64,000 bases of DNA from Petasospora fabianii (taxonomy: Eukaryota > Ascomycota > Saccharomycetes > Phaffomycetales > Wickerhamomycetaceae), in assembly GCA_022641835.1 (NCBI GenBank), contig CP048721.1, positions 62,001 to 126,000 on the forward strand. Reading direction: 5' to 3'. Position 1 is the stretch's first letter, and each line of letters begins with the position of its first letter. The position numbers and the translations under genes were made by a program. The notes under the pieces were generated by a model. The model had not been told where the DNA came from and did not search any database. It saw nothing but the letters and a program-made list of their open reading frames with translations. Positions 1 through 64,000 of the stretch are shown piece by piece.

Positions 1-30
1 GGACAAGTGAATAGTGAACGATGAATAACA

Positions 31-1269
31 ATGTCTCTAACAAGTAGATTATTCATTGATTTGTCATCTGTCATTACAGCAGTAGAAATGGCTAAGAAGC
101 AGGTGTACTATGCTGTGCAGAGAGGACAGTCAAGCGGTGTGTACAGCAGCTGGGATGATGCAAAAGCTCAGGTGAATGGTTACAAGGGAGCAGTCTATAA
201 GAAGTTCAGTACCCTTGCAGATGCACAGTCCTTTGTCAATGGATCTGGGTATGGCAACAACAGCTCGAACAGTGGCTCAAGGAGTAACGTTGGCTCCAGC
301 TCGGGCTATAATCAAAGCTATATTTCAGGGGGTCATAACACCTCGTATAACGTCTCAAAGCCAACAGCGAAGCCAAAGCCAACTTACTCCGAGTCTCAAT
401 TCAACAGTTTTGCTGCTCCAAGCAGTAAAGTTGACAATCAGTACTCAGGATCATATAATAACGTCTCCAGGAGAGTTAATGGTCAAAGTTTTAACAAGAG
501 TACTACCACTGCTGCCAAATCAAAAGTTAAGGCTCCAGCGTATTATGGTGTCAATTACAGCAATGGTGAGTCCAAGATTTGCAATTCATGGCCTGAGTGT
601 TTAGCTGCTGTTAAGCATCAAAGAGGTGTCACTTACAAGAAATTTGACACTTTGGAACAAGCGAAATTATTCACATCTAAAGGTGCTGCTCCTGCTTTGA
701 ATTCATCTGAGAGAGACGCCGTTGAGGAACAGTATTTGAAGGACAGATCAATAACTCAACTTCAGGAACAAAGGAGCGCTCCAGTGCAGAGAATATACAT
801 GGATGGATCATATATGAATAACAAGGCTGGATATGGAATATATTTTGGTGCTGATGACCCAAGAAACGTTGCTGAACCGGTTCACGCTAAGGAGATTGAT
901 TCGTACGTTGCAGAGGTTTATGCTACAAGAGGTGCTTTAAAGCTAATTCACGATGAGATGATAAAGTTCAACAACAAGGATATTGATATTATGGGTAAGT
1001 ACACTCTTGCTACGGATTCCGAGACAGCTATTGGACTTCTTGACAACTATGCATCAACATGGAAGGATTCTGAGTTTGATAATAGAAAAGCTGGTGGTGT
1101 GCTGAAGGAGGCAGTCAAGCTGTATAAGGAGATCAAAGACTTTTACCATAAGAACTCTGCCATATTTGATGATCATGAATTCAAGATTGAATGGGTAAAG
1201 GGTCATGACGGTATTGAAGGTAATGAAGGAGCTGACCGCTTGGCCAAGTTAGGTTCAATGAAGTCATGA
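31..1269 (+). CDS. RNH1: Ribonuclease H1
   Basis: Degrades the RNA strand of RNA-DNA hybrids (R-loops, primers). The 412-residue protein has two small hybrid-binding domains, about residues 23-70 and 169-217, both showing the family pattern of YY-V, a tryptophan and a YKKF motif. A C-terminal RNase H domain follows. Its acidic tetrad is visible as D258 (YMDGS), E295 (AEVY), D329 (ATDSE) and D402 (GADRLAK), with the H-bearing KGHDG loop before the last. Two hybrid-binding domains is the arrangement in S. cerevisiae Rnh1. A second in-frame ATG at 88 opens directly on the first domain (MAKKQVYYAVQRG), so the first 19 residues are an optional leader. The start at 31 is the longest form; 88 is as likely for the nuclear protein. 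Confidence 0.93.
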   Translation: MSLTSRLFIDLSSVITAVEMAKKQVYYAVQRGQSSGVYSSWDDAKAQVNGYKGAVYKKFSTLADAQSFVNGSGYGNNSSNSGSRSNVGSSSGYNQSYISGGHNTSYNVSKPTAKPKPTYSESQFNSFAAPSSKVDNQYSGSYNNVSRRVNGQSFNKSTTTAAKSKVKAPAYYGVNYSNGESKICNSWPECLAAVKHQRGVTYKKFDTLEQAKLFTSKGAAPALNSSERDAVEEQYLKDRSITQLQEQRSAPVQRIYMDGSYMNNKAGYGIYFGADDPRNVAEPVHAKEIDSYVAEVYATRGALKLIHDEMIKFNNKDIDIMGKYTLATDSETAIGLLDNYASTWKDSEFDNRKAGGVLKEAVKLYKEIKDFYHKNSAIFDDHEFKIEWVKGHDGIEGNEGADRLAKLGSMKS

Positions 1270-1350
1270 TGTCGTGATACACATAAGTTCTTATGTGTTA
1301 TGTTATAAACGAATGCAGATGACATTAAATAGACTTAAATAACAATTAAA

Positions 1351-1890
1351 TCAGTAACGGCTACCGAAATAGAATGGTTGTGGTTCAGGTTCTGTCCAAA
1401 GCTTCTTAATAAGGTTTGTAACACCTTCATCCATGGTTTCAATGGTATAGATACCGTAGAAGCCGACTGCTGTACCGAATGTCAGGAGGGCCATGGCAGC
1501 TTTATGCCAGAAACCATAGACTCTCTTTGGAATGTAGTCGATGATGCATGATTGGAAACCGATATGGGAGTGAATAAGGATGAACGATGAGAGGAGTGAA
1601 TCAAGAATTGGCATATCAACGTTAGTGACAAACGGTGTTATGGAGAGTGGAACCAAAGAGATGGCTATTAGACGTTCATATGTCCAGTGGTATGATCCGT
1701 GGAAGTAATCAACCTCCGGTTGTGGTGTTGGATCGTTTGGCCCACCGACAATGTTCCCCACTGGCTGTTCGATGAGCTTATACTTGGAAAAGTTGGGCTT
1801 GAGCGACTTCAGCGAAAGATCCCTCACAGGTGTGAGCGGCCTAAGCTGTGTGAATGGTTTGACTGTTCTTGTGAGGCCTGGACGGAACAT
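1351..1890 (-). CDS. SDH4: Succinate dehydrogenase membrane anchor subunit (CybS)
   Basis: Small membrane anchor of respiratory complex II in the mitochondrial inner membrane, helping hold haem b and the quinone site. The 179-residue protein starts with a basic, hydroxylated presequence-like leader (MFRPGLTRTVKPF). It then has the family signature H-S-H-x-G-F-x-S-C-I-x-D-Y-I-P-K-R (about residues 107-123) and three hydrophobic segments. Length fits yeast Sdh4 (181 residues). The paralogue Shh4 has the same signature, so the exact orthologue is not certain. It lies head-to-head with COR1, 367 bases apart, so two respiratory-chain genes share one promoter region. Confidence 0.9.
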   Translation of the reverse strand: MFRPGLTRTVKPFTQLRPLTPVRDLSLKSLKPNFSKYKLIEQPVGNIVGGPNDPTPQPEVDYFHGSYHWTYERLIAISLVPLSITPFVTNVDMPILDSLLSSFILIHSHIGFQSCIIDYIPKRVYGFWHKAAMALLTFGTAVGFYGIYTIETMDEGVTNLIKKLWTEPEPQPFYFGSRY

Positions 1891-2257
1891 TTTTGTTGCG
1901 TTTAATCTTTTAGTGACTGCAACAAGACATTAATATAGATCCTATAAGCTTATACAAACGTCTCCGCAAAAGTTCGCTCAGAGACAAACAGAGGATGATG
2001 TGTCCCTTACCAATTGAAAATTCGCGGAAGATGGGAAGTGTCCCTACCAACTACCATCATCCGCGAAAATCTGGCAAATTCGCAATTCCGCCGCGCTCAT
2101 TGGCCAGCGAGTAAACGCCCTGTGCGCGAAGAGCCGCCAGAGCGATCCAGCCTGGAGAGCTTAGGCAAAAACTTTCACAATTCAACGTCAACAAGAGACA
2201 ACAACAAACGTTTAATACAACACCATCGGCATTTTACCGCTCTTCAATCCCCTCACA
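1891..2257. promoter_or_regulatory. Divergent SDH4-COR1 promoter region
   Basis: This 367-base stretch separates two divergent respiratory genes. It carries a CCAAT box (TCATTGG on the + strand at 2097-2103, i.e. CCAATGA on the other strand), which fits the CCAATNA site of the HAP2/3/4/5 activator of respiratory genes. It also has several CGCG cores (around 2023, 2062, 2093 and 2124) and an imperfect direct repeat of GTGTCCC(T)TACCAA at about 1999-2011 and 2039-2050. The motif matches are seen; regulation by HAP is inferred from the known biology of these genes. Confidence 0.6.
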
Positions 2258-3604
2258 ATGCTCTCTGCCTCCCTCAGAAGCTCCACTCGCCGTCTCGGCG
2301 CCCGCTCTCTCGCCACTTCCCACGGCGCTAAGACACAGTACACCACTCTCGAGAATGGTATCACCGTCGCTACCGAGACTAACTCTGCCGCTAAGTCTGC
2401 TACCCTCGGTCTCTACTACGGTGCTGGTTCCACCTCTGAGAACCCATGGAACAATGGTGTCTCCAACCTTCTCAACAACATTGTTGTTGGTGAGAACGTT
2501 GCTGAGGCTGCTAAGTCTGGTCTCCTCTTCTCTGCCCACACCGATAGAGACTACTCCGCTTACGTTACACAGGGTACTAAGGGTTCTCTTTCTAAGGCCC
2601 TTGAACTCTTGAACGCTAAGGCCGTTCACTCTGAGCTCTCCGACGAGACCGTCTTCAAGTACAGAAGTAAGATTGCCCAGCAGATTGAGGCCTTTGAGGA
2701 GAAGAACCACTCTGGTATGGTTCTTGAGCACTTGCACAACACCGCTTTCCAGAACACACCATTGGCCCTTCCAATTAGAGGTACCTCCGAGACTGTCTCT
2801 GACCTCGTCGCTTACGATGTCAACAAGTTTGCTAAGTCCAACTTTGTCTCCTCTAACACCGTTGTTGTTGCCTCTGGTGACGTTGCTCACGAGGAGGTTG
2901 TTGAGCTTGTTGAGAAGAAGCTTAAGGTTCCATCTGGTGAGGCTCCAGCCATTGCTAAGCCAGCTTTCCTCGGTTCTGAGGTTAGAATGAGAGATGACAC
3001 CTTGCCAGGTGCTTGGATCGCTTTCGCCCAGGAAGGTGAAGCTCTTAACTCTGATGAGTACTTTGTTGCCAAGGTTGCTGCTGAGATCTTTGGTTCTTTC
3101 AACTACCACGAGCCAATTGCTAAGAACCTCGGTGTTAAGTTGAACAACGTTGTTAACGAGACTCACTTGGCTGACACTTACTCCCACTTCTCCCTTTCTT
3201 ACAAGGACACCGGTTTGTGGGGTGTTCAGGCTTACATGACCAACATCAATCAGATTGATGACTTTGTCCACTTCGCTTTGAAAGAGTGGAACAGACTCAC
3301 AATCTCCATCTCTGAGACTGAGGTTGCCAGAGGTAAGCAGTTGTTCAAGAACAAGGTTCTCTTCAACTTGAGCTCTCCATTGGCTATTGCTAACGATATT
3401 GGTTCCAAGGTTTTGGGCCAAGGTAGAAGACCATCTGTTGATGAGATCTTCACTAAGGTTGACCAGATTGATGTTGCCGCTGTTAAGGCTTGGGCTGATA
3501 GAAAGTTGTGGGACCAGGAGATTGCCGTCTCTGGTACCGGTCAGATCGAATCCTTGTTGGATTACAACAGAATCAGAAACGACACCTCCATGATGAGATG
3601 GTAA
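2258..3604 (+). CDS. COR1: Cytochrome bc1 complex core protein 1
   Basis: Core subunit of respiratory complex III on the matrix side of the inner membrane. The 448-residue protein has a basic serine-rich presequence (LRSSTRRLGARSLATSH) followed by the M16 peptidase fold. The zinc-binding HxxEH of the related processing peptidase is replaced by a non-catalytic stretch near residues 67-76 (GVSNLLNN), as expected for Cor1. The C-terminus GTGQIESLLDYNRIRNDTSM matches the end of yeast Cor1. Codon choice is strongly biased (GTT, GCT, TCT, CTC), as in highly expressed yeast genes. That bias leaves a long antisense open frame over the whole gene, which is an artefact. Confidence 0.95.
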   Translation: MLSASLRSSTRRLGARSLATSHGAKTQYTTLENGITVATETNSAAKSATLGLYYGAGSTSENPWNNGVSNLLNNIVVGENVAEAAKSGLLFSAHTDRDYSAYVTQGTKGSLSKALELLNAKAVHSELSDETVFKYRSKIAQQIEAFEEKNHSGMVLEHLHNTAFQNTPLALPIRGTSETVSDLVAYDVNKFAKSNFVSSNTVVVASGDVAHEEVVELVEKKLKVPSGEAPAIAKPAFLGSEVRMRDDTLPGAWIAFAQEGEALNSDEYFVAKVAAEIFGSFNYHEPIAKNLGVKLNNVVNETHLADTYSHFSLSYKDTGLWGVQAYMTNINQIDDFVHFALKEWNRLTISISETEVARGKQLFKNKVLFNLSSPLAIANDIGSKVLGQGRRPSVDEIFTKVDQIDVAAVKAWADRKLWDQEIAVSGTGQIESLLDYNRIRNDTSMMRW

Positions 3605-4152
3605 GCTCGTTAAGGCCAGTTTCTCTCCACATTCACGTCATACGCCGCAACGATCATACATTTAAAAAAAAAACTACTCATTTCTCATTCCATCCCATCT
3701 CCCCTCTCCATCAACACACACATTCCCATCATACCACAAATCCATACACAACACATTCATCATTTTTGACATTTTCGTTTGGGCATGATCGCATAAAACT
3801 TACCCGCATTCATTCAAATCCACGTGCCTTTTCATTCATCATATAATAGATCAAATTTATGCAGGGAAACAATAAGCATATGATCATGTCATTATCCTAA
3901 AACGGAGAAGTCAACCTTGTTGAGAGTTGTTAACCCCATTCCTAGAGTGATTTAACTCTCATACAGACCTTATTTATGTGCCAGTAAGGGGATTGTTTTG
4001 TTTTTGTGCTTGCACTTGTTTTTATCATCCGTTTGTATATATTGTACAACAAACATACGTTATCTCTTACTCTGATATGCTACATTTTAAGTAATCAAAA
4101 TAGTACAAGTTTACTAAGCGAAAGGTCATTAGCGGTCATAAAGTTGTGTCTT
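3605..4152. other. Intergenic region between convergent COR1 and PSY4
   Basis: This 548-base stretch serves as the 3' region of both genes. It has an A-run near 3665, CA-rich low-complexity DNA at 3690-3760 and AT-rich DNA near 4020-4100. A 7-base inverted repeat, GAGAGTT ... AACTCTC, spans about 3921-3960. I see no tRNA boxes and no plausible coding frame. Confidence 0.5.
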
Positions 4153-5229
4153 TTAGAATGAACAATCAACATCCATCCTATCTTCTGGTAATGTATCATT
4201 ACCAGGATCGACTGTTTCATTTGCAATTTCTGTTTCGTTGTCCTCGGTATCAGGTTCAAGTTCTGGTAGTGTAGTATTGACATCTTCCATTAAGACGGAT
4301 TTGTCTTGTTTATCTGTATCGATAATAAGGGATTCATCCATCTTATCCTCTGGAAGTGTTTGGTCTGGATCTGTAGCTATTGGGTCCTTAGCTTCTGTCT
4401 TATCTTCAACATTTGACTCCTGTGTCTCCATCTTTGCCTTCTTCTCAGGAGATTCAAGTGTAGAATTGGTATCAACGTTATCATTCTCTGAAGCTTTTCT
4501 CTTTTTGATATCATCTTCTGATTCTCTTGATGGTACAGAGTCTTCAGAGTTGTCATTAGAAGAATCTTCTTCGGTATTCTTATCATTTGCCATATCAATA
4601 ACTTCCTCTAATGGAGCAGTAAGATCAGCGACATATGATTCTGATTCAATCTCTTTGATATCTTGGTCTGTCAACCAGTCAATCTTTGATAGTAAGATTG
4701 TTTGAGCTTCATCTCCAATGGTTACAGGAACAATTTTTTCAGTTTTAGTCTCGTGTGATAAGCGTTTATCCTTAAATGACTCCTGAACACCAAAGTCCTT
4801 AGGCGATGATATGACGGAGATTATACTTTCTAATGCTCGTAAGAGCTTTTCGGGTGATGAATAGTATGTCTTTGGTTCAAGTAAGATCTCTGCAAGTCGT
4901 AGGATGGTGAAAGGTGGTGATTGTGTGAACTTTTGAGTAAAATCCTTAATTAGCCTATCTTTAAACTCGTGTATAGTCTCACCTTGACCTTCCCCATACA
5001 CATTCTGAATCCTTGAGTCCAAATCACTATGATAACACTTTTCCAAGATATCATCAAGCTTAATAGGGAACCCCTTTGCTATACGTGACCAGGGGATATC
5101 ACTCTCAAAATGGGGTTTGCTCCTAAGTATACGTCGTAGTTCCATATCAAACGCGTCGAGACTGATGGGGCCTGAATGACCATTGAAAGAGCCATTGGTC
5201 GTGCCATTTATGGGACTCTTCTGGGACAT
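4153..5229 (-). CDS. PSY4: PP4 phosphatase regulatory subunit 2 (PP4R2 family)
   Basis: Regulatory subunit of the protein phosphatase 4 complex (Pph3-Psy2-Psy4), which removes DNA-damage phosphorylation marks in the nucleus. The N-terminal half carries the PP4R2 signature, including PPFTILRLAEILLEP followed by the KLLRALE helix (about residues 120-160). The C-terminal half is highly acidic and low-complexity, with a basic KKRK patch that could be a nuclear signal. I chose the start at 5229 (MSQKSPINGT); an upstream in-frame ATG at 5265 adds 12 hydrophobic residues that look non-coding. The protein is 358 residues. The gene is divergent from RSM7. Confidence 0.8.
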   Translation of the reverse strand: MSQKSPINGTTNGSFNGHSGPISLDAFDMELRRILRSKPHFESDIPWSRIAKGFPIKLDDILEKCYHSDLDSRIQNVYGEGQGETIHEFKDRLIKDFTQKFTQSPPFTILRLAEILLEPKTYYSSPEKLLRALESIISVISSPKDFGVQESFKDKRLSHETKTEKIVPVTIGDEAQTILLSKIDWLTDQDIKEIESESYVADLTAPLEEVIDMANDKNTEEDSSNDNSEDSVPSRESEDDIKKRKASENDNVDTNSTLESPEKKAKMETQESNVEDKTEAKDPIATDPDQTLPEDKMDESLIIDTDKQDKSVLMEDVNTTLPELEPDTEDNETEIANETVDPGNDTLPEDRMDVDCSF

Positions 5230-5265
5230 AGTGCAGTGCAACAGTGGGCAGTTCAATATAGTCAC

Positions 5266-5579
5266 TTTACCAACTGTTTAAGTTGTCCTGTCTGTGTGAT
5301 GATGGAAAAGAAGTGTACAGTCGTGTGCACGGTAATCTCGCAATAGAACCTGTGGTCTCTCTGTCTCTCTGTCTCTGTCTCTGTCGGTGTATCGCGATCT
5401 CTCGCGATCGGTTAAATTTAAATTTTCGCGACTTCTCAAAACTTAACCGCTGAGTTTTAAACTAGAGGAGAGAACGTCGTTCACCGTAATCAAAATTTTC
5501 CATCGACCAACTTGGAGTAAAGGAGTTTGTCCATACCAGTTTGAACCACTTTGCGCTTATTTGTGTTATAATTATAGCG
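5266..5579. promoter_or_regulatory. Divergent PSY4-RSM7 promoter region
   Basis: About 350 bases separate the two start codons. The region has a CT-dinucleotide tract (about 5356-5385) followed by three CGCG palindromes: ATCGCGAT at 5391-5398, TCGCGA at 5402-5407 and TTCGCGA at 5425-5431. Their spacing suggests a cluster for a CGCG-binding factor such as an Rsc3-type protein; the factor is an inference. Confidence 0.45.
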
Positions 5580-6341
5580 ATGTTAAGATCACTATTGAGA
5601 ACAAACATCGTTGCAAGACCAGCGTCGGTGTCGGTGTCGGGATCGCTAATGGCCCGTACATCGGTGCGCAGCATCGCTCTCACAAGATCAAACTCTACCA
5701 CCACATCATCACACACACAGCATACACAACCACAACCAAATGAACAAGAAGAAGCCGAAGCATGGCTCGATGCTGTTAGACAACTCAGATCTCGTTATCA
5801 GAGTGAAGGTGTGCCGAACTTTGAGGCACCACATATGGATCAATTGAAGAAGGACCTTTTCGAACCAACAGCTGAACAACTCGCCAAGGTGGAATCACTT
5901 CAGGATAAACCAATCCCACAAAAGATTGATTCTGTGGTGCAACATTGTACAAACATGATTATGAAAGATGGTAAGAAAGCTCGTGCTCAACGTGTTATGG
6001 CTAAAGCCCTCTATCTCGTCAGACTCGAACTTAGAAAAGATCCAGTTGAAGTGCTTAAGGAGACATTAGACAAGATGGGTCCATTGATGCAACTCAAGAC
6101 TTACAAGACCCGTGTTGCTAAAAACCTTACCGTTCCTGTGCCACTTAACGCTAGACAACGTAACAGACGTGCATTTGAATGGATCATTGAAGGTTCTGAA
6201 AAGAGAAGAAGTAAAGACTTTGCCGTGAGATTAGGTGAAGAAATCATCTCTGCCTATGAAGGAAAGTCTTCTGGTTACGAAAAGAGATTACAGATGCATA
6301 AGGCTGCTATGCTTCACAGAGCTTACATTAAGCTTAGATGA
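5580..6341 (+). CDS. RSM7: Mitochondrial small-subunit ribosomal protein uS7m
   Basis: Component of the mitochondrial 37S ribosomal subunit, where uS7 nucleates assembly of the head. The 253-residue protein opens with a basic, acid-free leader rich in S, R and V (MLRSLLRTNIVARPASVSVS), typical of mitochondrial import. The uS7 body follows with the GKKARAQRVMAKAL motif, the NARQRNRRAFEWI segment and the C-terminal helix ending in HRAYIKLR. The start at 5580 is preferred over the in-frame ATG at 5541, because the extra 13 residues are hydrophobic and precede a good presequence. Length is close to yeast Rsm7 (247). Confidence 0.88.
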   Translation: MLRSLLRTNIVARPASVSVSGSLMARTSVRSIALTRSNSTTTSSHTQHTQPQPNEQEEAEAWLDAVRQLRSRYQSEGVPNFEAPHMDQLKKDLFEPTAEQLAKVESLQDKPIPQKIDSVVQHCTNMIMKDGKKARAQRVMAKALYLVRLELRKDPVEVLKETLDKMGPLMQLKTYKTRVAKNLTVPVPLNARQRNRRAFEWIIEGSEKRRSKDFAVRLGEEIISAYEGKSSGYEKRLQMHKAAMLHRAYIKLR

Positions 6342-6549
6342 ACAAAGCTCCCATTACATATTTCACAACTCTGTGGCACACCTACTGTATATATATATAC
6401 CGCCTCTTTGGATCAATATAGTGTTTCCATTGCCTTATGATTCTGTAGATTTCCCGAGAGCGGCCCGGCGCGCGGGGTATTTATTTCACCCGGTGGATGT
6501 TAGTCATTTCTTCTTACAACCTATCCCAGTGGTTTACATAAAGAAGCTA

Positions 6550-7485
6550 ATGGTTTTCGACATCCCTAACTTTACGCTTTATAATGGTAAACAGATCCCT
6601 GGCATTTCGTTTGGGTCAGGATCTGCTTGGCGACTCCAGAAGATCGAGAAGGGTCAAGATGTTAACACCCTATCAGAGGAGTTAGTTGAGGCAGTCAAGA
6701 ACGCTATAGATGCAGGTTTTACACACTTAGATACCGCAGAGATTTATGAAACACATCGTGAGATTTGTGAAGGAATAAAGAGATCTGGAGTTGATAGAAC
6801 CAAATTACAAATTACATCTAAGTATCTCCCAGGGTATAGAGGCAAACGTGCCATATCCAAGACTGGTCCTTACGAGGCTATCAATACAGCATTAAGACAA
6901 TTGGAAACTGATTACATTGACTATTATTACATCCATAACCCATTCTTTGACCCTGATTGGACATATGGTGTCACTGTTGAGGAAGCATGGTCCCAGATGG
7001 AAAGAGCATATGAAGAAGGATTAGTAAAAAGTATTGGTGTTTCCAATTTTGACATTGAATTCTACGAAAAAGTATTAGCAGTTTGCAAAGTGAAACCAAT
7101 GCTTTTACAAGTTGAAATGCATCCCTACTGTTACAATCAACGTCCTGGTATTGTTGAATTTGCCAAAGCCCATGGCGCACAAGTGGTTGCTTATGGTTCT
7201 TTAACCCCAATCCTTAAAGTTCCAGATGGTCCATTAACACCAATCTTGGAACAGCTAGCCAACAAATACAATAAGACAAAGGCTCAAATCCTATTGAGAT
7301 GGATATTTCAGAATGGAGTTGTTCCATTGACCACCTCTGGGAAACCAGAAAGACTCAGACAAGCATTAGATATCTTCACTTTTGAGATGAGCAATCAAGA
7401 GATTGAACTCATCACTAAGGTTGGTGCTACATACCCATTCAGGGCCTATCTTGAGCTCGAATGGGGTAAATATACTTATCAGTGA
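6550..7485 (+). CDS. NADPH-dependent aldo-keto reductase, YDL124W-like
   Basis: Cytosolic aldo-keto reductase of the type that reduces alpha-keto amides and similar carbonyls in yeast (AKR3C, YDL124W in S. cerevisiae). The catalytic tetrad is visible as D61 and Y66 (HLDTAEIYE), K91 (ITSKY) and H129 (YIHNPF). Nucleotide-site motifs follow: GVSNF, a VEMHPY segment and TTSGKPERL. The end GKYTYQ parallels the GKYNY end of YDL124W. The open frame extends upstream to 6235 through the RSM7 3' end, but homology starts at 6550 (MVFDIPNFTLYNGKQIP), giving 311 residues. The exact substrate cannot be told from sequence. Confidence 0.85.
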   Translation: MVFDIPNFTLYNGKQIPGISFGSGSAWRLQKIEKGQDVNTLSEELVEAVKNAIDAGFTHLDTAEIYETHREICEGIKRSGVDRTKLQITSKYLPGYRGKRAISKTGPYEAINTALRQLETDYIDYYYIHNPFFDPDWTYGVTVEEAWSQMERAYEEGLVKSIGVSNFDIEFYEKVLAVCKVKPMLLQVEMHPYCYNQRPGIVEFAKAHGAQVVAYGSLTPILKVPDGPLTPILEQLANKYNKTKAQILLRWIFQNGVVPLTTSGKPERLRQALDIFTFEMSNQEIELITKVGATYPFRAYLELEWGKYTYQ

Positions 7486-7633
7486 TATTTAATGATGTTG
7501 TTTGGTTAAGTTCTCCTTTGGAGCCGTTTCTGTGCGTAGTGATTGTCTTTCCTGAGAGTTCATGTGTGTGGGCACTTGTGTGTGCGATGCTATATGCTTA
7601 AATGGTGTGAACGTTAATTGTTCACTCTGAATC

Positions 7634-8209
7634 CTAGTCCACCCCGAGCTCATCATCAATATTTGGAGCATTGACTGGCTCAGGGGCGATATTGCGTAAT
7701 GGAATATCATCCGTACTTGTATATCTGCTTAGATTGGATCTGTCACTTGGTGTTGTTCCACCACTAAAATCAGTGTATTGATTCTCCACATCCATGTCAA
7801 AATTGACATCATCTGCCTCTGGTGGGATTGAATTCCTCAGCTCTTCATACCGTTCCCGTCTTCTCATTTCCACAATGCGCTTGTGATATACCATACTTAG
7901 CAACAGGGCCAGTAATGATCCAACAATGTTAGCGATAATATCCATCACATCAAATGACCTATATGGTAATAGGGCCTGGACGAACTCTGAGCCAATTCCT
8001 CCTGCTAATGTACAACAGACAAATGTCATATTCCGTATAGCACGTGTACTCTGTGTGTCAAATAGCCAGTAGAAAAGAGCTGTTAACAGAAAGAACACGG
8101 AGAAATGCAGCAGCTTGTCGTTCCTGAAAGAGATGTTGGCAAAGCCCAGGTATGCCGCGAGAGCGATACCTAGGGCGAAGAGCAAAAGGGCAGACTTTCT
8201 CACACGCAT
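7634..8209 (-). CDS. VanZ-like small integral membrane protein
   Basis: A 191-residue membrane protein with a VanZ-like domain in its first 110 residues. It has about four hydrophobic segments, a conserved [12 protein letters not shown] motif after the first helix, and a [22 protein letters not shown]-type motif; the HF and E-x-x-Q ... R-x-F-D-x-x-D pattern is the VanZ hallmark. The last 80 residues are hydrophilic and acidic, with STDD and PSDRS stretches, probably cytosolic. The function of fungal VanZ-like proteins is not known to me. The gene converges with the aldo-keto reductase and is divergent from EDE1. Confidence 0.75.
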
Positions 8210-8527
8210 TTTCCAAGTAAGTCACAGTAGAATGAAGATGATCACTCAGTGATCAAACTATAAGCTTCTAACCTGTCATTCAGAGGAAAGAGAGTACCAT
8301 CATTGCGAACGCGCCGCTTGTTTACTGATCGCGATACTTTGTTTGTTTGGCTGCCATTTCCGCCCGTGTCAGTAGCCCACACCGCCCGCGCTTATTTATC
8401 AGGAGCGCACACCCGTCAATGGGTCACCTCCTAAACAGCCGCCACCAGTGGGTGCTATTGCCACAATTCTCCTTCTCTACACACAGCACAAACTCGCAAA
8501 AGACAATCAAAGTCACCGCTGTCTATC
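8210..8527. promoter_or_regulatory. Divergent VanZ-like / EDE1 promoter region
   Basis: This 318-base stretch lies between two divergent start codons. CGCG cores occur at about 8307 (GAACGCGCC) and as the palindrome ATCGCGAT near 8328-8335. An unrelated short frame crosses it at 8347-8559 and overlaps EDE1; it has no recognisable features. No RNA gene is seen. Confidence 0.4.
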
Positions 8528-11500
8528 ATGAGCACAAGCGCCCTGCCCCAGACACTTAATCAGCCGCTTACCGCTGAGGAGCAGCGTGTCTACGGCGCAA
8601 TCTTCCGCCAGCTCGACGTGGAGAGCCTCGGTGTCGTTACCGGCGAAGCCGCAAGATCAACTTTTGAAAAGTCGGGGCTCCCACCTGTTACCCTTGGCGA
8701 GATCTGGCAACTCGCTGATCCTACCAACCTTGGATTCCTAACGCAGAACTCTTTTGCAATTGCCCTTAGACTCATTGGCCATGCCCAGACAGGTGTCAAG
8801 CCGGACCAGTCCATGATCCATGTTGCAGGCCCAATCGCTGTCTTCAACAACGCCCCATCCACTACTGGCGGCATCCCTACCATGAATCCAGCTGCCACTG
8901 GGTCTCCATCTATTGGTGGTGCTGGTGTTCAACAGCTCACCCCACAATTCACCTCTCTGCCACCATTGACTAATCACGATATCTCAAAGTTTGCTCAGCT
9001 ATTCGCCAAAAATGCCCCATCCGGTATCATCAACGGTCAACAGGCTAGAAACATCTTCCTTAAGGCCAAATTGCCAACCAATGTTCTCGGCCAGATCTGG
9101 GCTCTCGTTGACCGTCAAAATTCTGGTCAATTGACCCGTGATGAATTCATCGTTGCCATGTACTTGATCCAAGGATCTCTCAATGGTGTCATCAAGCAGG
9201 TGCCTCCAACTTTACCACAGTCCATCTGGGATCAACTCAAAGGTTTCCAATCGCCATTGGCCACTGGTGGATCTTCAGCTTCTTTCAGTCCACAGGTGAC
9301 AGGTGCCGCCAGACCTGGATCCGTTACAGGTTCTAGAGTCCCATCTACATTCAACAATGCTTCTAACGATTGGGTCATAACACCTCAAAAGAGAGCTCAA
9401 TTCGATAGCATATTCGAAGGTTTGGATAAGGAGTCTAAGGGTGTTCTTGGTCCAAACGAGGTTGCTGGCTTTTTGATGACATCCAAACTTCCACAGGACA
9501 CATTGGCTACCGTTTGGGATCTTGCTGACATTCACAACACTGGTGAATTTACAAAGGATGAGTTTGCCATTGCAATGTTCCTTGTTCAAAAAAAAATTGC
9601 TGGTTCTGAATTGCCAGACGTCATTCCTGACTCTCTCTTGCCACACTCTCATCCTGCAGTGCAGCAGCAGAACACACAGGCTTTCTTCACTGCTCCACCA
9701 CAGTCGCAGCAAACCCAGCAGAAGTCCTCTCCAGCCGCTGCCCCTGCAAGACCCCAGATTCCTTCCAGAGACACTAAGCCCCAGTCTTCTTTGAATGACC
9801 TGGTTGACCTCAACGATGCCTTCTCCACACCATCGCCATCTGTGGCCGATCAGAGAAACGTTTCCAACTCCACTGTCAACTACACACCAACTGGAAGTGG
9901 TGCTCCAAAACCATTTGTGCCATCATCAAGCTTTGGCCAGAGCATGGTGGACAAACAAGCTGCTGCTCCTGCTCCTGCTCCTGCTCCTGCTGCCTCCTCC
10001 CCTGCTGCCTCCTCTCCTGCTGTGACTTCTCCTTCCGCAGCTCAGGCATCTGTTCCAGGTGCTTTCCCACAGACAACGGGTGGTACAGGCGCACAGTCTT
10101 CATCCTCTCCATTCCCACCAGCTCCAACGCAAGTCCCAGCCTCCACTGGCGCCAGAAACATGTCCAACATATCAACGGGCTCTTCTGCCTTTAACGCTAT
10201 TGGTGGTGCCCTCGGCGGTGCTGGTCTTGCTGGTGGTGCAATTGCCGCTAGAGGGCTCGGTAAAAACGACGACTTGCTCGCTGATTCCAACCCTGAAGTC
10301 TCTGGTAAACTATCGCAGGCTACTACTGACATGGCCAACTTGTCCAACCAGATTGGCTCTTTAAGCAACCAGACTTCTCAAATTCATGACAAACGTACCA
10401 GAGCTGAGAGGGAACTGGCGAAGATCACAAATCTGAAACAGGAAATTGAGTCCAAGTTGACCAAGTTGAGAGCTTCTTACGATCAGGAGGTCCAGCAAAC
10501 GAAGCAGGTTGAGTCATTGTTGGTGACTTCTCGTAATGAGACTGAGAAATTGAGACAGGAGGCCTCTGTCGCTGAGGCTCAGTTCAACCAAGTCCAGACT
10601 GAGTTGCAGAGCTTACAAGCTGAACTCCAGGAAACCCAGCAGGAGAACACCACTTTGAAGGAACGTCTCGCCACTTTGAATTCCCAGCAATCCGAGGCCA
10701 CCAAGGAGTTGGAGAAAGTCAGAGCTGAGGTTAAGCAGTCCAAGGGTCTCGTTGCTATCAACTCTAAGCAGTTGAACGTTGCTGAGGTTCAGTCTTCCAG
10801 TATCAAGGATGAAATTGCTAACTTGTTGGCCCTCACACAGGAGCTAGATGGTCATCACGAGACATACACCAAGAAACAGGCTGATCTTGAACTCACTAAG
10901 CAACAAGTTGAACAAAACGAGAGTGCCCTGACTTCTCGTCAGCAGCAACACCAGCAGGCTGAGGCCGAATTTGCTGCTAAGGAACAGGAACTTCAAGCCA
11001 GAATTCAGCAACAGCAACAGTATGAGCAGGCTATTCAACAGGAGGAGCAGCGTCTCCAGCAATTGTTTAACAACCTTCAGGAGAGACAGAGACAACATGA
11101 TGCTGCTGAAGAACAACTTGAACAGCAACAGGTTGAGTACGCCCAGAGAATCCAGCAGTTCACTGAGAAGCAGATTAATGATGCTACGACTGGTTACGGT
11201 GCTGGTTCTTCTGGTGAGGCATTCCACTCTTCTGAGAGAGGTGTTGCCTCTACTAATGAGAGCGAATCATCTTCTGCATCCAAGGGTGTTTTGGCTGGTG
11301 CTCTGGGCGCTGTTGGTGCTGCCGGAGCTGCTGCTTATGCTAATACTTTCAGCAAGGCTGACAGTGATAAGAACGTTGAATTCGACTCTCCAGTTGCTGC
11401 TACTACCGAGCAGACCGCTTCCGTTGGCTCGGACCAGTACGATCAGTTCCCTGCCGCTCAGCAATTCAACCACATGGACATTCAAAGACCAGAGTCTGCT

Positions 11501-12967
11501 ACCTCTTCTGTCCAGAACAATGCTCCACAGTCTGTCCGTGGCGATGACATTGAGGAAACAGCCAACATTGATGCTCTCGTCGGGGAAGAGCCAGCTCTTG
11601 CTGCAAATGTTTTGAGCAGAGATTACAATGCCAGAGCACCAGAGCCAACTGACCCGGCTGAAGGTGAATCTTCTGGTGTTGGTTCATTTGAATTCGTTGA
11701 TGACCAGAAGTCTGATGCTGGTGAGGCTGCCTATACTCATGACACTTTGAGAGGAAATGATTCTGCTTCCGCCCCTGGCGCTGCTGACAACAGTGCTATT
11801 TCTAAGACGGCTGACCGCATCGAACAGTCAATTCCAGGTGCTTGGGCTGAACCGCAAGTGGCTACCTCCGTCTCAGGTTCCAAGTTGTCAGAGCCTGTTT
11901 TGGAGTCACAGTCTTCTCAGCCTATTGTTGACTCATCTGTGGACCCATCTGATGAGACTGTTGTTGAGCCAAGTGCTGAGACGCCTGAGATCTCATCTGA
12001 GGATGCTGTTGTTAAGGGTACCGCTGCTGACGCTTCTGCTCCAGAGTCAAATCCTTCTGTTCTGGGTACCGCTGCTGCTGCCGTGGCGGCCCCTGTAGCA
12101 GCTATTGGTGCTGCCGTTGGTCTCTCATCTTCCAAGGGTGACAGTGAGAGTGGTGACTTTGCTGGTCTCACACCAACTACTGAGGAAAAGAGCACCGATG
12201 GACAGGACGCATTTGATTCTACCGATGCTGCTTCAGTTGATCCACCAACGTACGCTTCAGCTACAGGTCCTTCCTCTACCACAGCAACTGGTAATGATGA
12301 GTTCCCGCCAATCCAGGAGCTTGAAATTGATGAAAGTGACAGTGATTCTGATGAGTTCCATGAGACATCTGACAGCTTCCCAAAATCGCCAGTCAAGAAC
12401 GATCCTACCGCATCTTCTCCGCTTGTAAACGCTGCTGCTGGTCTTGGTACATTCCCATCAACGACTGCCCCTACAACGACAACATCTGCTCCTGCAGAGA
12501 GAGATGCATTTGCTGATGACTTTGATGGTTTGGAAGAAGCGAAAGAGGCTGATCTTCAGTATGATGAAGATATCGAGCCAGAGAACTACCAAGAGGAACT
12601 TGAAGGTAGCACTTTCTTCGGCACTGATGGACTCAGTAATTCTGACAATGCTTTCCCACCAGCTCAAACACCAGGTGCTGCTCAGCCGGGTCAAGACAAT
12701 GAAGAGTGGGAGCAAATATTTGCTGGCTTTGGTAACCAGTCTGGTCAACACCCAGTCATCCAACCACAGGCCGTTCCTGCCACTCAGACCCCTACTTCTC
12801 AAGCCACTTCAAGATCTGTGCCACCAAGAATTGCTACAACACCACATTCACTCGCGGTGCAGGAGTTGACCGGTATGGGTTTCTCTGAGGAAGAGGCCCT
12901 GAAGGCTCTCGAAAGAGAGAAGTGGAACTTGGAGGCCGCCACCAACTACTTGTTGGACAACGCCTAA
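8528..12967 (+). CDS. EDE1: Endocytic scaffold protein with three EH domains and a UBA domain
   Basis: Early endocytic coat scaffold (Eps15 family) at the cell cortex. Three EH domains lie at about residues 14-110, 147-235 and 283-375, each with the L-x-x-I-W-x-L-x-D core and an EF-hand-like loop. A Pro/Ala/Gln-rich linker (AP repeats near 9961-10020) follows, then a long coiled coil rich in Q, E and L at about residues 600-890. An acidic low-complexity tail leads to a C-terminal UBA domain (ELTGMGFSEEEALKALE) that binds ubiquitin. The domain order is exactly that of yeast Ede1; at 1479 residues it is slightly longer (1381 in S. cerevisiae). A run of nine A at 9588-9596 inside the gene is in frame. 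Confidence 0.96.
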   Translation: MSTSALPQTLNQPLTAEEQRVYGAIFRQLDVESLGVVTGEAARSTFEKSGLPPVTLGEIWQLADPTNLGFLTQNSFAIALRLIGHAQTGVKPDQSMIHVAGPIAVFNNAPSTTGGIPTMNPAATGSPSIGGAGVQQLTPQFTSLPPLTNHDISKFAQLFAKNAPSGIINGQQARNIFLKAKLPTNVLGQIWALVDRQNSGQLTRDEFIVAMYLIQGSLNGVIKQVPPTLPQSIWDQLKGFQSPLATGGSSASFSPQVTGAARPGSVTGSRVPSTFNNASNDWVITPQKRAQFDSIFEGLDKESKGVLGPNEVAGFLMTSKLPQDTLATVWDLADIHNTGEFTKDEFAIAMFLVQKKIAGSELPDVIPDSLLPHSHPAVQQQNTQAFFTAPPQSQQTQQKSSPAAAPARPQIPSRDTKPQSSLNDLVDLNDAFSTPSPSVADQRNVSNSTVNYTPTGSGAPKPFVPSSSFGQSMVDKQAAAPAPAPAPAASSPAASSPAVTSPSAAQASVPGAFPQTTGGTGAQSSSSPFPPAPTQVPASTGARNMSNISTGSSAFNAIGGALGGAGLAGGAIAARGLGKNDDLLADSNPEVSGKLSQATTDMANLSNQIGSLSNQTSQIHDKRTRAERELAKITNLKQEIESKLTKLRASYDQEVQQTKQVESLLVTSRNETEKLRQEASVAEAQFNQVQTELQSLQAELQETQQENTTLKERLATLNSQQSEATKELEKVRAEVKQSKGLVAINSKQLNVAEVQSSSIKDEIANLLALTQELDGHHETYTKKQADLELTKQQVEQNESALTSRQQQHQQAEAEFAAKEQELQARIQQQQQYEQAIQQEEQRLQQLFNNLQERQRQHDAAEEQLEQQQVEYAQRIQQFTEKQINDATTGYGAGSSGEAFHSSERGVASTNESESSSASKGVLAGALGAVGAAGAAAYANTFSKADSDKNVEFDSPVAATTEQTASVGSDQYDQFPAAQQFNHMDIQRPESATSSVQNNAPQSVRGDDIEETANIDALVGEEPALAANVLSRDYNARAPEPTDPAEGESSGVGSFEFVDDQKSDAGEAAYTHDTLRGNDSASAPGAADNSAISKTADRIEQSIPGAWAEPQVATSVSGSKLSEPVLESQSSQPIVDSSVDPSDETVVEPSAETPEISSEDAVVKGTAADASAPESNPSVLGTAAAAVAAPVAAIGAAVGLSSSKGDSESGDFAGLTPTTEEKSTDGQDAFDSTDAASVDPPTYASATGPSSTTATGNDEFPPIQELEIDESDSDSDEFHETSDSFPKSPVKNDPTASSPLVNAAAGLGTFPSTTAPTTTTSAPAERDAFADDFDGLEEAKEADLQYDEDIEPENYQEELEGSTFFGTDGLSNSDNAFPPAQTPGAAQPGQDNEEWEQIFAGFGNQSGQHPVIQPQAVPATQTPTSQATSRSVPPRIATTPHSLAVQELTGMGFSEEEALKALEREKWNLEAATNYLLDNA

Positions 12968-13285
12968 AACTTCAAAAAAAAGACAAAAGAGCAATCGAAA
13001 ACGCACAACACTCATGTATATTATAATAATTGAATTTGTACAATTGAATCGATATTCATATGGAAGAACTTGTAAGAGAGCCAAGGAGGAGAACCACGCT
13101 AAAAAGACAACGGTAAGCGCCACATTACAATTTCAGTTGTCGTGACGACGTTGTACAGGGTTTCGCGGGCAGCGGATCCGCAATTTGTAAACAAGCGTTA
13201 TACAAAGTCTACTTTAGCACCACGCGTTTCTACTTCCACCAGCAACTGCCTGCTCGCCTGCCCATAAGCCCAAACTACCGACAAG
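12968..13285. promoter_or_regulatory. EDE1 3' end and BRN1 promoter
   Basis: A 318-base gap between tandem genes. The left part has A-rich EDE1 3' sequence. The right part carries TTTCGCGG near 13161 and an MCB-type ACGCGT at 13222-13227, 59 bases before the BRN1 start. ACGCGT is the MBF site of G1/S genes, which would suit a condensin gene, but CGCG cores are common in promoters of this window. Confidence 0.4.
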
Positions 13286-15445
13286 ATGGCTTATGTGCAG
13301 TCCAAGGTGATGAAGAAGCGATTACAGGAGAAGCGCCGTGTGAGCGGTGCTGCTCTCCTTCGTGAAGAGCTCAATGCCGACGCAGCCAATACCAGTACTT
13401 CTCTCTTTGACAGTTTGCCCGTTATCGAGAAGGATAAGGGTGTTATGATGGCCAACTTTGAAGAGTGGATTAAAATGGCTACAGATAACAAAATTAATAC
13501 CACAAACAGTTGGAACTTTGCCTTGATTGATTACTTTCACGACTTGAACGTGTTGAGAGAGGGTGACAACAACATCAACTTTCAAAAGGCAAGTGCCACC
13601 CTTGATGGATGTGTCAAGATCTACTCATCCAGAGTTGATTCTGTTGCCACAGAGACAGGAAGGTTGCTCAGTGGGTTGGCAACGCGTAAGAGAGAAGAAC
13701 AAAGCGAAGAAGATGAAGAAAGTGGGGACGAAGAAGACGGACATAATGATGATGACTCCCTAGATGGGGACATGGATGTGGATTCAGGCGAATCTAAGGG
13801 CAAGAAAGGTAAATCCAAAAACAAATCCAAAGACAGTGGTTCCACCTTAACTACTTTTGATCAACTCAAAGTCAAAAAGTTGTCCCAAGAACTGAGTATA
13901 GATCCATTATTCAAGAAGACACTCGCTGAGTTCGACGAAGGTGGTGCTAAGAGTTTATTGTTGAACACTTTGGGCATGGATAAGCACTCCAGGGTTGTTT
14001 TTGATGCTAGCACGACCAACGCTAACGGTGATAAGTCCGAAGACGAAGATGTTAGTGATGAAGATGCTGAAGATATCGAAGATACAGAGATGTCTGGTAT
14101 GGATGAAGAAGACGTGGATATTTCATCGTTGAAACACTTTTTATTTGATGGTGATGATTCTGATCTTACTGGAGTCACACTCTGTCCATCCATTGGTCAC
14201 TTAGATACAGTGCTGAAGGATATTAACAAGGCCAAGTCCATCTTGAACGAGTTTCACGTTGATGATATCGATACAAGTAAGATCACTCTGGGTAAAGACA
14301 TTCAGCAAAACAACAACGACTACGATGACTACTATGACGGTGGAGATGGTGGAGATGACTTCGACTTTGGTGCTAATGAAAACTCGTATGGTGAGCTTGA
14401 TGGTGAAGCTGCTGCAGTGATCTTCAAAGACGAGAACGATGATAACGATGATGTAGGTGAAGATACCGGTATTGTGAACACTGTTGTTGATCAAGACTTG
14501 ATGGCCTACTTTGATGATGCGATGAAACGTAACTGGGCTGGCCCTGAACATTGGAAGGTAAGGCAGCTCAAGAAAGAGAAGGCACAAGAGTTGAAAGCTA
14601 CTCAGGGTGGTGCAAACCCAGCACCGAAAGCGCGTAAGCAGAAGGAAGCATTTGTGATTGACTTCTTGAGTGTATGTGATCAGGATGAAGATGATTATAT
14701 GGCGGAGCAAAAACAACTGTTTGCTAAGGCCAAAACAAGTATTACATTACCCCAGGCCGAATGGGAATCTGCAGATAGCAATTTGCTTCCAGATGATATG
14801 TTATTCTCCTCTGAGCATTTAACAAAATTGTTCTTGAAGCCATCTCAGAGAATGAATATCTTCCGTAAGAAGCTTGATCCTCGCTCAAGAACAGGAAGTT
14901 CTGAGCCGTTATCAGGACCCGAAGACTTGAGACAGTCTGAGGCTACAATTTGGGCTGAGAATTATAAGGAGGTGGAACAAGAACGCAGTCTTCTGCTTGA
15001 TGGTGCAAATGATGATAATGATGACAATTTATTCTACGATGACGGTGGTGCTGATTATTTCGGGGACGATGCTCCGTTCCCAGAGACTCTGGCCGATGGT
15101 AAGGTGGACTTTGGTACTCAGTTGATTGCAGGTGGTGCTAAGGTGAAACCAGAGTATGTCACATACTCGAAGAAGGCTAAAAATGTTAACATCAAAAAGC
15201 TCAAGGACAATATGTGGAAGTCTGTTGAAGTGAAGAAGGAGGATGCCCAGGAGAGACAATTCAGTGACATTGTTGGTGATATCGGTAAGATGTATCCGAG
15301 TGAACAAAAGAAAGATCTCTCTACGTCGTTATGCTTCATCTGTTTACTTCACTTGGCCAACGAGCATGGTCTCACGATTGAAAACGATACAGAGTTAAAG
15401 GACTTGAAAGTGACGGGGTTTGACCCGAAGACGCTAACGGAATGA
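13286..15445 (+). CDS. BRN1: Condensin complex kleisin subunit (CAP-H / Barren)
   Basis: Kleisin that bridges the Smc2-Smc4 heads and recruits the HEAT subunits of condensin for mitotic chromosome compaction. The conserved N-terminal part includes NFEEWIKMATDNKIN and the NSWNFALIDYFHD region (residues about 52-90), followed by KASATLDGCVKIYSSRVD. The middle is acidic with DD/ED runs. The C-terminal winged-helix region ends with STSLCFICLLHLANEHGL and a DLKVTGF motif. The 719 residues compare with 754 in S. cerevisiae. An alternating DDNDD pattern near residues 370-395 is low-complexity. Confidence 0.94.
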   Translation: MAYVQSKVMKKRLQEKRRVSGAALLREELNADAANTSTSLFDSLPVIEKDKGVMMANFEEWIKMATDNKINTTNSWNFALIDYFHDLNVLREGDNNINFQKASATLDGCVKIYSSRVDSVATETGRLLSGLATRKREEQSEEDEESGDEEDGHNDDDSLDGDMDVDSGESKGKKGKSKNKSKDSGSTLTTFDQLKVKKLSQELSIDPLFKKTLAEFDEGGAKSLLLNTLGMDKHSRVVFDASTTNANGDKSEDEDVSDEDAEDIEDTEMSGMDEEDVDISSLKHFLFDGDDSDLTGVTLCPSIGHLDTVLKDINKAKSILNEFHVDDIDTSKITLGKDIQQNNNDYDDYYDGGDGGDDFDFGANENSYGELDGEAAAVIFKDENDDNDDVGEDTGIVNTVVDQDLMAYFDDAMKRNWAGPEHWKVRQLKKEKAQELKATQGGANPAPKARKQKEAFVIDFLSVCDQDEDDYMAEQKQLFAKAKTSITLPQAEWESADSNLLPDDMLFSSEHLTKLFLKPSQRMNIFRKKLDPRSRTGSSEPLSGPEDLRQSEATIWAENYKEVEQERSLLLDGANDDNDDNLFYDDGGADYFGDDAPFPETLADGKVDFGTQLIAGGAKVKPEYVTYSKKAKNVNIKKLKDNMWKSVEVKKEDAQERQFSDIVGDIGKMYPSEQKKDLSTSLCFICLLHLANEHGLTIENDTELKDLKVTGFDPKTLTE

Positions 15446-15667
15446 AAAAAATGCGGATATAACACTCACGATACCAAATAGATGATGATTTAGAAACCTT
15501 TTTGCTAGGAGTAGGAAGACCAGTTCTTTAGTCTCTAAAATGGTGGTAATGTACGAATAACCCATTATATTAAAGCCCCCATATTGAGGTGACTCCACAA
15601 TAATGGTACGGCCACACCAAAAATTCGCGGGGTCTTTCCAGAATTTGGTGACGTCCATCATCAACAC
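15434..15667 (-). CDS. Possible small hydrophobic protein, doubtful
   Basis: A 77-codon frame between BRN1 and YME1, opposite in direction to both and overlapping the last 12 bases of BRN1. It starts MLMMDVTKFWKDPANFWCG and has one hydrophobic stretch in its C-terminal half. The N-terminal half looks protein-like, and divergence from YME1 would give it a promoter, but I recognise no family and the length is within chance. The frame contains GTATCG and GTGAGT near its 3' end, so it could also be the first exon of something I cannot complete. Confidence 0.25.
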   Translation of the reverse strand: MLMMDVTKFWKDPANFWCGRTIIVESPQYGGFNIMGYSYITTILETKELVFLLLAKRFLNHHLFGIVSVISAFFSFR

Positions 15668-15889
15668 TTTTGGGCGGAGACATCTCCATAGTCTTAACCC
15701 CTTTTCTTTTTCATCACCGTTCCCCTGAGAACAAAAACTTATACTACTGGCAAAAGTCTCTGTTCATCACAGCAGCAGCCACCGTTCATAAACTTTTCCA
15801 CGCATCGAACGGAGTCCCCGTCGACCCACAGCTCCGAACCTTTCCCCTAGTTGCCGTCACACTCCGCCACTGTCTTACGCCACTGACCA
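15446..15889. promoter_or_regulatory. BRN1-YME1 intergenic region
   Basis: A 444-base gap. Apart from the doubtful small frame on the minus strand, it holds an ATTCGCGGGG motif near 15622 and pyrimidine-rich DNA before the YME1 start. No tRNA or other RNA gene is seen. Confidence 0.4.
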
Positions 15890-17887
15890 ATGCTCAGAAC
15901 CACAACGCCGATGCTGGCTCGTCTCGCCACACAGGGGCCCTCCAGAGCCATGCTTCTCACCGCCGTGAGAAGAGCCTCCTCTGCTGTCCAAGCCCAACTT
16001 GCCACGAAAGAACAAGCTGCCAATAACGATTTACACAATCCAGAAGTACAGGCTGAATTTTACCGTGCTCTCCTCAAAGCTAATTACCCACAATACGTCG
16101 TCTCTCGTTACGAGTCACCCGGTATCTCATCTTCCAGTGAATGTGCCCAGCTGTATGCTGATGCCTTGAAGAAGCTCGGAAAGCTCAAAGAGGCTGAAGC
16201 TGTAAAGTCTCAACTTGCCCAGGGATCTCTCAACACCGTTGGTCTTGGAGCTGGAAATGGTGCTGCTGGCTTTGGTTCTTATGGCTCTCGTCAACAGCCA
16301 GTACATGTTGTTGTTACAGAATCCACATGGACCATGGTAAGTAAATGGCTCAAATGGTTGATCCCCGTTGGTCTTTTAACATGGGGTGCCATGGAAGGTT
16401 TCACATACCTTGTTGAGTCAGGTACCATTTTCAAGGGTTCTGAGTCAACTGACAAGTCCGTTGACATGTCCAAGGTCACTGTCAAGTTTGAAGATGTTAG
16501 AGGTGCTGATGAAGCCCGTGCTGAGCTCGAAGAGATTGTCGATTTCTTGAAAGATCCAACAAAGTTCACAGGTCTTGGTGGTAAGCTTCCAAAGGGTGTC
16601 CTCTTAACCGGTCCACCAGGTACCGGTAAGACTTTACTTGCCCGTGCCACAGCTGGTGAGGCTGGTGTTCCATTTTTCTTCATGTCAGGTTCTGAATTCG
16701 ATGAGTTGTACGTTGGTGTTGGTGCTAAGAGAGTCCGTGAGCTTTTCACTCAGGCTAGAGCTCACTCACCAGCTATCATTTTCATTGATGAGTTGGATGC
16801 TATTGGAGGAAAGCGTAACCCACGTGATCAAGCCTATGCTAAACAGACTTTGAACCAGCTATTGGTTGAACTTGACGGTTTCTCCCAGACTTCTGGTATC
16901 ATCATCATTGGTGCTACCAATTTCCCAGAGTCCCTTGATAAAGCCCTTACCCGTCCAGGTAGATTTGACAAGATTGTCAATGTTGACCTCCCAGATGTTC
17001 GTGGCCGTGCTGATATCTTGAAGCATCACATGAAGAACGTTGAAGTTGCTAAGGATGTTGACCCAACCATCATCGCTCGTGGTACTCCAGGTCTTAGTGG
17101 TGCTGAGCTCATGAACTTGGTTAACCAAGCTGCTGTTTACGCTTCCCAGCAGAATGCTCTTTCTGTCGATATGAACCACTTTGAGTGGGCTAAGGATAAA
17201 ATCTTGATGGGTGCTGCTAGAAAGACTATGGTAATGACTGAGGCTACCAGAAAAGCTACTGCTTACCACGAGGCTGGTCACGCTATCATGGCTCTCTACA
17301 CACCAGGTGCCACAGCTCTTTACAAGGCGACTATTCTTCCAAGAGGTCGTGCACTTGGTATAACATTCCAGCTTCCAGAGATGGATAAGGTTGATATCAC
17401 CAAGAAGGAGTGCATTGCCCGTTTAGATGTGTGTATGGGTGGTAAGATTGCCGAAGAGATGACTTATGGTCCAGAGAACACCACTTCTGGATGTGGTTCC
17501 GATTTATCATCGGCTACAAGTACTGCTCGTGCCATGGTTACACAGTATGGTATGTCTGAGAAGGTTGGTCCAATCAGTCTTGCTGAAAAATGGGACTCTT
17601 GGTCACCAAAGCTTCGTGATGTTGCCGATCAAGAGGTTGTTGATATGCTTAAGGCATCTGAAGAGCGTACAAGAAAGATGTTGAAAGAAAAGAGCGTTGA
17701 ATTGCAAAGACTCGCTCAGGGATTGATTGAGTACGAGACGTTAACTAAAGAGGAGATCATCAAGGTTGTGAATGGTGAGCCATTGCATAAGGCTAAGGAG
17801 AGAACAAATACCGTTGTGGGAACACCAGACAGTGATGACAGAAAGGATGTCGAAAAACAACCGTTCCCTGTCCCAGCTACTGCCTGA
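15890..17887 (+). CDS. YME1: Mitochondrial inner-membrane i-AAA protease
   Basis: ATP-dependent zinc protease of the inner membrane, with its active site in the intermembrane space, degrading unassembled membrane and intermembrane-space proteins. The 665-residue protein has an R/S/T-rich presequence. A helical region about residues 45-110 ([20 protein letters not shown]) follows, typical of Yme1. Then come one membrane segment (about 156-177), Walker A GPPGTGKT at 241-248, Walker [10 protein letters not shown] near 296-304, the second region of homology ending in RPGRFD, and the zinc site HEAGH at 460-464. A single membrane segment separates it from the m-AAA subunits, which have two. Confidence 0.94.
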
Positions 17888-18184
17888 TTTACGCATATTC
17901 AGGTTTTTTGATACGTGTTCTATGTTGTATTTGTTTGTTTTGACTCCGTTATGATTGTCTTTCCTTTTTAATCGTGTGGTTATTTGATTACGCGTTGCAT
18001 CTTTTTGTCAATCCACCACGCATGCCTTATGTATGCATTATTTCACACCTTGTAAATACAATTAACCTCATATTAGATTCAAGTATGGTTGTAGTGGTGA
18101 AACTGTAGTATGGGTAGGGAGGAGGGGGTTTCGTAACTTCGTGAGATATTAGACAACCTGAACTAAGTAGTTATTATACCAAGC

Positions 18185-18463
18185 TCATGATACAGCGACC
18201 TTCTTACTCTCTGTCTTTGCGTACTCAACTTTGAGTTCCTTACCAAAGATGATCTGATTCTGTGTTGCTCGTAGTGCCTTCTTGGCTTCCGTAGCATCTG
18301 TAAAGACGATAAATGCCTGGCCTCGGAGAGCTGGTGACATGTTGACCTCCAAGATCTCACCATATGTACTAAAGAGAACGTATAGATTTTCTCTCAACTT
18401 AGTCACGGAGACCTGGTCATTGAGATTGTGGACATAGAGTGTATTCAATGCTGTCTCTGTCAT
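18185..18463 (-). CDS. MSL1: U2 snRNP protein U2B'' (single RRM)
   Basis: RNA-binding component of the U2 snRNP that binds a stem-loop of U2 snRNA together with Lea1. The 92-residue protein is almost only an RRM: RNP2 is LYVHNL near residues 9-14 and RNP1 is RGQAFIVF near 47-54, with the NTLYVxxLN and GKELKVEYAK segments shared with yeast Msl1. It lacks the 25-residue N-terminal extension of the S. cerevisiae protein. It converges with YME1 and is divergent from the carboxylesterase. Together with PRP19 and the CTNNBL1-like gene it is one of three splicing genes in the window. Confidence 0.85.
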   Translation of the reverse strand: MTETALNTLYVHNLNDQVSVTKLRENLYVLFSTYGEILEVNMSPALRGQAFIVFTDATEAKKALRATQNQIIFGKELKVEYAKTESKKVAVS

Positions 18464-18745
18464 CGTTTGTGCTATCTAGCGACGATGTGTCTCCACTCTC
18501 TAAAGTCTTCTCTTTATGAGACGAACAGATTTGAGTCTTGTGTTAAGATAAAAAACACACACCCGGACACCACGAGGCCCTCGTACAGATCTTCTCGGGG
18601 CGCTTTCCTTATCGGGGTTTCCCTGCGACAATCTACAAGTGATCTGGGTATAAAAGGAGTGATGTGTATGTCAAATGTCTCTTATCTATGTTCTTCCATC
18701 TTGATATGAGAGCTTGTCAAGTTATCTAAAGAACTCATCGCATCA

Positions 18746-20380
18746 ATGGGTCAGCCAGTGTCTTCGCTCTCGAGTACACCATACACGTACAAGTCTCCAT
18801 TAGTGTCCTTTAAGGGCACACTTGTCCTTGATGACAAGACAAAAAAGCCAATGTGCTATCGTTTTGCAAACATTCGTTATGCACTTCCACCAACTGGTGA
18901 TTATCGCTGGGAGAAGCCCCGTCCAGTGCCAGACGACTATGATTATTCCTCCTATAACTATGAAGAGTTTGGCCTCCCGTGTCCTGCTCCCCACGTCTCG
19001 AATCCCAACATTGACTATCTGAACAGTTACACTGATAAGTCAGAAGACTGTCTCTATCTCAATATATGGACACCATTGTCTGCAATTGAGAAGCCACGTG
19101 AAACTCTTCCAGTGCTTTTCTATATCCATGGTGGATGGTTACAATACGGTGCAGCTTCTCAATCTCCAGTCTATGATCCGAGTGATTTGATGTCTACACC
19201 TAATCTCACATCTAAGTATATCATTGTATCTGCTGGTTATAGATTGAATGCATTTGGTTTCCTAAGTGGTGAAGAGCTGGGCCCCGAAGTTTCCAATTTT
19301 GGTTTATGGGATCAAAGAGCAGCTCTTGAATGGACTGCTAAGAACATATCCAATTTTGGTGGTGATCCAGATAAGATTACCGTTTCTGGTCTTAGTGCTG
19401 GTTCATATTCTACTTTTTTCCAATTGGCATATGAGATGTATCACCCTCAGGAGAAACAAATCATTAAACAAGTTGTTCATTTCTCTAATGCACTTGCTGT
19501 ACAGCCAAAGGACACCAAGGAGACTATGGCTCAATTTGAAGAGTTTTGTGACAAGTTTGGTATTGATAAGACATTAGATGCATCTACTAAACTCTCCCAG
19601 TTAAAGAAGATTGACCAGCATGAGATTGTTAAGATGATTCCAGAGATGAAACTTCACACTTTCCGTGCAGTTACTGATGATTCTTTCATTTCCAAGACTC
19701 TTCTTGCTGATATTAAGTCTGGTGTCTATGCTAAAAAGCTCACTGATCGTAACATTAAGATGATCATTGGACAAGTGAGTAATGAACCTCCACTCTATGG
19801 TGCCTTAAACACACCAAGAACCAAATCTGAGCTTGTGATTCAATTGGAGAACTATTATCCAAAATCTACACTTGATGATCTCATGGAGATGTATTACCCA
19901 AAGGACTTGACTGAAGATGATCCTGATTTCCAAAAGAGACTAACAGATGTATTTGGACTCATTTGTGCTGATACACAAGTTACTGCATCTACACGTGGAT
20001 ATCTTAACAATTTGATTAAAGGTGGATTCCCACTCTCTTCTATTCATCGTTATCACATTGATTTCATTTCCAAGAAGTCAAAGGCAACTCTTGCAGAACA
20101 TGGTGTCTTTAATGGAGTTACACATGGTATGGATCAACCCTTGTGGTTCTATGCCGTGTCCGCTACTGGTTCTATTGATGAAGATGAATCTAAATGTGTA
20201 TTGGAATTCATTAAGCCATACACTGATTTCATTTGTATGAAAGGGATTGATTGGGGGACATCTGACATTAAGGAAGTTAGATCATTTAATGCCAATGGTA
20301 GTGTAACCATTGAAAAAGATGGATATTGGAATGAAGCTTGTGAGATTGCTGATAGAATCTATGCTGCGCAGTTGGAATGA
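18746..20380 (+). CDS. Type B carboxylesterase/lipase family protein
   Basis: Alpha/beta-hydrolase of the cholinesterase-like type. The nucleophile elbow is GLSAG with S217, the oxyanion-hole motif is YIHGGW near residue 130, the EDCLYLNIW signature lies near residues 99-107, and the catalytic histidine is probably in GVTHGMDQPLW. The 544-residue protein has no signal peptide, so it is probably intracellular. The N-terminus MGQPVSS fits the N-myristoylation pattern (G2, small residue at position 6), which suggests membrane tethering. The substrate cannot be deduced. It converges with ERG25. Confidence 0.82.
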   Translation: MGQPVSSLSSTPYTYKSPLVSFKGTLVLDDKTKKPMCYRFANIRYALPPTGDYRWEKPRPVPDDYDYSSYNYEEFGLPCPAPHVSNPNIDYLNSYTDKSEDCLYLNIWTPLSAIEKPRETLPVLFYIHGGWLQYGAASQSPVYDPSDLMSTPNLTSKYIIVSAGYRLNAFGFLSGEELGPEVSNFGLWDQRAALEWTAKNISNFGGDPDKITVSGLSAGSYSTFFQLAYEMYHPQEKQIIKQVVHFSNALAVQPKDTKETMAQFEEFCDKFGIDKTLDASTKLSQLKKIDQHEIVKMIPEMKLHTFRAVTDDSFISKTLLADIKSGVYAKKLTDRNIKMIIGQVSNEPPLYGALNTPRTKSELVIQLENYYPKSTLDDLMEMYYPKDLTEDDPDFQKRLTDVFGLICADTQVTASTRGYLNNLIKGGFPLSSIHRYHIDFISKKSKATLAEHGVFNGVTHGMDQPLWFYAVSATGSIDEDESKCVLEFIKPYTDFICMKGIDWGTSDIKEVRSFNANGSVTIEKDGYWNEACEIADRIYAAQLE

Positions 20381-20729
20381 GCAGACAATACATCATTACA
20401 TTAAGGTATTCTCTTTAGAATTCAACATAAGTCATTAGCACTATATGAAAGTTCTCTTTTGTTACAGAAAAAGGCAATATTTGAACGTAATTATGAAATT
20501 GTATGTGTATGTGGGATTAAATCCCAGTGTGTTTAGCAAAACGAAACAAGCAATAAGGTAGGATTAAGAATCGTTGAACAAACAAGGTGAATAAAAAAGC
20601 ACAGAGTCGTTGATCAAATGATGAGAGCAAATGGCACAGCCATAGGTCTCTCTTTGGACAACTTCTGTATGGTATGTGTTGGTGGATTGTTGTTTCATTT
20701 CAGGTGTCTATGTGTGATGAAGAGAGAGC
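20381..20729. other. Intergenic region between convergent carboxylesterase and ERG25
   Basis: A 349-base AT-rich stretch acting as 3' region for both genes. It has no recognisable RNA gene, repeat or coding frame. Confidence 0.4.
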
Positions 20730-21668
20730 TTACTGAGTCTTCTTAGAAGCCATAGCCTTCTTTTCAGCCTTAAGTCTCATTCTTTCTTCTCTTTCAGCCT
20801 TAGCTTCTGGACCAGCCTCGGTATCGAGGGTGAAATCCCACCATCTGAAAGAAGAAGCGTAGTTACCAATGAAATAGTGGTGGTGCAAATCGTGGTGTTC
20901 AGCGCCAGCCCAGAATGGTAGGAAATGATGAAGGGACCATGGGAATTCATAACCAGAATGAGCATCAACAGCTTGGAACAATCTCAAAGTGATCCAAAGA
21001 CACAAAGTGAACAAGTGCAAGTTAGAAGTGAAATAGACCCAAATGATTGGCATACCAACGGTACCGAAACCAAGAATCATTGTCTCAGCTGGATGAGCAT
21101 ATTCAGCGGTAAGACCGAAAGGAGCAGCATAACGGTGGTGTTGCTTATGAATGTACTTATAGAATGGACCATAGTGGAACAATCTATGAGCCCAGTAATG
21201 CCAGATGTCTTCTAGGACAAAGAAGATGCAAATTTGGTAGAAAGAAGTTGTCCATGATGGGAAAGGAACAGTGATTGAGATTCCAAGTTTTTGACATGTT
21301 GGATGGAAAGTCCAAATAGGAACAGATTCAACAAGGAAATGAGAAATGAGAACAGACTTAAGACATTCCCATTGTTCCTTATTAGTTGGGATCTTTGTTG
21401 GTTGAATCTTATACTTGTTGAAGTATGGCATGTGATCAATGATAAACCAAGGAAGACAACGGAAGAAGTACATAAACTCATGAAGACAAAAGAACATAAG
21501 ACCAGTAGCAAGAACATCATTCTGCATATAGTGGTACCAAGCAGACCAATAACGTTCGACATAAGGAAGTTCTGGGAAGGCCTTAGCCACAAGTGAGAGG
21601 GACTCACGATAGTTGGCGGCAACAGGGAGTGCCTCTGAAAGTGTAGTGTTTGCAAATACAAGAGACAT
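20730..21668 (-). CDS. ERG25: C-4 methylsterol oxidase
   Basis: Endoplasmic-reticulum di-iron enzyme that begins removal of the two C-4 methyl groups in ergosterol synthesis. The 312-residue protein has several hydrophobic segments and the three histidine boxes of the family: HRLFH, HKQHH and HHDLHHH. It ends in a lysine-rich cytosolic tail ([13 protein letters not shown]), a KKxx-like arrangement typical of ER residents. Length matches yeast Erg25 (309). Codon choice is that of a well-expressed gene. Two sterol-element motifs lie 293 and 345 bases upstream. Confidence 0.94.
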
Positions 21669-21960
21669 GATTTGAGTTTGGAGTTAGCGGACCGTTGAAG
21701 GACTGCTTATTGTGATAAGAAGAAAGAGATGGAGAAGAAGAGGTGAAGGATGGGAAGGGGATAGAGCTAATGTTTGTGGCTAAAGAAGAGAATTGTTGTT
21801 GTTGAAGTGGGCGGCTAATCTTTGGGTGGGCGGTGGTTTGATATATAAGAGGAAAAACGCGCACGATGAAAAAAAAGGCGCGTGGCGCTCAGCTCAGCTC
21901 AGCTGCTCAGCTGTTCCTCAGGCTGAGCCGATGTTTATGAAGTTAAACGAGCATCTTGGC

Positions 21961-21967
21961 TATACGA
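21961..21967 (-). promoter_or_regulatory. Sterol regulatory element TCGTATA (proximal)
   Basis: The + strand reads TATACGA, which is TCGTATA in the ERG25 direction. This is the core site of the Upc2/Ecm22 zinc-cluster activators of ergosterol genes. It lies about 293 bases before the ERG25 start. Confidence 0.6.
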
Positions 21968-22012
21968 CGTTCGGGTCGCGCACTTCTCGTTTAGATTTTG
22001 CTACGCTTTTGC

Positions 22013-22019
22013 TATACGA
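22013..22019 (-). promoter_or_regulatory. Sterol regulatory element TCGTATA (distal)
   Basis: A second identical 7-base core 52 bases from the first and in the same orientation, about 345 bases before the ERG25 start. Two copies in one promoter make chance less likely. Confidence 0.6.
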
Positions 22020-22093
22020 GGGGGACACATTTGAAGACACACTACAGATCAGGAGGTTTGCTTTGCTCTCGTTCAGATCGCATTAGATATCAC

Positions 22094-22124
22094 ACGGTGG
22101 TACACGGTGGCGTCGTACCACCGT
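22094..22124. repeat. Inverted repeat ACGGTGGTAC / GTACCACCGT
   Basis: Perfect 10-base arms separated by 11 bases, followed by two more partial GTACCA copies up to 22150. It could be a dyad site for a dimeric regulator or form a cruciform. No known factor is assigned. Confidence 0.6.
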
Positions 22125-22206
22125 ACCATGTACCACGTCCCACGTACCACCTTAAACAAGAGAGGGGGCGGTGCACATACATTCTCTACAAGAGTCACTT
22201 TTCATA

Positions 22207-22237
22207 TAATCATTCATGTAATCATTCATGTAATCAT
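22207..22237. repeat. 12-base tandem repeat TAATCATTCATG
   Basis: About two and a half copies in tandem in the ERG25/SDR promoter region. Function unknown. Confidence 0.55.
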
Positions 22238-22444
22238 ATCGAACGATATAAATCGGTTAAACTGTCTCTTCTCTCTATACTACTGCTACTACTACTACTA
22301 CTTGTATGCCCTAAACGACCCGCAAGCATTTGTATTGGTAGGCGCACACACTCTCGCCCCCCTGGTTTCAATTTCTTTTTTGCTTATGTAATCAAAAACT
22401 ATTATCATCTCTCCTATTAAACACCCGCACACCATAAATATAGT

Positions 22445-22450
22445 CACGTG
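22445..22450. promoter_or_regulatory. E-box CACGTG
   Basis: Palindromic bHLH site 172 bases before the SDR start, in the context TCACGTGCCC. The TCACGTG form is the Cbf1-type site; other bHLH factors could also use it. Confidence 0.4.
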
Positions 22451-22621
22451 CCCGTTTTAACTATCGCTTCAGTTGCTCCTTTCGTCAGTTCCTTTTGACC
22501 CACTTGCGGCTGTGGTGGGTGTGGGGCGTCAGCACCACAATTAATCTTTTTATAGGAAATGATTTATCCAGTTATAACCATAGGTGTATAAAGTCATCGA
22601 ATAAACTACAACCTTAACAAA

Positions 22622-23431
22622 ATGTCTATGGGTAAAGCAGCTCTTCAACGTCTTGCAGGTAAGACCATCTTTATCACTGGTGCCTCTAGTGGTATCGGAA
22701 AGGCAACTGCCCTTGAATATGCTAATGCTGCTGATGGTCAAGTTTCTTTGATTCTTGCAGCTCGAAGACTTGATAAACTACAGGAGGTTAAAAATCAATT
22801 ACAGACTCAATTCCCATCTTTAAAATGTCATGTTGGTGAACTTGATGTCTCCAAGTCTGGTTCTATTGATCCATTCCTTGAATCTCTACCAGATGATTTT
22901 AAAGACATTGACATCCTTGTTAATAATGCAGGTAAAGCCCTTGGTAATGATAAAGTTGGTACCATCAAGCAACAAGATGTTACAGAGACTTTTGATACTA
23001 ATGTCCTTGGTATGATTGCAATTACCCAGGCTGTCTTACCTATCTTTAAGAAGAAGAATTCTGGTGATATTGTTCAACTTGGTTCAATTGCTGGAAGGGA
23101 TGCATACCCAGGTGGTTCCATTTATTGTGCTTCAAAATTTGCCCTAAGAGCATTTACTGATTCTTTAAGAAAAGAACTTATTGATACAAACATTAGAGTT
23201 ATTGAAGTTCAACCTGGTGCAGTTGAAACCGAGTTCTCTATTGTGAGAAATTATGGTGATAAAAATAAAGCAGATGAAGTTTATAAAGGTCGTAAACCTT
23301 TATATGCTGATGATATTGCTGAATTGATTGTCTTTGCAACTTCTAGAAAATCAAACACTGTCGTTGCTGAGTTGTTAGTGTTCCCAACTGATCAAGCTAG
23401 TGCTTCTCATGTTTATAAGAGACCAGAGTAA
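22622..23431 (+). CDS. NADP-dependent 3-hydroxy acid / serine dehydrogenase, YMR226C-like SDR
   Basis: Classical short-chain dehydrogenase. It has the TGASSGIG coenzyme loop (G20-G26), AARR after beta-2 favouring NADP, the NNAG motif near residue 101 and the catalytic triad S155, Y168, K172 (YCASK). The 269 residues align from end to end with S. cerevisiae YMR226C, an NADP-dependent dehydrogenase for L-allo-threonine, serine and other 3-hydroxy acids. Matching segments include KALG, [15 protein letters not shown] and FPTDQAS. Cytosolic, no targeting signal. Divergent from ERG25. Confidence 0.88.
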
Positions 23432-23773
23432 ACAATATATACATTCTTTACTTCAATATAACATATTCTTCATAATCATTCATAAGAACATATTGATAAT
23501 CAATATAAGACTCAACCATATGAATAAAGTACAAATTTGTTATATTGCCTAAGGTATACCCGCTCCGAGCCAATCATATTGCAGTTCCCCAGCTTTCCGC
23601 GAGTATATGACAAGGGGGTGGGGGGTAAAGCGAAGGGCACAATAACCGAATAACTCGCTGTCCGAATAAACCGTTTGTTTTATACGTCATACATTGCTAT
23701 CCTGTGTTTTTACTTGTATGAGATCAATTGACTCGGTTAACTTAAACTATTCCATTGACTCACAGCGTTGCCC

Positions 23774-24010
23774 CTACGTCGTCTCACTATCAATATTGTC
23801 TTCCCCGGATTTCATCATATTAGACTTCTCTATCTCCCCAATCTCTATAACTCTACTCCCCGCATAATAGACTATCCCCTCTTTAAGCCTTCCATGTTTC
23901 AGCCCCACACTTAGCAAGTTCACCCATATCATTCCATTATTCGCTCGATCCGTGGAGTATGGTATGGAAAGATGACTATTCCGAGACCCACGGAAGGTAG
24001 TGTATTCCAC
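23774..24010 (-). CDS. Possible small protein upstream of FDH1, doubtful
   Basis: A 78-codon frame starting MEYTTFRGSRNSHLS and ending in an acidic tail. Composition is fairly balanced and not low-complexity, which is why I list it, but I recognise no family. It sits where the FDH1 promoter would be expected. Chance is a real alternative. Confidence 0.2.
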   Translation of the reverse strand: MEYTTFRGSRNSHLSIPYSTDRANNGMIWVNLLSVGLKHGRLKEGIVYYAGSRVIEIGEIEKSNMMKSGEDNIDSETT

Positions 24011-24053
24011 GGGTGTTTTATCTTAAAGCTTATTAAATCTTATATGTATATAT

Positions 24054-24054
24054 A

Positions 24055-24087
<33 letters not shown>
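24054..24087. repeat. TA-dinucleotide repeat
   Basis: About seventeen TA units just upstream of FDH1, possibly acting as an extended TATA/melting region or simply a microsatellite. Confidence 0.7.
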
Positions 24088-24089
<2 letters not shown>

Positions 24090-24147
24090 ACCTTGTTCCC
24101 CCCTTGAATCCTGAATATATATCAAACCTATATACAATCAAGTAATC

Positions 24148-25248
24148 ATGTCTGCTGGGAAAGTACTTGCCATCCTCTTCAAAGGAGGAGAATATAACGT
24201 TCCAAAACTTCTTGGATCAGCTGAGAATGCACTTGGTATTCAAAAATTCCTTGCTGATAATGGTCGTTCCCTTTATTCAACATCTGATAAAGGTGTTGAA
24301 ATTGATGAACATATAAAAGATGCTGAAATTATCATCTCTACACCTTTCAATCCAGCTTATATCTCCAAGGAAAGACTTGAATCTGCAAAGAATCTTAAAC
24401 TCCTCATTACTGCAGGTGTTGGATCTGATCATATTGATTTGGATTACATTAACAAATCTGGTCGTAAGATTTCAGTGTTGGAAGTTACAGGTTCAAATAC
24501 CACTTCAGTGGCAGAACACGTTTTACTTACAATCTTGGCCCTGGTTAAGAATTTCATTCCAGCTCATGAAGATGCCATTGCAGGTGGTTGGAACATTGCC
24601 AAGATCTCTCGTGAAGCCTATGATTTAGAAGGTAAAACCGTTGCTACCATTGGTGCTGGTCGTATCGGTTACAAAGTCTTGGAAAGATTGTATCCTTTTA
24701 AGCCAAAGGAGTTGTTATATTATGATTATCAACCATTATCTAAGGAGTTGGAATCCAAAGTCAATGCTAGAAGGGTTGATACTGTTGAAGAATTGGTTTC
24801 ACAAGCTGATATTGTCACTATTAATGCTCCATTACATGCTGGTACTAAAGGTTTAGTTAACAAAGAGCTCTTATCCAAATTTAAACCAGGTTCTTTACTT
24901 GTTAACACTGCACGTGGAGCCATTTGTGATGCACAAGCAGTTGCTGATGCAGTTAAATCTGGTCAATTAAGAGGATATGGTGGTGATGTTTGGTATCCAC
25001 AACCGGCACCTCTTGATCATCCATGGAGAAATTTCACTAATAAGTATGGTGGTGGTAATGCTATGACTCCACATGTCTCCGGTTCCAACTTGGATGCACA
25101 GGCTCGTTATTCTGAAGGTGTTAAGAACATTTTGACTTCTTACTTCACCGGTAAGCTTGATTATAGACCACAGGATGTTATCTTGCTTGATGGTGAATAT
25201 GTCACCAAATCATATGGTGCTGATAAGAAAGTTGTTGGTTTGAAGTGA
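24148..25248 (+). CDS. FDH1: NAD-dependent formate dehydrogenase
   Basis: Oxidises formate to CO2 with NAD in the cytosol, for formate detoxification or the last step of methanol oxidation. The 366-residue protein has the Rossmann loop GAGRIG at 169-174 followed by YYDYQ, whose aspartate favours NAD. Other catalytic-site motifs are NTARGAICD with the substrate arginine, the WYPQPAPLDHPWR signature of FDH, and TPHVSG with the active histidine. Length matches Candida boidinii FDH (364). On its own the gene does not prove methylotrophy, since many non-methylotrophs carry it. Confidence 0.95.
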   Translation: MSAGKVLAILFKGGEYNVPKLLGSAENALGIQKFLADNGRSLYSTSDKGVEIDEHIKDAEIIISTPFNPAYISKERLESAKNLKLLITAGVGSDHIDLDYINKSGRKISVLEVTGSNTTSVAEHVLLTILALVKNFIPAHEDAIAGGWNIAKISREAYDLEGKTVATIGAGRIGYKVLERLYPFKPKELLYYDYQPLSKELESKVNARRVDTVEELVSQADIVTINAPLHAGTKGLVNKELLSKFKPGSLLVNTARGAICDAQAVADAVKSGQLRGYGGDVWYPQPAPLDHPWRNFTNKYGGGNAMTPHVSGSNLDAQARYSEGVKNILTSYFTGKLDYRPQDVILLDGEYVTKSYGADKKVVGLK

Positions 25249-25352
25249 TATATATATATATCTATATTATATCTCTATATACATTATATCTCTATATACA
25301 TTATATCTATATCTATATCTATATCTATATCTATATCTATATCTATCTATAT
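25247..25352. repeat. AT-rich tandem repeats after FDH1
   Basis: TA repeats, then copies of a 22-base ATATCTCTATATACATT-type unit, then about eight copies of ATATCT. Low-complexity DNA directly after the FDH1 stop codon. Confidence 0.75.
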
Positions 25353-25627
25353 GATTCAAATCTATTCATATATGCATGAATAATAGATCTGACGCCCCGG
25401 AGGTGACGCATTTGCCGAATCGGAAATGGCCGAAATTTTCTTTTTCTTTTATGTGACAAAAATCGGAGCAAACCGGGTGATGAGACCCGGTGACTCGGGT
25501 GAAGTCTTTTTAATCCGGGTTGGGATATGGTGATGGATAAAAGGTGTTTCACCCCCGGGTTATTTATTTCTTTCTTTATACCTCTTCTTTATTGCTTACA
25601 ACACTTAAAACTGGTTGACTTAAAGAT
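25353..25627. promoter_or_regulatory. Promoter with clustered CCGGGT motifs
   Basis: Upstream of the next gene, an exact inverted repeat ACCGGGT-N6-ACCCGGT (25472-25491) is followed by further CGGGT copies near 25496, 25514 and 25556. Just upstream lies CCGAATCGG with a nearby GGCCGAA (25415-25435). The cluster looks like a multi-site operator for an unknown dimeric regulator. Confidence 0.5.
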
Positions 25628-26272
25628 ATGTCATTTGAAAAACTACCGACGGAGCTTAAGCTCACTTTACTATCACACACCCATACACTTGAACCATTTT
25701 GCATTTCCCGCGAGGTGACACATCTAACGCATTACATTCAAGCTAAAAAACTTGAATATCATCTAAACCAAAAACCATTACTTGTATCGATATATTCTTC
25801 ATTTGGAAGAGATGCACATAAGAAAGTTTTCTATGAGACTTGTGTCTCATCAACGTCTAAAAGCATGACTAAGATAACATTGGGTCAAATGCATCATAAG
25901 GAATCATTATTACAATCTGCACCAAATTTTAAAGATACTTATAGAAATGAGACTCACTTAGATTTGTTAATGCCCGAAGAACAAACTTCATGTCGTGTTT
26001 TCATATCTCTGGTGGATTCTACTACGATGAAACCTGTATTACAACATACTACAAGTATCTTTGAAGGGCAATCAAATGTGGAGATGGCTCATGGTATGGA
26101 GATGAAAGTGAGACTTGAGAAAGGTTTGCTTGAACCACCAAAGGATGGGGTTTATGAATGGAATGATAGTTATAATTATGGATTACATGTGGATGGATTT
26201 AGTATTAAGACGGGGGAGTTTATTGAATTGTTTGAGAATGATAACGATGGTCGTTTAATTGTGAGGTATTGA
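25628..26272 (+). CDS. Unrecognised protein, possibly F-box-like N-terminus
   Basis: A 214-residue protein with normal composition. It starts MSFEKLPTELKLTLLSHT, which resembles the L-P-x-E-L-x-x-x-I/L opening of an F-box, but the rest of an F-box is not clear. The remainder contains alternating hydrophobic residues suggesting beta strands and ends in DGRLIVRY. No membrane segment or signal peptide. It has an unusual promoter with clustered CCGGGT motifs. I do not assign a function; an F-box role is a guess from about 15 residues. Confidence 0.6.
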   Translation: MSFEKLPTELKLTLLSHTHTLEPFCISREVTHLTHYIQAKKLEYHLNQKPLLVSIYSSFGRDAHKKVFYETCVSSTSKSMTKITLGQMHHKESLLQSAPNFKDTYRNETHLDLLMPEEQTSCRVFISLVDSTTMKPVLQHTTSIFEGQSNVEMAHGMEMKVRLEKGLLEPPKDGVYEWNDSYNYGLHVDGFSIKTGEFIELFENDNDGRLIVRY

Positions 26273-26561
26273 TTGCATTATTTTCTACTTTGTTTAGACA
26301 TATGGGGATGTACTTGTATATAGGTAATCTCTAGTATAAAGGTTTGGATCTAGTTAATATGTATTGAATCTATATATTTGTATATGCTTTGTATATATTT
26401 TGTATATGCTTTCTATATGTTTTCTATATGTTTTCTATATGGTTTGATTGATCAGGTGCCGACATCACCAGTCGCGTCGCGTAAATTTGTTCAAGTAGAG
26501 ATCTATGTATAAGATGACATGGCGTATTAGGATAGTGAGTCAACTATTAGATAAAGTTGAA
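26273..26561. repeat. AT-rich spacer with 11-base tandem repeats
   Basis: Contains repeated TTTTCTATATG and TTTGTATATG units at about 26375-26441. Nothing else is recognisable. Confidence 0.55.
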
Positions 26562-27287
26562 ATGGTTACACAGACACCACGTAAAAGACGGAAACAGAAT
26601 CGAAATGTCAATACAACGGATCGAGATCCTGATTATAAGGCACCATCGGGTTTAATCAACTCTATCACAAAGTCATCACAATCGGGAACACCACTTAGTG
26701 TTAAGAAGAAGACTAAGAAAGGATCTACTTTAAATGATGAGTACTCATTAAGGTATTGGGATAAGTTTAGACTTTATACACTAAGGTCTTTGTTGGACAA
26801 CTATACTGCCAATGGACAAGATGATGGTAACAACAACTGGACAAAGTTGAATATCGATGATGTATTTAATTATCTAAAGGAGAAGATCAAAGATAGTCAT
26901 GTATTTGACTCTAATGAATTAACGATGGAACTATTAAAAGAAGGGTTAAAAGAACTTGAAAGGGTTAAGAGGTTTCTTCCGCGTATGGAGGGTAAAGTTG
27001 AAGTTAAGCCGAGGGATAATGAGAAGCAAGATGACGGATCATTACGTCAACCAATGGAAGACAAAGAAAACAAAGAAAACAACAACAAAACATTAACTGC
27101 CGAGGATATTTATGCGCTTCTGATGCACTATGGACTTTCAGATACTGGACCATCATTAGAAAAATTACGTCAATTACCAACCTCGGTATTGAGTGTTATT
27201 CCTAAGTGTACTACCCCCACACAGAGTGATGAAGATGAAAGACGATCGGTCGAGTGGATGCATAGATTCTTACAATACTTTGTGTGA
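26562..27287 (+). CDS. Unrecognised basic, probably nuclear protein
   Basis: From the ATG at 26562 the protein is 241 residues; an in-frame ATG at 26505 adds 19. The N-terminus is strongly basic (TPRKRRKQNRN and VKKKTKKGS), resembling nuclear localisation signals. A predicted helical region follows (EYSLRYWDKFRLYTLRSLL). Near residue 185 there are two adjacent KEN motifs (DKENKEN), the APC/C destruction signal, which may be chance in an N/K/E-rich stretch. The C-terminal 50 residues are more compact. I recognise no family. Confidence 0.6.
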   Translation: MVTQTPRKRRKQNRNVNTTDRDPDYKAPSGLINSITKSSQSGTPLSVKKKTKKGSTLNDEYSLRYWDKFRLYTLRSLLDNYTANGQDDGNNNWTKLNIDDVFNYLKEKIKDSHVFDSNELTMELLKEGLKELERVKRFLPRMEGKVEVKPRDNEKQDDGSLRQPMEDKENKENNNKTLTAEDIYALLMHYGLSDTGPSLEKLRQLPTSVLSVIPKCTTPTQSDEDERRSVEWMHRFLQYFV

Positions 27288-27613
27288 TTGTTATATAGAT
27301 GTCATATTGATGTTATATAACTGTCATAAAGACTTCATATAGATGTTTTATTTATGATCAATAGTCATATATCTAATGCATATTCAATCAATATATTAAT
27401 CAATCAATAGGTCCAATGGAAGTTTTAACAATATAAGCGTGACTATCCATGTTATATTGATCTTACATAACAGATTCGCGGTGGGTCACCGGTAAAAAAC
27501 TCAAGTTTTCGCGTTTCCCCACGCGCGGCTATTTTATAAGAAGGTGGGGTTGCACATACTATTACTCTTACCCTTACTCTTCACAATAGTATTAGATCTT
27601 AGTCTCTACAAGT
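27288..27613. promoter_or_regulatory. CRC1 upstream region with CGG-N7-CCG dyad
   Basis: A 326-base gap. It carries CGGTG-GGT-CACCG, a perfect dyad at 27479-27491 with CGG and CCG ends as used by zinc-cluster dimers, then TTTTCGCG near 27506 and CACGCGCGG near 27520. Which factor binds is not known. Confidence 0.45.
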
Positions 27614-28522
27614 ATGGCAGACACTCAGGATACGGCACTCGAAGATACAATCACTACAAAGGACTCTGTCCTAGTTTCAAACCTCAAATCCATCACCGCA
27701 GGCGGTGTTGGAGGTGTAGCAGCAGTGCTCACTGGTCACCCATTTGATCTCGTTAAAGTTCGTCTTCAATCAGGTCAATTCCCAACAATGTCCTCAGCTG
27801 TTAAGAATATCATCTCCACTAGTGGTATCACAGGGTTTTATAGAGGTGTTGTTCCTCCATTACTTGGTGTTACTCCGATGTTTGCCGTTTCCTTTTGGGG
27901 TTATGATATGGGAAAGAGAATCGTATCATCTTACTACTCGGGACAAGATACTACAACTTTCTCCACGGCTCAAATCTCTTCAGCTGGTTTCATCTCTGCC
28001 ATTCCAACAACTCTTGTTGCAGCTCCAATGGAGAGAGTTAAGATTGTCTTACAAACCCAGGATGCAAATGCTCCAAAATCTACCATTGGTGCAGTTAAAC
28101 GTATCCTTGCTGATGGTGGTCTATCTTCATTGTTTCGTGGTTCTTTAGCTACATTGGCACGTGATGGTCCAGGTTCTGCAATCTATTTTGCAGTTTATGA
28201 AGTTGCAAAGAGAGAATTAACAAAGCTTAGTGGTGCTAAAGATGGTGAATTGTCTTTATTGGCCATTTCAACAGCTGGTGGTCTTGCTGGTATTGGTATG
28301 TGGACTGTTGTTTTCCCAGTTGATACAATCAAGACAAGAATGACAAATACTATTTCGGAAAAGATCTCAATGGGTCAAGCAATCAAATCTATCTATGCAA
28401 AAGGTGGTATTAATGGATTCTTCCCAGGTATAGGTCCAGCGTTACTTAGATCCTTCCCGGCAAATGCTGCTACATTTGTCGGTGTTGAACTTACACATCA
28501 ATTCTTCAAGAATTATACATGA
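27614..28522 (+). CDS. CRC1: Mitochondrial carnitine / acetyl-carnitine carrier
   Basis: Inner-membrane carrier exchanging acetyl-carnitine and carnitine, bringing acetyl units from peroxisomal beta-oxidation into mitochondria. The 302-residue protein has three carrier repeats with the P-x-[DE]-x-[KR] signatures HPFDLVKVR, APMERVKIV and FPVDTIKTR. GVVPPLLGVTPMFAVSFWGYD and LATLARDGPGSAIYF are nearly identical to yeast Crc1, as is the C-terminal GPALLRSFPANAATFVGVE. It converges with MTG2, 55 bases apart. Confidence 0.92.
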   Translation: MADTQDTALEDTITTKDSVLVSNLKSITAGGVGGVAAVLTGHPFDLVKVRLQSGQFPTMSSAVKNIISTSGITGFYRGVVPPLLGVTPMFAVSFWGYDMGKRIVSSYYSGQDTTTFSTAQISSAGFISAIPTTLVAAPMERVKIVLQTQDANAPKSTIGAVKRILADGGLSSLFRGSLATLARDGPGSAIYFAVYEVAKRELTKLSGAKDGELSLLAISTAGGLAGIGMWTVVFPVDTIKTRMTNTISEKISMGQAIKSIYAKGGINGFFPGIGPALLRSFPANAATFVGVELTHQFFKNYT

Positions 28523-28577
28523 TACACTCTTTGTATAGAACTTTAAAGTCATGTTCATCATCTCTCATATCTTTAGT

Positions 28578-30185
28578 TCACAACTTGCCAGCACACTCAC
28601 CCATCATTAACACCAACTGTTCAACATTCTCCTTCTTCATAGCACAAACTGGTACAATCTTCCATCCTCTATTCTCAACATAACTTCTTAATTCTTTAAA
28701 TCTTTCTCTTGTACCTTCTAAATCTGCTTTTGTAGCAGCAACAAGTACTTTCTTATTCTCCATTCGATCACCCATTTCACCTAACAATATCTCAAGATCT
28801 CCAATTGGGTCTTCATTACCTAAACTCACCACGAATACAATACCACCAGATCTTTCAACATGACGAAGGAAATCAATACCCATACCTTTATTTTGAGAAG
28901 CTCCTTTAATAAGTCCAGGAATATCAGCAACGGTAAATGAAGGTTTATCAATTCCAATAGAAATAGTTCCAATTGTCGGTTGTAATGTTGTAAACTCCCA
29001 ATGACCAACCCTTGGTCTAGCATTAGAGATAGCCCTTAGCAGTGTAGACTTACCAGCATTGGGCAAACCAACAAGACCTAAGTCAGCAAGAAGTTTCAAT
29101 TCAAAGATAAAATGACCTTCTAATCCAGATCTTCCAACTTTGGAGAACCTTGGATTACGAACTTCATCAGTTAAGAAATGCATATTACCTAACCCACCAA
29201 TACCACCTCTTAACAATAACACGGGTGTCTCCGTTGGTTCACTTAGATCAAGTCCATGTAATGGGAATAAATCGCCTGCAAGTTCCTCCTGAATGACTTT
29301 CCGATCATATTTCTGGACTTTCTTATCAAGTTTAATGAAATAATCCTTTTGGCGATGCCATTCTTCACCTTTATCATTATCTTTGAAATACCAACCTTCA
29401 CCGACACCAGGTGAATCTCTCATCAGTTGAATGTATTGAGGATGAATATCTTCCATGTATCCACCTCGGGCCTTAACTTCAACCTCGGTTACTTGTTCAT
29501 CATCTTTACCCTTTTCCATCTCTTCTTTCAACATCTTAGGGTCTGGTGACCATTTGATTAAAGTCCCCACAGGAACGGTAATGATAATATCTTTACCCCT
29601 TTTCCCATCAAGTTGTCTTCCTAATCCATTACCACCATCCCCTGCAAGATAATTCTGTCTTAACTTGGTTAAACTGGTCATACCTTTAACAGCCTGGACA
29701 TAGATATTACCACCATCACCACCATCACCACCATCTGGTGGTCCAATAGCTCTACCGGCATCTCTAAAGAACGAAACACTCCCATTACCACCTTTCCCAG
29801 ACTTAAGTCGTATCACTCTAATATCTGCAAAGCTTTGACTCTCAGCCTTAGCTCTTTGTTTAGCACTAAGACCAGAAAAGACACTTGACCTTATTGAACT
29901 GTTTCGAATACGTAATGCAATATCCATAGTACCATCTTCATAATCACGAATGAACTTATAATCTGTCTTTTGACGTTTCGATGTCAGTGGTGTATCACTC
30001 TTGATCTCATCCATTCGGGTATGAAATGATTCATTAAAGATATCATCATCACTACTTTGATCAATAGAATCTAACCATGCTTCATTCTCACTTTGTCCCG
30101 GTGCATGTTCAGGAAGTGTGGCGAATGACCTTTGGAATAAACAGTGCAGTCTTTGACAACTAAGGGGTCTTGTTCGTAGTAACAT
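28578..30185 (-). CDS. MTG2: Mitochondrial Obg-family GTPase
   Basis: GTPase of the Obg/CgtA family needed for assembly of the large mitochondrial ribosomal subunit. The 535-residue protein has a mitochondrial leader (MLLRTRPLSCQRLHCLFQRS). The glycine-rich Obg fold follows (GKGGNGSVSF, GPPDGGDGGDGG, LAGDGGNGLG), with an insertion of about 110 residues rich in D, E and K. The G domain has GLPNAGKST (G1), DIPGLI (G3) and TKAD (G4). Length is close to yeast Mtg2 (518). Confidence 0.93.
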   Translation of the reverse strand: MLLRTRPLSCQRLHCLFQRSFATLPEHAPGQSENEAWLDSIDQSSDDDIFNESFHTRMDEIKSDTPLTSKRQKTDYKFIRDYEDGTMDIALRIRNSSIRSSVFSGLSAKQRAKAESQSFADIRVIRLKSGKGGNGSVSFFRDAGRAIGPPDGGDGGDGGNIYVQAVKGMTSLTKLRQNYLAGDGGNGLGRQLDGKRGKDIIITVPVGTLIKWSPDPKMLKEEMEKGKDDEQVTEVEVKARGGYMEDIHPQYIQLMRDSPGVGEGWYFKDNDKGEEWHRQKDYFIKLDKKVQKYDRKVIQEELAGDLFPLHGLDLSEPTETPVLLLRGGIGGLGNMHFLTDEVRNPRFSKVGRSGLEGHFIFELKLLADLGLVGLPNAGKSTLLRAISNARPRVGHWEFTTLQPTIGTISIGIDKPSFTVADIPGLIKGASQNKGMGIDFLRHVERSGGIVFVVSLGNEDPIGDLEILLGEMGDRMENKKVLVAATKADLEGTRERFKELRSYVENRGWKIVPVCAMKKENVEQLVLMMGECAGKL

Positions 30186-30522
30186 CGTCTGTCCTTGGAG
30201 AACCCTAGAATATAATGAGATGAAGAGTGTTCAAATGGTCCCCTCTATAAGTTTTAGTTCGATCGAGGATGAGATTACTTGGTAGGGGCACACATATATA
30301 TATATATATATATGACTTTTTATATATATACATATATAGTAGGGGACACATATATATATGGATATATATGATTTTATATATGAGTTTATAAGTTTATAAT
30401 GAGCTTATATATAAGTTTATATATGAGTTTATAAGTTTATATATATATCTACAGTCTCATTAACTTCAAATCCTAAACATTAACTCCTAAAGCCATAGAC
30501 AGTCATCACCTGTCTAACCAAT
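30186..30522. repeat. AT-rich region with TA and TTATA repeats
   Basis: A 337-base gap between BRF1 and MTG2. About 30295-30450 is made of TATA runs and repeated GAGTTTATAAGTTTATA-like units. No gene is seen. Confidence 0.6.
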
Positions 30523-32427
30523 TTAGTGTTCCTCAAACAAGTTATTCAAAGCAGAGTAGTTAATCTTCTTAGACTGAGACTTCTTAGATAACATGTTTCT
30601 AGCACCTTGAGCAGCAGAAGATCCAGCAAGATCTTTAATAGCACCATTAATACCATCAACATCAATTTCATCAAGTGCATCTTTCTCAGTCTTTGTAGGA
30701 GATTTTCTCTTTTTACGAGGTTGTTGATGACCAGAGATTTCATCAGCTTCAGCTTTAAGTCTCTTTTGCTCTTGTTCAAGTAAAAATTCCTCATTAAGAC
30801 CTATCCATACCCTTTCCTTGAACTTAGATTCTTCCTCTGTTAATAAGAAAGTATCAATTTCATCATCATCAATATCTTCAAAGTTGTCTGGATCATCCAA
30901 GATCTTGTTTAACACTTCTGCAGTTGTTGGAAGCATATGTAAATTTCTAGGACGATCTGGATCAATCATTAAGAGTCTCTCTGTATCAGTTAATGGTTTC
31001 TCACCACTAGAAATTAGCTGATAGTTAGTGAACTCGACCGAGTCCATCTCTTCAAATGGTTTAGATGTATCCACTTTGTCGTTGTTGTTGTTGTTGTTGT
31101 TGTCATTATCACCATCACCACTCTCTTGTTTTGACAATGTCTGTGTCTCTGTCTCTATCTGTGTCTGTGGTGAGCCTGATCTACCTATTGGTGTTCCATT
31201 TCCTGGTGTTCCAGCTCTTGATCCTTCAACACTAATGTTATTAGTGAGTGCACGTCTTTCCAAATCACGTTTTTGTCTTTGTTTAACCCTTTCAAGTTGT
31301 TGTAAGATCTCCTCTGAATCCAAATCAACACCAATAAGTAGTTTTTGTAATTCATCTTCATCACTACGATCCATTGTACCCTGACGTAGCTCCTTGGAAT
31401 CACTGTTCTCTTCAGTTGATGAATCTCTATGATTAGTAGAATTCAGTTTCTCCAATAATGGAGCCAAGTCATTAGTAGGACCAGTTATCATTTCTCGTAC
31501 CAAAGCGACATCTCTCTTACGGTTACGTAAGAAAGAAGGTGGAGCAGTAGCATTTGCAGGAACACCTTCTCTAAATTGCTTAACTGTCATATTACCAGCA
31601 TGTGTGTTCTTAAACTCATTAAGTCTTCTTTGTAATGTCTCTTCACCAACATGTGCCACTGCAACAATCTCTGAATGAGTTCTTCTATGATTGTTCATTC
31701 TTGCAGCTAAGAGAAGACAAGCACCTGCAACACCAGCTGGACGTCTACCTTCATGAATCCAATCCGTTGACATTCTTTGAGCGAGTTTAACAGCATCTTT
31801 AACAACTTTAACTTTATCATCACCAAAATCTAACTTCTCTGCAAAATGTTGAATGAATAATGATGGATCTGCAAGTGGTAAATTGGTAATATGAAGCATC
31901 TTAACCATCTTTAAGAAAGTTGCACCAACTGAATAAACAGATATTTGTAATCTTGCACTGAAATCAATAAGCATATGATGTGTCTTCTCCTTACGACACG
32001 CAACGTATAAACATGCAGCTATAACGTTTTGTGAACGTCTTCCCTTAACAAAGTTATTAGCTAAAGCTAAACTGAACCATTGATACGCTGCATCTGCCAC
32101 ATATTCTGGGATACGTAATGCATTAGAGACAGCTCTAATCTTTCTCTTTGCACTTGCTAAAGTCTTTGCCCTTGAATCCATAGAGTTACCACGTGGACCC
32201 GTGGCAAATGTAGCATGAGATTGATCAGCACCAACGAAGGAACCTTGAACAACAGCAGCACCATTTGAAGTTTCTCCAAATGTAACTTCAGACACAATGG
32301 GAGCATCTTCATATACTCGACCACATGATGAGCACGCAAGGTCCGAAGACGCAGAAAGGATATCACGTGTGAACTCTGTGCAACCACAACCTTTACACTT
32401 TCTCTTTGGCTTTTGTATTGTGGTCAT
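30523..32427 (-). CDS. BRF1: TFIIIB subunit, TFIIB-related factor
   Basis: RNA polymerase III initiation factor that recruits TBP and Pol III to tRNA and 5S genes. The 634-residue protein has a zinc ribbon (CKGCGC ... CSSCG, residues 10-38). Two cyclin-like repeats follow (about 85-270) with characteristic segments such as SQNVIAACLYVACRKE and GRRPAGVAGACLLLAARM. The C-terminal half has the conserved TBP- and Bdp1-binding block near residues 460-540 (including a DDDEIDTFLLTEEE acidic motif). An asparagine run (seven N) is encoded by a GTT repeat at 31081-31101. S. cerevisiae Brf1 has 596 residues. Confidence 0.94.
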   Translation of the reverse strand: MTTIQKPKRKCKGCGCTEFTRDILSASSDLACSSCGRVYEDAPIVSEVTFGETSNGAAVVQGSFVGADQSHATFATGPRGNSMDSRAKTLASAKRKIRAVSNALRIPEYVADAAYQWFSLALANNFVKGRRSQNVIAACLYVACRKEKTHHMLIDFSARLQISVYSVGATFLKMVKMLHITNLPLADPSLFIQHFAEKLDFGDDKVKVVKDAVKLAQRMSTDWIHEGRRPAGVAGACLLLAARMNNHRRTHSEIVAVAHVGEETLQRRLNEFKNTHAGNMTVKQFREGVPANATAPPSFLRNRKRDVALVREMITGPTNDLAPLLEKLNSTNHRDSSTEENSDSKELRQGTMDRSDEDELQKLLIGVDLDSEEILQQLERVKQRQKRDLERRALTNNISVEGSRAGTPGNGTPIGRSGSPQTQIETETQTLSKQESGDGDNDNNNNNNNDKVDTSKPFEEMDSVEFTNYQLISSGEKPLTDTERLLMIDPDRPRNLHMLPTTAEVLNKILDDPDNFEDIDDDEIDTFLLTEEESKFKERVWIGLNEEFLLEQEQKRLKAEADEISGHQQPRKKRKSPTKTEKDALDEIDVDGINGAIKDLAGSSAAQGARNMLSKKSQSKKINYSALNNLFEEH

Positions 32428-32660
32428 TATAACCTTTGTCTTAGTTATTGGAAGAGCTTGTGTTGTTGTTGTGTTGTTGTTGTTGTTGTTAAGGCGTCAT
32501 TTTTTTCTTTATAAAAATTTGGTTATGAGCCCTGGCGTGGTGTATTACTATATAGGTTAGTCTAATGGTTAGTTAATGGTTAGTCTAGTGGTTTATCTGT
32601 CTACTATGATCATATAATTCAATATAGGTCATATGGGTACATATATCATTAAATAATCGG

Positions 32661-33110
32661 TTATTGCCAGTACTTTGAGTCAACTAACAAAGCAATATTC
32701 ACCGCTAACAATGTAACCACTGTTATACCAACAAAGAACTCAGTAGGGAGTCTCGGTCCAGAGAGTCTTCTTTGTCCAATAAAGTGATGAATGTTTTCAA
32801 AGTAGTTGAGTGCTCCCAGTGTCAATGCACCAATGGATAACACAAAGAATATGGCTCCAACAGCCTTAGAGAATCCCTCTGATGAGAAGTGTGGGGCATG
32901 ACCTTCAATGGTAGTCCCCAAAAGGTTGAAATCAACAAACATGGATAATGAGATCATAGCAAGAATACTACTAAGTTTGCAATAGAGTAATAATGAACGT
33001 TCAGCTTGGAGACAGTCTCTTGGGATCGATGTAGTGACAGGTGTTACTATCCCTTCTTGAAGCCAATACGTACGTAGACGTTCAACGTATGATGGACTTG
33101 AGTTGGACAT
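32661..33110 (-). CDS. DUF202 / VTC1-like membrane protein
   Basis: A 149-residue protein with three hydrophobic segments at about residues 43-63, 83-103 and 123-143. It has the DUF202 pattern of an N-terminal D-x-L-x-x-E-R-(S/T) motif (DCLQAERSLL). The family includes bacterial YidH and the membrane part of Vtc1; the cellular role of stand-alone fungal members is not established to my knowledge. Divergent from MYG1. Confidence 0.75.
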   Translation of the reverse strand: MSNSSPSYVERLRTYWLQEGIVTPVTTSIPRDCLQAERSLLLYCKLSSILAMISLSMFVDFNLLGTTIEGHAPHFSSEGFSKAVGAIFFVLSIGALTLGALNYFENIHHFIGQRRLSGPRLPTEFFVGITVVTLLAVNIALLVDSKYWQ

Positions 33111-33388
33111 GCTATAGTTTCGGTGTATACATCTCTCTCTCTCTCTTTCTTTCTCTCTGTGTCTCTCTCTCTGTATCTGTGTACTATTAACCGATTTCCC
33201 CGAGTATAAGCGATGGAACTGTCTTAAGAACTACTATATCAGAGATAGAGATAAAGAAAGGTTAAAAAAAAAAAAAAAACTATCACCATATCACCCATAA
33301 CTCCACCAAGACTCTTAAGACTCTTACAACTCTCTAATAAACCAATAATCATGATACACGGACTCATACATCTTCAATAAGATACTAA
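33111..33388. promoter_or_regulatory. Divergent DUF202 / MYG1 promoter region
   Basis: Contains a CT-rich microsatellite (about 33131-33176) and an uninterrupted A-run (about 33264-33280), which would disfavour nucleosomes. Confidence 0.45.
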
Positions 33389-34576
33389 ATGCCCTACACA
33401 CTTCGACCCCTCTTGCGCATAACCTCTTCAATAACGTGTTACCCTATCATCTCTCATGCTTACGTCATCCATACAATTTTTTCTTCAAACACATCTCATC
33501 ACATCCTTCATAAACAGCAACGATTAATCTCCTCTAATAAGGAACTACTCATGTCTCCTGAACTTAAGAAGGCCAAACTTAACATGTCTGACTCTCCATT
33601 GACCATTTGTACCCATAACGGTTCTTTCCACGCCGATGAGGCCCTCGCAGTTTACATCTTACGTCTCCTCCCAAAGTTCTCTAATGCTAACCTCGTCCGT
33701 TCAAGAAACCCAGATGATTGGGCAGCTGCTGATATTGTAGTTGATGTTGGTGGTCAATACGATGGTACAAAGTTCTTTGATCATCACCAACGTGGGTTTG
33801 AAGAAGTGTTTGGTGAAGTTAATGGACTCAATTTCAAGACAAAACTCTCATCTGCTGGTCTCGTTTATAAGCATTTTGGTAAAGAAGCCATTGGTCAAAT
33901 CCTTAACACTCAAGATGATTCTGTTAAGGATTTGCTCTATTCCAAAGTGTATGCCGATTTCATCGAGGCTCTCGATGCTAACGATAACGGTATCAACAAG
34001 TATGCTGAAAAGGATCTCAAAGAGAGATTCAAAGATAAGTCCATCTCACTGCCATCAATCGTTGCAAATTTGAACCCATTCTGGACTGAGAGTGATACAC
34101 CTGCTGATTTCGATAGACAATTCCTCGTTGCCTCTGAACTTATGGGTAATGCTTTCAAAAACGTTGTTAGAAGCTTAGGTCTTTCATGGTTACCAGCTAA
34201 GAATGTTGTTGAAAAGTCATTTGCTTCAAGATTTGACGTTGATCCATCTGGAAAGGTTCTCATCCTTGAACAATTTGTCCCATGGAAAGAACACTTATAC
34301 ACCATTGAAAAGGAGAATGGTAAACAAGGTGAGATCTTGTATGTCCTGTTTGCTGATTCTGGTTCAAACTGGAGAATTAGTACTGTTCCAATTACATCCA
34401 CTTCTTTTGAAAACAGAAAACCATTACCAGAAGCTTGGAGAGGTTTAAGAGATGATGCTCTTAGTGAAGCTACTGGTGTTCCAGGTTGTGTTTTCATTCA
34501 CGCTGCTGGTTTCATCGGTGGTGCCAAGACTCAGGAAGCTGTCCTCAAGTTGGCTAAGATGTCCTTGGAGAACTAA
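33389..34576 (+). CDS. MYG1: MYG1 / UPF0160 family DHH-like exonuclease
   Basis: Member of the MYG1 family (YER156C in S. cerevisiae), described in animals as a 3'-5' RNA exonuclease acting in both nucleus and mitochondria. The core has THNGSFHADEALA near residue 74 and the DHH motif FFDHHQRGF near residue 131, both metal-binding signatures of the DHH phosphoesterase fold. The C-terminus has GCVFIHAAGFIGG. The first 54 residues are free of acidic residues and rich in S, H and I, like a mitochondrial presequence. In-frame ATGs at 33551 and 33584 would give the shorter, nucleo-cytosolic form. Confidence 0.9.
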   Translation: MPYTLRPLLRITSSITCYPIISHAYVIHTIFSSNTSHHILHKQQRLISSNKELLMSPELKKAKLNMSDSPLTICTHNGSFHADEALAVYILRLLPKFSNANLVRSRNPDDWAAADIVVDVGGQYDGTKFFDHHQRGFEEVFGEVNGLNFKTKLSSAGLVYKHFGKEAIGQILNTQDDSVKDLLYSKVYADFIEALDANDNGINKYAEKDLKERFKDKSISLPSIVANLNPFWTESDTPADFDRQFLVASELMGNAFKNVVRSLGLSWLPAKNVVEKSFASRFDVDPSGKVLILEQFVPWKEHLYTIEKENGKQGEILYVLFADSGSNWRISTVPITSTSFENRKPLPEAWRGLRDDALSEATGVPGCVFIHAAGFIGGAKTQEAVLKLAKMSLEN

Positions 34577-34661
34577 GAAGACAAATGATAGATTATGACG
34601 CTTCATCCAAAGCACTATTTATTTAATAACTGTCTCTATATCACATCTTGTAGTATTAATC

Positions 34662-36014
34662 TCAAAAAAAGAGGTACTCTGCTGGTGGTCCTCTTCTGTT
34701 ATCAGAGAACAGAGATGTAACAATAGCCTGAACAAGTTCACCACCAGAAACGTCATATAACAGTTGACACATTTGAAAAAGTCTCTGCATCTCATCTTGA
34801 TGTAGATGCGATGCTGGTTTACGTTTACGAGAGAGACATATACGTATGTTGAGTGTTATATGTTCACTCTCCTTGATAAAAGTGACACCAATGATTTCCT
34901 TTCTCAAATCTTCAATGTCAAAGAGCATTTGATCAAATACATAATCGTTCTCATTAGCAATGATATTGGTTATAGAGTATAGCAGTATCAATACCTCTGA
35001 CCTTGTCACTGGTATAAAGAGTGAATAACTGTTCTTCATTTGAATTGAGCTCTTACCACCTGGATAGAAATCTTTCTTGAATAAATGTGTTATATGAGGT
35101 TCTGAGGACTCTTGGGACTCCAAGAGTTCTGTGAGGAACTCCATGTTCTCTTTCAAGGTTTCAAAATCAGAGCAAGCAGCATACTTATACCACTTGGGAA
35201 GATGAAATGAACTCTTGAATCTAGAGAGTTCTGCAATGTGTTGTGGGAATGCCCTTTCAACACTCTCTGTAATCCATAGTCTCCACTTATATCTTGTTGG
35301 TTTTTGTTGTTGACCATTACGGTCAGGCATGTAAAACATCACAGGTTTACTAGCCATGGTCTTCCTAACCTTTGATATCATCTGCTCAATCTCTTCGTTT
35401 GTAGAAGGATTACCCCTTTTGGGTGCAGAGTTGATTGAACTTGTTTGATTACTTGAGACACGGATCGATTGATTACCCAATGTATTACGTCTAGTCACTT
35501 CATAATTTGCCTTTTCTGATGGGGTCTCCGAAACGTTTGTAGTTGCCTCGAGTTGTTCATCATCTTCATCAACTTCGTCCAGTAACACCATCAACTCCTG
35601 AAGACGTGCCTCTTCAGAAGCAGTGATAAGTTGTGAATCCTCAGATTCATTACCTTGTTTATCACCTGTTATCGATAATTCGGTGCCTGACTGCACATCC
35701 TCGATGATTTGCTGATTGTTGATGTTGGTGGTGTAGGGAGATGTATGATTAATATCTTCCAGCAGTGTGTCTGATTCACCAGTGGTTACTAAGATATCTT
35801 TATTAGCTTCAGTAATCTCTTGATCTCTTTTGAGGTCCAATGTATCTTCATTAGAGATGTCAATGGCAGATGGAGTAGATTGCTTATCCTCACCATGATA
35901 TGTGTCTACAGGACCACCTCTTACCAAACGTCTAAATGTTCTGCGGAAACGTAAGGGTGACTCGTGACGTGACATGACCGATGCCTGATGCCTAAGAGGT
36001 GAAGACAGGACCAT
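34662..36014 (-). CDS. Unrecognised protein with ordered C-terminal domain
   Basis: A 450-residue protein. The first 215 residues are acidic, S/T/E-rich and probably disordered. The first 40 carry S-P motifs and a basic RRTFRRLVRGG patch, suggesting kinase sites and nuclear or chromatin contact. From about residue 215 to the end it looks folded, with W-rich segments (YKWRLWITESVERAFPQHI, LPKWYKYAACSDF) and alternating hydrophobic strands. It ends in PPAEYLFF. I do not recognise the family. It converges with MYG1, 85 bases apart. Confidence 0.7.
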   Translation of the reverse strand: MVLSSPLRHQASVMSRHESPLRFRRTFRRLVRGGPVDTYHGEDKQSTPSAIDISNEDTLDLKRDQEITEANKDILVTTGESDTLLEDINHTSPYTTNINNQQIIEDVQSGTELSITGDKQGNESEDSQLITASEEARLQELMVLLDEVDEDDEQLEATTNVSETPSEKANYEVTRRNTLGNQSIRVSSNQTSSINSAPKRGNPSTNEEIEQMISKVRKTMASKPVMFYMPDRNGQQQKPTRYKWRLWITESVERAFPQHIAELSRFKSSFHLPKWYKYAACSDFETLKENMEFLTELLESQESSEPHITHLFKKDFYPGGKSSIQMKNSYSLFIPVTRSEVLILLYSITNIIANENDYVFDQMLFDIEDLRKEIIGVTFIKESEHITLNIRICLSRKRKPASHLHQDEMQRLFQMCQLLYDVSGGELVQAIVTSLFSDNRRGPPAEYLFF

Positions 36015-36622
36015 AATGTGACTACTGTGTATGAGGTTTGTCCTGCAGGAACGTGATGGCTCACCTATACATTAACAAATATCATGTTACAATCATAGAC
36101 ATTATGTGCCCCACCGGACTAAACTTAATATCTCCGGAGCTGTGGCTGACTGGTTGTTCTGTCTTTGTGTTATACTGATGTCTAATGTTATAGAAAGTGG
36201 GGTGTTTCGCCCCGAGAGGTGTGTATATGTGTCTAAGTGTCTATGTGTCTATGTCTATGTGTATATGTGTTTCCTAGACAACGGAATGTGCTCCGTGGTC
36301 CGTACCTCTTGGTTGCTTGACACATGACGAATCACAGTTGACAGGTGTGGCTCTGGGGCAGGAGGGGGGCAAGAGTTTGGTTATGGCGGGCCTCAAGGTG
36401 GTTGATTAGGTATGTGTAACCACAAGGGTCGCTTGTCGGACTTTCATGGGGTTGGCCGGAGTTGCATATGCGTATCACGCGGATAAACGATAACCAACTC
36501 AGTGGAAAACAAGCGACAATTCGGACTCAGTGTTAAAGATTATTCCATTTAAAATGCTCATGGGCCCCTTGTATTCTTTCACTTGTTCGTAGTCTGTATG
36601 TTTAGCAAAAAGCAACTATCAT
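36015..36622. promoter_or_regulatory. Divergent upstream region of the SUT-like factor
   Basis: A 608-base gap, long for this window, as is common before transcription-factor genes. It contains a GTGTCTAT-type repeat (about 36221-36270), a G-rich stretch (36361-36372) and an ACGCGG core near 36477. No RNA gene is seen. Confidence 0.4.
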
Positions 36623-37822
36623 ATGAGCTTTACCATCTCCACACGCAATAAGACATTACTACTTCCATCACTCGATGAGCCTGAAGGCCCACGAGCCAAA
36701 CTCCCACCCATCGACTCATTCAAGTACTCTTCAGAATGTGAGAGAAGCCATCTTAAGAATCTATCCGTTGAGCAGATTCTTCAAATGGGAATTAATCCTC
36801 CAACAAATGATTCGTTTTATTCCCCTTGGAACGCCCTCTTTACAGAAAGCCACAGTCGCTCCTCCGTCTCCACAGTGCCTCACTCAAGACATCCCTCAAG
36901 CATATTTGACCCATTCAGTCGTTCGTCATCTTTCTCTTTCTCTTCTCTCCAACCTTCTGAGCCACTATATTCGCAATACAAGAGATCAAACTCAACTTCA
37001 AGTGATGTCTTTTCCCAATCAAACTCATCCATATCCTCAAGCAGAGAGTCAACATCTTGTGGATGCAATTCCTGTGCACCAGCATCAGCACCACGCTCAA
37101 CATCCCTTGAGATTCTAGAGTCTGAAGTTGTCTCATGTCTAACTAATCCAAAGGGAATAAGATCTACATCGGTCGTTACCCCACCAGTGAGTGTCACTCC
37201 AAGACCATCAGTGGCAATGTCAATGTCCATGAATAACCTGCTAAACATTCAACCAGCTCCACCAACTCAATCTACTTCACCTAAATTGGGTAAACAAACG
37301 TCCAAATCAACACCCATTGTTGTATCCACACCTACAGTGACCTTGGCTCCAGGACCTACCCCAGGACCTACCTCACGGTCTAAACCATCAAAGATCACTA
37401 AGCCACAAGGTAGGCCCCACACTAGACCACGGTCGAGAAAAGTGCAACAACATATCACAGGTAAATCATCTCGACAAAGAGTTGGTCCTTCATGTGACAT
37501 GTGTAGACGCAAGAAGATTAAATGTGATGCCTATATCGAAGTTGTCGAGCAAGATGTCGATGAAGATTGTGTTGAATTCGATGTGGAGACTTCGCATGTC
37601 TTGGACCAATCCCTCATATCCAGGTTCATTACACAAGATGAAAAAGATGATGGGTTCAAGATGCTTTTCTCTAATGGAAAGCTCATCAAGTTCCGCAATT
37701 GCTCCTTCTGCGAAGCAAAGGGAGTTGAAGCCACATACGAGAGAGGATACACTAAGGAAGATACAGTGTTGCACACGGTGCTAGACACTATGAACAAGAA
37801 AATCAAGAGACGTCTTTCCTGA
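36623..37822 (+). CDS. SUT1/SUT2-like C-terminal zinc-cluster transcription factor
   Basis: A 399-residue regulator with its DNA-binding domain near the C-terminus. The motif RQRVGPSCDMCRRKKIKCDA (C291, C294, C301) is the same RQRxGPSCDxCRxKKIKC seen in S. cerevisiae Sut1 and Sut2, which act in sterol uptake and hypoxic/filamentation control. As in that family, the second half of the cluster comes after an insertion (about 65 residues, acidic) and is carried by NCSFCEAKG. A final basic segment follows. The N-terminal 270 residues are S/P/T-rich and probably an activation or repression region. Confidence 0.8.
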   Translation: MSFTISTRNKTLLLPSLDEPEGPRAKLPPIDSFKYSSECERSHLKNLSVEQILQMGINPPTNDSFYSPWNALFTESHSRSSVSTVPHSRHPSSIFDPFSRSSSFSFSSLQPSEPLYSQYKRSNSTSSDVFSQSNSSISSSRESTSCGCNSCAPASAPRSTSLEILESEVVSCLTNPKGIRSTSVVTPPVSVTPRPSVAMSMSMNNLLNIQPAPPTQSTSPKLGKQTSKSTPIVVSTPTVTLAPGPTPGPTSRSKPSKITKPQGRPHTRPRSRKVQQHITGKSSRQRVGPSCDMCRRKKIKCDAYIEVVEQDVDEDCVEFDVETSHVLDQSLISRFITQDEKDDGFKMLFSNGKLIKFRNCSFCEAKGVEATYERGYTKEDTVLHTVLDTMNKKIKRRLS

Positions 37823-38051
37823 TCACGCTTATGTATAAATACCTCATGTCCAATTATAACGAATTCTATGTCCATATCGTCTAATAGTAGTAATATGAAG
37901 AGTACGCAAGTAATCTTGCCAAAAGAGGAAGGTGTGCCAGAACCAGATCTTTTACGCGACATACCGTTTTGAGAGAATGGCCATAACTTATCTCGACATT
38001 TACTTTGTAGAGATCCTCTTTACACTCTCTAGGTCAAATAACTACGTCAAG

Positions 38052-39935
38052 ATGACTGCCACTCCGTCCATTAAGCAGATAGAGCAAAGCATTGAGAAAA
38101 ACAGGACCAAAAACACGTATCTGGATCCGGCACACTCGCTTCAGTGTCTCAACGACCTCCGCACTCACATTCTCGAGGGTAACTACGATACAATCTCCCA
38201 TGCCACGATCGTTTTGGCCTCTGTACTGAGGCTCTCTAAGCGTAATGATGCCTATCTCGACTCTCTTGATGAGACATTGCTCTCTCGTATCCTTGGCTTT
38301 GTCAACAAGTCCCTCACAACAGACGTGATCATCGCCGTGCTCCGTATTCTGCTTCTCTTCATGAAGGGAAAGATCTTTGAAACACTGACACCCGATGACT
38401 ACCTTATCCCGCTCCTTAACTCCATCAATTCCAATCTTACTCTTATCGATGTCCTGGCTGCAAAGCTCTACGTGGAGAATGTTGACCTTATTGTCTTCAC
38501 ATTGGAATTCCTCGACGCATACGTCTCCATCAATCACATCCAACTCAACTCTACATCACACATGCTTGAACTTCTTCTCTGTTTCCAAAACTCAGAATTC
38601 CCACTTCTCTTGAACCACTACTATGAGGACCCAAGATTTTCAGATTCGCTCCAAGAACCGGCTTCAAAGTTACTCGCATCCATGTTCAAGATGTATCAAA
38701 TGCTCAACGGTGTCAAGATCAATGAATCGTCTTCATTCCAACAAGAACTTGTCAATAAATCCCTATCACAACTTCCAAATCTAACTAGATCCAAGGAGAA
38801 GGAGTTCATTCTGGGTAATTACTCGATGCTTCAACTCTTAGATCTCTACTTCTTCTTTGAGAATCCAAACATCTCGTTTAGAAAGACCTACCATGAGCAA
38901 TTGCTCTTCAATCTCCATAAAGAGCAGATTTTCCCAGTTACTCAAGTCTCGTACAAGATGACAAACAAGATTCTTGGAATCCATTCAACTCAACCAAACC
39001 CATATCCTAAATTTGGAAGAAGTTTATTCCTCAGAGACATGATTGACTACTCAACTCTGGCCAAACTACTAGAGATCTGGAATGAATCCAAGGCAGAGAT
39101 TGATGATTTGGATACAGTGCTACCACTTGTTGACATACTTTACAAATATATCGATGATAATATCGATCCTGAGGAATTGGATCTAGTGGGGAGAATCAAT
39201 GAGCTATTCAAGGCTGTCACATACAATGAGCTTCGTCAAATCCAACTTAACAACTTCAAGGCCAAAGTGAACACCTATACCCGTGATGAGACTGCCAGTT
39301 TCGACCTGATTCTTAAAGAGCAAGTGTTTGATTTTGTTAAGAACCAGCGTTTCTTACAATTGGCAAAGGGGTCATGGGTTTATGCTGATCTTCCATCTTT
39401 CAAAAACTCATCTCAGACAAGTTCAAGCTATTACTTTATCATCCTTTCACCAAATTTCAAACAGTTGTTGTTCAAAGAGTACAAGTTTAAGACTTCAAAT
39501 ACTCCAAATATTGACAAGATCGGTAATGCCATAGACATTGCCTCGATTGCCAACTTCAAGATTGAAGAGATTCATCAGGTTGATCAGACTTTACAACAGC
39601 ATCAACAGGAATCACATCGTTTGATTAACCTAGTGGACAAGACCATCATCAACAAGATCACACTGTTGAATCGCAAAAGTCGTGTTCTCTTCAGCTTCCA
39701 TGCTAAGAAGAGTGATTCGCTAATCTGGTTGGATGGGTTGAACTTGTTGATTGGTAATAACAATCGTTTATCAGATGATTTGAACTTCCAGATGGATAAG
39801 CTTTTCGAAGTCAGAAAGACAATTCAATTGCTGAACTTTGATGAGTCTGCTAATGCTCCAGAATCAGCTATTGGTGGAGAAGGTGAAAGTTTGGAGTTCT
39901 TGGAGAAGTTGGCTACAAACTTCTATTACACCTAA
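38052..39935 (+). CDS. LMO1: ELMO-family protein (Lmo1-like)
   Basis: Probable yeast ELMO homologue, partner of the DOCK-type exchange factor Dck1 in Rho5 signalling to oxidative stress and mitophagy. From the ATG at 38052 it has 627 residues. The N-terminal 400 residues are helical, armadillo-like repeats. A C-terminal PH-like domain follows from about residue 430, with FVKNQRFLQLAKGSWVYADL, YYFIILSPNFKQLLFKEY and a final WLDGLNLL helix. An upstream in-frame ATG at 37932 adds 40 unlikely residues. The PH part is convincing; the assignment to Lmo1 rests on overall layout and length (665 in S. cerevisiae). Confidence 0.65.
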   Translation: MTATPSIKQIEQSIEKNRTKNTYLDPAHSLQCLNDLRTHILEGNYDTISHATIVLASVLRLSKRNDAYLDSLDETLLSRILGFVNKSLTTDVIIAVLRILLLFMKGKIFETLTPDDYLIPLLNSINSNLTLIDVLAAKLYVENVDLIVFTLEFLDAYVSINHIQLNSTSHMLELLLCFQNSEFPLLLNHYYEDPRFSDSLQEPASKLLASMFKMYQMLNGVKINESSSFQQELVNKSLSQLPNLTRSKEKEFILGNYSMLQLLDLYFFFENPNISFRKTYHEQLLFNLHKEQIFPVTQVSYKMTNKILGIHSTQPNPYPKFGRSLFLRDMIDYSTLAKLLEIWNESKAEIDDLDTVLPLVDILYKYIDDNIDPEELDLVGRINELFKAVTYNELRQIQLNNFKAKVNTYTRDETASFDLILKEQVFDFVKNQRFLQLAKGSWVYADLPSFKNSSQTSSSYYFIILSPNFKQLLFKEYKFKTSNTPNIDKIGNAIDIASIANFKIEEIHQVDQTLQQHQQESHRLINLVDKTIINKITLLNRKSRVLFSFHAKKSDSLIWLDGLNLLIGNNNRLSDDLNFQMDKLFEVRKTIQLLNFDESANAPESAIGGEGESLEFLEKLATNFYYT

Positions 39936-40093
39936 GGCATTTATCTCTTTGAGTCTGTTGATCGGACTCATCATGGTTTAACAAGTTTGAGTATAGACAG
40001 TTGATATTACTACTCTACAGTTTTTTCAGCCATATCAGTAAATGCCATTAATTAATCCCTTTTTTCAATAAAAATAACAAGGTATATATGCAA

Positions 40094-42328
40094 TCAGAAC
40101 TTCTTAAGCTTCTTTGGAGTCTTTTGTTTCTTAAAGAAACGGTCCTGGTCAGCGGCTCTATCCGCCTTTGTCTTTCTGTACACTCTCTTATCCTGCATAT
40201 CCTCTCTAGCCTCTTGCTGTTTTCTCTTCTTGCTCGTGAGTTTCTTTTGCTTTTGCTCCTTTTGATCCTTAGAACTCATCTTCTTCTCCTTCTCTGTCTC
40301 AAACCATGTTCTCTTTGGTCTTGACTGGATCTCATTCTTATACTTCAAGATGTTTTCACCCTTACGAAGTTCCATTTCAGCCTGAAGCATCTCCTTCTCG
40401 GCCTTCTCCTCTTCCAAAATTTCTTCCACAACGTCACCTTTAGCCTCAATGAGCTTGTTGATCTCTTCAACTTCTGGCCAATTGACTTCACGACCAACGG
40501 TTTTACTCACTTTATTGTTTGGATTGTTCTCTGTGCTCTTGATTGCTTCCTTCACAATGGCTCTGTCACCGGAACCTTCACCAACGAAGGAGATAGACTT
40601 ACCTTCACGACCACCTCTGGCTGTACGACCAACTCTGTGAAGATAAATCTCATAGGACTTTGGCATGTCAAAGTTGATGACGACTTCAATTTTTGGAATA
40701 TCAAGACCTCTGGAAGCCAAATCGGTACAGATGAGGATCGGCACAGTAAGGTTCTTAAAGTTATTGATGGATGTGATACGTTGTTCCTGCGTCAAAGAAC
40801 CATGTAACTCAGACACCTTGAGACCCAACAGACCAAGGATGATTCTGAGCTTATGTGCCTGTTCCTTTCTTGCGACAAAGATGACAATTCGTTGATCCTT
40901 GGAGAATTTTTTGAGAATGTTAAATAGCACCGATGGCTTGAGATGGTCTCTCTTTCTGATACGCACAAACTCTTGCACCAAACCTGTAGCTGCCTGTTTT
41001 GGTGGATCAATCATGATTCTGACTGGCTTCTTCATACCAAGTTGAACCAAATCTTTAATTTTGGAGTTCATTGTGGCGGAGAACAACATGGTTTGTCTCT
41101 TTGTTGGCAAGAGTTCAAGAATCTCTGTAAGCTCCTTTTGGAAACCCTCTTCAAGCATTCTATCGGCCTCATCCACAATCAAAATTTCAACTGTATCAAC
41201 ACTGAAACTAGCAGAATTTCTCAAGTGATCGATAAATCTACCAGGTGTAGCGATGACAATATCTGGTCTCTGTCTCAACTCCTGCTCCTGCTGTCTCAAG
41301 TTCAAACCACCAACTGCAAGACCAAATGAAAGTCCATTGACAAACTTACCAATCTTCTTACCAACATCTGAAACCTGAATGGCAAGTTCTCTCGTTGGGG
41401 CGAGAACAACAACTCTGGTAGCAGCAACTTTTGAAGGCTTAAAGAGAAGTCTTTCAATGACTGGTGTCAAATAAGCAGCTGTCTTACCTGAACCTGTCAC
41501 AGCACCGGCGATGATGTCCTTACCCAAAAGGGCAATTGGAATAGTGGCACCTTGAATTGGGGATGGTTTTTGGTATCCAAGAGCTGCAAGACCCTTTAGC
41601 ACTGGACGGGAAAGATCAAGGGATTGGAATGTCTTGTGTACAAGTTTTTTGGCATCTTCAGCTTCTGTCTCTGGAGCATAAAATTTGGCCATCTCCTCTG
41701 GAGAGTCTTCGTCGTTCTCCTCTTCATCTGATCCCTCAGCTTCTGCACCGGTGGGCGTTGTATTATCTTCACCATCATCCATAGACTCATCCTCCTCTTC
41801 TTCTTCTTTATCATCCTCTTCCTCTTCCTCATCATCATTTTGAGCTTTCTTCTGGAAACCCATACCGAAGCCATCCATTGCAAGATCATCATCATCCTCA
41901 TCGTCCTCCTTCTCAGCATCACCTTCAGACCCTTCATCCTCGTCCTCATCATCACTGATGTCCTGCTTAGATCCAACGAGCTGACCGAGACCACCTTTTC
42001 TTCTGATGATGGAATCAAGATCAACATCCTTCTTCAACTCATCCTTCTCATCACCTTTGAAATCCCAACCTTCGAAAGCGGTCTTAGACTCACCGTCATC
42101 GAGATCGAAGTTAAATGCTGGGTTGAAATCGATGGCCTTCTCGTCCTCGTCAGAGTCCATAGAAGCCTGTTTCTTAGCTTTCTTACCTTTCTTCTTTGTC
42201 TTATTTGGGGCCTTCTTCTGCACTGGCTCTTCGGTCTTCACCTCGTCTTCGGAGTCGAGATCCGGGATGTCTGAGTCAGAATCGGAGATGGTTGGAACAT
42301 CACCATTAATTAATTTGAACTTAGCCAT
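40094..42328 (-). CDS. DRS1: DEAD-box RNA helicase for 60S ribosome assembly
   Basis: Nucleolar ATP-dependent RNA helicase needed for 27S pre-rRNA maturation. From the ATG at 42328 it has 744 residues. An acidic N-terminal third (residues 1-215, long D/E runs) is followed by the helicase core: Q motif (KPSPIQ), [27 protein letters not shown], and C-terminal RGLDIP and [11 protein letters not shown] lysine-rich tail ends in [12 protein letters not shown]. The ML(E)EGF following DEADR is typical of Drs1. The longer frame to 42373 adds 15 residues and is less likely. The promoter has PAC and RRPE motifs. Confidence 0.93.
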
Positions 42329-42396
42329 TTCCAATAGTGATTTTCTAATCCAATGATAGAACTTTACCAACATATGTTCCCCAGCTTAGAGACAAG

Positions 42397-42415
42397 CTCA
42401 TCGCTATAAATTTTT
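42397..42415 (-). promoter_or_regulatory. PAC and RRPE-like ribosome-biogenesis motifs
   Basis: CTCATCGC at 42397-42404 is the PAC motif GCGATGAG in the DRS1 direction. AAATTTTT at 42408-42415 is an RRPE-like element beside it. The paired arrangement is the hallmark of yeast ribosome-biogenesis genes; it lies 70-90 bases before the DRS1 start. Confidence 0.65.
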
Positions 42416-42582
42416 CTTAGTGCGCCAAACCGTTTCGCGGATGCGCCATTCTTCGCCAAAGTGGCACAAAGTGGCGCACTGGCCACAACGGTGCATCCAA
42501 ATCAGGAAATATAGCGAAAAAGCGACTCGCGGGGCGCCTCAGCCTCAGCCTCAGTCTAAAGGACAAAGATCACACGAACAAA

Positions 42583-43245
42583 ATGTCAACATGGACTTTT
42601 AGGTCTCTACACTTATCGAACGTACCTCATCCATACCCAATGAACACGGTGAGAAACTTTGCGGCCGGGTTCACCCGGCTGCCGCACTACACCGAGTTCG
42701 CCTTTAAGACAGCGGACCAGCTTGCCCCTGCTACCATCCTGAAGCAGATCGTGATGCTCCAGTGCTTTTACTACGCCACCGCCATCATCGCGTGTTACCT
42801 TGTGGCGTGGCTGCAAGGGTTTGTCTGGGAGTGGGCATGGGTCTTCTCATGGGAACCCGTTACATTGGAGAATTCTGTTGGGTTTGCCCTCATTACTATG
42901 TGGCTCTGCGACGCGTTTGTGTGTGTCTTGTTCATGACTATCATCGTTGGACGTTCTAAGCTCGCATGGGATTTTGCATTGACTATTCATGCCGTAAATC
43001 TGCTTGTCGTATGGGCCTACTCGGGGAAATTCCCTAATACGTTGATTTGGTGGGCTGTTCAAGGTGCCTCAAGTCTTATATTGGTTTCTCTAGGTACTTA
43101 CACATCAAGGTGGAGAGAACTCAGAGATACTTTCTTTGAAGGTTTAGCCGATGCAGAGATGGGTCAGGCCCGTGGGCCTGGTGAAGTTATCGAAATGACC
43201 GATCACACTGATCAAACTGCACCAACAAGAAACTCTACGAATTGA
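42583..43245 (+). CDS. SYS1: Golgi integral membrane protein Sys1
   Basis: Golgi receptor that recruits the Arf-like GTPase Arl3 to trans-Golgi membranes. The 220-residue protein has four membrane segments. The stretches IVMLQCFYYATAIIACY, IIVGRSKLAWDFALTIHA and WRELRDTFFEGLAD are nearly identical to yeast Sys1. The last 25 residues are hydrophilic. The start may be at 42583 or at the in-frame ATG at 42640 (MNTVRNFAAGF); the region before residue 45 is not conserved. Confidence 0.92.
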   Translation: MSTWTFRSLHLSNVPHPYPMNTVRNFAAGFTRLPHYTEFAFKTADQLAPATILKQIVMLQCFYYATAIIACYLVAWLQGFVWEWAWVFSWEPVTLENSVGFALITMWLCDAFVCVLFMTIIVGRSKLAWDFALTIHAVNLLVVWAYSGKFPNTLIWWAVQGASSLILVSLGTYTSRWRELRDTFFEGLADAEMGQARGPGEVIEMTDHTDQTAPTRNSTN

Positions 43246-43346
43246 TGACCTTCCCCTTCACCTACGCTTCTCGCTCCCATTCCCATGATCACTACATTAA
43301 TGCTCCAAAAATGCAAGACTTCCCATTAATTAATTCATTAATTCAT

Positions 43347-44150
43347 TCAACAAAAGCACATGCTGTTATTGTCTTCCACTGTTCGTTCAACAAGACTCAA
43401 TGTAGTGGCTTTTCTTCGTACCACTTTGCCCTGTTTGCCCTGAAATGACTTTGATGAAATCGTAGCACCCCAATTTGGAATGTCTCCGTATTGAACTCCA
43501 AAGCTTTGATTCTCTGGATCAATCACTCCAAATTCAATCTTGGCCAATATAGCTTCTGCAATAACTTGGAAAACTTGATCCACATTCTCTCCTGTTGTAG
43601 CTGAAGTCTTTACGTATCTGATATCTTCACCACCTTCAAGACTTGACAAGAATTCTGTAACTTCTTCATCGCTAACAACGGATGGATCTGAGGACGATAC
43701 CATATCAGTTTTATTCCCCACAATCACCGCACTTGGATCTCTTGCTAGTGCCCGTGCATCTTGCCAATGTTCTCTTAATCTGTATAGAGTTGTCTTATCC
43801 GTCATATCGAACACAAGTACAATTCCTGCGCTTCCCCTGTAATATGACCTCGTTAGGGATCTGAATCTCTCCTGACCGGCAGTATCCCATAATTGGAGCT
43901 TAAAGGGCACATCACCAGCAACTATAAGAACCCGTGAGCTGAACTCTACACCAATAGTCTGTGCAGAGTGTCCTGGGAAATCACCCTTAACGAAACGATG
44001 GAGTAGACACGTCTTCCCAGTTGATGATGGCCCCACGATGATCACTTTGGCGAGGTAATCGTACGCGTCCCTGTTGATTGATACCACCGAGCGTGTGCTG
44101 TGAACTGAGTCAGCTGTCGTATCACTCTCTCTGTATCTCTGGGGCATCAC
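43347..44150 (-). CDS. Rab4/Ypt4-type small GTPase
   Basis: Rab GTPase of 267 residues with a 29-residue N-terminal extension. Motifs: P-loop GPSSTGKT at 40-47, switch I TIGVEF, WDTAGQERF, NKTD and TSA, and a C-terminal CFC for double prenylation. YDYLAKVIIVGPS before the P-loop and IEFGVIDPENQSFGVQYGD after the G domain closely match S. pombe Ypt4, the fission-yeast Rab4, rather than Ypt31/32 or Sec4. Rab4 acts in endosomal recycling. S. cerevisiae has no clear Rab4. Confidence 0.82.
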   Translation of the reverse strand: MMPQRYRESDTTADSVHSTRSVVSINRDAYDYLAKVIIVGPSSTGKTCLLHRFVKGDFPGHSAQTIGVEFSSRVLIVAGDVPFKLQLWDTAGQERFRSLTRSYYRGSAGIVLVFDMTDKTTLYRLREHWQDARALARDPSAVIVGNKTDMVSSSDPSVVSDEEVTEFLSSLEGGEDIRYVKTSATTGENVDQVFQVIAEAILAKIEFGVIDPENQSFGVQYGDIPNWGATISSKSFQGKQGKVVRRKATTLSLVERTVEDNNSMCFC

Positions 44151-44457
44151 CTGTGGCTAGACTGACTAGGTAGTTCAAATGATGAGACAAGTCAGATGAT
44201 GAAACGCCCTTTGTACTTATCATGCTGCCTCCACGGCGATGTGCGGATGGGAGATGGAATGCTCAGGGCTGCGTAACCATAGCCCCGATTTGCAAAGTCT
44301 TTTTAAGTTTTTAATAATACCAAAAATGGTATGGTTAGTGAAGTTTTCTGAATCCTTTACCTATGATAATTTATTTTGTATATTCAATGTTATGCTTCCT
44401 TTTGCACCATCCGTTGTGTAGTACGTTATTAGTGTGCTATCTGAAGGTGCTACAGCT

Positions 44458-44503
44458 GAGAGCCAACCGATCACTTGGAGTGATTAATATCACACCGACT
44501 CTC
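44458..44503. other. Candidate stem-loop
   Basis: Outer arms GAGAG and CTCTC enclose the perfect hairpin ATCACT-TGG-AGTGAT (44470-44484). It could be part of a structured RNA or the end of one; nothing else supports this. Confidence 0.35.
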
Positions 44504-45446
44504 CAAAAAGAATCGGTCTTTGATTAAGTACATTTGAGTATTCAATAGTTGTATGATCTAAAATTGAGGTATTGATTCTGTTTATATATTTCAAGCCAAA
44601 TAGAATAGTTCTATTTAGTTTCATTTAATTTCTCACTTTTATTGTTTCCAAATGAGCCTAACATCAAAGCTCTAACGTGCATAAACAAAATGTATCAAGT
44701 TTTGGGTTTCAAACATACAATCTAATAAATAATGACTTGAAGCAGCTGAATATATATTTTCCAAGACTATTATTCCATATTTTTGCAGACTAAATGAATT
44801 TAATGTTTGCATTTTATGAATTTATTGGAGCGTTGCATGTCCGGGTTTCGGGATAGTGTGATGTCCAGGTGTTAGTACCTCAAAACCCACAATGCACCAC
44901 TTGCGTACAACGTTTGGTAATGTCCTGAGCTATTAGAACTCATTGTGTAGGCTATTGTACTTAATTGACCAGATTTCCACTTTATATGGGGGCTTTTTGG
45001 GTTTCCTGTATCAAATTGACTAGTGAGAAAAGTGAAGCCCGTGACTATGGTATTCCTATAGGACCTACCCTTTGACGATGAATGGCTAACTTCTCCATGT
45101 GAGGCACCTATAGGATAAAAGAGAGATTAGCACTTCCCTGTCAGTCAAGGAGAGATAGATTAGATAAAGGAGATTGCTGGGCTAATCCTGGGGATATCTC
45201 TTGAGAGGAAGACATGATTTTGGCTACTAGAGCAGTGTCCCAGTGAATCCTGCTTTGAAGGAGTGAGACACGCGGAGAAGCTAAGAAGATTATTGGACCG
45301 GGGAAACCGGGAACTTGAGGGGCTTTTAAGCTTGTTTATCTATGCAGGATGGATCCTTTTTGTGTGTACGAATTGTCTTGGTAGAAAATGGTGTGCATAG
45401 AGGTCGATCAAGACTATTTTGACGTCGCCCGGTAGAATGAACAGTT

Positions 45447-45483
45447 GCGTCTCTCACGGGTAATCGGTCCTTTCCCGAGACGC
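45447..45483. other. Candidate stem-loop GCGTCTC/GAGACGC
   Basis: Seven-base arms GCGTCTC and GAGACGC plus an inner GGG/CCC pair, with a four-base bulge and a 13-base loop. Could be a dyad site or part of an RNA. Confidence 0.35.
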
Positions 45484-46147
45484 GTGCATATAGGCCTGCT
45501 TTTGGTAAAGGTGACTTTCAATCTTTGTACGAGTGGCCAGAAGGGATGTGCAAAGCCACGTTTCTAGTCACTAATGCCGAAAGGGGAACCTTGGCTTCCG
45601 TTTTGGGCGCAAGAGATTGTGTGAGACTGCGGTGAGCCAGCGTGCAGCGTTGTAGTGCAGCAGAGACAGGTCTCGCGGTTATGGTGACAACAACACCTCT
45701 TCTGGCTTGACTGGACAAAGCATCATTCGGAAGTTGAAAGGCATGAAACTGGTATAGTAATAGGAGCCACTCTTCTACAAATGACCATATGGGTCCGCTG
45801 TCTACTCTTTGTCTACACTGTATGTTTTCACTCTCCAGCATTAACCATAGGTACATTTTCCTAGTTCACGATGATTTGTGTATATATTTGGCATACTAGC
45901 ATTGTTTACGTGGATCCTAAACGAAGGAAGTGCTAGTGGATTGGCATTTGACAGGCTGTAGAGCACATTAGCGGGTTAGATGTTTGGGAGATCTTGTATC
46001 TGAAATGTCTACAATAACTGGGTATAAAGCAAATGTATTATTAATCATAAAGAATCTTCAACTATAATCTCAAAAGAGAAAAATATTCATTACCATCCCC
46101 AGGATGGAAGGTTGATGTTATAGTGTACTGAAGAAGAAATACTACTC

Positions 46148-46711
46148 TTAGATAAGAGCAACAGCAACAGCCAAGGCACCGAGGGAAAGACCAGCCTTAG
46201 CAGCAGCACCGGAGTAGGTCTCAACCTCAGCAGTGGAGGAAGCACCCTCAGTGGAAGCAGCAGAGGTCTCCTCAGCAGAAGCAGCGGAGGTGGTCTCAGC
46301 AGCAGCAGTGGTCTCCTCAGCAGCAGCAGCAGCAGCAGCAGTGGTCTCCTCAGCAGCAGCAGCAGCAGCAGCAGTGGTCTCCTCAGCAGTGGTCTCCTCA
46401 GCAGCAGTGGAAGAAGTCTCAGCAGCAGCAGTAGAAGAAGTCTCAGCGGCGGTGGTGGTCTCAGCGGCGGCCTCTTCACCAGTCTTGACGTAGGTGTTGG
46501 TCTTGGTGTAAGCAGCTACACCATTCTCAGAGACAACAACGGTCTGGGTAGCGAACTGAGAACCGGTAAGGACAGTGGAGGTACCAACGTAGTTGGTGAC
46601 AATGACGGTGGTGGAACCAAGGTTCTTGGTGTAGGTCAACCAGTCAGAACCGGTCTGGGCAAGAGCTGGGACGAGAGAGGCAGCGATCAAAGCGAGGGTG
46701 GAGGTCTGCAT
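46148..46711 (-). CDS. GPI-anchored cell-wall protein, copy A
   Basis: A 187-residue wall protein. It has a signal peptide (residues 1-18, ending ALAQ), a conserved domain to about residue 75 (TGSDWLTYTKNLGST, FATQTVVVSENG), and an Ala/Thr/Glu-rich spacer with tandem AAAAAAAEETT repeats. The tail YSGAAAKAGLSLGALAVAVALI fits a GPI omega site followed by a hydrophobic end. The tail resembles yeast Ccw12. Codons are strongly biased, suggesting high expression. It is a tandem duplicate of the gene at 47353. Confidence 0.85.
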   Translation of the reverse strand: MQTSTLALIAASLVPALAQTGSDWLTYTKNLGSTTVIVTNYVGTSTVLTGSQFATQTVVVSENGVAAYTKTNTYVKTGEEAAAETTTAAETSSTAAAETSSTAAEETTAEETTAAAAAAAEETTAAAAAAAEETTAAAETTSAASAEETSAASTEGASSTAEVETYSGAAAKAGLSLGALAVAVALI

Positions 46712-47352
46712 TGTTGTAGTTAAGTTTTGTTATGGGGAAAGAAGAGGAGGGATGTGATGGAAATGGAGAGATGGGGAAGGTGGAGGAAACAGCACCTTTA
46801 TATGCCAATGGGTGATAGGGTTGAATGCCATAACAGAGGCTTCTAAAGGGTGTTTTCATGTCTTGTTGTAGTAAGACAGACGCGAGGCGATGCATTGGAC
46901 TGCACATAGAGGTTTGTTTCGGTTACTCGTGAAAAACTGTGTGAAGCACGGACCACGAGGTATTTCGGCCGGGGACAATTGCCCTTTTCAGGTGGACATG
47001 CGGATAAATAACCGGATTGTTGCTGTTGTTTTGATGTTGTTTGATGATATTGGGGGGATTTGCCAGGCCCTGTGTCATACCACTGCTGTATAGTGTTGGC
47101 TGATCGAAGGTTGCTGGTTGCTGGTTGCTGGTTGCTGGAGCTGAGTGACAGGGGACAAAGGAAGGCTCGAAAAGGTAAGCTTAGATCTGATCCTGGGATG
47201 GCACTCAGGGGGAAGAGCATCTCAATTGTGACTATAAATTTCCATGAATATATTGAGATTTCTACAGGTTTATTGAATAACAACAAGGTTGGTTTATTAT
47301 AACAAATTTTGTGTCTTAATTCCAGTACCCAAAATGGAGTCCTATACGACTC
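46712..47352. promoter_or_regulatory. Upstream region of GPI protein A
   Basis: A 641-base gap. It contains four copies of the heptamer GGTTGCT (about 47109-47136). Frames crossing it are unconvincing. Confidence 0.4.
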
Positions 47353-47820
47353 TTAGAAGAGGGCAAGACCAGCAGCGATGGCAACGACACCAGCGACAGA
47401 AGCGGCAACATTGTTAGCGGCACCGGTGGAGACGTCAGAGGATGAAGAGGAAGAGGATCCAGAAGAATCAGAAGGGGAGGATCCCGACGAGGAGGAACTG
47501 GTGGAGGAGGAACCGGTCGAGTTAGAAGAAGAGGAGCCACCAGCTGCAGCGGCAGCGGTGGTTGTAGAGTTGGACTCAGAACCACCAGCAGTCTTCATGT
47601 ATGTGTTAATCTTTGTATAAGCGGCTGCACCATTCTCAGAGACAACAACGGTCTGGGTAGCAAACTCGGAACCGGTGAGGACAGTGGAGGTACCAACGTA
47701 GTTTGTGACAGTGATGGAGGTGGAACCAAGATTCTTGGTGTAGGTCAACCAGTCAGAACCGGTCTGAGCAAAAGCTGGGGCGATGGCAATTGCAATGAGA
47801 CTGAGTGTGAAGAACTGCAT
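47353..47820 (-). CDS. GPI-anchored cell-wall protein, copy B
   Basis: From the ATG at 47820 it has 155 residues: a signal peptide MQFFTLSLIAIAIAPAFAQ, then a domain nearly identical to copy A (TGSDWLTYTKNLGST, NYVGTSTVLTGS, FATQTVVVSENG), then a Ser/Gly-rich spacer instead of the Ala/Glu one, then a hydrophobic GPI-type tail (GAANNVAASVAGVVAIAAG). The open frame continues upstream to 47958, but the signal peptide fixes the start. The two copies are also nearly identical in DNA over the shared domain, so the duplication is recent or under gene conversion. Confidence 0.85.
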   Translation of the reverse strand: MQFFTLSLIAIAIAPAFAQTGSDWLTYTKNLGSTSITVTNYVGTSTVLTGSEFATQTVVVSENGAAAYTKINTYMKTAGGSESNSTTTAAAAAGGSSSSNSTGSSSTSSSSSGSSPSDSSGSSSSSSSDVSTGAANNVAASVAGVVAIAAGLALF

Positions 47821-49122
47821 TTTGTTTATCCTTCTTTGTGTAGAAGATGAAGAAAAGAAGTTGGGGGTGTTTGACACAAGTGTAGTGCGAGAGTTAAAGT
47901 CTTTATATCTCTGTATGCAGCATATGCTTACGGCAGTCGGGAAGATGCGTCTTTTCAAGGGGTCAGACAGTCAACTGGAACTCTCTAGCGCTTAATATCT
48001 CAGTATGTGATAATACTGGTCTATAATTTGCTACACAGATGTCTACACGAGATGACCATACGAAAGACGGAGTTCTACGGCATAGAATAGCACCTATAAA
48101 TATGTGAGTACTTAAGTATGTATGTATGTATGTATGTATGTATGTATGTATGTATGTATGTATGTACTCGTGTAAGTCTGCTGACTCTGTCCTCGGTGAC
48201 CAGAGATGCCGTAATCTCGATTATCTAGAAAATCTACAGTGGACAGACACCGGAGGGCATTTGTCCCAAGAGAGTCTAAGAATGAAGGACGCAGGCTTTG
48301 AGGATCGGATTGCTGGACTGGGTTGCGTCACAATAAGGTCCCTAAATGCAAATCACAGAGGTACGGTTCATTGAAGATTCGTCAATTCTGTATACTAGCA
48401 CATGGATAATAAGCTGAGCAGTGAGTGGTGAGTATGTTCCACTGGGCCACTCTCATCCACTGACGCTTTCCTAGTGGTCGTAGGTCTATGTTATCTGCTT
48501 TATGTGGTCCAGCTCCAGGACCAGAAACAAATCCTTTCAGAGATCTCCATGAATAGTCAGGACATCTGGGGTGTCGGTTTCGGGAGAATGACTTGACGTC
48601 TATTCTGCCGGCGCGCTCGACGGGACGGGACAACTAAACAAGCACACCATTTGAGCTCTTGCACGAGAGAAGGTGCTAAGAGCCAAGATCTTTGATACAC
48701 ATAGCTGTATTCTCATTGTCTTGGCCTGACAAACAAAATACTTGGCTCTTTCTCGAGTCTGAATCCCACCATCTATACAAGATGCACTCGCAGTGGAACT
48801 CCGTCAGCCTGCATGTTTGTTCATCTCTTATTCATGCGAATCCTTCGGGGACTGCCATCGTCCATAGTCCATCGTCAACTGTATTCCCTTTCTCTATTTC
48901 TCTCCTACTACCAGCTCGGGACACACCCGAAACATTTAAGCATAAGACAATTTCCCTCTCATGACACGGGATTCGGCTTTGACTCACTGTTGTCACACAT
49001 ATCCATCCTATGAAGCCGATTAAGAATCAATAGCCAATCTTTTATAAGCTGTAATATTCCCAATTCATTCTTCGCTCCCTGTAGTTTTATACCCAAGGGG
49101 CTAAAATAAACTCACTACAATA
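47821..49122. other. 1.3-kb spacer between divergent wall-protein genes
   Basis: Holds a TATG tetranucleotide repeat (about 48116-48164, twelve units). Frames of 82-90 codons inside it look random. No RNA gene is seen. Long promoters are usual for yeast wall-protein genes. Confidence 0.45.
48116..48164. repeat. TATG microsatellite
   Basis: About twelve uninterrupted TATG units upstream of GPI protein B. Confidence 0.85.
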
Positions 49123-49617
49123 ATGAAGTTCTTCACCTTGGGCCCTATCGCCGCTGTCATGGTTTCTGTCACTGCAGCAGAGTCTTCAGAATCTGCTACC
49201 TACGGTCAGTCCATCACCCTCACAGAGACAATCACTGGTAACGGTGTTGTGTACGAAAAGACCCGTACCGAGCTTTACACCGGCCAGGTCACCACCATCC
49301 CAACCTCTGGTGTTGCTACCACTGTCTTCACCGTCTCGGGTTCGCTTGCCACTTACACCAAGACCGTGGTCCAGACCTACTACCCACGTAGCTCCTCCAA
49401 CACTAAAGATTCCTCGTCTGGATCCTCCTCGGACACAGACACTACAGAAATCAGAACAACAACCATCTCAGACTCCTATGAGACATATACCAAGACTCTC
49501 ACTGGTGACTGGGATTCATTCACAACTTCCGATTATACAACTTCTAACGCTGCTGCTCACATAGCTGGCTCCGCTGCCCCATTCGTTGCCGGTGTCGCTG
49601 CCTTTTTGCTTCTCTAA
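49123..49617 (+). CDS. GPI-anchored cell-wall protein, distant relative
   Basis: A 164-residue protein with a signal peptide (MKFFTLGPIAAVMVSVTAAE), Thr/Ser-rich repeats of the type T-Y-T-K-T (SLATYTKTVVQTYYP, SYETYTKTLTGDWDSF) and a hydrophobic C-terminus (GSAAPFVAGVAAFLLL) after a likely omega site. It shares the YTK-L-D-W vocabulary with copies A and B but is not a close copy. It lies 65 bases from the convergent CTNNBL1-like gene. Confidence 0.78.
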   Translation: MKFFTLGPIAAVMVSVTAAESSESATYGQSITLTETITGNGVVYEKTRTELYTGQVTTIPTSGVATTVFTVSGSLATYTKTVVQTYYPRSSSNTKDSSSGSSSDTDTTEIRTTTISDSYETYTKTLTGDWDSFTTSDYTTSNAAAHIAGSAAPFVAGVAAFLLL

Positions 49618-49682
49618 TCGACTCTACTTGAGTATATTATATAAAAGTTCAATTTTAATCGATGGATAGGTGAATCACTCTT

Positions 49683-51164
49683 TCATTCCAAATGGGCAAG
49701 TAGCTCCCTCACCATTGACAAAGTTTCGAGCGAATCCTCCTTGTTTTCATCTTGAGCGTTATCATAGTTAAACACTAATTCAGCCTCATATGATCTCAAT
49801 ATCACGTTGATCTTCTTGATATCGACTCCATACGATACAATCTCAGCTTTCAATTCATCATCCTCAATCAATAGCCAAGCAAATAACAATACAACTTTTT
49901 GAATGAGATCTAAACCAGCTTCAATTTTTTCCAAGTATAAGTCATCAAAGTCGTATGTCCCATTAACCCCCAGAACAGCTGAATCTGTCTTTAAAGTTGT
50001 CTTCAAGATGGTTTTCACGCCCTTCCCTTCCTTTGAAACAAGTCTGTTAATCACCCTAACTCTTTCATCGGATCCAAAGGGTAAAAACACCATTAGTCCA
50101 ACAAACACCTGAATCACCGATTTTTCATTCCCTGAATTATAAAATTTGAAAACACTCTTCAAGAAATGATTACTCCGTACAATATCAAGAGATAAATCGA
50201 CATTACTTCTCTTGTTTAAAGAGTCCATAGCAAGTCCAGCAAGCTTCAAGAAAGTACGGAACCCCCATTCACCAGTCTTCTTCATCAAAAGCACAAACAG
50301 TTCAAACCCTTCATAGTGAACAATAGAGTCATATCCATTATGATCTGTAAGACAAGACCCAAGAGAATCCACAATGTCTTCTATTGGCTCAAGATCAGGT
50401 GTATAGTCTCGACTAATCATCTTGGAGAGTGTCACTAGTAAGATTTCAATTGCAAAGGGGAATTTTGTGCAAAAAGTAGATATATCGATGGATACAAGAC
50501 GATATATCACATCGTAAAGTGTTTCAATCATGTCTGGCGTGGATGTTTGTTCATTGCTTCGTGAAAGGAAGAGGAAGACGTCTTCTGTTAGTTGTAATTG
50601 TACTTGCTCCTTGTATGACTCGTATTCACAAAGTTCTGCAATCATTTGTAACGACAATTTTTGGATTGAGGGAGATTTCAAGAGGAGACTTTGAAGGATC
50701 TTTGTTGAAAGAAGCCATGAGATGAATGATTCCGAGAAAGGTTCGTATTCATGATCGATAAAATCTGAGAGTGTAATGGTACTTTGCTCCACAATGTCCT
50801 CGTTTGGATGGCTCAATAGATCTGGGAGCACTTTGATCAGCAATTGTGGATCTTCAAGAAGTGAAGGGTTCTCGGTAATGTTCGAAAGCTCCTTGACTTG
50901 AGCATACAGTGCCGTTTCAGTATCGAGGAACCTGAGTGGTTCATTGGGATACTTGTCCCTCTGGGTAGAGTTCTCAGCCAGTGTTGATGTGATCGTTCCC
51001 ACAATCTTGCTGAGCCATGGGAAGTCGATCGTCACCTGCTCCTTTTCAATATCTGGGATGTCAGGAATGTCAAGCCTGCGTCGTTTAAGCTGAGAAGCGA
51101 CCATGTTAGTATCTAAATGACGAGCAATTGAAGAGTTGATAGACAATGGACTCACGTCTCCCAT
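49683..51164 (-). CDS. Beta-catenin-like protein 1 (CTNNBL1) homologue
   Basis: Armadillo-type protein of 493 residues. The N-terminus carries a basic KRRR signal followed by an acidic D/E/I stretch, as in CTNNBL1. The region DKYPNEPLRFLDTETAL, then an HPNEDI repeat and the ...SIVHYEGFELFVLLMKKTGEWGF region, match the family. In animals CTNNBL1 belongs to the Prp19/CDC5L spliceosome complex and binds nuclear localisation signals. Human CTNNBL1 has 563 residues. It is head-to-head with PRP19, its expected complex partner. S. cerevisiae has no orthologue that I know of. Confidence 0.75.
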   Translation of the reverse strand: MGDVSPLSINSSIARHLDTNMVASQLKRRRLDIPDIPDIEKEQVTIDFPWLSKIVGTITSTLAENSTQRDKYPNEPLRFLDTETALYAQVKELSNITENPSLLEDPQLLIKVLPDLLSHPNEDIVEQSTITLSDFIDHEYEPFSESFISWLLSTKILQSLLLKSPSIQKLSLQMIAELCEYESYKEQVQLQLTEDVFLFLSRSNEQTSTPDMIETLYDVIYRLVSIDISTFCTKFPFAIEILLVTLSKMISRDYTPDLEPIEDIVDSLGSCLTDHNGYDSIVHYEGFELFVLLMKKTGEWGFRTFLKLAGLAMDSLNKRSNVDLSLDIVRSNHFLKSVFKFYNSGNEKSVIQVFVGLMVFLPFGSDERVRVINRLVSKEGKGVKTILKTTLKTDSAVLGVNGTYDFDDLYLEKIEAGLDLIQKVVLLFAWLLIEDDELKAEIVSYGVDIKKINVILRSYEAELVFNYDNAQDENKEDSLETLSMVRELLAHLE

Positions 51165-51484
51165 GTTTTAGATTGACAGATGTGTCTGTTGATCTGCGGT
51201 CGTTACGGTACCAGAATCTTAACACCCCACAGACAAACAAGACGGGAGTAAAACAAGTGTTATTAAAACAAACAAATTGCCACAAGCAAACTCTTAATCT
51301 GTCTCAATTCAAGTTCTATGTGTTAAGAAAGTGGCTTAGAAGTTGAATAACCGCAAGAAACCTTTCATCAAACGAGTTCGCGAATTGTTAGCGGTAAAAT
51401 TTGCGGGTAATCAAAACATGGGAACTATATATCTTAAACGAAGGAGTCTTCAAGTAACAATAACTGAGGAAACACTCTTTTAGA
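51165..51484. promoter_or_regulatory. Shared CTNNBL1-like / PRP19 promoter region
   Basis: 320 bases between divergent starts. It contains the perfect palindrome TTCGCGAA at 51377-51384, the CGCG-type motif seen in other promoters here. One shared region could co-express two splicing factors. Confidence 0.45.
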
Positions 51485-53029
51485 ATGCAGTGTGCAAGTG
51501 AGTACCATACGATTTACCCAAGAATCTGTGAAAGTCTGACAACTAACACCCGAGTTATAGTCTCAGGAGAACCTCCGAAGGAACCAGTCGTTTCGCCAAA
51601 GAGCGGTGCCCTGTTTGAAAGATCCCTTGTTGAAGCATACATAGCTGAGCATCATAAGGATCCAATCACATCAGATGAGCTCTCAGTGGAAGATCTGATA
51701 CCGCTAAGGGCAACTGCATATCAGCAACCGCGCAATGCTACACTAAACTCTGTGCCGTCGCTTCTATCAGCTCTACAAAATGAATGGGATGCCACTGCTC
51801 TTGAACTGTTCCAATTGAGGAAACAGCTTGATGACACGAGAAAAGAATTGTCTACTGCCCTGTATCACCATGATGCAGCTGTAAGAGTCGCTGCAAGAGC
51901 AATCAAGGAGCGAGATGAGGCACGTAAGGCTCTCCAGGAGCTCACAACATCGATCAGTGGAGGAGAACCAATCACTACAACAGATATACAAGACGATTCG
52001 AACGATATTCAGATGGGAAGTGCGAGTGTTCCAGAGGAGATATCATCAGCAATTGCCACAGCCAATGCCGAGCTTCTGGCCATCCACAAGTCTCAGAAGT
52101 CCAAGCCAAATGTTGCCGTTGATGCTCCACTCTCATCACTTGAAGAGTCAAAGATCTCTACAAAGGCACCATTCAAGAAAATCTCCACTACAAGTATAAC
52201 ATCTGATAATAAGATTTACGTCACATCAAGCACAGGTATTACCTCTGTCTATGATCCACAATCACAGACATACACCAAGGACGAGTCCATTACTAAAAAC
52301 ACCAAAATCACACACATCACTAAAGTGGCCACAACCACAATCATTGGTTTCTCGAATGGTGAAATAACATGTGGTGATTCCCTGATTAAGGCACACAAGT
52401 CCCCAATTGTTGCTCTGTGTGCACACCCATCCATCCCATACCTTGCTGTCTCGTTAGACAAGTCTGGAAGTCTGGCACTTATCAACACAGACTCAGCAGA
52501 GATCATCTTTACAACTACACTACCAGGTCCTGTTGTCACTGCTGACATCCATGGAGACGGTGCGTTGGTCGCTGCTGCTGGTGTCGATGGTACCATCTCT
52601 GTTATTGATTTGAAAACTGGTGACATTGCCGCATCGTTTGCCAATGAAGGCCAAAATTCTACAATGACCACAATCAGGTTCGGTAGTAATGGTTACTGGC
52701 TATTTGGTGGATATCAGGCTGGTGATGAGAGTTACGTGCTAGTGTGGGACTTGAGAAAGGGCTCCTCATCCAAGATCCCATTGAACTACGGCGTTGATAA
52801 GATCTTGCTAGACAAGTCTTCGCAGATTTGTATTGTCCTTTCTGGTGGGAACATTGAGATCTCTCAATTCACCAAGGCCTCCAAGAGCTGGACCACTAAA
52901 GCTGCGCTAGATGTGGATGTTGATGAGGACATCGTTGACGGTGTCGTTGTCGATGATTCAAAACCAAACGTATTGGAGCTTGCTGTGGTTACATTATCGT
53001 CATCTGTGAAAGCTCTGACAATTTCATGA
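51485..53029 (+). CDS. PRP19: Spliceosomal E3 ubiquitin ligase Prp19 (one intron)
   Basis: U-box ubiquitin ligase, core of the NineTeen complex that activates the spliceosome. Exon 1 is 51485-51497 and exon 2 is 51561-53029, giving 493 residues. Splicing produces MQCAISGEPPKEPVVSPKSG, which matches the strongly conserved Prp19 start MFCAISGEPP. Unspliced reading inserts 21 foreign residues. U-box at about 1-56, tetramerising coiled coil about 65-140, linker, then WD40 beta-propeller from about 190 to the end. The intron length is a multiple of three with no stop. Neighbour genes are the CTNNBL1-like gene and UTP7. Confidence 0.92.
   Translation: MQCASEYHTIYPRICESLTTNTRVIVSGEPPKEPVVSPKSGALFERSLVEAYIAEHHKDPITSDELSVEDLIPLRATAYQQPRNATLNSVPSLLSALQNEWDATALELFQLRKQLDDTRKELSTALYHHDAAVRVAARAIKERDEARKALQELTTSISGGEPITTTDIQDDSNDIQMGSASVPEEISSAIATANAELLAIHKSQKSKPNVAVDAPLSSLEESKISTKAPFKKISTTSITSDNKIYVTSSTGITSVYDPQSQTYTKDESITKNTKITHITKVATTTIIGFSNGEITCGDSLIKAHKSPIVALCAHPSIPYLAVSLDKSGSLALINTDSAEIIFTTTLPGPVVTADIHGDGALVAAAGVDGTISVIDLKTGDIAASFANEGQNSTMTTIRFGSNGYWLFGGYQAGDESYVLVWDLRKGSSSKIPLNYGVDKILLDKSSQICIVLSGGNIEISQFTKASKSWTTKAALDVDVDEDIVDGVVVDDSKPNVLELAVVTLSSSVKALTIS
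51498..51560 (+). other. PRP19 intron, 63 bases
   Basis: Donor GTGAGT at 51498, branch site AACTAAC at 51541-51547 and acceptor TTATAG ending at 51560. Phase is such that ATGCAGTGTGCAA joins TCTCAGG to restore the conserved CAISGEPP reading. No in-frame stop inside. Confidence 0.9.
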
Positions 53030-53338
53030 GACAAATGGCGTACAAGAACAATAGATGTACTATTACAAACCAACTATTGGCCTTATTACCATTGTAGATA
53101 TGGACTTTTGACACATTCGACCGTTCCTATCTTTACGCGTGATAAGTATGGTGGCGTGCCGAGATATACTGAAGGCTTACGTAAGCGTCACTAGGATTAA
53201 AAAAAAAAATTCTAGACGCCCCATCGCATCGCACTATTAAAGATCAGAGTAGTATTTTACCAGAACCATACGCCTAAATTTCAACCGGGAAAACCACTTC
53301 TCCCCCTCTGTTTCCCTTCAGTCATTAACACAGTCATC
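53030..53338. promoter_or_regulatory. PRP19-UTP7 intergenic region
   Basis: A 309-base gap. It has an A-run (53200-53209) next to CATCGCATCGC at 53223-53233, which contains the PAC core GCGATG twice on the minus strand. This suits UTP7, a ribosome-biogenesis gene, although the full PAC octamer is not present. Confidence 0.4.
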
Positions 53339-54922
53339 ATGGGAAAATTCACAGGAAAGAATGGCTCCATGGAGCGTGAAAACACCGGGAAGTTCGAACG
53401 TGGAGGAGACTTCAAGAAGAGCAGTAAGTACTCTAAGGACAAAAAGCTTAAACAGAACCTCAGAAAGATCGATGGCCAGTATAAGGATGCCGTGAGGTCA
53501 GCTGCAGCTACAGAGATGCTTCTTCAGGAAGATGTTGGTTATCTTGAGGCTGAAGGAATGGAGAGAACTTATAAGTTTAAGCAAAATGAGATCAAAGAGC
53601 ACGTTGATCAAGCCACTGCAAATAAGGCTTTTAACCTTGAGCTTAAAGAGTTCGGACCATACACTCTCGACTATTCTAGAAATGGTACACATGTTCTGAT
53701 AGGAGGTGAGAAGGGTCATGTTGCCTCGATGGATTGGAGAAAGGGAGAACTTAGAGCCGAGTTACACCTTGGAGAAACCGTTAATGCAGTCAAGTACCTT
53801 CATAATGAACAGTACTTTGCCGTCGCACAGAAGAAGTACACATTCATCTACGATCACGAAGGTACAGAGCTTCATAGAATGAAGCAACACATCGAAGTCA
53901 AGCACCTCGAATTCTTGCCATACCACTACCTTCTCGCCACAAGTGGAAATAACGGTTTCCTCAAATATCAAGACACTTCCACCGGTCAGCTTGTCAACGA
54001 GATTAGAACAAAGACAGGTCCAGTACAGGCTATGACACAAAACCCATGGAATGCCATTATTCATACCGGAAGCGGTAACGGTACCGTCTCTCTTTGGTCC
54101 CCAGCTGCTAATGAGCCACTTGTCAAGATCCAGTGTTGCAGAGGCCCTGTTAAGGACATTGCCATTGACAGATCTGGAAATTATATGGCTGTAGCCGGTG
54201 CCGATAAATCGCTCAAGATCTGGGACGTCAGAAACTACAAGGAATTATATTCATACTTCACTCCAACACCAGCATCAAGTTTAGACATCTCCGATACCGG
54301 TATCATGTCCGTGTCATGGGGGCCACACGTTACAGTTTGGAAAGATGCATTCAAGACAAAGCAAAACTCACCATACATGAACCATATGATCCCAGGATCC
54401 AGAATTAACACGATAAGACACGTTCCATTTGAAGATTTGCTTGGTGTTGGTCACCAGAACGGTGTCTCTTCTCTCATCATCCCAGGTTCTGGTGAGGCCA
54501 ACTACGATTCTCTCGAGGTCAACCCATACGAGACAGCCAAACAGAGACAGGAGACCGAGGTTCGCTCTTTGCTCAACAAGCTTCCAGCAGACTCCATTTC
54601 TCTGGATCCAAACTACATTGGTACCGTGGACAAGAGATCCAACGCCCAGAGACTCAAGCCAGCCGACTTGGCCGCCTCCACAAGATCGAAGGAGGAGGAC
54701 GAAGATCAGAAGTTGGAACCAAGACCAAATGTCAGAGGAAAGAACTCTGCCCTACGTCGTCATTTGAGAAAGAAACAGCAGAATGTCATCGATCAGAGAA
54801 AGCAGAGAATCGAGTCAAACTTGAAAAAGGAGAAGGAACTCAGAGCCCAGAGAGTCAGAAAGGAGAAGGGTATTCCAGAGGAGAAGGAGCTTTTGGGTCC
54901 TGCGTTGGCAAGATTCAAGTGA
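53339..54922 (+). CDS. UTP7: U3 snoRNP / SSU processome protein Utp7
   Basis: WD40 protein of the small-subunit processome needed for 18S rRNA maturation in the nucleolus. The 527-residue protein has a basic N-terminal tail. GPYTLDYSRNGTHVLIGGEKGHVASMDW begins the propeller and matches the family closely. Further repeats include LKIWDVRN. The C-terminus has the conserved NPYETAKQRQETEVRSLLNKLP segment and a lysine/arginine-rich tail ending in KELLGPALARFK. S. cerevisiae Utp7 has 554 residues. Convergent with PHO81. Confidence 0.93.
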   Translation: MGKFTGKNGSMERENTGKFERGGDFKKSSKYSKDKKLKQNLRKIDGQYKDAVRSAAATEMLLQEDVGYLEAEGMERTYKFKQNEIKEHVDQATANKAFNLELKEFGPYTLDYSRNGTHVLIGGEKGHVASMDWRKGELRAELHLGETVNAVKYLHNEQYFAVAQKKYTFIYDHEGTELHRMKQHIEVKHLEFLPYHYLLATSGNNGFLKYQDTSTGQLVNEIRTKTGPVQAMTQNPWNAIIHTGSGNGTVSLWSPAANEPLVKIQCCRGPVKDIAIDRSGNYMAVAGADKSLKIWDVRNYKELYSYFTPTPASSLDISDTGIMSVSWGPHVTVWKDAFKTKQNSPYMNHMIPGSRINTIRHVPFEDLLGVGHQNGVSSLIIPGSGEANYDSLEVNPYETAKQRQETEVRSLLNKLPADSISLDPNYIGTVDKRSNAQRLKPADLAASTRSKEEDEDQKLEPRPNVRGKNSALRRHLRKKQQNVIDQRKQRIESNLKKEKELRAQRVRKEKGIPEEKELLGPALARFK

Positions 54923-55044
54923 TTTGTATTCATTTGCATGTAATAATTTACGATTCGTCATACGGAACAATGCTGTTTAGTAGCATCTTCAGCTGGAAAC
55001 AAGAGCCTAACATTAAATTTTCTTTTGTACATAGGAGTTCGTAA

Positions 55045-58000
55045 TCACATATCAATATCACCCTTGAAGCTGAGAATGTCATTCCATCTTGCACCATTGA
55101 TTTCGGTTTTAACAGCAGTAGCATTTATATCCTCAGCATCAAAATTCTTTTCACCTTTCTTCGATGCAACAAGAACCAATCCTCTGGATCTGATGCTCTC
55201 AACCAAGTCAGGCACGAGGACAAGTAACTCGGACGGCACGATGATACCTAGTAAATTATTGAGTGTGGCAAATCTCGTAGCTTCCATGATCGAGTGTGTT
55301 GTTGGGTCTTCAGACTTGACAACATCGATTGGGAATCCATTAGCAGAACTGATTTCGAACTTATCATCGGCAAAGTGAATACCACTGACGTTAAAGAAGA
55401 CTGGGTAGTTTGGTTGTTTCCAGTTGAGGATGGAGCACACTGACTGATTGTTAGACGAGAAGACGATTGACCTGCTGCATTTGCTGTTTTTAGCACGTAG
55501 TTGCCTAACGTGATCAAAGACGGTGGTCAACATGGCATCGACAAAGGTGTCGAGATCAGCACTATCTGGAAGTGTAATTGGGATTTCCTTGACCTCGGCC
55601 TCAGTTGGGTAGAGGACTTCAACATTGAGATTGACATAGTCTGGGATGTTCTTAAGGAGATCTTCAAAGAGGATGCAGCTGTTGTCCAAGATGTGATTGA
55701 GACCCTTGTAGAACTCAGACTTGGTAGTCATTTCAGGGAAGACAATGCTGTCAATGTCATACTGCGTCAATGACTTCAGTTGCTGAACAGAAAGTTGAGA
55801 GAGTGGAATTTGAGTTCCAAGAACATTCAGGTACCAAGCTGGACAGACAACTGGTGTACCATCAGAGAGCAATGTGACGTTGATCTTGACGTAGTCTCCA
55901 GAAAGGGACGATGACGTGACGAAACTGAGCACGGAATTTTGGACACCAGAGTTGTTACCGCTCGTAGACTTCCAATATGTGTCATATTTGGAGATTTCCA
56001 ACGGCTTTCCTGAGTATGGGTGGATCACCTGGAACTGGAATTTCAACTCACCAACGTTCTTCAGTCTTCCATCAAAGAGAGGTAACACCACTGAGTTGTT
56101 GAGACCGTCATTAGTGACATCAGTAAAGACATTTGACAGGGCAGAAGTCTTGGCAATGAGCTTGGTACCAAACGAGGGGAAAATCTCGAAGTCGATAGAG
56201 AACTGGTCCAAGGAATCAACCTGAAATGCAACAGTGCTCTCACCTTCAGTCACGGGGAGCAAGATGTTTCGTGGAACAACATCACTGATCTTAGAACTTA
56301 GTACGACTCTTCCTGGTAATGATGTGAGGACCTCCTCCTGATTCAGTAGGATGGAGTCCTTACCAAGGGCAAAGCGCAGTTGAAGGAAAATCATCTTTTC
56401 CAAGAAGTTATGACCGTATCTTCTCAATGGGATGATAGGTGGAGGAAGAGATAGGTCCGGGATCATGTCAATATTGAAGGTTTCAGCGTCTAATGAGAAG
56501 CTTGGTGGAGCAACACTTGGGGACAACGAGATGGTTCCATTGTTGAACTTCAGTGGAGATAGCAGATTTTTGGAACCCTTTACCTGTTGGATAGCATCAA
56601 TCAACACGTTCAAGACGTTGACATGACCTTCCCAAGAGGCATAGTACAATGGTGTGTTGTTTTCTTCATCCTTGATATCAATCTTGGCGCCAGCCTTAAT
56701 GAGAGCATCGGTAGTTCTTGGGTGACCCTCACTTGCAGAGTAGAAAATTGGTGGCCACTTGTTGAACCCATCAACATCGTTAGGGTCTGCACCATTTTGA
56801 GTCAATAGAGGAACAAGCTTGAAGCTTCCAGTCTTGGCAACAACATGAAGTGGTAGAAGACCTTCAGCATCTTTCTGGAACTCTTTCACTTTTGGCTGTT
56901 TCAAGAGCAACTCAGCAGCCTCATAATTACCCGACTTGCAAGCAACGTTCAATGGAAGGTATTGTGGGTGATCCTCAGAGTTGACAGGAGCAGCATCCGC
57001 ACCAAGCTCGAGAAGGACTTTCACGGTTTCGAGATGGTTTCTTTCAATGGCCAAGAGCAATGGAGACATCGAATCGTAGTCCAAGTCGTTGAGATGTTCG
57101 AGGACACCTTTGCAAGAGCAGAGCAATCTCACCAAACCGTTTTTGCCCAACTCAGAGGCATAATGTAATGGAGTTCTTCCACTGATATCTTTTGAGAATA
57201 GAGTTGTCCCCTCTTTAAGAGCAAGCTCAATGATGAAACCTCTACTCTCGTTAGGGTTGCAGCATGCTTCATGTATCACCGTTCTTCGGGATAAATCGTC
57301 GGCGTAGGACAACGCGACTAAGCCAGAAGAAACATCATAGAACTGTTGTAGAATTTGATCAGGGATCTTTGTGGTGATCGCAAGAAAGAATATTTTTGTA
57401 AGCTTGAACTCCGCATTTGGAGCCTTCTTGACTCTCTCAACGAATGGAACAACGAGAGCAGTGGCAGTGGAGGAATATGCAACATTGAGAAATTCATTGT
57501 AAACATCATCAACTTCCGTGTCGTCCACGATGGACTTGCTGGAAACACCATCAGTCGTGCCTGCCTCGGAAGGATGTCTCGCTGTAGTATTTTGGTCATT
57601 GGAGAGTTGGAATTTGGACATATCGGTTGATGTGATGGAGCTGCCTCTTTTGGTCGAGTCGTTCTCATAGTCAAATCTGACAACGAGTTCACCTTCGGCA
57701 TTAGCGTCAAGTTCTACCAAAGAGTTGGCACAGAGATCACTTAGTTGAGAGATTTCAGCCCTGTTGAAGACAGGTTGCACGGAGACAGCCTTGGAGAGAT
57801 AGAGCTCTTTCGTATGGGATTTGGATCTCTTATCCCACTTCTTCAACACCTTGGAGAAACCAGTTTGATTTAGCTCGACAAACTGTTCAAGTCGTTCCAA
57901 ATCTCTAGAAAATCTCTTAAATCCATCGTAGAGTTTGATGTATGCAATGGAGGTTTTTGAACCTAGTCTCTGTTTGGCAATTGCATCATTTTTCTTACGA

Positions 58001-58398
58001 ACCAAGATGTCCAATCTGACTTTGAGATCAGCCTCTTTCTCGAGGTAGAATGCATTAACCTTTTCCAATTCTCTTTCCAGCCTGAAAAAGAATGAGGCCT
58101 TGTTCTCCTGTAGAAGTCTTTCGACATCGACCACTGTAGCACTCCCCTGCGGTACAGCAAGTGCCTTGATGAGCTAGGAAGGAGGGTCTGTTAGTACTTG
58201 TCATCACAACAAACTGGGACCTGGGAACAATGGAAGACATACCTTCTTGAGAGCCTTGTAATTGATGAAGTGACCAACATATTCAGGAAGCTCTAGTTGC
58301 CTGGACTCCAAATATTTACCAAATTTCCTGGACGAAGGTTGTTAGTTGCTTGTTTGAATAGAGGGATGCTTGACATGTCGGAGAGAGTTGACTCACAT
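55045..58398 (-). CDS. PHO81: CDK inhibitor of the phosphate pathway (two introns, split start codon)
   Basis: Phosphate-sensing inhibitor of the Pho80-Pho85 kinase. Exons: 58398-58397 (AT), 58327-58243, 58173-55045, giving 1071 residues. The spliced start is MKFGKYLESRQLELPEYVGH, joined through INYKALKK to LIKALAVPQGS, the classic SPX opening. Then come the rest of the SPX domain (to about 190), ankyrin repeats (about 400-590), and a C-terminal glycerophosphodiesterase-like domain (about 700-1060). S. cerevisiae Pho81 has 1178 residues. Without intron 1 no in-frame ATG exists: a TAA precedes the SPX frame. Two CACGTG boxes lie upstream. Confidence 0.92.
58174..58242 (-). other. PHO81 intron 2, 69 bases
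   Basis: Donor GTATGT (58242-58237), perfect branch site TACTAAC near 58190-58196 and acceptor CTAG ending at 58174. It joins YKALKK to LIKALAVPQGS of the SPX domain. Confidence 0.93.
58328..58396 (-). other. PHO81 intron 1, 69 bases, inside the start codon
   Basis: Donor GTGAGT (58396-58391), branch site AACTAAC near 58346-58352 and acceptor CCAG ending at 58328. It separates AT (58398-58397) from G (58327). The unspliced RNA reads ATG TGA at this point. Confidence 0.85.
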
Positions 58399-58636
58399 CT
58401 TGGATGGGGAACGTGGGGCCAGTCAATTCGGTTCAAGGAAACACAAGCAACACTTGAAAGTGGCTTTGGAGATGTGTTTATACCTAGGTGGAGAGTTTGG
58501 TGAACCTTATGAGGTGGTGCAAAGGAGCCCGTTGGTGAAGGCTGAGTGAAAGATGAGCGGTGCAATTATTCAGTTGATCACCCCGTGTGCTTCGGCAAAC
58601 GGAAATGTCGTAAGGGTGATTTGTACGGCAACGAAT

Positions 58637-58642
58637 CACGTG
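58637..58642. promoter_or_regulatory. Pho4-type site CACGTG (proximal)
   Basis: Palindromic CACGTG in the PHO81 promoter; this is the Pho4 core site. Confidence 0.55.
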
Positions 58643-58765
58643 TAGAGAGAAACGGTGAAGATGGAAGAATGCTTCCTGCGCTGGAGCGAGAGCGTGGGCT
58701 GGACAGAAGGAGAGTGCCAGCCTGGAGCATGGGGGTCCTCTGCAGACTTCAATTTCATGGGCAGA

Positions 58766-58771
58766 CACGTG
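58766..58771. promoter_or_regulatory. Pho4-type site CACGTG (distal)
   Basis: Second CACGTG, followed by GCGCGCGG, in the PHO81 promoter. Confidence 0.55.
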
Positions 58772-58917
58772 CGCGCGGTCTTTGGAGATAAGACGTCAGG
58801 GCAGGCATTGATTCTGAAAGTTACGCAGGGATCGGCGAGTGGCGTAAAACAGGGTCCTATCACACCGGTAGGCTACGACAACAATCTCTTTCGGATCTAA
58901 ACTGAGCTCATCGGAGC

Positions 58918-59619
58918 CTAGTCCCTGTAAAGTTTTGTGCTAGTGGTTGTGTGTGAGGTGTGGTGTGTCTGGAGAAAGTGTGCAACCTCGCGCAAGTTCT
59001 TGTAGCGGGAAGTGAACTTCACAATGTCCTCATCGCACTCCAATACGAACGAGTCTTGAAGTTGGAGAAGCTCAGCCAACAAGGGAACCAAGCGCTCTGT
59101 AGTGATTGTGGTGGGTTGTCTCTTTTTATAAGCCTGAATGAGCTTTACTAAGCTTCTGTGCTTTCCAAAGAGGTTGGAGACAGATGAGGCTGCGTCCTTG
59201 ATAGGAACACCGGCAAAGGTCTTCGAGGCTGGGCTCATTGGCGACAATTGAACCCTATAGACAAACATGCTCTCCTTGGTATATCTGTAGATCCTAATCA
59301 TTGGTGTTAGTGAGCTTAAGCTGACTACTCGGTACGATTAGCTGGTGGTGTCGGCATACTCGGCGCTAAGTTTGAAGAAGGATTTGTCCCTCAAGGGCGT
59401 TTCAGGGGAGAGAATTATAGTGACGAGCTGAGTGTCAATGCCGTTATATTCGGCCAATACCAAGTCGGTTCTCCTTTGTACATCTCTCAAGAGAGCTGGG
59501 CAGCCGCTGCTGATGTTCTGCTCTTCGTTGTCGTCAGAAAAGTTGACGACAAAGTGGAGTAGAACGGAGCCATTTACGGCGGTTCGTGTGTGAGACTCGG
59601 AAACCACGGTAAACACCAT
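58918..59619 (-). CDS. Unrecognised two-exon gene
   Basis: Two small frames, 59619-59338 and 59301-58918, become one gene when an intron at 59359-59294 is removed. Exons 59619-59360 and 59293-58918 give 211 residues. The join reads ...FFKLSAE then IYRYTKESMFVYRVQLSP. The first half is strand-rich (MVFTVVSES, VLLHFVVNFSDD, LVTIILSPET). The second half is helical and basic (LFGKHRSLVKLIQAYKKRQ, LLAELLQLQDSFVLE). No signal peptide or membrane segment. I do not recognise the family. If the intron is wrong, these would be two unrelated short frames. Confidence 0.65.
59294..59359 (-). other. Intron of the unrecognised gene, 66 bases
   Basis: Donor GTATGC (59359-59354), branch site CACTAAC near 59305-59311 and acceptor TTAG ending at 59294. 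The intron contains a TAA that would stop exon 1. Frame is kept across the junction (GA^G). Confidence 0.75.
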
Positions 59620-60086
59620 GGGTACAGAGTTGAGGATACTTGGCGGTTATAGTAGTAGCTTTTATTTAACAGTTATTGATTAACAATGGGCGCACAGAGA
59701 CGGAGAAAGACAAAGACAGCGTTAAGTTGAACTGCTAACTATCACAGTGTGGCCTAACCGCCAAAGCGCGTTTCGCGAAACTTTCAAACGCGACGCGTCG
59801 AAGCAAAAAAAAAAAAAAAAACGCGAAAGGAGGAACCGCCGCACAAAAAATTACCCGATCAGTGCATTTTCGCGTAAGGTTTCATGCTCGCTGGGGAAGG
59901 CCAAAGGCGCAGAGGTACCTGTGGACTGTTTTGAAGCAAAAGCATCATCTTGGCAGTTATTCGTCGTGTCTAGGAGCTTCAACTCGTGTCTGTACTACCT
60001 TCCTTTCACCTCACCTTCTTATCATAGCACAAAGCATACCTCTTTTCTCCTCCCCTACACACCTACACACCGGAGCCACGCGTACC
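59620..60086. promoter_or_regulatory. BNI4 promoter with SCB/MCB-like sites
   Basis: A 467-base region between divergent genes. CGCGAAA (SCB form) occurs at 59774-59780 and 59822-59828, TTTCGCG at 59771-59777 and 59868-59874, and ACGCGT (MCB) at 59793-59798. A 17-base A-run lies at about 59805-59821. These are the SBF/MBF motifs of G1-expressed genes. Confidence 0.5.
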
Positions 60087-62630
60087 ATGGCCGAAAACCA
60101 GTCGCCTACTTCCACAGCTGCAACCACAGAGCCTGACGACATGCTTTCCTACTCCCAGGAAACGGACTACACTTCTGCCAACTCATCACCAAACCACCAT
60201 GCAGTAATGGCAGCTGAAAGTCTTGAATGGTACGACTCAAAGACCCCTCAAGTCGATGAGCATGGTTTCCATTACCAGCAGGAGTCGCCAGATCTGGATC
60301 TGCTACAAGCTGACTTCTCATACTCTCAGTCGTTGAGAGACCATGCTACGGCCATGCGCAAATCCATCGTTGTATCTGATTCACTTGCTTCAGTGGCTCT
60401 TCAGGATCACCAGGGACAAGAATTTTCCGAGAAAACTACACAGCTCGCTATGACCAACTCACCATCATTCTCGGCTCTGGCCAGCATTCTCGAACGTAAA
60501 GAAGCAAAGTTTCAGAAAAAACCAACAGATATCACGCCCATCCTCGAGGAGACAGCAGAGACAGGGGAGAGCCCATCATATCAGCCATCTCCTCTGTCTA
60601 TAGAGCAGAAAGCCGCCACTGTTGTGTCCGAAGAGTCGCCAAACCTCATACAGTTCGATGACGACGACGTTTCAACAACCATCCACTCCACCAACACCAC
60701 TAGCACGTATCCATCTAACACAAATAACACCGACTCGCACCAAAACACAGATATATTCAAGACCCCGGAGGTCACTCAGCCACAGAGATTCCCACATCAG
60801 GAGTATACATCAATGCTTGGTCCAGTCGATGTCTCTCCAAACCCATCCTCCGACAAAGTCGAGGCAAGGGCCGATGCCGAGGATATCGATAACATCAAAC
60901 CACTCCCTTTACCAAAGAAGTCCCCACTCCAATCAAATCAATACAAACAGAGATCAGCATCAATGCCTGTCGTGACTGCTATTCCTTCACCAGCGCCATC
61001 GCCAGCGCCAACGCCTGTGCCTACCCCTGCGACTGCTGCATCCAGTAAGACGGGAAAGGCAAAGGAACAAAAGGAGAAAACCGACAAGAGACGTTCTTTC
61101 ATGAACATATTCCGCTCCAAGCGTTCTGTTTCCACCCCAAGTGTTCCTAAGAAGTCCAACTCCTTTGTCATCCCATCTCCTTCGATTCAAGATTCTCCAA
61201 AACAAAGTCCTTTCACAATGAAGGGATCAAAGTCATTCACTTTGTCCAAATCATCCACGGCACAGACTCCTACCCCGGACGTTAAGCCAGCTCAACGCTC
61301 TGCATCTTCCACATCACTCTTCTCCGCTTTCAAGCGTAAGAGTAGTTCCCAGACATTAGAAAAACCACCTGCCGCAGAGCCGATCATTGACATCAAGGCA
61401 ATTGAGCAGGTAGTGCCAGAGGAGGAGAAGACCACTGTAGATGATGCCTTCTCATTGTCTTCTGACGGGTTCAATGAGGATTTCAATAACTTGAGCTTCA
61501 ACGAGACAAAGAAAGAAGCGCCATCTCCACCAGCCATCACTGTCGACAATATGGCTCCACCAGTGTCATCGATTCCACCACAGCCATCCCAGTCCCAACC
61601 ATTGCATAACAAACGTTACTCTCAGCTTTCGGAAAAACGTCATTCTCAACTCTCACAACCAGAGAGCAGACGCTATTCACAGATCTCTCAGGGCGAGGCC
61701 ATTTTCCCAAAGAACCTCTCAGCTCAGGAAGTTGAGGATATCGTTTCTCTTGAACGTAACCGTTCTTTATCATGCAGAAGTTCTCATCGTCACTCATATG
61801 TTGACCAAAATATTCCACGTAAACCATCAATGGAATCCTTGAGTATGAGCAGTATCCAGATGAGCCCTGGTGGTTTGCAATCTGGAAGCAGCTACTCTCC
61901 GGAGCGCATCAGAAGAGACTATCTGTCTGGTGACAACGAGGACGACGATGATGAAGATGACGATGAATTGTTCAACGTTGAGAAGTTCTCCCAAAGGCTT
62001 GAATTTGACGACATTATCGACAACCACTTGCCACAACAAAATGAAGATGAGTTCTCATCTCAGTTTGCCGAATTTGCAGACTACATCGACTTTGGTGGTG
62101 CCCTTGATCTCGATCTTGGGTTTGATGAGGCTTCGAGATCCCCATTGTCGCAACCGGCACTTGTCAACTCTCCCCAAGTGAGCTCTATCAGAGATGAACA
62201 AGAGTCATTTGGACCATCTCCAAAACTTAACCAATCACCGTTATCATCACCATTCCTCCAACAAGAACAATATGTTCCAGCATTGCAACGCCCAGTTTCT
62301 ATGTCATTCCGTGGCCTCAAGGCCCCTGCATTGTCTGCATACCACGATACTGACTCAATGGAGTCAGTCGACTCATTCCAAATTATGAACTCCTCAACTG
62401 GATCATCAATCACATCTGCAAAGAAATGCGCTGACAGACGTGTGGTATTCTCCTCCCAGATTACAGTCTACGATGCACATGCTGAGGATGAATACGATCG
62501 TAAACCAGACATTGCCACTTGTAATCAGTTGACTCCGCAATTGGCTATGAAGATCAGAGCTGAGTTGAACCAGTTGAAGTCTGAGATGGAAGTTCATGAG
62601 GACTCAAAGTGTTACACTTACTATTTCTGA
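60087..62630 (+). CDS. BNI4: Bud-neck PP1 targeting protein, Bni4-like
   Basis: Scaffold that links chitin synthase III and the phosphatase Glc7 to septins at the bud neck. From the ATG at 60087 it has 847 residues, mostly S/P/Q-rich and disordered. The conserved C-terminus has an RVxF phosphatase-binding motif (RRVVFSS) followed by YDRKPDIATCNQLTPQLAMK and an ending in YTYYF. This is the block shared by yeast Bni4 and Afr1; length (892 for Bni4) favours Bni4. The open frame extends upstream to 59862, but those 75 residues overlap promoter motifs and look non-coding. Confidence 0.82.
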   Translation: MAENQSPTSTAATTEPDDMLSYSQETDYTSANSSPNHHAVMAAESLEWYDSKTPQVDEHGFHYQQESPDLDLLQADFSYSQSLRDHATAMRKSIVVSDSLASVALQDHQGQEFSEKTTQLAMTNSPSFSALASILERKEAKFQKKPTDITPILEETAETGESPSYQPSPLSIEQKAATVVSEESPNLIQFDDDDVSTTIHSTNTTSTYPSNTNNTDSHQNTDIFKTPEVTQPQRFPHQEYTSMLGPVDVSPNPSSDKVEARADAEDIDNIKPLPLPKKSPLQSNQYKQRSASMPVVTAIPSPAPSPAPTPVPTPATAASSKTGKAKEQKEKTDKRRSFMNIFRSKRSVSTPSVPKKSNSFVIPSPSIQDSPKQSPFTMKGSKSFTLSKSSTAQTPTPDVKPAQRSASSTSLFSAFKRKSSSQTLEKPPAAEPIIDIKAIEQVVPEEEKTTVDDAFSLSSDGFNEDFNNLSFNETKKEAPSPPAITVDNMAPPVSSIPPQPSQSQPLHNKRYSQLSEKRHSQLSQPESRRYSQISQGEAIFPKNLSAQEVEDIVSLERNRSLSCRSSHRHSYVDQNIPRKPSMESLSMSSIQMSPGGLQSGSSYSPERIRRDYLSGDNEDDDDEDDDELFNVEKFSQRLEFDDIIDNHLPQQNEDEFSSQFAEFADYIDFGGALDLDLGFDEASRSPLSQPALVNSPQVSSIRDEQESFGPSPKLNQSPLSSPFLQQEQYVPALQRPVSMSFRGLKAPALSAYHDTDSMESVDSFQIMNSSTGSSITSAKKCADRRVVFSSQITVYDAHAEDEYDRKPDIATCNQLTPQLAMKIRAELNQLKSEMEVHEDSKCYTYYF

Positions 62631-62798
62631 GCCTCGTTGTTTGCTATACAGATCGCCTACTTCCACCTTTTAATGCCAGTATGATTTAGTCCTTCTTTCT
62701 ACAAACATGAAAACGATGTAGCCATAACCAAACGCGCTGCATTAAATGTCATCATATATACTTTTTTGAATCACGTCATAAACGAGGGAGATAGTGTC

Positions 62799-64000
62799 TT
62801 ACTCAAAGGACTCGAATCTCAAATCCCATTCGATCTTAGGACCCAACTTTGGCAATACCTCAGCAACACTCTGCACGTCCTTATCACCTCTACCCGAGAT
62901 ATTGATGATGATATGCTGGTCCTTCTTCATAGTCTTGGCGAGCTCAACACCACCGAAAACGGCGTGAGATGACTCCAAAGCTGGAATGATACCCTCGAGC
63001 TGAGACAAGAGTCTGAAACCTTCAAGGGCCTCGGCATCAGTAGCAGCAATGAACTGAGCACGGCCAGATGCCTTCCAAGCAGCAAGCTCTGGACCGACAC
63101 CTGGGTAATCCAAACCGGCAGAGACAGAGTGAGTGTCATGAATCTGACCATCGGTGTCTTGAAGAACGTATGTCTTGACACCGTGGAAGACACCTGGCTC
63201 ACCAGCGGTAAGAGTAGCAGAGTGGATACCAGTTTCCAAACCATCACCACCAGCCTCAACACCGAGAAGCTTGACGGATGTGTCGTGCTCGAATGGAGAG
63301 AAGATACCAGTGGAGTTGGAACCACCACCGACACAGGCGACGATGGCATCTGGCAACTTGTCATCGTTGAGCTTCTTGAACTGCTCCTTAGCCTCCTTAC
63401 CGATAACAGACTGGAAGGTACGCACAAGCGTTGGGTATGGGTGTGGGCCAATAGCAGAACCAACAACGTAATGGGTGGTCTCGAGGTTTGTGACCCAGTT
63501 TCTGAAGGCCTCAGATGTGGCATCTCTCAAAGTCTTTGTACCATTTGTCACGGCAACAACCTCAGCACCGAGGATTCTCATACGGAAAACGTTAAGAGCT
63601 TGACGACGAACATCTTCAGCACCCATGAACACCTTACACTTCATACCAAACTTGGCACAGGCAGTGGCAGTGGCGACACCGTGCTGACCGGCACCGGTCT
63701 CGGCAATGATTTCCTTCTTACCCAAACGCTTAGCGATGAGCACCTGTGCGAGGGCGTTATTGATCTTGTGGGAACCAGTGTGGTTCAGATCCTCACGCTT
63801 CAACCAGATCTGAGCACCACCAGCGTGCTCTGTCAATCTCTCAGCCTTGTGGAAGGAAGATGGACGGCCAATGTACTGGTAAAGGCCGTAGAACTCATCC
63901 CAGAAGGACTGATCGGCAACAGCATCTTCAAAGGCTCTCTCCAACTCTCTGAGACAGGCATGAAGGGCCTCTGGAACGTACTGACCACCAAATTCGCCAA
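62799..64000 (-). CDS. TRP5: Tryptophan synthase, beta-domain part (cut by window edge)
   Basis: Last step of tryptophan synthesis: fungal Trp5 is an alpha-beta fusion enzyme using indole-glycerol phosphate and serine. Only the C-terminal 399 codons lie in the window; the gene continues past 64000. The reading starts inside [14 protein letters not shown]. The PLP lysine is in HTGSHKINN, the phosphate-binding loop is [10 protein letters not shown], and the [17 protein letters not shown] and PALESSHA segments are conserved. The leucine of KREDLNHTG is a CTG codon (63788-63786), which supports CUG as leucine. An alpha domain is expected upstream but not seen. Confidence 0.93.

What the first reader, a model, noticed from the sequence alone, without database searches (positions are those of the whole stretch)
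58327..58398. PHO81 start codon is built only by splicing (AT^G), and the unspliced RNA reads AUG-UGA
Intron 1 has a good donor (GTGAGT), branch site (AACTAAC) and acceptor (CAG). Removing it joins AT to G and gives M-KFGKYLESRQ, the expected first residues of an SPX protein. Without splicing the same AUG is followed at once by a stop, and a TAA precedes the SPX frame, so no Pho81 could be made. This would place the phosphate-pathway inhibitor under an all-or-none splicing switch, with the retained form acting as a minimal start-stop. The sequence facts are direct; a regulatory role is inference.
Basis: partly seen in the sequence, partly recalled or inferred. Interest (0 to 1): 0.78.

Follow-up and report, generated by a model that had tools for sequence, protein, structure and literature searches.

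The report
Intron splitting a yeast start codon
In the yeast Cyberlindnera fabianii an ordinary-looking short intron falls inside the start codon of the phosphate-pathway gene PHO81; the eye-catching 'start-stop' in the unspliced RNA follows automatically from where the intron sits, and nothing found here points to a regulatory switch.

Summary
The sequence facts hold. On the minus strand of C. fabianii, AT (58398-58397) is followed by a 69-nt intron (58396-58328: GTGAGT, AACTAAC, CAG) and then G (58327). Splicing gives MKFGKYLESRQ. With a second intron (58242-58174) the protein has 1071 aa and Pho81's SPX, ankyrin, C2_GDE1 and GDPD-like parts. A public C. fabianii record differs by two substitutions only, so this start is already annotated. 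The interpretation does not hold as stated. AUG is present before and after splicing, because introns begin with G. A phase-2 GTGAGT intron always reads NNG-UGA when retained; this was described for 209 Yarrowia introns (PMC2911113), and a GDE1-like paralogue here does it at codon 6. The intron is unstructured and resembles two other start-proximal introns in the window. Yarrowia genes with start-codon introns vary least in expression (PMC13309789). Predicted proteins suggest the disrupted start is shared in part of the family: 11 of 12 relatives at 66-73% identity lack M before KFGK, against 5 of 107 more distant ones. Splicing and phosphate response were not testable.

The parts
58397..58398 (-). 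coding part of exon 1: AT, the first two bases of the PHO81 start codon
   Evidence: joined protein start matches homologues
58328..58396 (-). intron 1, 69 nt, phase 2, GTGAGT ... AACTAAC ... CAG
58341..58347 (-). branch site AACTAAC; its TAA lies in the KFGK frame
58243..58327 (-). exon 2: G of the start codon plus KFGKYLESRQLELPEYVGHFINYKALKK
58174..58242 (-). intron 2, 69 nt, GTATGT ... GTACTAAC ... TAG
55045..58173 (-). exon 3: rest of Pho81 (SPX, ankyrin repeats, C2_GDE1, GDPD-like)
58477..58482 (-). TATA-like TATAAA, 84 bases before the start codon; no ATG in between
   Evidence: function inferred
58637..58642 (.). CACGTG, candidate Pho4-type site
   Evidence: function inferred from the consensus
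58766..58771 (.). CACGTG, candidate Pho4-type site
   Evidence: function inferred from the consensus

Best explanation
This is an ordinary, presumably constitutive, start-proximal spliceosomal intron that happens to fall between the second and third bases of the PHO81 start codon. Splicing swaps the intron's G for the exon's G after AU and places the SPX reading frame behind the AUG. A retained copy has AUG-UGA because any phase-2 intron with a GTGAGT donor does, so it would make no Pho81 and probably be degraded. Phosphate control of the gene most likely acts through transcription. Shown: sequence, frames, homology, public annotation. Inferred: that splicing occurs, is efficient and is unregulated; decay of the retained form; Pho4 control.
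For: Coordinates and frames. SPX/Ank/C2_GDE1/GDPD architecture. A public C. fabianii protein of 1071 aa with the same start and two substitutions elsewhere. Same-window introns in PRP19 (51498, 63 nt) and in the 51164 gene (51155, 66 nt) have the same donor, an ACTAAC branch site and similar length. The GDE1-like paralogue has a 72-nt phase-2 GTGAGT intron at codon 6 and reads MKFGKT* if retained. Yarrowia: 209 phase-2 introns with this donor give an immediate stop and 47 genes have a one-base first coding exon (PMC2911113); the class of 42 start-codon introns lies in genes with the highest expression and lowest variability (PMC13309789). Intron 1 folds no better than shuffles (z = +1.28; 187 of 200 shuffles fold at least as well). 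C. fabianii is intron-rich for a budding yeast, 767 genes (PMC4125763).
Against: No RNA data: splicing is predicted only, and the public annotation was itself made by annotation transfer from other yeasts (PMC4125763). An AT^G split looks rare in this genome: of 29 rows (28 distinct starts) matching ATGTNNGT-N(20-50)-CTAAC-N(3-33)-YAGG, only PHO81 gives a convincing start, and the reversed control pattern gave 47 matches, so neither chance position nor a special role is decided by it. Two start-proximal introns in the window have no in-frame stop, so an immediate stop is not universal among its neighbours. The apparent retention of the disrupted start in relatives could mean selection rather than accident.
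Confidence: 0.85

Rival explanations
1. Regulated splicing switch: retention of intron 1 in high phosphate silences Pho81, and splicing in low phosphate releases it, with AUG-UGA as a start-stop that blocks scanning ribosomes.
For: Retained RNA cannot encode Pho81; the AUG has A at -3; the disrupted start appears shared by several relatives.
Against: The start-stop is automatic for a GTGAGT donor in phase 2. Intron unstructured, no Rfam match, and splice motifs look strong. Genes with start-codon introns in Yarrowia vary least in expression. Of 14 held papers with PHO81, splicing, intron and phosphate starvation, the 12 listed show no title or abstract start about PHO81 splicing in a yeast (listing only).
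Confidence: 0.05
2. Intron-mediated enhancement: a cap-proximal intron in the start codon is kept because it raises or steadies PHO81 expression.
For: Introns placed just after the start codon raise expression in Yarrowia reporters (PMC13309789, passages); start-proximal introns recur in this window and in the GDE1-like paralogue.
Against: No expression data here; one relative (P0002, 71% identity) seems to have an uninterrupted start. The passages read say it remains unclear whether splicing is necessary for such enhancement.
Confidence: 0.25
3. The true start lies in another upstream exon, and AT^G is a coincidence.
For: C. jadinii and Wickerhamomyces mucosus records have other residues and exons before KFGK.
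Against: AT^G restores exactly the conserved MKFGK start. The only upstream alternative found in C. fabianii has a poor donor. The extra N-terminal part of the W. mucosus record is homologous to the product of the gene just upstream of PHO81 here (32% over 199 residues, E 2e-27), so that model looks like a fusion made by a gene caller.
Confidence: 0.03

Closest known systems
Start-codon introns of Yarrowia lipolytica (PMC13309789; PMC2911113)
   Same: Introns with the 5' splice site after A, T or G of the start codon; GTGAGT donor and ACTAAC branch motif predominate
   Different: Different species and genes; the parts read give no separate count of the AT^G class; shorter intron here (69 nt against a median of 196 over all introns)
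Phase-2 GTGAGT introns that create an immediate stop when retained (PMC2911113, section 7)
   Same: The donor's TGA is read in frame whatever the intron length
   Different: Here the split codon is the start codon, so the retained product is a bare start-stop
Phase-0 introns right after the start codon (PMC1626468, passages)
   Same: Strong bias of introns towards the start codon
   Different: Introns that disrupt the start codon are called relatively rare there
Fungal PHO81 / nuc-2
   Same: Domain order and MKFGKYL start
   Different: Two introns in the SPX-coding 5' end in C. fabianii

Membership tests
PHO81 (SPX-ankyrin CDK inhibitor) | SPX, ankyrin repeats, C2_GDE1 and GDPD-like region in this order | tested here: met
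PHO81 (SPX-ankyrin CDK inhibitor) | Close homologues that bear a name are called Pho81, CDK inhibitor PHO81 or nuc-2, and a separate GDE1-like gene exists in the genome | tested here: met
   several close homologues are unnamed or called hypothetical or ankyrin; the paralogue is called GDE1-like by SPX plus Ank in the part held and by a recalled N-terminus, its GDPD part was not examined
PHO81 (SPX-ankyrin CDK inhibitor) | Inhibits Pho80-Pho85 in low phosphate | not testable with these tools
   -
U2-type spliceosomal intron | GT donor, ACTAAC-like branch site, YAG acceptor, restored reading frame | tested here: met
U2-type spliceosomal intron | Junction seen in RNA | not testable with these tools
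   no transcriptome held
Start-codon intron | 5' splice site after A, T or G of the start codon | tested here: met
Regulated intron-retention switch | Retained fraction depends on the signal | not testable with these tools
Regulated intron-retention switch | Recognisable element in the intron (structure or known RNA family); supportive rather than strictly required | tested here: not met

The most novel reading that the evidence does not exclude
A start codon split by an intron in PHO81 is kept across part of the Cyberlindnera-Wickerhamomyces group because splicing of that intron tunes Pho81 supply with phosphate or growth state.
Probability: 0.05. Interest if true: 0.6.

Novelty: new member of a known kind. 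Interest (0 to 1): 0.2.

Why it matters
Mostly practical: split start codons may make gene callers lose or misplace the N-terminus (11 of 12 close relatives listed here lack M before KFGK), and the SPX domain's conserved first residues are then missing from public proteins. It also shows how a start-stop can be a by-product of intron phase rather than a regulatory device.

Tried and rejected
A structured or known RNA element in the intron: no (intron z = +1.28, intron with flanks z = +0.70; no match above gathering score). Another upstream start exon: one poor candidate only. More AT^G starts genome-wide: a GTRAGT pattern gave 13 rows against 11 in the reversed control, a wider GTNNGT pattern 29 rows (28 distinct starts) against 47, so the patterns themselves are not enriched and say little. 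In one search each row was tested for an open, coding-like frame behind the joined ATG. Long frames: L027 (480 aa, Anp1 family), L028 (353 aa) and L029 (486 aa). L027 has an upstream in-frame ATG, read by eye in the sequence, so its AT^G is probably an internal Met codon; L028 looks by eye like an actin-related protein cut internally (recalled, not searched); L029 has a possible upstream coding exon and no Pfam match above cut-off. The remaining rows give frames of 47 aa or less; those above 30 aa had negative coding scores except PHO81, but a gene with a very short second exon could be missed. The patterns cover only introns up to about 100 nt with CTAAC and a GTNNGT donor. DNA of relatives: viral contigs gave no relative, and genome contigs (prokaryotes) gave one match to the ankyrin region in a Treponema MAG. 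The alternative acceptor CAG at 58303-58301, in frame, would give M-QLELPEY; weak, because the first AG after the branch site is the predicted one. The scan has strict filters: it missed PHO81 intron 2 and the probable intron of the gene upstream. Paper searches: (9 of 10 used). Solved structures: 426 sequences matched, and the 60 shown all match the ankyrin region.

Full report
What is there. The window is from Cyberlindnera fabianii: the encoded Pho81 matches CYFA0S01e19174g1_1 of that species over 1071 aa, with two substitutions, and the genome held has 12.3 Mb in 16 contigs. On the minus strand, AT (58398-58397) is followed by a 69-nt intron (58396-58328) with GTGAGT, AACTAAC and CAG, then G (58327). 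Joined, this reads MKFGKYLESRQLELPEY. A second 69-nt intron lies at 58242-58174. The spliced protein has SPX, ankyrin repeats, a C2_GDE1 domain and a GDPD-like region.

What the start-stop means. An intron begins with G, so an AT^G intron leaves AUG in the unspliced RNA at the same place. With GTGAGT or GTAAGT the next codon is then UGA or UAA, whatever the gene. This is a known consequence: in Yarrowia lipolytica 209 of 1083 introns are in phase 2 with this donor and give an immediate in-frame stop, and the branch site CTAAC is a second common source of stops (PMC2911113, section 7 read). The GDE1-like SPX-ankyrin paralogue in this genome has the same kind of intron at codon 6 (72 nt, GTGAGT, phase 2) and reads MKFGKT* when retained. 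So AUG-UGA is not evidence of design.

How special the position is. Introns crowd around the start codon in yeasts: Yarrowia has 47 genes whose first coding exon is the single A of ATG (PMC2911113, passages), and 42 introns after A, T or G of the start codon (PMC13309789, section 26 read). In a broader set, introns that disrupt the start codon are called relatively rare (PMC1626468, passages). In C. fabianii, 767 genes have introns (PMC4125763, whole text). In this window a strict automatic scan printed three introns, all start-proximal and all with GTGAGT: PRP19, the 51164 gene and PHO81; it missed PHO81 intron 2 and a probable intron of the upstream gene. The PRP19 and 51164 introns have no in-frame stop, so the immediate stop in PHO81 comes from its phase, not from a rule for all such introns. 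Genome-wide, of 29 rows matching an AT^G-type pattern only PHO81 gives a convincing split start; the reversed control gave 47, so the pattern alone is not informative.

Relatives. No DNA of related yeasts could be searched. Predicted proteins give an indirect test. Of 1441 homologues found, 120 are listed; 13 of these have 66-100% identity. Leaving out C. fabianii itself, 11 of 12 have no M before KFGK, or lack that segment; one (P0002) starts MKFGK. Of the other 107 (60% identity or less), 102 have M-K-[FY]-G-K and 5 do not (Fisher p about 5e-11, without correction for relatedness). In C. jadinii, W. ciferrii and W. mucosus the residue before KFGK is G, R and L, each of which can be coded by a triplet ending in G; but 13 of 20 amino acids can, so this is weak support. 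The W. mucosus record carries in front a homologue of the gene that lies just upstream of PHO81 here (32% over 199 residues), so its N-terminus looks like a gene-caller fusion. The pattern suggests that a disrupted start is shared by much of this group, though incomplete contigs, a gene caller's choice or other introns could contribute.

How it most likely works. A normal, probably efficient intron is removed and the ribosome starts at the joined AUG. A retained copy makes no Pho81. Intron 1 is unstructured (z = +1.28; 187 of 200 shuffles fold at least as well) and no RNA family matches 58100-58950 above its gathering score. Two CACGTG sites lie 373 and 244 bases before the start codon, and a TATAAA 84 bases before it; 0.10 CACGTG are expected in 520 bases from the 12 in the window, P about 0.004, region chosen after looking. 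Pho4 binds CACGTG or CACGTT (PMC10437122, passages). Control through transcription is therefore the simpler expectation. In Yarrowia, genes with start-codon introns vary least in expression, which is the opposite of a switch.

Limits. No RNA data were available. The public annotation was made by transfer from other yeasts. Whether the intron enhances expression, or is retained in some condition, is open. The searches for print on PHO81 introns and splicing listed 16 of 16 papers and 12 of 14, mostly on plants, and none whose title or abstract start describes PHO81 splicing in a yeast; they were seen as listings only, and most subscription papers are not held.

Noticed in passing
window 51498-51560 (+) and 51090-51155 (-): PRP19 and the gene divergent from it (51164, minus strand) each have a short GTGAGT intron near the start, 63 and 66 nt, with no in-frame stop, so plain ORF calls read through them; in PRP19, itself a splicing factor by family, retention would add 21 residues near the N-terminus, before or within the U-box.
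   Followed up: partly
window 59294-59359 (-): The gene upstream of PHO81 (59619 to about 58918, minus strand) probably has a 66-nt intron (GTATGC donor, ACTAAC, TAG); spliced it encodes 211 aa, homologous to the N-terminal part of the 1282-aa W. mucosus record P0007.
   Followed up: partly
L008 1408-1496 (G000:C13:128453-128541): GDE1-like SPX-ankyrin gene with a phase-2 GTGAGT intron in codon 6.
   Followed up: yes
window 58301-58303 (-): A CAG in exon 2, 27 nt after the predicted acceptor and in the same phase, followed by G; its use would give a Pho81 starting M-QLELPEY without the KFGKYLESR segment.
   Followed up: no
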